Under the pieces are notes generated by a model, which saw nothing but the letters and a program-made list of their open reading frames with translations, searched no databases and was not told the DNA's origin. A DNA stretch of 33,470 bases from Candidatus Limnocylindrales bacterium (GTDB lineage: Bacteria > Desulfobacterota > Binatia > UBA1149 > CAITLU01), in NCBI GenBank assembly GCA_035571835.1, contig DATNBU010000019.1:1-33470 (forward strand), read 5' to 3'. Positions 1-33,470 of this stretch are shown here, in pieces. How positions within the stretch are numbered: position 1 is the stretch's first letter; each line of letters starts with the position of its first letter. The position numbers and the translations under genes are program-made.

Positions 1-578
1 GCTTCGCGGCCGTAGCTCCGGCCGGCGGAATCCCACTGGAATCCGCGCTGAAACGGGCCGAGGCCAAGCCGGCGGATGACCTCGTCCAGCATTGCGGCTT
101 CGGCCTGGCTGATGGCGCCGTCGGCACGCGCGACGCGGGCAAGCATCTCGACGACGATGATGCGTTCCTGAAGCGCGTACTCGGCCGTGAGCCGCTGACA
201 CAGCTCGGCGATCGAAACCTGCGACCCGCGCGCCTGCTGGATGAGCTCTTTCACCCACAGCAGCTTCTCGTCGCTGTAGCCGAGCTCGTGCTGGAAAAAA
301 TGCCGGATGGCGGTGACCTCGCGGCGGTCGAGGCTGCCGTCGGCTTCGGCCAGCCGCACCAGCAGCGCGACGAGGATCTCGACGAACCGGTCGTGGCGTT
401 CGCGCGCGAGAGGCAGCGCGCGCCGGCGCAGCCACCACGTGCCGATGGTTCCCGCCAGCAGCGTGGCCGCAAACAGGAAAAGGGCGACGCGCAGAAGTCC
501 CGCGAACAGCGGCGTTCCGCCGAACAGCGCCAGCAGCAGCAGGAAGATGAGGCATCCCGAATTTGGGAATTGGATCAC
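1..578 (-). CDS. TerB/DjlA-like membrane-anchored protein (3' end outside window)
   Basis: About 192 codons are open from a GTG at 578 to the window edge, so the C-terminus is missing. The N-terminus is strongly hydrophobic (FLLLLALFGG, then FLFAATLLAGTIGTWW), giving one or two membrane segments, followed by a basic stop-transfer patch. Next comes an all-helical acidic TerB-type module with two ADG motifs (LAEADGSLD and VARADGAIS), as in the DjlA co-chaperone family. In DjlA a J domain follows this module; here that part would lie beyond position 1, so membership is inferred. The start is uncertain: another in-frame GTG lies at 590 and neither has a clear ribosome site. It lies downstream of, and on the same strand as, the tRNA-Pro gene. 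Alternative: a TerB-domain protein without a J domain. Confidence 0.65.
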   Translation of the reverse strand, partial: MIQFPNSGCLIFLLLLALFGGTPLFAGLLRVALFLFAATLLAGTIGTWWLRRRALPLARERHDRFVEILVALLVRLAEADGSLDRREVTAIRHFFQHELGYSDEKLLWVKELIQQARGSQVSIAELCQRLTAEYALQERIIVVEMLARVARADGAISQAEAAMLDEVIRRLGLGPFQRGFQWDSAGRSYGRE

Positions 579-604
579 GCGAGCGCGCACTCGAGGGGAG
601 GAGA

Positions 605-681
605 TGGTCGGGGTGAGAGGATTTGAACCTCCGGCTCCTGCGTCCCGAACGCAGTGCTCTACCAGGCTGAGCTACACCCCG
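605..681 (-). tRNA. tRNA-Pro (anticodon CGG)
   Basis: The minus strand folds as a complete 77-nt cloverleaf. The acceptor is CGGGGTG/CACCCCG, the D arm starts GCTC and contains GGTA, the anticodon stem is CTGCG/CGCAG around loop TTCGGGA (anticodon CGG at 647-645), and the T arm is GGAGG-TTCAAAT-CCTCT. The CCA end is encoded (607-605). The C1-G72 pair is typical of bacterial tRNA-Pro. It would read CCG codons, useful in a GC-rich genome. Confidence 0.96.
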
Positions 682-699
682 CAGCCTCGCAGCCGAGCC

Positions 700-705
700 A
701 GATAA
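700..705 (-). promoter_or_regulatory. possible -10 box of the tRNA-Pro gene
   Basis: TTATCT on the minus strand lies 18 nt before the mature tRNA 5' end. The upstream -35 match (TTGGTT, 15-nt spacer) is poor, so this is only a weak promoter suggestion. Confidence 0.25.
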
Positions 706-815
706 CACGGCACCGGCGGAAACCAAATCTTCGCCTTTTTGCGGGCCCGCGGACGATCGCGAGGTCGATCCCGAAGTCGACTATCCTGCGCGGTGGCACC
801 AGCGCCGGGTGGAAG

Positions 816-1472
816 TTACGCGGCTGCGTTTCCCCGCAGCGCGCGAATCGTGGCGGCATAGTCGCCGCTCTTGAAAACGGCGGAGCCGGCGACGACGACG
901 TCCGCGCCGGCGTCGATCACGAGCTGGACGTTGCCGGTCTTGATGCCGCCGTCGACCTCGAGAATGTAGCCGTACCCGTGCTTCTCGCGCAGCTCGCGCA
1001 GCGCGGAGAGCTTCGGCAGCGACACGTCCATGAACGGCTGCGCTCCGAAGCCCGGATTGACGCTCATGACCAGCACCAGCGCCGCGCGCTCGAGGGCCTC
1101 GGCGAGCGTTGCGACCGGCGTATCCGGGTTGATCACGATCCCGGGCTTGCCTCCGGCCGCTTCGATGCGGTCGAAGACGCCTCCGATGTCGGAGACGACC
1201 TCGCGATGCACGCTCACGTAGTCGGCTCCGTTTTCGATGAAGCGCTCGACGTATTTTTCGGGGTGCTCGATCATCAGGTGCACATCGAGCACGAGGTCGG
1301 TCGCACGATCGATCGCACCGACGATGTCGGGCCCGAGCGTCAGGTTCGGGACGAAGTGCCCGTCCATCACGTCGACGTGGATCCAGTCGGCGCCGGCGGC
1401 GGTAACCGCGCGGACTTCGTCGGCAAGCCGGCCAAAATCCGCGGAAAGTATCGATGGCGCAACGCGAATCAC
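816..1472 (-). CDS. rpe: ribulose-phosphate 3-epimerase
   Basis: 218 aa, full family length. It interconverts ribulose 5-phosphate and xylulose 5-phosphate in the cytoplasm (pentose phosphate or Calvin pathways). Visible motifs are the N-terminal APSILSADFGRL, the metal-binding HVDVMDGHFVPN and DVHLMIEHP stretches, the MSVNPGFGAQPF loop and EVDGGI near the C-terminus, in the usual order for this TIM barrel. It starts at a GTG preceded by AAGG about 5 nt upstream. In many proteobacteria-like genomes rpe follows priA, def, fmt and rsmB on the same strand; here it has the right orientation but is separated from rsmB by an opposite-strand SGNH gene. Nothing in the protein looks degraded. Confidence 0.96.
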   Translation of the reverse strand: MIRVAPSILSADFGRLADEVRAVTAAGADWIHVDVMDGHFVPNLTLGPDIVGAIDRATDLVLDVHLMIEHPEKYVERFIENGADYVSVHREVVSDIGGVFDRIEAAGGKPGIVINPDTPVATLAEALERAALVLVMSVNPGFGAQPFMDVSLPKLSALRELREKHGYGYILEVDGGIKTGNVQLVIDAGADVVVAGSAVFKSGDYAATIRALRGNAAA

Positions 1473-1505
1473 GCCGCCTTATACGAAGCGACCGGCATGG
1501 CGGCA

Positions 1506-1540
1506 ACCGAGCGGCTTGCGCTCGTTCGCGGCGGCTCGGT
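1506..1540. repeat. inverted repeat in the rpe / SGNH-gene divergent spacer
   Basis: ACCGAGC (1506-1512) and GCTCGGT (1534-1540) are exact reverse complements 21 nt apart, between the divergent rpe and SGNH genes. It could be an operator or a hairpin; short arms make chance occurrence possible. Confidence 0.35.
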
Positions 1541-1574
1541 GAGGCGCAACCGGCAGGGCATGCGCGCACGCAGT

Positions 1575-1602
1575 TTGCGACGAGCCGTGCGCGCCCTACA
1601 CT
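1575..1602 (+). promoter_or_regulatory. putative sigma-70-like promoter of the SGNH gene (leaderless layout)
   Basis: TTGCGA (1575-1580, 4/6 to TTGACA), a 16-nt spacer, then TACACT (1597-1602, 4/6 to TATAAT). The ATG at 1610 begins 8 nt after the -10 box, so transcription would start at or next to the start codon. That agrees with the absence of a Shine-Dalgarno sequence. Confidence 0.4.
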
Positions 1603-1609
1603 CGGCCGG

Positions 1610-2890
1610 ATGAACGCCGGCAGAGTCGAACATGGTCCGCGCGATTCGGCGGCCCTGCGGCGCCGGATGATGTTTGCCACGGTGAGCCTCGGCGTCGCGC
1701 TCGCATGGGTCGTTCTCGAGGTTTCGCTTCGCCTTGCACCCCAGGTGATCTCGCCGCGGCTGCTGATTCTTTTCGAGCCGGGCCTGCGCGCCGAAATTGC
1801 CGCGGGAGCATTCCCGCTCGAGAAGGACTACCGGCGCATCGAGCGCGATGACGAGGGACCGCCGCTGTTCGTCGCGAAGCCGGAATCGCCGATCGTGTCG
1901 GTGGACAATGCGGCCGGCAACGCGCCGCGCTCGACCGACGAGATCGGCTTCTGCAACCCGCCCGGCAAGTATGCAGCGCGCGATGGCATCGACGTGATCT
2001 CCGTCGGCGACTCGTTCACGTGGTGTCACGCACTGCTTCCTGCTCAGACGTGGACTGAGCTGCTCGAGCGACGCACCGGTCTGTCCAGCTTCGATCTCGG
2101 GCTCGGAGGTCTCGGCCCCTACGAATACCTGCAGATCCTGCGCGAGTTCGGGCTCGCGAAGCATCCGCGCGTGGTCATCATGAACGTCTACGGCGGCAAC
2201 GACCTGCGCGATGCCGTCGAGTACGAACGCTACCGAAGCGCGGTCGAAGCCGGCGGCGCGCTGCCGAGCGAGGGGCCGCAGCCGATCGCACCGGCGCTGG
2301 CGGCCAGCGTCGTCGGACGCCACAGCTACGCGCTGAATCTGATCCTCGCGCTGGTGAGCCGTGTGGCGAGCCCGAGTGAGAAGGATCCGGAAAAGGCCGG
2401 CGTCGACTTTCACTACTCGATCGACGGAGTGGACGGGCCGATCCCGTTCAATCTCGAGAACCGCGATCGCGATGAAGTCGCCGCCGCACGCCGCTTCGAG
2501 CGCGGCGTGGCGACGCCGGAGCTGTGGGCCGGCGCGCTGTCACGCTTCGGTGCGCTTGCCCGCGAGCACGGCTTCCTTGCAGTCGTGAGTTACACGCCTT
2601 CGGCGCACACGATCTATTCCGATCACCTGCGGTTCGCGGATCCGACGATCGAGCCGGTGCTGCGAAAGCTCGACGACGCGCAGCGCGCCTGGCTCGCCGG
2701 CCATGCCGACGCAGACGGCTACGTGTTCCACGACCTGACCCCGGAGCTTCGAAGCGCCGCGGCGAACCCGCGCCCGTCGAACCTGCTGTACGATCCGACC
2801 ACGATGCATTTTTCTGCCCGCGGTCATGAGGTCGTAGCCGAAGCATTCGCAGGCTTTCTCGCCGATCGCGGTATTTCGGGAAAGAAATAA
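1610..2890 (+). CDS. membrane-anchored SGNH/GDSL-type hydrolase-like protein
   Basis: 426 aa from the ATG at 1610. A basic N-terminus precedes one hydrophobic helix (FATVSLGVALAWVVLEV, about residues 19-35), so the protein is probably an inner-membrane signal anchor with the catalytic part outside. Block I is VGDSFTW with the nucleophile Ser135. A GGND block (YGGNDLRD) follows about 50 residues later, and D395 with H400 in DPTTMHFSARGH give the C-terminal acid/His pair. This resembles AlgX/DltD-like or lipase-type SGNH proteins that act on acyl groups of polysaccharides or lipids; the substrate cannot be told. It stands alone on the plus strand between rpe and rsmB and has no ribosome site. 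An alternative start is ATG 1664, close to the helix. Confidence 0.75.
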   Translation: MNAGRVEHGPRDSAALRRRMMFATVSLGVALAWVVLEVSLRLAPQVISPRLLILFEPGLRAEIAAGAFPLEKDYRRIERDDEGPPLFVAKPESPIVSVDNAAGNAPRSTDEIGFCNPPGKYAARDGIDVISVGDSFTWCHALLPAQTWTELLERRTGLSSFDLGLGGLGPYEYLQILREFGLAKHPRVVIMNVYGGNDLRDAVEYERYRSAVEAGGALPSEGPQPIAPALAASVVGRHSYALNLILALVSRVASPSEKDPEKAGVDFHYSIDGVDGPIPFNLENRDRDEVAAARRFERGVATPELWAGALSRFGALAREHGFLAVVSYTPSAHTIYSDHLRFADPTIEPVLRKLDDAQRAWLAGHADADGYVFHDLTPELRSAAANPRPSNLLYDPTTMHFSARGHEVVAEAFAGFLADRGISGKK

Positions 2891-2898
2891 CCCGGCGG

Positions 2899-2978
2899 CC
2901 GGTGCGGGGGCGTCGGCGTGCGAGTCGTTCCGCAGCGAAGCGAGGACTAAAGCGAGCGCGCCGATGCCCCCGTGCCGG
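2899..2978. repeat. 20-bp-arm inverted repeat between convergent genes
   Basis: Arms 2899-2918 and 2959-2978 pair over 20 positions with three mismatches that are all G-U wobbles in RNA (core GGGGGC/GCCCCC). The 40-nt loop carries short GCGAAGCGAG-type repeats. It lies between the SGNH stop and the rsmB stop. It may act as a bidirectional transcription barrier, although there is no U tract, or it may be a copy of an intergenic palindromic repeat. Confidence 0.55.
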
Positions 2979-3012
2979 ACGCCGCGCACGATCGGAACGC
3001 AACGCGCTCGCG

Positions 3013-4347
3013 TCAGGTCGGCTGCGGTGCCGCCGGCCGAGGCCGGTCGTGGCGCTTCAGTCGCACCGCAAAGAAGCCGTCGATGCCGTGCCGGTGCGGA
3101 AAGGTTCGCATGGTTCCACCGGCATCGGCGAGCGCCGCGACGACCGGCGGCAGCGTGGCGGCTCCTTCCTGCTCGAATTCGGGATGCGCCTCGAGAAAAT
3201 CGCGAACGACATCTTCGTTCTCGGTGCGCGCGATCGTGCACGTCGAGTAGACGAGCCGTCCGCCCTGGCGCACGCGCTGCGAGGCGGCCTCGAGGATCGA
3301 TCGCTGCCGGCCGGCAAGATCCCGGAGATCCGCGGGCGAGCGGCGCCAGCGGATCTCGGGATGCTGGCGTAACGTGCCGAGACCGGAGCACGGTGCGTCG
3401 GCGAGCACGGCATCAAAAGTCCCGGCGATTGCGCCGAGCTCCTCGATCCCGCAATCGAGAAAACGCACTTTCTGCTGGATGCCCGCGTTCTCGAGCGAGA
3501 TGCGGACGCGCTCGTCGGCGCGCGGCGCGGGGTCGCACGCGACGACGCTTCCACGCAGTCCGACCTTCGCGGCGATCGCCGCGGTCTTTCCGCCGGGCGC
3601 CGCGCACGCGTCGAGGATTTTCTCGCCCGGCCGCGGATCGAGCAGCTCGACGACGAGCTGCGACGCTTCGCCCTGAACCACGGTAAGGCCTTCGAACTGC
3701 CGGACCGCGCCGCCGACGACGATCGATGTCGACGCATGCGTTCCCGCACGCACCGAAAATCCCGCCGAACGGATGGCCTGCACGGCGGCATCGCGGTTTC
3801 CGAGGGCGCGATAGCACGTGGGCGCAGCGTCGTTGTTGGCTTCCATGAGCGCCTCGGCGTCCGTCTCGCCGAGCTCGTCGAGCCACATGCGCACGAGCCA
3901 GTCCGGATGCGAGTGCATGACGCCGAGCCGCGTTTCCTCGGGCGCGTCGGGCGCAGGCGCGAGGCCTTCGCGCTGCGCACGCCGCAGCAGCGCGTTGACG
4001 AAACCGCGCGCGCTCGCCGCGCGCCGCACCACCAGATCGACGCTCGTCATGACCGCGGCGTGATCGGGAATGCGATCGAGGAACGCCATCTGGAAAAGGC
4101 CGAGACGCAACGCGATGAGAACGACCTGGTCGATTTTCTCGATCGGCCGATCGGCCCAGGCCTGGATCGTATGGTCGAGCGTGCGCTGCCGCGCGATCGT
4201 GCCGTAGACCAGGATCGTCGCGAGCGCGCGGTCGGCCTCGTTCATGCGCAGCGTGTCGTACGCACGCGCGAGTGCTTCGTCCGACCACTGGCCGCCGTCG
4301 ACGGCGACGAGCACGTCGGCGGCAAGACGTCGCGGATCAGTCGCCAT
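3013..4347 (-). CDS. rsmB: 16S rRNA (cytosine-5-)-methyltransferase RsmB/Sun
   Basis: 444 aa, normal length (E. coli about 429). It methylates C967 of 16S rRNA with S-adenosylmethionine. The first third is a NusB-like RNA-binding helical domain (RRLAADVLVAVDGGQW, RGFVNALLRRAQREG). The Rossmann methyltransferase part follows: motif I DACAAPGGKTAAIAAK, motif IV ADAPCSGLGTLRQHPEIRW and motif VI YSTCTI. The two conserved Cys, in PCSG and STCTI, are present. The ATG at 4347 overlaps the end of fmt by 11 nt, so the two are probably translationally coupled in a priA-def-fmt-rsmB unit, as in many Gram-negative bacteria. It is convergent with the SGNH gene. Confidence 0.95.
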   Translation of the reverse strand: MATDPRRLAADVLVAVDGGQWSDEALARAYDTLRMNEADRALATILVYGTIARQRTLDHTIQAWADRPIEKIDQVVLIALRLGLFQMAFLDRIPDHAAVMTSVDLVVRRAASARGFVNALLRRAQREGLAPAPDAPEETRLGVMHSHPDWLVRMWLDELGETDAEALMEANNDAAPTCYRALGNRDAAVQAIRSAGFSVRAGTHASTSIVVGGAVRQFEGLTVVQGEASQLVVELLDPRPGEKILDACAAPGGKTAAIAAKVGLRGSVVACDPAPRADERVRISLENAGIQQKVRFLDCGIEELGAIAGTFDAVLADAPCSGLGTLRQHPEIRWRRSPADLRDLAGRQRSILEAASQRVRQGGRLVYSTCTIARTENEDVVRDFLEAHPEFEQEGAATLPPVVAALADAGGTMRTFPHRHGIDGFFAVRLKRHDRPRPAAPQPT

Positions 4348-5305
4348 TGCCCAAAATGCGCGGGCCGGCGGCCTTCAGTCCGCGTTCATAAGCGAGCGCG
4401 GACATCGCGCGCTTTCCCTCGGGTTGGACCTGCAGAAGCTCGAGCACGCCGGTGCCGCACGCCACGAGCAGGCCTTCTTCCGAGGCACCGAGGACGGTTC
4501 CCGGCGCGGCGTCGTGCGCGGCCCTCGAGAAGCGCGCGTCGAGGATTTTCAGCCGCGCGCCGCGATCGGTCGCGAATGCGCCCGGCTGCGGCGAGAACGC
4601 GCGCACGCGCAGCCACAGCGCCTGCGCATCTTCGTTCCAGTGAATCGACGCTTCCTGTTTGCGAAGCGGCGGCGCGAACGTCGCATCGGCATGATGCTGC
4701 GGACGCCGGCGGATCGCTGCTCCGTAGTCGGCGAAGCGGTCGATGGTCTCGACCAGAAGCTCGGCCGAAAGCGCCGCCAGCTCGGCGCGAAGCCCGGCGC
4801 CGTTCATCGTGGCCGGAATCCGCATCGAGCGCTCGAGAATCACGTCGCCTTCGTCGAGCCCTTCGTTCATCTGCATGATCGTCACGCCGGTCTCGGTCAT
4901 GCCGGCAAGAAGCGCGCGTTCGATCGGAGCGGCGCCGCGAAGCCTCGGAAGCAGCGACGCATGCGCATTGATGCAGCCGAGGCGCGGCGCCGCGAGCACC
5001 GCACGCGGCAGGATGCGCCCATACGCTACGACCACGCCGAGATCGGCGTGAAGCGCCTTGAGCTGCTCCACGAAGCTTTCTTCGCGCGGCGACGCAGGCT
5101 CGAGAACCTCGATGCCGGCCGCGATCGCTTCGCGCTTGACCGGTCCGGCTTCGACCTTGTGTCCGCGGCCGCGCGGCTTGTCCGGCCGAGTGACCACGGC
5201 CCGCACGCGATGCTTGGTAGTCAGCAGCCGCCGCAGCGAAACCGCCGCGTATTCGGGTGTCCCCATGAAAACCAGATCGAGCGATTTCGTGTCGGAAGAG
5301 GTCAG
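4337..5305 (-). CDS. fmt: methionyl-tRNA formyltransferase (probable CTG start)
   Basis: It formylates Met-tRNA-fMet for initiation. The body is typical: FMGTPEYAAVSLRRLL, AYGRILPRAVL, the INAHASLLPRLRGAAPI active site (Asn and His), and MNEGLDEGDVI with the catalytic Asp. The C-terminal OB-like domain includes RVRAFSPQPGAF. The first ATG (5266) begins at MGTPEY and would delete the first beta strand, which the family always has (consensus like RIVFMGTPEF). Upstream in frame stands LDLVFMGTPEY, and the only plausible initiator is a CTG at 5305 overlapping the def stop as CTGA, giving 322 aa. No ATG, GTG or TTG was seen nearby in frame. If only ATG is accepted the CDS is 4337-5266. It ends inside the rsmB start. 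Confidence 0.9.
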   Translation of the reverse strand: MTSSDTKSLDLVFMGTPEYAAVSLRRLLTTKHRVRAVVTRPDKPRGRGHKVEAGPVKREAIAAGIEVLEPASPREESFVEQLKALHADLGVVVAYGRILPRAVLAAPRLGCINAHASLLPRLRGAAPIERALLAGMTETGVTIMQMNEGLDEGDVILERSMRIPATMNGAGLRAELAALSAELLVETIDRFADYGAAIRRRPQHHADATFAPPLRKQEASIHWNEDAQALWLRVRAFSPQPGAFATDRGARLKILDARFSRAAHDAAPGTVLGASEEGLLVACGTGVLELLQVQPEGKRAMSALAYERGLKAAGPRILGNGD

Positions 5306-5844
5306 AAAAGCGTGCCCGTGCCGGAGCCGGCCGCTTCGACCAGCTCGGGATTCTCCTTGCGCAGCCTTTTTCGATAGAGCTCACGCTTCAGCCTGGAGAC
5401 GTGGTCGATGAACAGCGTGCCTTCGAGATGGTCGATCTCGTGCTGCAGGCAGACCGCCTCGAGATCGCTCGCCTCGATCTCGATTTCCTTCTCGTCGAGC
5501 GTCCAGCCGCGCACCAGGATTTCCTGCGCGCGCGTCACTTCGGCCGTGTAGTTGACGACGCTCAGGCAGCCTTCTTCCCAGACGATCGAGCCGCGCGACT
5601 CGACGATGACCGGGTTGATGATCTTGAGCAGGTTCTTGCCGCGGTTGTCGGGATCGGTGTCGACGACGATCACGCGCTCGAGCACTCCGATCTGCGGCGC
5701 CGCGAGCCCGATTCCGTTGGCGATGTACATCGTGTCGACCATGTCGTGCAGCATGCGGGCGACATGTCCGCCGATGTCGCGGACGTCATGCGCCTTCTGC
5801 TTGAGCACGCGGCTCGGGTATTTGTGGATCTCGAGAACCGACAC
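5302..5844 (-). CDS. def: peptide deformylase
   Basis: 180 aa metalloenzyme that removes the formyl group from new proteins. All three family motifs are intact: GIGLAAPQIG (motif I), EGCLS (motif II, with the metal-ligand Cys) and QHEIDHLEG (motif III, two ligand His and the catalytic Glu). The N-terminal EIHKYPSRVLKQKA matches the family. The start is a GTG at 5844. The C-terminal tail (RKRLRKENPELVEAAGSGTGTLF) is charged and flexible. Its stop overlaps the proposed CTG start of fmt, the usual def-fmt pairing of functionally linked enzymes. It lies 82 nt downstream of priA. Confidence 0.97.
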   Translation of the reverse strand: MSVLEIHKYPSRVLKQKAHDVRDIGGHVARMLHDMVDTMYIANGIGLAAPQIGVLERVIVVDTDPDNRGKNLLKIINPVIVESRGSIVWEEGCLSVVNYTAEVTRAQEILVRGWTLDEKEIEIEASDLEAVCLQHEIDHLEGTLFIDHVSRLKRELYRKRLRKENPELVEAAGSGTGTLF

Positions 5845-5926
5845 GATCCGGTAGTGAACGGGAAATCACGGGGAAGCGCAACAGCCCGATTTTCCGGCCT
5901 GTTCGAGGCCGCAGCGGCGCCCCGGC

Positions 5927-8368
5927 TCAGAACATGTCGACCGGATCGACGTCGACAAGCACGCGAATTCGCGAAGCCCGCGCAGCCTGGGACACCGCGG
6001 CGCGGCCACGCGACAGCGCGGCTCGCACGAGCGCAGATCGGGGAGACCGTACGTGCACGTGAAAGCGGTAGCGCTCCTTGATGCGCTCGATCAGGGCCGG
6101 CGCAGGGCCCCGCACCTGAATCTCGCCGCTTTCCGTACCAGCCTCCATCATCGCGCGGGCGGCCTGGGCCGAGAGCCGTTCGACCATCTGGCGGTCTTCG
6201 CCTTCGAGCCGGAGCATGCCCATGCGCGTGATCGGCGGATAGCCAAGCGTCGTGCGCTCGGCGAGCTCCTCGCGCGCGTAGGCGTCGAAGTCGTGAATCG
6301 CCGCAAGCGCGATCGCCGGATGCTCGGGCTGATACGTCTGCACGATCACGTTTCCCTGCTCGGTGCCGCGCCCGGCACGTCCCGCAACCTGCGAGATCAG
6401 CTGAAACGTGCGCTCGGCTCCGCGAAAGTCGGGCACCGACAGCGACACGTCCGCCTGCACGACGCCGACGAGCGTGACGCCGGGAACGTCGTGGCCTTTG
6501 GCGATCATCTGCGTGCCGAGCAGTACGTCGACCTCGCCGCGCCGCCACGCCGACAGCGTTTCGGCAAGCAGGCCGCGCTGCTCGGTCGCATCGCGGTCGA
6601 GCCGCGCAACACGCGCGTCCGGCAGCAGCGTGCGAACCGTCGCCTCGAGCCGCTGCGTGCCGAGTCCCTGCGAGAACATCGCCGTCTTTCCGCAGGACGG
6701 GCACGCGGCCGGCATTGCGCGGCGCGCGTCGCAGTGGTGACAGCGAAGCGTGCGGTCGTTCTGATGCACCGTCATCGCGACGCTGCACGAGCCGCATTCG
6801 AGCGTCACGCCGCACGCCCAGCACTGCAGTGAACACGCATATCCGCGCCGGTTGAGGAACAGCAGCGTCTGCCCGCCGGCCGCGTAGTTCTCGCGCAGCG
6901 CATCGGTAAGCCGCTGGCTGAGGCCGCCGCCCTGCTCGATGTCTTTTCCGCGCAAGTCGACGAGCTCGATGCGCGGAGGCGGACACGGCGTGACGCGCGT
7001 CGGCAGCCGCAGATGCCGATAGCGGCCGTCGACGGCGTGCCGCCAGCTTTCGAGCGACGGCGTCGCCGAGCCGAGCACGACCGGGCAGCCTTCGATGCGG
7101 CCGCGCATGACGGCCGTGTCGCGGGCGTGATAGCGCACGCCGTCGTCCTGCTTGTACGACCCGTCGTGCTCTTCGTCGACGACGATGAGGCCGAGGCCCG
7201 ATACCGGCGCGAGCACTGCCGAGCGCGCGCCGACGGCAATCCGGGCCTGGCCGCGCGCGATGCGCCGCCATTCGTCCCAGCGTTCGCCTGGCGTCAGATC
7301 GCTGTGCAGCACCGCGACCGCATCGCCGAAGCGCGCGCGAAAGCGCGCGACGACCTGATGGGTCAGTGAAATCTCCGGCACCAGCACGAGCGCGCCCTGC
7401 CCTCGCGACAGCGCCTCCTCGATCGTTCGCAGGTAGACCTCGGTTTTGCCGGCCGCGGTCACGCCCTGGAGCAGCAGCGTGGAGAAGCTTCCGGAAGCAG
7501 CGATGATCGCATCGACGACGCTCTGCTGGTCGGCGGTAAGCGCCGGCGGCTCGGCATGCTCGACATATTCCTGCGGCGAGCGCATGCGCTCGGCCTTTTC
7601 GCTGCGTACGATTCCAGCCTCGACGAGCGCCGCGAGCGACGCCGGCGCCGACGGAAACAGCGCGGTGAGCTCGCTCATCGTCGCGCGGCGCCCGGGCTGG
7701 CGCGCGAGATGCTCGAGCAGCGCGCGGCGCTTCGGTGCGCGTGCCAGCAGCGTCTGCTCGAGCGCATCGTCGGGCATGCGCTTGATGATCACCGACGTCT
7801 CGTACTGCGTGCGCGTGCGCGGAGAAGTCAGCACGTCGTCGATCGACGCGATGCCGCGGTCGACGAGCGAGCGCAGCGCGCGGTCGATATTCTTGCGGCC
7901 GACCGCCTGCGCGATCGAAACCAGCGGCATCGGCCGGTTGGCCTTGGCAAGCAGGGCGACGATTTTCTTCTCGAGATCGTCGCTGATTTCGGGCAGCTCG
8001 CCTTCGCGCAGCATCACAGCACGGTGCGAGGTGGTCGTGAGCGCACGTCCGACAGCCAGCGAAAGCGTGTCGCCGATCGGCGACAGGTAGTAGTCGGCCA
8101 TCCACTCGAGAAGCTCGAGCAATTTCGCCGGTACGATCGGGCTGTCGTCGAGCAGCGAGATCAGCGGCCGGCACACGACGCCGTCGGGCGCTGCGTCGGC
8201 TTCGCCGATGACGAGCGCCGTCACGCGCCGCGGCCCGAGCGGCACCACCACGCGCATGCCGGTCCGCACCAGACCGCGCAGCGAATCCGGCACCGCATAC
8301 GAAAGGCGGGCAAGGCTGGCGACGGCCGGAAGCGGCGTCACATGAACAAAATCTGACACGTACGCCAC
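5927..8368 (-). CDS. priA: primosomal replication restart helicase PriA
   Basis: About 813 aa from the GTG at 8368 (GTG 8359, 810 aa, is equally possible; AAGAG lies upstream of the latter). It is a superfamily-2 DNA helicase that reloads the replisome at stalled forks. Domains in order: an N-terminal DNA-binding domain (YAVPDSLRGLVRTGMRVVVPLG), a winged helix, Walker A GVTAAGKTEVY near residue 300, the DEEH box in VVDEEHDGSYKQDDGVRYHARD near 395, and paired CxxC zinc motifs (CWAC, CGSC, CHHC, CPSC) near 510-560. A helicase C domain with GTQMIAKGHDVPGVTLVG and QVAGRAGRG follows. The frame stays open upstream to 8626, but that part has no family similarity and is left out. It heads the priA-def-fmt-rsmB block and is divergent from the PilM-like gene. 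Confidence 0.93.
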   Translation of the reverse strand: MAYVSDFVHVTPLPAVASLARLSYAVPDSLRGLVRTGMRVVVPLGPRRVTALVIGEADAAPDGVVCRPLISLLDDSPIVPAKLLELLEWMADYYLSPIGDTLSLAVGRALTTTSHRAVMLREGELPEISDDLEKKIVALLAKANRPMPLVSIAQAVGRKNIDRALRSLVDRGIASIDDVLTSPRTRTQYETSVIIKRMPDDALEQTLLARAPKRRALLEHLARQPGRRATMSELTALFPSAPASLAALVEAGIVRSEKAERMRSPQEYVEHAEPPALTADQQSVVDAIIAASGSFSTLLLQGVTAAGKTEVYLRTIEEALSRGQGALVLVPEISLTHQVVARFRARFGDAVAVLHSDLTPGERWDEWRRIARGQARIAVGARSAVLAPVSGLGLIVVDEEHDGSYKQDDGVRYHARDTAVMRGRIEGCPVVLGSATPSLESWRHAVDGRYRHLRLPTRVTPCPPPRIELVDLRGKDIEQGGGLSQRLTDALRENYAAGGQTLLFLNRRGYACSLQCWACGVTLECGSCSVAMTVHQNDRTLRCHHCDARRAMPAACPSCGKTAMFSQGLGTQRLEATVRTLLPDARVARLDRDATEQRGLLAETLSAWRRGEVDVLLGTQMIAKGHDVPGVTLVGVVQADVSLSVPDFRGAERTFQLISQVAGRAGRGTEQGNVIVQTYQPEHPAIALAAIHDFDAYAREELAERTTLGYPPITRMGMLRLEGEDRQMVERLSAQAARAMMEAGTESGEIQVRGPAPALIERIKERYRFHVHVRSPRSALVRAALSRGRAAVSQAARASRIRVLVDVDPVDMF

Positions 8369-8676
8369 TCTTACATGACACGCCCGAATGTTCCTCTTCG
8401 AGACGGGGCGGACGACGATAAGGGCCACATCTGCTTCGTTGGATTCCGGCTTCGTTCGGTCGACGTAGGGGAAGTACGACTCCCTCACTACGCCGGAATC
8501 CGCCTCGCATCTGGACCCTTCTCGTCGCCCGCGCAGGACGCCCTCTTCGAGACTCGGCCCGCGGATAGGGCGCGAGTGATGGAGCTCGATCGATGTCTGT
8601 TTTTTGTCGATGGGGAGGCGGCTCATTACAGCGCGGTCGTTGCGTGCGCAGGCGGAACTGCTCGAGACTCGGGCGC
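8369..8676. promoter_or_regulatory. divergent priA / PilM-like spacer with hairpin and direct repeats
   Basis: A 308-nt non-coding spacer. GGATTCCGGC (8441-8450) and GCCGGAATCC (8492-8501) are exact reverse complements. They enclose a second nested stem, CGTAG-GGGA against TCCC-TCA-CTACG. A 12-nt direct repeat, CCTCTTCGAGAC, occurs at 8393-8404 and 8542-8553, flanking the hairpin. Both promoters must lie here, but no convincing -35/-10 pair was seen for either gene. A T6 run at 8600-8605 is the only other notable tract. Confidence 0.45.
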
Positions 8677-9333
8677 ATGATTACGTCGCTTCGCACGAGA
8701 CGCGCGGTCTTCTGGTATCTCGCTCCGGACCGCATCGTCGCCGCAGTCGTTTCGCGGGCGGAGCGGGAGCCGGTGCTGGAAGCGTGCGCGGCGTCGTATG
8801 CACCGCCGGTCGCCGGGTCCTGTTTCGCTCCGGGCGTCATCGAGGTCGCGTGGGTGCTGGGATGCGAGCGCGATCCGCACATTGCGGCGCTCGCTGCGCC
8901 GTTCTGCCGCGTGGACTCGGCTGCTTCCGGCCAGGCGCCCGTGGACGACGATCTCGAATGCGAGGAAGCCGAAAACGTTGAGCCGAACGCGCGCTATGGA
9001 GAGGCGCTTCCGCAGCGAGCCGAGCGCCTGGCAGCAGTAACCGGCGCGCAGGACGGCACGCGGGTCTGGGCTCAGGAAGGAGCGGTCGCGCAGGCGGCGG
9101 CAGTCTTCCGGCGGGCGCGGCTTCGCCTGATCGCGCTCGACTGCGAGCCGTGCGTGCTTCTGTCGCTTTCGGCTGCGCTCGGCACCGGCGACGTTCTCGG
9201 CGCGCGGCGCCAGCATCTTTCGGCTGTGTCCGTGCTGCCCGAATCCGAAGCGGCCGCGGAAGCGCTCGGCGAGGATCTCGCCGTGCCGGTCGGGCTTGCG
9301 GTCTCGTGGTTCGGAGCAGGCCGTGCGCGCTGA
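8677..9333 (+). CDS. pilM: divergent PilM/HofM-like type IV pilus or competence protein
   Basis: 218 aa, shorter than PilM (about 350) and HofM (about 260). Identification rests mainly on position, directly before a secretin and aroK-aroB as pilM/hofM is in many proteobacteria. The weak sequence support is an N-terminal WYLAPDRIVAAVV strand pair, a helix-strand unit FRRARLRLIALDCEP followed by LLSLSAAL (as in the HofM region around LRVHVSAITPDASAL), and a C-terminal AVPVGLAVSWF resembling the ALGLAL ending of PilM. PilM is a cytoplasmic actin-fold protein that binds the N-terminus of PilN. The ATP-binding loops are not recognisable, so it is either very divergent or reduced. The ATG at 8677 has no clear ribosome site; the frame is open upstream to ATG 8593. 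The stop overlaps the secretin start by 11 nt. Confidence 0.55.
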   Translation: MITSLRTRRAVFWYLAPDRIVAAVVSRAEREPVLEACAASYAPPVAGSCFAPGVIEVAWVLGCERDPHIAALAAPFCRVDSAASGQAPVDDDLECEEAENVEPNARYGEALPQRAERLAAVTGAQDGTRVWAQEGAVAQAAAVFRRARLRLIALDCEPCVLLSLSAALGTGDVLGARRQHLSAVSVLPESEAAAEALGEDLAVPVGLAVSWFGAGRAR

Positions 9334-10789
9334 CCTGCTGGCCGGCGAGCGGCGCGCGCGGCACCTGCGGCGCGCGCTCGTCGGCGTGTGCGGATTGATC
9401 GCGTTGAGCGGCGTTCTTGTCCGCAACTTTCACCGGGCGCCGGAGGCCGCGCCTGCTCCATTGCCCGCAAGCAAGCCGGCCGCGGCTGCCGTCCCGGACC
9501 GTACGAAGGTCGAAGCGGCGACCGTCGTGACCGCGTCGCAGCCAGCATCGAATCTCAAAACGAGGCCGCTCGCTGCATGGCTCGCCGATGTCGCGCGCGA
9601 CGCCGACCGCGACCTCGTGATCAGCCCGGATCTGAGAGGCGACCTGACGGCGAGCGAGTCGAAGGATCTCGACTGGAAGGCACGGCTCGAGGCCTACTCG
9701 CACGTATTCGGCTTCGATTTCGTAGTGCGCGACGGGCTGATCGAGGTGCGCCGGGCAAGCGCGGGCAGTCACGCGGAGTCTGCTCGCGAAGAAGAGTCCG
9801 CTCACGCAACCGAATCAGGCAAAGCCCCGACCGAGAACGCCGCGCCGGCTGCGGGCGCCGCAGCCGCAACGCCGGCGGCCGCACCGCCTCCTCCTCCGCC
9901 GCAGACGCGCGTGATGCGTCTTGCATATGCCACAGCCAAGGAAGCGGCGTCGGTCCTCTCCAAGAATGCGACGGGACTCGACGTAACGGCGATGGCCGAT
10001 CCGTCGTCGAATTCGATCGTGCTCTCCGGACAGCCGAAGGAGCTCGCACGCGTCGCGGCGGTCGTCGGCGAGCTCGACCGGCCGCGAAGGCGCATTCTCC
10101 TCGAAGCGAAGATCGTCGAGGTGCTTCGTTCGGCGCGGCTCGATTTCGGCGTCGAATGGAAGCTTACCGGCACGACAGTCGGTGGAGACGTGCGGTTTCC
10201 GCCGCCGCAGAGCGACGCCGGCAGCGCCGCGCTGGTGATCGCCACGCACGGCGCCGCCGCGCTAGATGCGAAGATCTCCGCGCTCGAAGCCGGCGGCAAG
10301 CTGCACGTGATTTCGCGTCCGAGCGTCGTGATGGTCGAAGGCAGCCCGGCAACGATCGAGAGCGTGCGCATCCTGCGCATACGCCTGCCGAGCAACGGCA
10401 CGGTCGTCGGCGACGAAGTCTCGACGGGATCGAACGGGCGCGCGACCGAAGACATTCCCGTTGGTGTACGGCTCGAAGTCACGCCGGCGATCCGCGCGGG
10501 CGGACGCGTGCTGCTGCGCGTGAAGGCGAAGTCGAGCAGTCTCGGCGCACCGCTGCCGCCCGACAACATTCCGGAAGAGCTCAGCCGCATGGTCGACGCT
10601 GAAGTGCTCGTAACCAGCGGCGAGACGGCGGTGCTCGGCGGTCTTTCGCGCGAGGCCGGCTCAAAGAGCGGCGCGGGCGTACCGGGACTGCGCCGCGTTC
10701 CAGGGCTCGGCGCACTGTTCGGCAGGAAATCCGATGCGTCCGAGGACGAAGAGCTCCTGGTCCTCGTCACGCCGCGCGTCCTCGACTGA
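9323..10789 (+). CDS. pilQ: short PilQ/HofQ/ComE-type secretin with PilN-like N-terminus
   Basis: 488 aa from the GTG at 9323, which has a GGAGCAGG ribosome site 2 nt upstream of the start (GGAG 7 nt before it); a TTG at 9296 is less likely. Secretins form outer-membrane gates for type IV pili or DNA uptake. Residues 1-35 are not a normal secretin signal peptide: ADLLAGERRARHLRRALVG plus a hydrophobic helix looks like the start of PilN. A Pro/Ala linker follows, then an STN-like N0 domain (about 76-143), another Pro/Ala linker with a run of six to seven prolines, an N1-type domain (about 195-253, MRLAYATAKEAASVL) and the secretin domain with GETAVLGGLSRE and the signature VPGLRRVPGLGALFG. It is close to HofQ in size and much shorter than PilQ (about 700). 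It is followed 43 nt later by aroK. Confidence 0.85.
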   Translation: MRADLLAGERRARHLRRALVGVCGLIALSGVLVRNFHRAPEAAPAPLPASKPAAAAVPDRTKVEAATVVTASQPASNLKTRPLAAWLADVARDADRDLVISPDLRGDLTASESKDLDWKARLEAYSHVFGFDFVVRDGLIEVRRASAGSHAESAREEESAHATESGKAPTENAAPAAGAAAATPAAAPPPPPPQTRVMRLAYATAKEAASVLSKNATGLDVTAMADPSSNSIVLSGQPKELARVAAVVGELDRPRRRILLEAKIVEVLRSARLDFGVEWKLTGTTVGGDVRFPPPQSDAGSAALVIATHGAAALDAKISALEAGGKLHVISRPSVVMVEGSPATIESVRILRIRLPSNGTVVGDEVSTGSNGRATEDIPVGVRLEVTPAIRAGGRVLLRVKAKSSSLGAPLPPDNIPEELSRMVDAEVLVTSGETAVLGGLSREAGSKSGAGVPGLRRVPGLGALFGRKSDASEDEELLVLVTPRVLD

Positions 10790-10832
10790 CGTTCCTTCCC
10801 CGCCCGCCCGTGATACGTTCCGCAGACTCGCC

Positions 10833-11486
10833 ATGCTTCACGTCGTGCTCACAGGCTTCATGGCAAGCGGCAAGACCGCGGTCGGGCGCAGGCTCGCCCG
10901 CCGGCTCGGCTTCGATTTCGTCGACACCGACCAGGTGATCGAAGATCACGCCGGCGCAACGGTTTCCGAGATTTTTGCGCGCGAAGGCGAGCCGGCGTTC
11001 CGGCGGCTCGAGCGCGAGACGATCGAAGGCCTTGCGCTCGAGCGGCCGACCGTCATTGCGACCGGCGGCGGCACGTTCGTCGATGCGGAAAACCGCGCGA
11101 CGCTGCATCGGCTCGGTCCGGTCGTCTGCCTCGTGACGTCTCCCGAAGTCATCCTCGAGCGCGTGTCGCGCTCGGACAAGCGGCCGCTTGCGTCTGGTCC
11201 CGGTGCGCCCGAACGGCTCGCAAAGCTGTATGAGACACGGCTTCCGTTCTACAGGATGGCCGACGTGATGGTGGAAACCGACGGACTGACGGTCGACCAG
11301 GCGGCGGCGCGCGTCGCGGCAGCGATCTCGCCGCGCCTGCGCAGCAGTGCGCGCAGCGAAGCGCAGTGCGACGCGAAACCTCGCCCGCAATCGGACGCCG
11401 CGACCACGGCTGAAGCAAAGCCATCCGCCGGCCCGTCCGGCGACAAGGAGCGATCAGCCGGCTCGCCCGCAGAGAAAGAGCGATGA
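10833..11486 (+). CDS. aroK: shikimate kinase
   Basis: 217 aa; it phosphorylates shikimate with ATP in aromatic amino acid biosynthesis. Present are the P-loop GFMASGKTAVGRRL (residues 8-21), DFVDTDQVIE with the shikimate/Mg-binding Asp, EPAFRRLERETI, the ATGGGTF loop and the lid region SDKRPLAS. The ATG at 10833 gives MLHVVLTGFMASGKT, the usual N-terminus; the frame is open further upstream without similarity. After about residue 168 there is an unusual tail of roughly 50 residues rich in Ala, Ser, Lys, Glu and Pro, with no kinase counterpart. The stop overlaps the aroB ATG (ATGA), so they should be coupled. Confidence 0.95.
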   Translation: MLHVVLTGFMASGKTAVGRRLARRLGFDFVDTDQVIEDHAGATVSEIFAREGEPAFRRLERETIEGLALERPTVIATGGGTFVDAENRATLHRLGPVVCLVTSPEVILERVSRSDKRPLASGPGAPERLAKLYETRLPFYRMADVMVETDGLTVDQAAARVAAAISPRLRSSARSEAQCDAKPRPQSDAATTAEAKPSAGPSGDKERSAGSPAEKER

Positions 11487-12595
11487 CCGTTGCTGCGAAC
11501 GTAAAGAACGCGCGCGCAACCGTCCGCGTTGAGCTCGCGGAAAGATCGTACGACTGCACGGTCGGCGCCGGCGTTCTCGATGACGTGGGCCGCGTGCTCG
11601 CCGCGATGAAACCCACGCGCGTATTTCTCGTCACGAACGAAACGGTCGCTCCGCTCTACGCGGCCGCCGTTCGCGAGAGTCTCGCGGCGGCCGACACACG
11701 GCTCGCGGACGAGCTCGTGTCGATCGAGCTCCGTGACGGCGAACGCTACAAGACGATGGCGAGCGTGGAGACGATCTACGACACCGCGCTCGAAGCCGGT
11801 ATCGATCGCAAAGCCGTCCTGGTTGCGCTCGGCGGCGGCGTCGTCGGCGATCTCACGGCTTTTGCTGCCTCCACAATCCTGCGCGGCGTGCGCTTCGTGA
11901 TGATCCCGACGACGCTGCTTTCACAGGTCGATTCGAGCGTCGGCGGCAAGACCGGCATGGATCGTCCGCAGGGAAAGAACCTCGTCGGCACGTTCTGGCA
12001 GCCGTCGGCCGTGCTGATCGATCCGTCCACGCTGGCGACGCTGCCGGAGCGCGAGCTGCGCGCCGGGCTTGCCGAAGTCGTCAAGACCGGTGCGATCCTC
12101 GATGCCGAGCTGTTCGAACGGCTCGAACGCGACGCCGTCGCGCTCGTCGCACGCGATCCCGAGGTGCTGACCGAAGTGATCGCGCGCTGCGTCCGCATCA
12201 AGGCCGACGTGGTCGAGCAGGACGAGCGCGAGGAGAAGGGTCTCAGGCGCATTCTCAACTTCGGCCACACGGTCGGGCATGCGATCGAGCAGGTGACCGG
12301 CTACGACCGCTTCCTTCACGGCGAAGCGGTCGCAATCGGCATGGGCGTGGCAGCCCGCCTCTCCGAAAAGCGCGGCCTGTGCGCGGCGAGCGACGCGCGC
12401 CGCATCGAATCCCTGCTCCACCGGCTCGGGCTCGAGCACGAAGTGCCGTCCGGTCTCGACAGGGAAGCGCTCGTCCGTGCAATCCGTCTCGACAAGAAGG
12501 CCGAGCGCGATCGCGTGGCGTACATCGTCTGCGAAGCGATCGGACGCTGCCGCGCGGAGACGCTCGAGGTGGCCGAAATCGCCGCCGCCATATAG
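11483..12595 (+). CDS. aroB: 3-dehydroquinate synthase
   Basis: 370 aa, normal length. It converts DAHP to 3-dehydroquinate using NAD and a divalent metal. The NAD-binding part has [15 protein letters not shown] followed by [20 protein letters not shown] and [11 protein letters not shown]. The metal-binding part has [22 protein letters not shown] (ligand His) and [10 protein letters not shown] (ligand His). The ATG overlaps the aroK stop by 4 nt. The aroK-aroB pair is one of the most conserved gene neighbourhoods downstream of pilQ in proteobacteria, which supports the reading of the two upstream genes. Confidence 0.97.
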
Positions 12596-12615
12596 AGGCG
12601 GCCGGGGCACATCGC

Positions 12616-13065
12616 ATGACCGCACGTAAACCCATCCTCGTGGTCCACGGACCCAACCTCAACATGCTCGGCACGCGCGAGCCGGACGTGTACGGCACCG
12701 CTACGCTCGCGGACATCAACGCATCGCTCGAAAAGCTCGCCGGCGAGCTCGGGACGGCGATCGAGACGTTCCAGTCGAACGGCGAGGGCGAGCTCGTGAC
12801 GCGCATCCAGCAGGCTGCGCGCGAGAACTCGGGAATCCTCATCAATCCGGGTGCGTACACGCATACGAGTGTCGCAATCCGCGACGCGATCGCGGCTGTC
12901 GGCATACCCACGGTCGAGTGTCATCTGTCGAACATCCACAAGCGCGAAGAGTTCCGTCACCGTTCGCTCATCGTGGACGTCGCCGTCGGCCAGGTGATGG
13001 GCTTCGGTGCCGACAGCTACCTGCTCGGGCTGCGCGCGCTGATCGCCCTTCTCGCTCGATCATGA
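12616..13065 (+). CDS. aroQ: 3-dehydroquinate dehydratase, type II
   Basis: 149 aa, typical of the dodecameric type II enzyme, which makes 3-dehydroshikimate. Recognisable are [18 protein letters not shown] with the catalytic Tyr, [13 protein letters not shown], the [17 protein letters not shown] substrate loop and [16 protein letters not shown] with the catalytic His. It begins 20 nt after aroB at an ATG without a strong ribosome site. With aroK and aroB it makes three shikimate-pathway steps in one run. Confidence 0.97.
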
Positions 13066-13087
13066 TCGACGCTGCAGATCGGCGCCG

Positions 13088-13138
13088 GCGCCGTTGATTT
13101 GCGCCCCAACTTGCACCAGTAGTCTGCGCCGTTGATTT
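13088..13138 (+). repeat. 13-nt direct repeat upstream of mfd
   Basis: GCGCCGTTGATTT occurs at 13088-13100 and 13126-13138, and a third TTGATTT begins at the mfd TTG start (13146). TTGCAC also occurs twice (13111 and 13138). The spacing of 38 nt has no clear regulatory reading. TTGCAC-17-GATTTT just before the start is a weak promoter candidate. Confidence 0.4.
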
Positions 13139-13145
13139 TGCACGC

Positions 13146-16100
13146 TTGATTTCCGACGTCTCGACTTCCCAGCTTCGCAGCGCGCTCGGCGAGGAGCTTT
13201 CGGCTTATCCGGAGCTGAGCTGGCGCATCCAGGGCCTGACCGGCGGATCGCCGGCCTACGTGCTGTCGCGCATCCTCGAAGGGCTCGGCAGGCCGACCTT
13301 GGTGGTCACGCCGAACGAGAAAGCCTCCGAGGAGATGGTCGCCGAGCTTCAGGCTTTCTTCGGCGAGAAAGGCGACGACAGTTTCCTTGCGCGCCGCGTG
13401 CATCTGTTCCCGTGCCGCGAGGCGCCACTGCTCGAGATGGTGTCGCCGTCGGTCGACGTCGAAGCGTCGCGCACGTCGACGCTCTATCAGCTGGCACAGA
13501 GCAAATCGCCGGTGCTGGTGGCGAGCGTCGATGCGCTCTCGCAATGGGCGATGCCGCCGGACGTGCTTGCTTCGACGTCACTGTATTTCGTCGTCGGCGA
13601 CGAGCTGCTGCTCGAGCAGCTGGTCCCGAAGCTCGAGGAATCCGGCTATCGCAAAGTCGCGACCGTCGACGAGCAGGGCGAGATCGCCGTGCGAGGCGGC
13701 ATCATCGATCTGTGGCCTCCGGGATTCGAGTATCCGATCCGCGTCGAGCTCGGCGGCGACGCGATCGATTCGATCCGGCTGTTCGACCCCGGCGACCAGC
13801 GCTCGTTCCAGCCGAGCGAGGATCTGGTGGTGCTGCCGTCGGCGCCGGTCGCGCTCGAGCGGCTGGCCGACCCGGAAATCCGCCGTCGCATCGGCGCGCG
13901 CTGCGAAGAGCTGCTGCTGCCTTCGTCCGAACGCCGCCGGCTCGATGAGTACCTTGCGACCGGCGTGCATTTCCCCGGCATGGAGCTGCTGGCGCCGTAC
14001 GCATACGGAAAGCGCACGACGATCGTCGATCATCTGCTGGCGTCGACGCTGATCGTTCTCGTCGATCCGCCGGGAGTCGAGACCGCGGTCGACTCGCTGC
14101 ACGAATCGCTCGCCGACGCGGCCGAAGCCGCGCGAAGTGCCGGCAGCTTCCATCCCGAAGCGTCGCTGCTGCATCTCGACCGTGCGGAGCTGCACGCGCT
14201 GCTTTCGCGCCGGCCGCGCATCGAGCTCGATTTTGCCGAAGCGGTCGAATCGGGCGGCGAGCCAGGACACCGCACGTGGCGCGTCGACGTCGCGGCCAAC
14301 ACGCGCATCACCGCAGCGCGAGTCCACGCGAAGGCCCAGCGCGGCGAGAGCGGATTCGCGCCGGTCGTCGACGCGCTGACGGGCGCGCGCAACGACGGCA
14401 ACCGCGTGGTGCTGCTCGCGTCGGATCCGACCCAGCTCGGGCGCATCGATCATCTGCTGTCGCTCGCCGGCGTCGAGCACGTGGTGCGCGGGCAGACGTT
14501 CGCAAAAGCGATGGCGGGCCACAAGGGATCGATCTGGCTCGTCGAGGGACATCTGCACGAAGGCTTCACGCTGAACGCCGATCATCTTCTGGTCGTCAGC
14601 GACGAGGAAATGTTCGGCGAGCGCCGCTCGCGGCCGCGCCGGCGCCGCGCCGGGCGCGCGCGCATGCTGAGCGCGCTGGCCGAGCTCAAGCCCGACGATT
14701 ACGTCGTGCACGTCGATCACGGAGTCGGCCACTACCGCGGGCTTCGCCACATGAAGGCCGCCGGCATGGAAGGCGACTTCCTGCATATCGAATACGCGGG
14801 CGGCGACCGCTACTACCTGCCGGTCGATCGCATCAACCTCGTCGAGAAATACAGCGGTGGCACCGGCGCGGTTCCGCAGCTCGACAAGATCGGCGGGGCG
14901 AGCTGGGAGCGGACCAAACGCCGCGCGCGCGACTCGATCCTCGAAATGGCGCGCGAGCTTCTCGACCTCGAAGCGTTCCGTCAGGTCAGCAAGCGTCCGC
15001 CGTGGGCGCGCCCGGGCGCGGACTTCGAAGAGTTCGAAGCGCGCTTTCCGTTCGAGGAAACCGAAGGCCAGCTCACCGCGATCCGCGAGATCGTCGAGGA
15101 CCTTGCGCGCGACCGGCCGATGGACCGCGTCGTCTGCGGCGACGTCGGCTACGGAAAGACCGAAGTTGCCGTGCGCGCCGCGTATCTGGCGGCGATGGCC
15201 GGCAAGCAGGTCGCGGTGCTGGTTCCGACCACCGTGCTGGCGCGCCAGCACTTCGAGACGCTGCGCACGCGCTTCGAAGGCTATCCGCTCAAGGTCGAGA
15301 CGCTGTCGCGGTTTCACAGCAAGGCCGAGAATGCGGCAATCGTAGCCGGCCTTGCCGATGGAACCACCGACGTCGTGATCGGCACGCACCGCCTGCTGCA
15401 GAGCGACGTCGAGTTCGCACGCCTCGGCCTGCTGGTGATCGACGAGGAGCACCGCTTCGGCGTCAAGGCGAAGGAGCACCTGAAGAAGCTGCGCCGCGAG
15501 GTCGACGTGCTGACGATGACGGCCACGCCGATCCCGCGCACGCTGCAGCTTTCGCTGAGCGGCGTTCGCGACCTCAGCCTGATCGAAACGCCGCCGGTCG
15601 ACCGGCTTGCGATCCGCACGTACGTGGCGCGCTACGACGAAGGCCTCATCCAGCAGGCGATCCGCCGCGAGCTCGGGCGCAGCGGCCAGGTGTTCTTCGT
15701 GCACAACCGCGTCAGCTCGATCGACGTGATGGCGCACCGCATCGTCGAGCTCGTTCCCGGCTGCCGCGTGGGCGTCGGCCACGGGCAGATGGACGAGGAC
15801 GATCTCGAGCGCGTGATGGTCGATTTCTTCGAGCACAAGGTCGATGTGCTGGTCTGCACGTCGATCATCGAATCGGGGCTCGACATTCCGAACGCGAACA
15901 CGATCCTGATCGATCGTGCGGATACGTTCGGCCTCGCGCAGCTCTACCAGATCCGCGGCCGCGTCGGTCGTTCGCATCGGCGCGCGTACGCGTACCTTCT
16001 GGTTCCGGGCGAGCGCATGACCGAAGACGCGCGCAAGCGCCTTGCCGTGCTGCAGGACCTCGACGACCTCGGCGCGGGCTTTCGGCTGGCCGCGCACGAT

Positions 16101-16757
16101 CTCGAGATCCGCGGCGCCGGCAACCTGCTCGGCAAAGCCCAGTCCGGCCACATCGGTGCGGTCGGTTTCGATATGTTCCTTCGCATGATGGAGGAGGCTA
16201 CGCAGGAGGTGCGCGGCATCATCCCGCTGGCGCAGGTCGAGCCGGAGATCGAGCTCGGCACCGAAGCGTTCCTGCCCGACTGGTACATTTCCGACATCGG
16301 CGAGCGCCTGATGCTCTACAAGCGCCTCGCGGGCGCGCCGGATGCGGACACGGTCAGCTCTCTTCGCGAGGAGCTCGAGGATCGCTTCGGCACGCTTCCG
16401 AAAGAAGCGCGCAACTTCGTCCGCATCATGCGCCTGAGGCCTGCGCTCAAGCGTCTTCTTGTAGTCTCGCTCAAGGCCAGCGATAACGTCGTGGCCCTGC
16501 GGCTGGACGCCCGCTCGCCGGTATCCCCGGATCTCCTCGTTGCGCTGGCGGCGCGGCAGCCCAAGCGCTACCGGCTGCGGCCCGAAAACGTGCTGATGAT
16601 GACGACGGTGCCCGGCGGCTGGGACAACCTGGTGGACGATATCGAAAAGCTTCTCGACCGGCTGGAGAAAGGTGACGGAGGATCGACGGATGATCGAACG
16701 CAACAGCAGCCTTCGCCGCTCGGCAAGATCGGAAGGATCCGCCGTGCAGCGCGCTGA
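13146..16757 (+). CDS. mfd: transcription-repair coupling factor Mfd
   Basis: 1203 aa (E. coli 1148). It displaces stalled RNA polymerase and recruits UvrA to transcribed-strand damage. Domains in order: a UvrB-like module (residues about 1-340, [29 protein letters not shown]), a linker domain, the CarD-like RNA polymerase interaction domain (about 515-560, [15 protein letters not shown]), the SF2 translocase with Walker [16 protein letters not shown] near 668 and DEEH near 765, the TRG-type [19 protein letters not shown] region, [10 protein letters not shown] and QIRGRVGRS, and the C-terminal D7 domain. The start is a TTG, the only initiator after an in-frame stop at 13095, and lacks a ribosome site. 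Its 3' end overlaps surA. Confidence 0.97.
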
Positions 16758-18159
16758 GAACGCACAGCGTCGCCCGGCGGCTGTCCCGGAGACGACCGCA
16801 CTTCGTACGCGGCTTGCGCTGACAGCGGCGTCGATCCTGATGGTGTGCGCGGCACCTGCGGCGGCGGCCGAAAGCCCGGCGGCCAAGCCGGTCAAGCCTG
16901 CGGTCATCCAGCCGGCAAAACCGGCTGCCACGAAATCGGCGGCGACCAAGCCGGCGAAACCCGCTACTGCGAAAACCGCCAAGGCGAAGTCCCCTGCAGC
17001 CAAGCCCGCGAAACCTGGCGCTGCGACGGCGCCCGCCGAAAGCGCCGCTAAGACCGACACCGAGAACACCAATTCCCGATTCCTCGACGGTGTGGTTGCG
17101 GTGATCGACGGCGATCCGATCACGCTCCGCGAGCTCAAGCGCTACGGCACCAGCAGCGCGCCGTTTCTGCCGCCCGACGTGCGCGGAAACTACAAGATGC
17201 TGCTCGATTCGATGATCGAGCACCGCCTTCTCAAGGCCGAGTTCGAAAAGAACGGCATCGCCGCCGAAAACTCGATGGTCGATCGCTACATCGCCGGCAT
17301 CCTCCAGGAAACTCATCAGACCCGGCAGACGCTCGAGCTCGACATCGCCAAGGCCGGGCTGTCGTGGAACGACTACTACGAGCGCATGCGGGAAGAAGTC
17401 GAGCGCATCCAGCTCGTCAACCTGCAGATCCGTTCGCGCGTCAATGTTCCGGAGGAGGAAGTGCGCGACGTCTGGGAGAACGACCCGAAGTACGTCGAGG
17501 ACGAAAAACTCGAAGTCGGAGCGATCTTCCTCCCGGTCAAGCTCGGCGAGCCGGCGGACGCGGCGCTCGAGGAGGCCCGCAAGGTCCGCAAGGAAGCCGA
17601 TCGAAACTTCGAGGCGGCAGCACGCAAATACTCGCAAGGGCCGGCCGCGGCCGAAGGCGGCCATCTCGGCGACTTCAAGCGCGGCACGATGGCGTCGCAT
17701 TTCGAAAAGGGACTCGCCGGACTGAAGGAAGGCGATGTTTCCGAGCCGATCCAGGGGCCCGGCGGCTACTACATCGTCAAGCTGATCGACATCAAGGTGT
17801 CCGGCCGGGTTCCGTTCGAGCAGGTGAAGGAGGAGCTTTCCGACAAGCTCTACGAGCAGCGCCTCCAGGAACGCTACCAGAAGTGGGTCACGACCGATCT
17901 GCGCAAGGACCATCGCGTCGAGATCCTCGTCGACGGTCTTGCGCTGATTGCTGCCGACGCCGATGCACGTGCCAGCGAAGCGTCGGCAAAGCCGGCAGCG
18001 ATTGCCGGCGCAGGAACTGCTTCGGCCGCGACTCCGGCGAATCCTGCAGTCGCCGGCACTGCGAGCGCGAATGCAGCCGTCGGCGGTGCTGCGGTCGCGA
18101 TGCCCGCGACCAACGCTACGGGCACGGCCGACGCGCCCCGCGAGCCCGCTGCTCCGTGA
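16690..18159 (+). CDS. surA: SurA-like periplasmic chaperone/peptidyl-prolyl isomerase
   Basis: 489 aa from ATG 16690 (GGAGG at 16677-16681, 8-nt spacing); GTG 16744 with AAGGA is an equally good start and would shorten a long n-region. A signal peptide (LALTAASILMVCAAPAAAA) sends it to the periplasm. Next comes a roughly 60-residue linker of AKP/KPA-type repeats, rich in Lys, Ala and Pro and unusual for SurA. A SurA N-terminal chaperone domain starts at GVVAVIDGDPITLRELKRYG, and a single parvulin domain includes YSQGPAAAEGGHLGDF and IQGPGGYYIVKLID. The last 70 residues are Ala-rich. SurA assists outer-membrane protein folding. The stop overlaps the pdxA GTG by 4 nt; surA-pdxA adjacency is common. 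E. coli SurA has two parvulin domains. Confidence 0.87.
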   Translation: MIERNSSLRRSARSEGSAVQRAENAQRRPAAVPETTALRTRLALTAASILMVCAAPAAAAESPAAKPVKPAVIQPAKPAATKSAATKPAKPATAKTAKAKSPAAKPAKPGAATAPAESAAKTDTENTNSRFLDGVVAVIDGDPITLRELKRYGTSSAPFLPPDVRGNYKMLLDSMIEHRLLKAEFEKNGIAAENSMVDRYIAGILQETHQTRQTLELDIAKAGLSWNDYYERMREEVERIQLVNLQIRSRVNVPEEEVRDVWENDPKYVEDEKLEVGAIFLPVKLGEPADAALEEARKVRKEADRNFEAAARKYSQGPAAAEGGHLGDFKRGTMASHFEKGLAGLKEGDVSEPIQGPGGYYIVKLIDIKVSGRVPFEQVKEELSDKLYEQRLQERYQKWVTTDLRKDHRVEILVDGLALIAADADARASEASAKPAAIAGAGTASAATPANPAVAGTASANAAVGGAAVAMPATNATGTADAPREPAAP

Positions 18160-19211
18160 AGCCGCTCGTCGCCGTCAGTCTCGGCGACCCGGCCGGAATC
18201 GGACCCGAGATCGTAGTCGAAGCCGCCACGCGTCCATCGGTGCGACGCGCGTGCCGGCTCGTCGTATACGGTGACGAGGCCGTGATCGCTGCCGCGCGCA
18301 AAGCCCGGCGAATCGCAGCCGGCGCAGCGAGCGCGATCGAGCGCATCGAGCCCGTGACCAGCCTGCGTCTTGCGGGAAGTCTGCCGAAACCGGGAAAACG
18401 CTGCGGGGAAGCGGCATTCCGCTATCTCGAGGCCGCGGCGCTCGCGACCTCAACGGGACGGGCCGACGCGCTCGCGACCGCGCCGCTGAACAAGTTCTGG
18501 CTGCACGAGGCCGGTCACCACTACGACGGACACACCGAGTATCTCGCCGAGCTTGCCGGCATGCCGGCGACGATGATGCTGGCGGGACCGCGGCTGCGCG
18601 TCGTGCTGGTGACCACGCATATCTCACTCGCGAAAGTACCGACGGTGCTGACGACCGATCGCATCGTGGCTGCCGGCCGTACGGCGTCCGATCACCTCGC
18701 GCGCTTTCATCGCATCGCGAAGCCGCGCCTTGCGGTTGCCGCGCTCAACCCTCACGCCGGTGAGGGCGGACTGTTCGGAGACGAGGAAGCGCGCATCATC
18801 GCGCCTGCGGTGCGCAGGCTGCGCGCGGCGCGAGTCGACGCGAGCGGTCCGTTTCCGGCCGACACGCTGTTTGCCGCCGCAGTCTCGGGTGCATACGATG
18901 CGGTTCTTTGTATGTATCACGACCAGGCACTGATCCCGCTTAAGCTCGTCGACTTCCGCGAGGCGGTGAACGTCTCGATGGGGCTTCCGTTCCTGCGCAC
19001 GTCGCCGGATCACGGCACCGCGTACGACCTCGCCGGCAGCGGCCGCGCGAGCGCCGACAGCATGGAAGCGTCGATCCTGCTCGCTGCCGCGATGGCGGCT
19101 GGCCGCGGCGCGGCCAGCTCCGCGAAAGGCAGCGGCCACGCGCCCGGCGCGCGAGGTTCCGCTCCACGGCGCGCACGGAAAGCCGTCCCGGCGAAAAGGA
19201 AGCCGCGTTGA
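18156..19211 (+). CDS. pdxA: 4-hydroxythreonine-4-phosphate dehydrogenase
   Basis: 351 aa; an NAD-dependent step of pyridoxal 5'-phosphate synthesis. The GTG start gives MKPLVAVSLGDPAGIGPEI, a clear family N-terminus. GRADALATAPLNK binds substrate. The three metal-ligand His are H155 (TTHISL), H200 (NPHAGEGGLFG) and H255 (MYHDQALIPLK). The final 35 residues (317-351) form a basic tail rich in Lys, Arg, Ala and Pro that is not part of the enzyme fold. It overlaps surA (GTGA) and the next gene (TTGA) by 4 nt each, so it is translationally coupled on both sides. PLP made by this pathway is the cofactor of IscS and SelA nearby, though that proximity may be chance. Confidence 0.95.
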   Translation: MKPLVAVSLGDPAGIGPEIVVEAATRPSVRRACRLVVYGDEAVIAAARKARRIAAGAASAIERIEPVTSLRLAGSLPKPGKRCGEAAFRYLEAAALATSTGRADALATAPLNKFWLHEAGHHYDGHTEYLAELAGMPATMMLAGPRLRVVLVTTHISLAKVPTVLTTDRIVAAGRTASDHLARFHRIAKPRLAVAALNPHAGEGGLFGDEEARIIAPAVRRLRAARVDASGPFPADTLFAAAVSGAYDAVLCMYHDQALIPLKLVDFREAVNVSMGLPFLRTSPDHGTAYDLAGSGRASADSMEASILLAAAMAAGRGAASSAKGSGHAPGARGSAPRRARKAVPAKRKPR

Positions 19212-20581
19212 AGCTCAACCCGCAGATTTTCCGGGAGTACGACATTCGCGGCATTCCGGGCGTCGACTACGACGAGGAGTTCTCTGCGCTTCTCGGCCGC
19301 GCGTTCGGCACGATGCTGCGCGAGCGCGGCATTTCGCGCTGCGTCGTCGGACGCGACTGCCGCCTGAGCAGCGCCGCGCAGACCGGTGCGCTCGAGCAGG
19401 GGCTTCGCGAAACCGGCATCGACGTGACCGACGTCGGCATGTGCGCGACCCCGCTGCTGTACTTCGCCGTCCATCATCTCGATCTCGCGGCCGGCATCCA
19501 GGTGACCGGCAGTCACAATCCGGCCGACCACAACGGCTTCAAGATCGTCGTCGGCAAGTCGACGATCTACGGCGACGACATTCGCGACCTCGCGCGCCGC
19601 ATCGACCACCGCATCTTCACGTCGGGAAGCGGCAGCGAGGACAAGTTCCAGATCGTTCCGGCCTACTGCGGATTTCTCGCGGAGCATTTCGGCCGCGTCG
19701 CCGCGGGCCTCAAGGTGGTCGTCGACAGTGGCAACGGCACGGCGGGTCCGGTCGCTCCGCGCGTGTATCGAAGCATGGGCGCCGAGGTCATCGAGCTCTA
19801 CAGCGAGCCGGACGGAAACTTTCCCAATCATCACCCGGATCCGACGGTCGAGAAGAATCTTGCCGACCTCATCGCCAAGGTCCGCGAGACGGGCGCCGAT
19901 CTCGGCGTCGCGTTCGACGGCGATTCCGACCGTGTCGGCGTCGTCGATGCGAAGGGCCGCATCGTCTGGGGCGACGAAATGCTCGTCGTGTTCGCGCGCG
20001 ACATCCTCGAGCGTCATCCGGGCGCGACGATCGTCTCCGAGGTCAAGTGCTCGCAGCGGCTTTACGACGACATCGCGGCCCGCGGCGGCAACGGCATCAT
20101 GTGGAAAGCCGGCCACTCGCTGCTCAAGGCCAAGATGCGCGAGACCGGCGCGCTTCTCGGCGGCGAGATGAGCGGCCACCTGTTTTTCGCAGACCGCTAC
20201 TTCGGCTTCGACGACGGCATCTATGCCGGTGCGCGCATGATCGAGATCCTCGCGCGGACCCGGCGCAGCCTCGAGGACATGCTCTCGGACCTGCCGCGCA
20301 GCGTGTCCACTCCAGAGATCCGCGTGCCGTGTCCTGACGAGCAGAAGTTCCGCCTGGCCGACGCTGCGCTGCGGCGTTTCCGCGAGCTCGGCCATGAGAT
20401 CGTCGACGTCGACGGCGTGCGCGTCGTGTTCGATCACGGCTGGGGCCTGATCCGCGCGTCGAACACGCAGCCGATCCTCGTGCTGCGCTTCGAGGCCACC
20501 GACGACGTCTCGCTCGCTCGCTACCGGCGCCTGATCGAAACCGAGCTCGACAAGCTGCGCGAGGATCTACCGGCAGAATGA
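19208..20581 (+). CDS. manB: phosphomannomutase/phosphoglucomutase
   Basis: 457 aa, AlgC/ManB family of alpha-D-phosphohexomutases. It converts mannose 6-phosphate or glucose 6-phosphate to the 1-phosphates for polysaccharide and LPS synthesis. All four site motifs are present: TGSHNP with phospho-Ser102, metal loop DGDSD (237-241), sugar loop GEMSGH (319-324), and the phosphate loop RASNTQP near the C-terminus. The TTG start is secure because [13 protein letters not shown] is the family N-terminus and the frame overlaps the pdxA stop as TTGA. Its own stop overlaps uvrA as ATGA. Mannose versus glucose preference cannot be read from the sequence. The symbol could equally be algC. Confidence 0.92.
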
Positions 20582-23397
20582 GCGATTCGATCGTCATTCG
20601 GGGTGCGCGCCAGCACAACCTGAAGAACATCGATCTCGAGATTCCCCGCGACCGGTTCGTCGTGATCACCGGATTGTCCGGCTCGGGAAAGTCCTCGCTC
20701 GCGTTCGACACGATCTACGCCGAAGGCCAGCGGCGCTACGTCGAATCGCTGTCGGCCTACGCGCGGCAGTTTCTCGAACAGATGGAAAAGCCCGACGTCG
20801 ATTCGATCGAAGGCCTGTCGCCGGCGATCTCGATCGAGCAGAAGACGACCACGCAGAGCCCGCGCTCGACCGTCGGCACGATGACCGAGGTCTACGATTA
20901 CCTGCGCCTGCTCTATGCGACCATCGGCAAGCCGCACTGCTGGCAGTGCGGTCGCGAGATCTCGTCGCAGACCGTCGCGCAGATCGCGGCGCGCATCGCA
21001 GAGTTTCCGCAGCGCTCCAAGGTCGACGTGCTCGCGCCGGTCGTGCGCGGCCGCAAGGGTGAATACAAGAAAGAGCTCGCGGATCTTCGCAAGCAGGGCT
21101 TCCTCCGCGTCCGTGTCGACGGGGTGCTGCGCGATCTCAGCGAAGACGTGCCGCTGGCGCGCACGCAGACGCATACCATCGAAGTCCTCGTCGATCGGCT
21201 GGTGCTGCGGCCGGGCGTCGAAAGCCGCCTCGTGGATTCGATCGGCGTCGCGCTGCGCCTTGCCGAACAGAGCATCATCGCGACATGGAATTCTCCGGAC
21301 GGCGATTCGGGCGAGGAAAATTTCAGCCAGCGCTTCGCGTGCGCGACCTGCGGGATCTCGTTCGCGGAGCTGAGCCCGCGCACGTTCTCGTTCAACAGCC
21401 CGCATGGCGCGTGCAAGGAGTGCAACGGGCTCGGCCGCACATCGACGATCGACCCGGAGCGCCTCGTCGTGAAGCCCGACGCGACGATCGAGGACGGAGC
21501 GCTCGCCGGCTGGAATCGCCGCCTTGCCGACAAATACGACTGGGCGCTGGCCTCGATCGCGAAAGAAAACGCCACCAGCATTGCGAAGCCGTGGCACGCG
21601 CTGCCCGAAGCGGCGCGGCGCACGATCCTGTTTGGCACCGGAGACCGGAAAATCGCGTTCTCGAAAGGCTCGACGCGTGCGTTTGCGGGCGTCGCGGCGC
21701 TGCTGACGCGCCGCTACAAGGAATCGGATTCGGAATGGGTGCGCTCCGAGCTCGAGCCGTACATGACCGAGAAGCCGTGCGAGGCATGCGACGGCAAGCG
21801 ACTGCGCAAGGAGGCGCAGTCGGTGCTCGTCGGCGGCCGCAGCATCGTCGACGTCGTCGAGATGCCGCTCGATGAGGCCGCCGCGTTCCTCGATCACCTG
21901 AAGCTTTCCAGGCGCGAGCAGGAAATTTCCAAGCTGGTGCTGCGCGAGATTCTCGAGCGCCTGAGCTTCCTCCAGCACGTCGGCCTGTCTTACCTGACGC
22001 TTGCGCGCGCCACGGGATCGCTCTCGGGCGGCGAGAGCCAGCGTATCCGGCTTGCGACGCAGATCGGCGCCGGTCTTACGGGCGTACTGTACGTCCTCGA
22101 CGAGCCGTCGATCGGGCTGCACCAGCGCGACAACGCGCGCCTGCTGTCGAGCCTGCGTGCACTGACCGACCGCGGCAACACCGTCCTCGTCGTCGAGCAC
22201 GATGCCGATACGATGCAGGCAGCCGATCATCTGATCGACCTCGGTCCCGGCGCGGCCAAGCTCGGCGGACAGATCGTCGCGCAGGGAACCAGCGCGGAGG
22301 TCATGGCCGTCGAGTCGTCGCTGACCGGACGGTTTCTCTCCGGGCGCGAACGCATCGAGCTGCCGGCGAAGCGTCGTTCGGGATCGGGGCAGTCGCTGGT
22401 CGTACGCGGCGCGCGCCACCACAACCTGCAGGGCATCGACGTCGCGATCCCGCTCGGATGCCTGACGTGCGTGACCGGCGTATCGGGCTCGGGAAAAAGC
22501 TCGCTCGTGATCGACACGCTCTATGCGTCGCTCGCGAGGCGCCTGAACGGTGCCTCGCTCGAAGTCGGCGCGCACGACGCCATCGACGGCATCGAAGCCA
22601 TCGACAAGGTGATCGACATCGACCAGACGCCGATCGGGCGCACCCCGCGCTCGAATCCGGCCACCTACACCGGGCTTTTTGGCGACATCCGCGACCTGTT
22701 CGCGATGACGCCCGAAGCCCGCATGCGCGGCTACGCGGCCGGCCGCTTCTCGTTCAACGTCTCGGGCGGACGCTGCGAGAACTGCGCCGGCGGCGGCATG
22801 ATCCGTGTCGAGATGCATTTTCTTCCCGACGTCTACGTCGTCTGCGACGCGTGCGGCGGGCGGCGTTACAACCGCGAAACGCTCGAAGTCCGCTACAAGG
22901 GCCGAAGCATCGCCGACGTCCTCGACATGACGGTTGCCGATGCGCTCGAGTTCCTGTCGCCGATCCCGTCGGCGAGAAGAAAGCTGGAGACGCTGGCTTC
23001 GGTCGGTCTCGATTACGTGCACCTCGGACAGTCGGCGACGACGCTTTCCGGCGGCGAGGCCCAGCGCATCAAGCTCGCCAAGGAGCTCGCCCGCCGCGCG
23101 ACGGGACGCACGCTGTACATCCTCGACGAGCCCACGACCGGTCTGCATTTCGCCGACGTGCGCCGGCTCGTCGACGTGCTCGGCATGCTCGTCGACGCCG
23201 GCAATACCGTCGTGGTGATCGAGCATCACCTCGACGTCGCGAAGGTCGCCGACTGGATCGTCGATCTTGGACCGGAAGGCGGCGGCGGCGGCGGCCGGGT
23301 CGTCGTCTGCGGCACGCCGGAGGATGTCGCGCGCTCGGACGAGTCGCACACCGGACGTTTCCTTCGCGATGCGCTCGCCCAGGCGAAGCGGCGCTGA
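20578..23397 (+). CDS. uvrA: excinuclease ABC subunit A
   Basis: 939 aa, full length. It is the damage-sensing ATPase of nucleotide excision repair. It has two ABC modules: Walker [10 protein letters not shown] (32-40) and a second GVSGSGKSS near 640, with signatures [12 protein letters not shown] and [12 protein letters not shown] and Walker [11 protein letters not shown] and [10 protein letters not shown]. Zinc modules are the CATC...CKEC pair in the first half and the CENC...CDAC pair in the second, and the [11 protein letters not shown] segment is intact. The ATG overlaps the manB stop by 4 nt, so uvrA ends a coupled run that starts with mfd. A Gly run near the C-terminus ([16 protein letters not shown]) is slightly longer than usual. 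No LexA-like box was seen, consistent with being read from upstream. Confidence 0.98.
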
Positions 23398-23511
23398 ATC
23401 GCTGTAGCGGCCCTTGCCGGATGTCGCTGTCGCGCTGCCTGCGGCTGCGGACGACGGCGCGGGCTTGTCACGCCTGCGACTGCCCGGCAGCATCGCGCCG
23501 GGGGATTCATC

Positions 23512-23955
23512 GTGCGCGGACTGCTGATGTGTCTTGCGTTGCTCGTCGGATGGGTCGCGTCTTATGCGTCGGGTGCATGGCCGTGGCTCGGCTACGCGTC
23601 GATGACCCGCAGCACGTTCGGCGCCGGTCCGGTTACGATCGTCGGAGAAAACCGGCGCGGCATCGACGTCGGTCTCGAGACGTTCTACTTCGTCAAAGGG
23701 CAGGAGATCGTGATCGAGTACGATGCGGAGATCCGCGCCGGGAGCCTGTGGTTCTACGTATACCGTCCGCTGGATGGCGAGCTCGGCGACGGCACCTCGA
23801 CGCACATCACGGCGAGCGGAAAAGGCGTGTGGACCGTGCCGGTCGAAGTCAGCGATTTCTACCACATCTCGATCGACGGCTCCGTGGTGAAAGGACAAGG
23901 CCACGGCTACGACATCTCGTATACCGTAAAGTGGGGAGCACGCAGCGCCGGATAG
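23512..23955 (+). CDS. small secreted protein of unknown function
   Basis: 147 aa from a GTG with GGGGGA 6 nt upstream. The N-terminus ([20 protein letters not shown]) is a signal peptide or single membrane anchor. The remainder is polar and rich in alternating beta pattern ([49 protein letters not shown]), suggesting a small extracytoplasmic beta-sandwich. It contains no Cys after the signal region and no catalytic motif I recognise. It lies 114 nt after uvrA and 188 nt before iscS on the same strand, so it may be the last gene of the upstream run. I do not recognise the family. Codon usage matches its neighbours. Confidence 0.7.
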
Positions 23956-24020
23956 CCCCCGATCAACATCCCGGTTCCAGCAGACTCGAACGGCCCAATT
24001 CGCGTGCATTCGCGAAGGAA

Positions 24021-24036
24021 ACGGGCTGCGAGCCGT
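24021..24036 (+). terminator. weak hairpin after the secreted-protein gene
   Basis: ACGGGCT-GCG-AGCCGT pairs over six base pairs with one bulged G, followed by CTATTTC. It could end the upstream transcript, but the stem is short and the U tract poor. Confidence 0.25.
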
Positions 24037-24062
24037 CTATTTCGAATCGACTCGGCGAGATT

Positions 24063-24085
24063 GGGCGATCCAGGGTTGATCGCCC
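24063..24085. promoter_or_regulatory. perfect inverted repeat (operator candidate) over the iscS promoter
   Basis: GGGCGATC (24063-24070) and GATCGCCC (24078-24085) are exact reverse complements with a 7-nt centre. The right half overlaps the proposed -35 hexamer (24076-24081), a position where a bound dimer would block RNA polymerase. A hairpin role in RNA is the alternative. Confidence 0.5.
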
Positions 24086-24104
24086 TTGCCGGCGTCCCTA
24101 TTTT
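24076..24104 (+). promoter_or_regulatory. putative iscS-iscA promoter
   Basis: TTGATC (24076-24081, 4/6 to TTGACA), exactly 17 nt, then TATTTT (24099-24104, 4/6 to TATAAT). Transcription would start near 24111, about 33 nt before the GTG of iscS, leaving room for the AAAGGA ribosome site at 24132-24137. Confidence 0.5.
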
Positions 24105-24143
24105 CGACCGGCGGCGGCAACCAGACCGCGTAAAGGATTTCCA

Positions 24144-25355
24144 GTGAAACGGCGCGTGTACCTCGACCATCATTCGACGACTCCGGTCGATCCGCGAGTC
24201 CTCGACGCGATGCTCCCGTGGTTCACGGAGAAATTTGGAAATGCGGCGAGTCGCACGCACGCGTTCGGCTGGGAAGCCGAGGAGGCGGTCGAAAAAGCGC
24301 GCGGCCAGATCGCGTCGCTGATCGGCGCAGATTCCAAAGAGATCGTCTTTACCAGCGGAGCCACCGAGTCCGACAACCTCGCGATCAAAGGCGCGCTGCA
24401 TTTCCATCGCGCGCGCGGCAACCACATCGTCACCGTGGCCACCGAGCACAAGGCGGTACTCGATTCTGCCAAGGCGCTGGTTCGCGACGGGCTCGCCGAA
24501 GTGACGACCCTTCGTCCGGATTCCAGAGGCCTCGTCGCGGCAACCGATGTGGCTTCCGCAATCACCGACCGCACGGTGCTGGTGTCGGTGATGCATGCCA
24601 ACAACGAGATCGGCGTGATCCAGCCGATTGCCGAAATCGCCCGCATCTGCCGCGAACGCGGCGTACTCTTTCACACCGACGCAGCCCAGAGCGTCGGAAA
24701 AATACCCGTCGACATGCGTTCGATGCCGGTCGACCTGATGTCGATGTCCGCGCACAAATGTTACGGGCCGAAAGGTGTCGGCGCGCTTTACGTCCGCGCG
24801 CGGGCTCCGCGCGTACGTATCACGGCACAGATCGACGGCGGCGGTCACGAGCGCGGCATGCGATCGGGCACACTCAACGTTCCTGCAATCGTCGGGATGG
24901 GAACGGCCGCCGCGATTGCCGCCACGGAGATGGCTGCGGAATCCGCACGCGTGCTCGCGCTGCGCGAACGGCTTCGCGCCGCGCTCGTTCGCGGACTCGA
25001 CCAGATCCAGATCAACGGCGATCTCGAAGCGAGACTGGCAGGCAACCTCAACGTCAGTTTCGCACACGTCGAAGGCGAATCACTGATGCTCGGGCTTCGC
25101 GAGATCGCGCTCTCGTCGGGGTCGGCGTGCAGCTCGGCAACGCTCGAGCCGTCGTACGTGTTGCGTGCGATCGGCGTCAGTGACGAAATGGCCCATTCGT
25201 CGATCCGGTTCGGCATCGGACGTTTCAATACCGAAGACGAGATCGATTACGCCGCCGAGCGCGTGATTGCCGAAGTGCGCAGGCTTCGCACGCTGTCGCC
25301 GTTTTATCGCGAAAGTCCGGTTGCCGCGGCGCGCGGCTCGGAAGGACATCCATGA
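24144..25355 (+). CDS. iscS: cysteine desulfurase, IscS type
   Basis: 403 aa PLP enzyme that removes sulfur from cysteine for Fe-S clusters and tRNA thiolation. The start is a GTG with AAAGGA 6 nt upstream, giving the family N-terminus [23 protein letters not shown] Lys205 lies in [18 protein letters not shown] carries the PLP-ring Asp, and catalytic Cys329 lies in the mobile loop [19 protein letters not shown]. Loop and C-terminus ([18 protein letters not shown]) are clearly group I (IscS/NifS), not SufS. The last residues do not resemble the IscU-docking tail of E. coli IscS. The stop overlaps iscA as ATGA. No IscR, IscU, HscA/B or ferredoxin gene accompanies it. It could also release selenium for SelD. 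Confidence 0.95.
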
Positions 25356-25675
25356 TCACCGTCACCGACAAAGCGGGAACCCGGATCCGCAAGCTCGCAG
25401 AGACTTCGCCTACGCCGGTCAGCGGTCTTCGCATCAAGGTCGTCGGCGGCGGCTGTTCGGGTCTGCAGTACAAGATCGAGCTCGACGCCGAGAAGAAGGG
25501 CGACAAGGTCTTCGAAGGCGCCGGCGGCGGCCGCGTACTCGTCGACCGCAAAAGCTACCTGTACCTGGTCGATACCGTGGTCGACTACGCCGAGAGCCTT
25601 CAGAACGCCGGATTCCAGATCCAGAATCCGAACGTCAAATCGACCTGCGGCTGCGGCGAATCCTTCGTGGTTTGA
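25352..25675 (+). CDS. iscA: A-type iron-sulfur carrier protein (IscA/ErpA family)
   Basis: 107 aa, the family length. Three cluster-binding Cys are at 35, 99 and 101 (GGGCSGLQY and [11 protein letters not shown]), the same numbers as in E. coli IscA. The fold-defining [12 protein letters not shown] and [11 protein letters not shown] blocks are present. It receives Fe-S clusters and passes them to target enzymes. The ATG overlaps the iscS stop by 4 nt, so the two are probably coupled. The sequence does not distinguish IscA from ErpA; the pairing with iscS favours IscA. The usual scaffold gene iscU, normally between iscS and iscA, is absent here. Confidence 0.92.
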
Positions 25676-25685
25676 TCGCTGCCAT

Positions 25686-25705
25686 CGGCCCGTTTTTTAT
25701 GGCCG
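25686..25705 (+). terminator. weak hairpin after iscA
   Basis: CGGCC (25686-25690) and GGCCG (25701-25705) pair around a loop that holds a T6 run, 11 nt after the iscA stop. The T run sits in the loop rather than after the stem, so termination is doubtful. Confidence 0.25.
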
Positions 25706-25766
25706 GGTGCACAAAATCCCTCCGAAGGTCTTGACTCCGTTAGTCGGATCAGCGCACGTGTGTCTT

Positions 25767-25931
25767 GTTGCTCTGAGGGGAAATCGAACAGCCTGCCTCG
25801 AACTTGGAAGCCGACCTTCCAGCAATGGGTGAAGTCGGTTCTGAGATCCGGGTGGAAGCTCCGGTCTGACCGCCGGCGAGGGTCCGGGACTCTTTATCCT
25901 CGGGACCCCAATGCTGCCCCAGGGATGCGAC
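25767..25931 (+). ncRNA. candidate structured RNA or leader (unidentified)
   Basis: The 345-nt gap 25676-26020 has no gene but folds well by eye. An outer stem pairs GTTGC (25767-25771) and GGGG (25777-25780) with CCCC (25917-25920) and GCGAC (25927-25931). Inside are a perfect 6-bp hairpin TGGAAG/CTTCCA (25805-25821), a long apical stem (25836-25872) built of CGGTT, AGA and CCGGG against TCCGG, TCT and GACCG, and a hairpin GGGTCC/GGACCC (25880-25908). Length and rod-with-bubble layout are like 6S RNA, but no signature is recognised. It may instead be the leader of the ORF at 26021. Strand is assumed. Confidence 0.35.
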
Positions 25932-26020
25932 ACGTTCGAAAAGTGGTTGGGTCATTCATCGGTGGATGAGGACGGGATCGACGAAGGGTCGAATCCCGGT
26001 GCGGTTGTGGAGGTTGTAAG

Positions 26021-26488
26021 ATGGAGGAAGCCACTGAGCGTGGAGGTCGGTTCCAGTCCGACGAGCGCCTTCTCGACGTCTTCGATCCGGACATCATTCT
26101 TCCTGCGCAGCACTTCGGTGCGATCCAGCGGAAAAAGTTCCCGTCCGGCGAGCATCGCCTGCTGGTCGCGCTGATCCAGGACGCGATCGAATGCGTGCAG
26201 AAACACATCCATGCACGCGATGCCAAGCGCCGTCAGCTTTTCCTCGACGCGCAGGGCTGGATCGGATCGGAAGACGACCGCGGGGTCTTCTCGTTCAATA
26301 ACGTCTGCATGCTTCTCGGCATGAACCCCGACTACGTTCGCCAGGGCCTGCTCGACTGGTGCGAACGATCGAAGGACCTGCCGCGCGCGCAGCGGCGCCG
26401 CACCGGACCGGAGCGTCCGACGGCGCGCATCGTGCCTGCGCAGGCGTCCGACACCGGCCTTGCGATGGTCGGCGAAAGCGTCGCCTGA
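26021..26488 (+). CDS. conserved protein of unknown function (helical, possibly DNA-binding)
   Basis: 155 aa from an ATG with a strong GGAGG (26009-26013, 7-nt spacing). It begins with a polar stretch, then FDPDIILPAQHFGAIQRKK, a helix EHRLLVALIQDAIECVQKHI, ARDAKRRQLFLDAQGWI, and FSFNNVCMLLGMNPDYVRQGLLDW. That last block resembles a helix-turn-helix pair (short helix, LGMNP turn, recognition-like helix). The final 45 residues are basic and disordered. I believe this pattern recurs in an uncharacterised family in delta-type bacteria, usually as a single small cytoplasmic protein; that is from memory. No function can be assigned. It sits alone behind the structured region at 25.8-25.9 kb and 120 nt before pepA. 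Confidence 0.8.
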   Translation: MEEATERGGRFQSDERLLDVFDPDIILPAQHFGAIQRKKFPSGEHRLLVALIQDAIECVQKHIHARDAKRRQLFLDAQGWIGSEDDRGVFSFNNVCMLLGMNPDYVRQGLLDWCERSKDLPRAQRRRTGPERPTARIVPAQASDTGLAMVGESVA

Positions 26489-26538
26489 CGACACCCTGCG
26501 CGGGCCTGACTGCGCAAGACCCGGCGAGACTCGGAAGC

Positions 26539-26562
26539 ACGGTCACGTTAGAACGTGACCGT
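26539..26562. promoter_or_regulatory. perfect 11-bp-arm palindrome upstream of pepA
   Basis: ACGGTCACGTT (26539-26549) and AACGTGACCGT (26552-26562) are exact reverse complements separated by AG. It lies 50 nt after the stop of the unknown ORF and 46 nt before the pepA start. It could be a dimer-bound operator or, as RNA, a strong hairpin ending the upstream transcript; no clean U tract follows directly (CTTTT comes 11 nt later). Confidence 0.55.
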
Positions 26563-26608
26563 TGCCCGGGCCTTTTCCGGTACCGGGTCGAGACGGAGCA
26601 GGAGCCCG

Positions 26609-28075
26609 ATGATCATCAAGATCGCGCGTCTTAAAGCGGCGGAAGCGTCCGCCGATCTGGTCGCCATCGCCGTGCGCGACGGCAAGGAGCTTGCGGGCGC
26701 AGTCGCGGGCCTGCCGAAGGCCGTGCTCGATCGCGCGTCGAAACGCGCGAAGCGGCTCGGATACAAGGGCAAGCCCGGCGCAACGCTGACGATCCAGGCC
26801 GACGGACACGATCTCGTGCTGGTCGGTGTCGGCGACGGCAAGACCAGCGAGCAGTGGCGCAGGGCCGGCGCCGCAGTACGTGCGGTCAGCTCGGCCGCAC
26901 GCCCGGTCAGCGTTGGATTCGCGCTCGACGCCGCCGACCGCGGCATGGATGTCGTATCGGCCGTCATCGAAGGCATGCGGCTGGCCGGATACACCTTCGA
27001 AAAATACCGGGCGAAGAAAGACAACGCGTACGCGGGACCGAAGACCGTGACGCTGTCGTCGCCCGCGCTCACCGACAACGCGCGCACGCGCACCGCGATC
27101 CGCGAGACCGAGGCCGTTTGCGAAGCCGTCGCAATGGCCCGCGACCTCATCAACGAAGCGCCGAGCGCACTGGTCCCTTCGGACCTTGCGGCTGCGGCAC
27201 GCTCGATGGCGCGCGGTCGAACGCTGCGCTGCGAAGTCTGGCAGGGCGAACGCCTGCGCCGCGAAAAAATGAACGGGATCATCGGCGTTTCCGCCGGCAG
27301 CCGGCATGGCGGAGCGCTGATCAAGCTCGTCTACACGCCGTCGCGCCGCGCCAAGGCTACGGTCGCGATCGTCGGCAAGGGAATCACATTCGATTCCGGC
27401 GGGCTGTCGCTCAAGCCGGCCAAGTCGATGGAAACCATGAAGCTCGACATGGCAGGCGCGGCGATGGTGCTCGGCATCATGAAGTGCCTGCCGGTGCTGG
27501 CCCCGGCCGTCGAAGTACACGGCTTCATCGCTTCGGCCGAAAACATGACCGGCAGCGGCGCGCAGAAACCCGGCGACGTGATCCGTTTCCGTAACGGCAC
27601 GACGGCCGAAGTGCTCAACACCGATGCCGAAGGCCGCCTCGTGCTGGCCGATGCGCTGTGCCTCGCGACCGAGCTCGAGCCCGACTGCATCATCGACGCG
27701 GCAACACTGACCGGTGCATGCATGGTTGCGCTCGGCACGCGCATCGCGGGAATTCTCGGCAACGACCAGAAGCTCATCGACCGGCTGATCGAATGCGGAC
27801 GCGAGACCGGCGAATCGCTGTGGCAGCTCCCGCTGGTCGAAGAGTACGAGGACGACATCAAGTCGTCGGTCGCCGACATCCGCAACGTCGGCGGCGGCTA
27901 CGCCGGCACGATCAGCGCGGCGCTGTTCCTGCGGCACTTCGTCGGCAAGACCAAGTGGGCCCACCTCGACATCGCCGGTCCGGCGTTTGCCGAAAAGAGC
28001 ATGCAGTACCTGCCGAGAGGCGGAACCGGCTTCGGCATTCGCACGCTGCTCGCGTACCTCGATTCGATCGGCTGA
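26609..28075 (+). CDS. pepA: leucyl aminopeptidase (PepA, M17 family)
   Basis: 488 aa from the ATG at 26609 (AGGAG 4-5 nt upstream); GTG 26555 is in frame but lies inside a palindrome. It removes N-terminal residues from peptides in the cytoplasm with two metal ions. The N-terminal domain is divergent, as is normal for M17. The catalytic domain has VGKGITFDSGGLSLKP (ligand Lys and Asp), METMKLDMAGAA (ligand Asp), the signature NTDAEGRLVLADAL (ligand Asp and Glu, catalytic Arg) and DAATLTGACMVALG. Some PepA proteins also bind DNA in Xer recombination and gene control; nothing here tests that. It is convergent with cca. Confidence 0.95.
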   Translation: MIIKIARLKAAEASADLVAIAVRDGKELAGAVAGLPKAVLDRASKRAKRLGYKGKPGATLTIQADGHDLVLVGVGDGKTSEQWRRAGAAVRAVSSAARPVSVGFALDAADRGMDVVSAVIEGMRLAGYTFEKYRAKKDNAYAGPKTVTLSSPALTDNARTRTAIRETEAVCEAVAMARDLINEAPSALVPSDLAAAARSMARGRTLRCEVWQGERLRREKMNGIIGVSAGSRHGGALIKLVYTPSRRAKATVAIVGKGITFDSGGLSLKPAKSMETMKLDMAGAAMVLGIMKCLPVLAPAVEVHGFIASAENMTGSGAQKPGDVIRFRNGTTAEVLNTDAEGRLVLADALCLATELEPDCIIDAATLTGACMVALGTRIAGILGNDQKLIDRLIECGRETGESLWQLPLVEEYEDDIKSSVADIRNVGGGYAGTISAALFLRHFVGKTKWAHLDIAGPAFAEKSMQYLPRGGTGFGIRTLLAYLDSIG

Positions 28076-28092
28076 GCCGCGGATTCGAGCGG

Positions 28093-28110
28093 CGCCGGCA
28101 ATTCCCGGCG
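28093..28110. terminator. hairpin between convergent pepA and cca
   Basis: CGCCGG (28093-28098), loop CAATTC, CCGGCG (28105-28110): an exact 6-bp stem in the 45-nt gap between two convergent stops. It is suitably placed as a bidirectional terminator, but without a T run on either side. Confidence 0.4.
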
Positions 28111-28120
28111 GCGCGCGACG

Positions 28121-29494
28121 CTAGGATCGCTCCGGAGGCTGCTGCTCGCCGAGGAATTCCCGCCGTACGTAGTCGAGCGCGTCCTGTCTGCTTTGGAGCC
28201 TGCCTTCGAGCTGGGCGTCCTCGACCGAGCGCAGCACGGTCTTGAAAAGCGGCCCCGGCTCCATGCCGAGCTCGCGCAGGTCCTCGCCGCGAATCAGCGG
28301 CGGCGGTTTCATCTGCTCGTCCGAGAGCTCGGCGAGCGCGCTCTGGCAGAAATTCCAGTGCGTGAGATCGCCGCGCGAAGACAGCGCGTCGATGCGTGCC
28401 AGCTCCATGAGCTCGTCGATCCCTTCCTGGCGCAGGAAACGCTTGAGCGTGGACGCTCGCATCTCCGCTGCCGAGCAGTGCCGCAGATGCTGGTCGACCA
28501 GGAACGCGACCCGTTCGATGGTCGCGTTGCTGCGACGAAGCCGGCGCAGGATCTGCGTGGACATCTCGGCGCCGTCGCGCGTGTGGCCGTAGAACGTCCT
28601 CGAGCCGTCGGGCTTGGTGCCGGCGCAAAGCGGCTTGGCGACGTCATGCAGCAGCACGCCGAATGCGAGCGTCTCGCTGCACCCGGCGGGCAGATGCCCG
28701 AGGCACAGCATCGTGTGCACGAAAACGTCTCCCTCGGGGTGATGCTCAGGAGATTGCTCGCATCCCTTGAGCTCGCTGATCTCCGGCAGAACGTGCGCGA
28801 GAAGCCCGGTCTGGTCGAGCAGCTCGAACGATTGCCGCGCGCGGCCTTCGGTCAGCATGCGGACGAGCTCGTCCCCGATGCGCTCCGCGGAAACTTTCGT
28901 GATCGTGGCGGCGGCGTGGACGACGGCGTCCAGGGTCTCGCGCTCGATCGGGAATCCCAGGCGCGACGAAAACCGCACTGCGCGCAGCAGCCTCAGATGA
29001 TCCTCCGCGAAGCGATCGCGCGCATTGCCGACGGCGCGAACGATGCCGGCCTCGAGGTCGGCGCGGCCGCCGACGAAATCGAGGATCCGGCCTGCAACGG
29101 GGTCCTCGAACATCGCGTTGATCGTGAAATCGCGCCGGCGCGCGTCGGTCTCGATGTCGGTGAACTCGACGGCCACCGGCCGGCGCCCGTCGACGTACTG
29201 ATCGTCCTTGCGGAACGTCGCGACCTCGAAATGATGCTGTCCGCTCGGCACCAGGACGATGCCGAACTGGCGTCCGATCGGTACCGTGTGCTCGAACAGA
29301 GCTTCGACATCTTCGGGGCGAGCAGACGTGGCCACGTCGTAGTCGGTCGGCGCGTATCCGAGAAGCGCGTCGCGAACCGAGCCTCCGGCGAACACGGCGA
29401 CGTGGCCTGCGGCCTGAAGCCGGCGGACGATGTGTTCCGCCTCGCTGCGCAGCAGGCTCGCGGTTTGCGTCCCGGATCGTGACGGCGAGCTCAT
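28121..29494 (-). CDS. cca: CCA tRNA nucleotidyltransferase / poly(A) polymerase family protein with HD domain
   Basis: 457 aa from the ATG at 29494; the frame is open upstream but without similarity. The nucleotidyltransferase head has VAVFAGGSVRDALLGYAPTDYDVAT with the catalytic DxD, then RRRDFTINAMFEDP and LRLLRAVRFSSRLGF (nucleotide-selecting helix). A middle HD domain shows GVLLHDVAKP and YGHTRDGAEMS. The C-terminal helices finish with RREFLGEQQP. This class II family covers CCA-adding enzymes and PcnB poly(A) polymerases, which sequence alone separates poorly. The HD domain and length favour a CCA enzyme. The tRNA-Pro gene in this window already encodes CCA, so the role would be repair of 3' ends. 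It is divergent from selA and convergent with pepA. Confidence 0.85.
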   Translation of the reverse strand: MSSPSRSGTQTASLLRSEAEHIVRRLQAAGHVAVFAGGSVRDALLGYAPTDYDVATSARPEDVEALFEHTVPIGRQFGIVLVPSGQHHFEVATFRKDDQYVDGRRPVAVEFTDIETDARRRDFTINAMFEDPVAGRILDFVGGRADLEAGIVRAVGNARDRFAEDHLRLLRAVRFSSRLGFPIERETLDAVVHAAATITKVSAERIGDELVRMLTEGRARQSFELLDQTGLLAHVLPEISELKGCEQSPEHHPEGDVFVHTMLCLGHLPAGCSETLAFGVLLHDVAKPLCAGTKPDGSRTFYGHTRDGAEMSTQILRRLRRSNATIERVAFLVDQHLRHCSAAEMRASTLKRFLRQEGIDELMELARIDALSSRGDLTHWNFCQSALAELSDEQMKPPPLIRGEDLRELGMEPGPLFKTVLRSVEDAQLEGRLQSRQDALDYVRREFLGEQQPPERS

Positions 29495-29517
29495 CGGCGA
29501 ATTCCAGCAGTATCGGC

Positions 29518-29569
29518 GAAATCGGGGACAGACACCGATTTCAGGAAATCGGTGTCTGTCCCCGATTTC
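29518..29569. repeat. REP-type perfect palindrome (25-bp arms)
   Basis: Arms 29518-29542 and 29545-29569 are exact reverse complements separated by AG. Each arm is itself nearly palindromic: GAAATCGG at one end and CCGATTTC at the other, around GGGGACAGACACC-type cores. The layout of two inverted half-units is that of BIME/REP elements mobilised by REP-associated tyrosine transposases; GGTGTCTGTCCCC cores are familiar from such repeats. No transposase is in the window. It lies in the divergent cca-selA spacer, 24 nt from the cca start. Confidence 0.8.
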
Positions 29570-29694
29570 CGGCGCACCGACACATCGGCATGCGAAGAGT
29601 GCGGCACCGGCGGATGGTCCCACAGCCATCGCGGCAAGGTCAACCTCGCGCCGGACCTTGTGGCACGGCGGGCTCCGGGGCAGGATGCGACGCG

Positions 29695-31155
29695 ATGTCG
29701 CAGCGACCAACGAGCTCCCGCGGCAATGTCGTTTCCATTCCGGGCGTGCGGCCGCACGCGCAGGAGGAAGCCGGCGAACCACGCCCGTATTCTCGGCTGC
29801 CGTCGGTCGACGCCGTGCTCTCGTCGAACATGGAGCTCGCCGCGTTCTCGCGCAGCAGCGCCGTCGCAGCAGTGCGCGAAGCGATTTCCGTCGAGCGTGA
29901 GCGCATCCGTTCGGGAGAATCCGCGGATGTCTGTGATCCCGACGCAATCGCGCTGCGCTCGCTCGAGCTGCTCCGCGCGCGCGCGCGGCCGCGTCTCGGC
30001 CGCGTCGTCAACGCCACCGGAATCGTGCTTCATACCAATCTGGGCCGCGCGCGGCTTTCGACTGCGGCGATCGACGCCGTAAGGCTTGCCGCCTGCGGCG
30101 AGGTCAATCTCGAATACGACCTCGCGCGCGGAGAGCGCGGAGAGCGCGACGAGCTCGTCGAAGAGCATCTGTGCGACCTGACCGGCGCCGAAGCGGCGAC
30201 TGTCGTCAACAACAACGCGGCGGCGGTGTTCCTGGTGCTCAACACGCTCGCATCCGGCAAGGATGTGGTCGTATCCCGCGGCGAGCTGGTCGAAATCGGC
30301 GGATCGTTTCGCATTCCAGACATCATGGCGGCCAGCGGCGCGCGACTGCGCGAGGTCGGCACCACCAATCGCACGCACCTGTCCGATTACCGGAAAGCGA
30401 TCGGACCGGACGTGGCGCTTCTCATGAAAGTGCACGCGAGCAACTACCGCATCGTCGGATTCACCTCGTCGGTCGGACTGGACGAGCTTGCCGCGCTTGC
30501 GGCCGGGCACCCGGAGATTCACGTGATCGAGGATCTCGGCTCGGGGGCCGTCGTCGACCTGCAGCCGTTCGGTCTTGCCGAAGAACCGCTCATCGGCGAA
30601 CGCATTCGCGCCGGAGCCGACCTCGTGCTCGCAAGCGGGGACAAGCTGCTCGGCGGGCCTCAGTGCGGAATCATCGCCGGCCGCCGCGAGCTCGTCGACC
30701 GGCTGCGCATGAATCCGCTGCGGCGCGCGCTGCGCTGCGACAAGATGACGCTGGCCGCGCTCGAAGCGACGCTGCGAACGTACCGGTTCTCGACGTCACC
30801 GCAGCACGACATCCCCGTCCTGCGTTTTCTTGCGCGCTCCGTCGGCGAGCTGCGTGCGATCGGAGAACGAGCGATCGCGCTGCTCGAAGAGAAACTCGCG
30901 CCGCGCTTTTCGTTCGAGCTGGTCGCGTCCAGTGCGCGCGCCGGCAGCGGTTCGCAGCCCGATCATCCGATTGCATCGCTTGCGATCGCGGTGCGGGCCG
31001 GCGATCTCGACGCGGTTGCGATCGAGCGCATGTTCCGGACCTCCGAACCGCCGATCCTCGGCCGCATCGAGCGCGACGTGTTTCTTCTGGATCTGCGCGT
31101 GATCGACGCCCCGGACGATCTCGTTCCGGCCGTTCCCGATGCGCCCGCACGCTGA
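29695..31155 (+). CDS. selA: L-seryl-tRNA(Sec) selenium transferase
   Basis: 486 aa (E. coli 463). It is a PLP enzyme that converts Ser-tRNA(Sec) to Sec-tRNA(Sec) with selenophosphate. Recognisable are RVVNATGIVLHTNLGRARLS, the cofactor region EAATVVNNNAAAVFLVLNTLA, RGELVEIGGSFRIPDIM, VGTTNRTH, the VIEDLGSG segment and PLP Lys317 in LASGDKLLGGPQCG. The ATG at 29695 has CAGGA about 9 nt upstream; the first 30 residues are an unconserved extension before the SelA N-terminal domain (RLPSVDAVL). It overlaps selB by 17 nt. Its presence with selB and selD shows the organism makes selenocysteine. Confidence 0.96.
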   Translation: MSQRPTSSRGNVVSIPGVRPHAQEEAGEPRPYSRLPSVDAVLSSNMELAAFSRSSAVAAVREAISVERERIRSGESADVCDPDAIALRSLELLRARARPRLGRVVNATGIVLHTNLGRARLSTAAIDAVRLAACGEVNLEYDLARGERGERDELVEEHLCDLTGAEAATVVNNNAAAVFLVLNTLASGKDVVVSRGELVEIGGSFRIPDIMAASGARLREVGTTNRTHLSDYRKAIGPDVALLMKVHASNYRIVGFTSSVGLDELAALAAGHPEIHVIEDLGSGAVVDLQPFGLAEEPLIGERIRAGADLVLASGDKLLGGPQCGIIAGRRELVDRLRMNPLRRALRCDKMTLAALEATLRTYRFSTSPQHDIPVLRFLARSVGELRAIGERAIALLEEKLAPRFSFELVASSARAGSGSQPDHPIASLAIAVRAGDLDAVAIERMFRTSEPPILGRIERDVFLLDLRVIDAPDDLVPAVPDAPAR

Positions 31156-33151
31156 ACCCGCGGCGCCTGCAGCGGCGGGCTCGAGCGCGCCACGCGACGG
31201 CGGTTTTCACCGGCCGGTCCTGCGGGCGATCGTCGGAACGGCCGGACACATCGATCACGGCAAGTCGGCGCTGGTGCACGCGTTGACCGGGATCGATACC
31301 GACCGCCTGCCGGAAGAGCGCGAGCGCGGGATCTCGATCGAGCTCGGATTCGCGCACCTCGATCTCGACGGAATCGGCCGCGTGGGCATCGTCGACGTGC
31401 CCGGGCACGAACGATTCATCCGCCAGATGCTCGCCGGCGCGCACGGCTTCGATCTGGTCCTGATGGTCGTCGCAGCCGACGACGGAGTGATGCCGCAGAC
31501 CGAGGAACACTTCGACATCGTCCACCTGCTCGGCGTGCGGCGCGCGATCTTCGTCGTCACCAAGATCGATGCGGTCAGTGCGGATCGGGTTCGCGACGTG
31601 CGGGGGGAGATCGAAATTCTTGCTGCCGGTACGCCGTTCGAGGATGCGCCGGTCTCGACGGTTTCCGCGCGAACCGGCGAGGGTGTGCAGTCGCTACGCG
31701 GCGAAATCGCCGCGGCGCTGGCCGGGCTCGAATCGAAACCGGAGCACGGAATCCTGCGGATTCCGGTCGACCGCGTGTTCGTTCGCAAAGGACACGGCGT
31801 CATCGTCACGGGCACCGCCATTGCAGGCCGTGTCGAGGTCGGCGACGAAGTGATGCTGCTGCCGGGCGAGCGGCGTTCGCGCGTGCGCGAGATCCAGGTG
31901 CACGGCGAACCCGCCGAGTTCGCGACGGCCGGACAGCGGGTTGCGCTCAACCTCGCCGGCCTCGACAAGGACAGCATCGTTCGCGGCGATACCGTCACGG
32001 CGGCGGCAACGGCAACCGGCGCGACTTTGGGCGCAGGCCTGGTCACGTCGCGACTCGATGCGCGCATCGAAGTGCGGCCGGCAGCCCGCCGCCCGCTCGC
32101 TTCGCACGTGCGGGTACGCGTGCATCACGGAACGCGCGAAACTCCGGCCCGGCTGATCTGGCTCGACGGAGTTGCCGAGGTCGCGCCGCGCAGCAGCGGC
32201 TTTGCGCAGCTCGCGCTCGCAGTACCGCTGGTGGCCGCTGCAGGCGACCGTTTCATCATTCGCGACGAGACCGCGAGCCGCACGCTCGGCGGCGGCGTAG
32301 TGCTGGTCGCACACGCCGAAAAACACCGGAAGTCGCGCGGCAGCGTGCGCCCGGACCTCGAAAGGCTCGAGCACGGCGAGGACGCGACGCGGCTTCATGC
32401 ACTGCTGACGATGGCATCCGGTCTCGGCCTTGCGCCGCGCGAAGCTGCGCTCGCTGCCGGCATGGCCGAGTCCGATCTGCTGGGCGCGGTCGCAAGCGAT
32501 CCGGCGCTTTCGGCGCTGCCCGACGAACGCTCGCCGGAGCTCGTCGTCACGACCGAGCGTCTGGAGCGCACGCTGTCGGATCTCGCCGCCATGGTGGTCG
32601 GATTCGAACGCGATCACCCGAGCGTCGCCGGAGTCGACGTCGAGCACCTTCGTGGAATGGTGCGACCCGCCGTCGATTCGCGAACCTTCCGACTGCTCGT
32701 CGATCGCCTGCTTGCCGGCGGGCGTCTGCGCCGCAGTGGAAACGTGGTTCGCTCCCCGGCCCATGCGCCGGCGCTCAGCGGCGCCGACGATGCGATTGCG
32801 GCGCGGTTTCTTTCGCTCGTCGAAACCGCGGGCGTCAGTCCGCCGACGATCAAGGAAGGGGCCGACGCGCTCGGCATCCCCATCGATCGCGCGCGAAAGG
32901 TCGCCGGTGTGCTTGCGCTGCGAGGTCAGCTCGTGAAGATTTCCGCAGACATGTTCTATTCGGCTGCCGCGCTCGACGACATTCGTGACCGGCTTTCCCG
33001 CTATCTGGAAGGTGCGGGCGAGATCTCGCCGGCCGGGTTTCGCGATCTCATTGCCGCGTCGCGCAAGTACTGTATACCGCTGCTCGACTGGTTCGATCGC
33101 TCGGGGATGACGATTCGAGTCGGCGACGTGCGAAAGCTCCGGCGAAGCTGA
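31139..33151 (+). CDS. selB: selenocysteine-specific translation elongation factor SelB
   Basis: 670 aa (E. coli 614). It is a GTPase that carries Sec-tRNA(Sec) to UGA codons marked by a SECIS hairpin. G1 is [11 protein letters not shown] (33-43), then [10 protein letters not shown] (switch I), DVPGHERF (G3), TKID (G4) and VSARTGEG (G5). EF-Tu-like domains 2 and 3 follow ([31 protein letters not shown]). The C-terminal third carries the winged helices that bind SECIS, ending in [20 protein letters not shown], a well conserved terminus. The first 28 residues (Ala/Pro-rich) are an extension lacking in E. coli SelB; no other start was seen before the G1 loop. The ATG lies 17 nt inside selA and selD follows 15 nt after the stop. 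Confidence 0.97.
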
Positions 33152-33166
33152 TCCGGCGAGGAAGAG

Positions 33167-33470
33167 ATGGCCACAAGCAAGAAGACCCGTGCGGCCGCAT
33201 CCCGCGACAAGTCGCCGGCAAAGAAGAAAGCCGCGCGAACGAAGGCGGCGGCTCCGTCGGCGCGCATACGCCTGACCCAGCACGTGAGCTCCGGCGGATG
33301 CGCGTGCAAGCTCGGGCCGGCCGATCTTCGCAGCGTGCTCGGCAAGCTTCCGAAGAACAAGCATCCGGATGTCCTGGTCGGCAACGAGACCTGCGACGAC
33401 GCGGGTGTGTTCCGCTTCGTGCCCGGCAAGGCGCTCGTCAGCACCGTCGATTTTTTTCCGCCGATGGTCG
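33167..33470 (+). CDS. selD: selenide, water dikinase SelD (5' part, runs off window)
   Basis: The first 101 codons are visible from an ATG with GAGGAAGAG directly upstream. It makes selenophosphate from selenide and ATP, the selenium donor for SelA. After a roughly 30-residue Lys/Ala/Arg-rich tail, the family begins at RIRLTQHVSSGGCACKLGP: Cys45, Cys47 and Lys48 align with E. coli Cys17, Cys19 and Lys20. The catalytic position is therefore Cys, not selenocysteine. LVGNETCDDAGVF and VSTVDFFPPMV follow as expected. The basic N-terminal tail is absent from typical SelD. It is the third gene of a selA-selB-selD unit. Confidence 0.95.
   Translation, partial: MATSKKTRAAASRDKSPAKKKAARTKAAAPSARIRLTQHVSSGGCACKLGPADLRSVLGKLPKNKHPDVLVGNETCDDAGVFRFVPGKALVSTVDFFPPMV

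Follow-up and report, generated by a model that had tools for sequence, protein, structure and literature searches.

Downstream of iscA, a 345-nt gap separates the isc genes from an uncharacterised open reading frame in the 33,470-nt stretch of DNA analysed here (the window), and the question was what this gap encodes. A preliminary description had drawn a structured RNA at 25767-25931 on the plus strand, recalling 6S RNA in size and layout, and had named a cis-acting leader of the next gene as a second option. According to our analysis, 25767-26020 is probably (at a probability of roughly 0.55, judged from sequence comparison) an untranslated 5′ leader that acts in cis on the isc-linked gene which follows it. 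Kept in the order are a G-rich and GTGG-rich composition, a cluster of GTGG at about −80 to −60 and, immediately 5′ of the ribosome site, a hairpin which, averaged over the set, is better than background. These conserved features lie mostly outside 25767-25931. A literature search on Binatota, the name given to phylum UBP10 (PMC8262859), returned no paper that combines it with either leader RNA or small RNA.

The gap and gene X

The gap spans 25676-26020, from the end of iscA at 25675 to the start of the next open reading frame at 26021. The last gene upstream of it (25352-25675, plus strand) encodes an A-type Fe-S carrier (Pfam Fe-S_biosyn, 64.2 bits, cut-off 26.3) and was named iscA by reading. 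A Shine-Dalgarno sequence, GGAGG, is located at 26009-26013, ahead of the start at 26021. The gap first described is real.

The downstream gene, labelled gene X in this report, occupies 26021-26488 on the plus strand and encodes 155 aa. It had been called uncharacterised and conserved; searches against Pfam and NCBIfam gave no family match, and relatives were found in 148 of the 148 genomes of the class searched, at 1 to 17 per genome. Ten relatives were counted in the window's own genome (G000), nine in its sister species (G001, the sole other genome of the genus compared) and nine in G005. The best relative of X frequently adjoins isc genes, both within the order and in other parts of the class, the neighbours being named by reading and not by family search. 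The order was sampled by 13 genomes. By reading, the end of iscA lies upstream of X in seven of them (G000, G005, G006, G008, G009, G010 and G012) and an Rrf2 (IscR-type) gene in three (G003, G004 and G011); in G001, G002 and G007, neither was present within the upstream stretch inspected. Outside the order, the gene read upstream of X was iscA in two cases (L021 and L031), of Rrf2 type in three (L026, L029 and L034) and IscX-like in several members of one family.

A structure model of X had a mean pLDDT of 68.9, with a helical core (residues 41-120) consisting of blocks at pLDDT 81 to 93 and with low confidence at both ends. Comparison with the PDB by sequence and by fold gave no match (best E 0.77 and 0.35). 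From its sequence, X may contain a helix-turn-helix at FSFNNVCMLLGMNPDYVRQGL; a weak echo is HTH_29, which Pfam detected in 2 of 33 X relatives (best E 0.0095).

Some further observations were made around X and its family. A perfect 10-bp inverted repeat at 26540-26561 (CGGTCACGTT-AG-AACGTGACCG), possibly a terminator or an operator, lies between X and the leucyl aminopeptidase gene. In L038, L039 and L040, a second X paralog is preceded by a block that is similar among the three genomes and differs from the leader in the window; it is composed of TTTATTTCATG, GTGAATCTTCCAT, GTGTGTTATATGACGC and CGCATCAGGCAC, in that order. Two records, L079 (CAMBZJ010000020) and L089 (CAMBFS010000055), are titled Klebsiella pneumoniae MAG yet carry X relatives; these otherwise occur mostly in Binatia-type MAGs, and the Klebsiella titles look wrong.

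Composition of the proposed leaders

The proposed leader (25767-26020, plus strand) is G-rich, with a GC skew of +0.19 and four GTGG. Leader starts were placed by eye at a −10-like site. The gap was complete in 12 genomes of the order, own genome included; L020, which has a run of N in its leader, was left out of all 12-leader counts. The leaders of L013, L015 and L016 as counted contain about 60 nt of the end of an Rrf2-type gene, and word counts excluded the last 25 nt, which hold the ribosome site. The 12 leaders are not independent, as L011/L012, L018/L019 and L008/L009 are same-genus pairs.

GC skew ranged from +0.19 to +0.39 in all 12 complete leaders. Background gaps, both those from about 433 kb of the own genome and those beside the leaders of relatives, were collected using a simple gene-calling script, and some of them are coding, since the script missed iscS and uvrA in the window; read with this reservation, the 58 same-strand gaps of the own genome had a mean skew of −0.005 (SD 0.075), and a single one reached 0.19. 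For relatives, ten stretches were available, none of them for L013 or L016, and L133, lying outside the order, was removed. The other gaps beside the nine remaining leaders had mean skews of −0.05 to +0.05, and 15 to 53 GTGG per kb in the leaders compared with 1.4 to 9.4 in these gaps. Among those of at least 100 nt (n = 37), one reached a skew of 0.19, two reached 15 GTGG per kb and none reached both. Upstream of the proposed leader start, skew was mostly near zero (−0.43 to +0.24).

The excess extends to specific words. GTGG occurred 52 times in the 12 leaders, compared with 26.2 ± 4.5 after dinucleotide shuffling; GGTGG occurred 28 times (9.0 shuffled) and GTGGTGG 12 times (0.84 shuffled), and for each of the three words 0 of 300 shuffles was as high. 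TCC was rarer than in shuffled leaders (17 vs 26.3). Among 142 own-genome gaps, the window's gap ranked third in GTGG density and was one of only two with at least four GTGG in the last 260 nt.

A strand-specific excess of G argues for selection at the RNA level. The suggestion of a cis-acting leader is indirectly supported by composition, the excess being present in 12 of 12 leaders, rare in other gaps and smaller upstream of the leader start. The same smaller excess upstream would be expected of a plain long 5′ UTR without regulation, whose G-richness and hairpins would stem merely from a need to escape Rho and to keep the mRNA stable, an account that we hold to be rather unlikely. It agrees with the turnover of sequence and fold within the genus (see below) and with the avoidance of Rho by purine-rich sense strands, reported for genes of other bacteria (PMC13323073). 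The fit to Rho avoidance is partial, because A is low in the leaders (0.05 to 0.22 per 20-nt bin), which are G-rich and not purine-rich. Moreover, a plain UTR by itself leaves unexplained why GTGG exceeds dinucleotide shuffles and why it clusters.

GTGG sites and the hairpin at the ribosome site

Positions are given relative to the start codon of X. Of 65 GTGG sites, 18 fall at −79 to −60, distributed over 11 of the 12 leaders (L014 has no GTGG there), and 10 of the 18 read GTGGTKG. The fullest 20-nt window (−80 to −61) held 20 GTGG, against a mean maximum of 11.8 in controls with the sites slid inside each leader, a count that 0 of 5000 controls equalled; when the sister species L012 and L019 were left out, it was 15 vs 10.1 (P 0.013). 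A motif search over 11 leaders (L019 left out) yielded GTGGTKGK at a score of 115.7, compared with 103.9 ± 2.4 in shuffles (best of 25, 109.1). Widths 10 and 12 likewise scored above shuffles; widths 15 and 18 did not exceed the best shuffle. Both the motif and the hairpin window described below were picked after inspection of the data. In the window, the motif appears as GUGGUUG at 25943-25949 (plus strand), 78 nt before the start codon, and a further GUGG at −14 overlaps the Shine-Dalgarno GGAGG (26007-26013, plus strand).

The arrangement GTGGTKG-N33-63-GGAGGT-N3-9-ATG, a pattern derived from these same leaders, matched G000 once, at the X locus. A wider regulon with this arrangement was rejected: over the 13 genomes there were 15 matches, 10 of them away from X (6 in the reversed control), and the five at X came from G000, G001, G002 and G006, X being missed in the other nine genomes.

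Retention of GTGG was followed in three sister pairs. In L018/L019, no change fell in GTGG columns where 3.3 were expected (P 0.019). In L011/L012 there was one change against 3.7 (P 0.07), or none against 2.9 (P 0.03) when the sites of the other row were used; other G-rich words of this pair also changed less than expected (CGGG 3 vs 6.3, GGGT 3 vs 5.3). In G000/G001, four changes compared with 5.3 and 6.2 expected, and GTGG was not clearly better kept. GTGG was unpaired at 0.42, compared with 0.38 for other G/T, which is no clear difference.

These sites could be bound, on either side of the hairpin, by X itself, by a different RNA-binding protein or by a C-rich small RNA, so that X mRNA would be repressed or protected. 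We consider such a binder unlikely. In its favour are the presence of GTGG on both sides of the hairpin in the window, with the 3′ copy over GGAGG, the positional clustering, the score of the motif over the best shuffle, the reduced change in two of three sister pairs and the single match of the arrangement in G000. The sites of G000/G001, the lack of a clear preference for unpaired positions, the leader of L014 and the motif widths 15 and 18 argue against it, as does the absence of a match between X and a solved fold; in addition, a literature search found no paper joining GGUGG, leader, translation and repressor. A fuller version, in which an autoregulatory leader specific to this order of Binatia has GUGG sites read by X, by an RNA-binding protein or by a C-rich small RNA and is tied to Fe-S supply, is a speculative reading of the sequences and slightly more doubtful still. 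If the leader were autoregulatory, covariance methods would miss the element, as it would be conserved in motif content and layout and not in sequence or fold.

The hairpin upstream of the ribosome site lies at 25973-25998 (plus strand), and the 53-nt stretch that holds it had a z of −2.63. Over the 12 leaders, the corresponding stretch (−68 to −16) had a mean z of −1.34, compared with −0.23 for 120 gaps of the own genome (random draws of 12 gaps gave P 0.0016), and z was −2 or below in 4 of the 12 leaders vs 9 percent of gaps. The ribosome-site hairpins of L009, L011 and L018 had z values of about 0. In G001, 8 of the 10 pairs of 25973-25998 are standard, three of them by two-sided changes, and two are broken; three two-sided changes were equalled by 73 of 500 shuffles and by no slid version. 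The Shine-Dalgarno site was not consistently open (openness 0.16 to 0.72). That the conserved elements are found near the ribosome site is further indirect support for the leader; the fold first named is not conserved.

Whole leaders had a mean z of only −0.98 and their reverse complements −1.59, and in the window the opening 55 nt of the leader folded worse than shuffles (z +1.11). RNAalifold on the 12 leaders returned no common structure. Within the genus of the sister species L018/L019, a 5′ hairpin was present in both single-sequence folds, with one double and four single changes, all compatible with pairing. In the structure fitted by RNAalifold to this pair, 41 base pairs contained one double change and six single ones, all consistent, with G-U in one species at six of the seven changed pairs; the lack of broken pairs means little, as RNAalifold derived the structure from these very sequences and returned no broken pair for any of the four species pairs to which it was applied. 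A covariance model of the L018/L019 leader matched its own genus only, including a third species, in which two pieces around a run of N scored 80.5 and 55.9 bits. Leader sequence and overall fold turn over fast, even within the genus of the window.

A fast-evolving DNA element, whose inverted repeats serve as operators and have no role in RNA, appears very improbable. Reverse complements fold as well as or better than the leaders relative to shuffles, and by reading X is possibly a helix-turn-helix protein. Against this, G-U, as found at six of the seven changed pairs of L018/L019, would be a mismatch in a DNA repeat, although this argument draws on a single genus and on a structure derived from the very pair of sequences compared; the strand-specific G excess also fits RNA better.

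For the cis-acting leader that we prefer, transcription would start from its own promoter near 25731-25762. A block at 25730-25762 (plus strand), with TTGACT at 25731, is conserved with G001 (27 of 33 columns identical on alignment A6, counted by eye) and is a possible promoter. Scanning of 25500-26200 for a sigma-70-type site gave none. A cross-genus promoter motif search, which left out L012, L013, L015, L016 and L019, scored 97.4 at width 12 (best of 30 shuffles, 97.2) and not above shuffles at widths 16 and 30; in a second run, also without L009, widths 12 and 30 were likewise not above shuffles. The motif site lay away from the assumed −10 in L008, L009 and L017. The G excess would help the long leader, which is not translated, to escape Rho, and the hairpin would insulate the ribosome site from what lies 5′ of it; the leader would then tune expression of X rather than act as a free RNA.

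Two other elements were considered and rejected. A sigma-54 promoter was dismissed by eye, as was a conserved upstream peptide: in its best frame, L018 and L019 are separated by a stop as well as by amino-acid changes. The weak DNA matches obtained beyond the genus are probably fortuitous; the one that was read (L007) lay backwards in an apparent regulator gene.

The fold at 25767-25931 and comparison with known systems

The preliminary description had drawn, at 25767-25931 on the plus strand, a long-range outer stem closing local hairpins at 25793-25855, 25859-25878 and 25880-25908. Much of this could be reproduced as a minimum free energy (MFE) structure, a multiloop with three hairpins within an outer stem, at a stability expected by chance: −67 kcal/mol compared with −62.9 ± 4.3 in dinucleotide shuffles (z −0.96; this stability was reached by 37 of 200). 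The entire gap gave z +0.63 (73 of 100 shuffles equally stable) and the minus strand z −0.56 (23 of 100).

Alignment of the homologous gap of G001 (A6), proposed earlier as a check on the pairing, went against the named stems, most of which were not kept. Of the 16 pairs of the outer stem, 5 were kept, 6 broken and 5 gapped; of the 24 of hairpin 25793-25855, 11 were kept, 10 broken and 3 gapped; of the 6 of hairpin 25859-25878, 4 were kept, 1 broken and 1 gapped; and all 10 pairs of hairpin 25880-25908 lie inside a deletion. Two-sided changes between G000 and G001 affected one pair of the 56-pair fold, equalled by 247 of 500 shuffles, and 81.7% of cells were paired, compared with 79.5% in shuffles (53 of 500 as high). 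The named fold is unsupported, given its chance-level stability, the absence of an Rfam match, its poor retention in G001 and two-sided changes at shuffle level; it is a chance property of a GC-rich leader.

The preliminary description had seen no recognised RNA family in the gap. Rfam covariance searches of the window returned no family above its curated (gathering) score, and none of the riboswitch or leader families matched the gap above that score. At E up to 10, 25600-26100 gave only mir-9791 (19.5 bits, gathering score 70), and at E up to 1 no family was accepted on the loci of relatives. A simple consensus scan of 25500-26200 gave 0 terminator-like sites, and a transcription-attenuation leader or intrinsic terminator was rejected on this basis.

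The likeness to 6S RNA was not supported. RF00013 matched neither the window at the gathering score nor the stretch 25600-26100 when E values up to 10 were allowed. It was found in 9 of 21 genomes (own genome among those searched; eight over the cut-off), and in each of the nine the best X match was on a different contig. G003 and G004, of the same family as G000, possess both 6S and X, the 6S of G003 lying just under the cut-off. In four loci that were read, the neighbours of 6S were smc, a ygfA-like gene and tyrS, all named by reading. The 6S identity was rejected on the covariance search together with these locations on other contigs, and a free, 6S-like structured RNA, which has size and drawn layout in its favour, is highly improbable given the Rfam result, the absence of a terminator-like site by scan, the chance-level fold mostly not kept in G001 and the placement of 6S elsewhere.

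As a separate observation, five of the family's seven genomes (G000, G001, G002, G005 and G006) gave no 6S match; 6S may have diverged in these, or the MAGs may be incomplete. A ygfA-like gene is present in G001, G002, G005 and G006 and was not found in G000; within about 1.5 kb of this gene in the former four, no 6S was seen at E up to 1.

As a claim of structured RNA, 25767-25931 is ordinary; it is of modest interest as part of a probable leader that belongs to one gene and whose composition and layout are conserved. If the leader is regulatory, it would be an RNA element in which motif content and layout persist although sequence and fold do not, and alignment-based RNA discovery would miss it. 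If it is not, the locus shows neatly how a GC-rich 5′ UTR can produce convincing-looking stems by chance alone. In both cases, it draws attention to a family of small, isc-linked proteins that is unstudied and has relatives in all 148 class genomes searched.

Three known systems invite comparison. 6S RNA is similar in length to the feature in the gap; its shape is a long rod with a central bubble, whereas the MFE structure of the gap is a multiloop of three hairpins, and by covariance 6S is absent from the gap and located elsewhere in relatives. CsrA/RsmA-controlled leaders carry GGA motifs, one of them over the Shine-Dalgarno sequence, and share with the X leaders a repeated short G-rich motif, a copy over the ribosome site and a hairpin in between. 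The X leaders, however, are enriched in GTGG and not in GGA (57 vs 53.1, 83 of 300 shuffles as high) or AGGA (12 vs 8.7, 52 of 300), and a CsrA-type leader was rejected. Bacterial 5′ leaders that place a hairpin close to the ribosome site can be of mRNA-stabilising or standby type; the long UTR and the hairpin just upstream of a strong Shine-Dalgarno sequence are shared with these, and the X leader differs from them in keeping a GTGG-rich composition without conserved sequence and in being described in one order.
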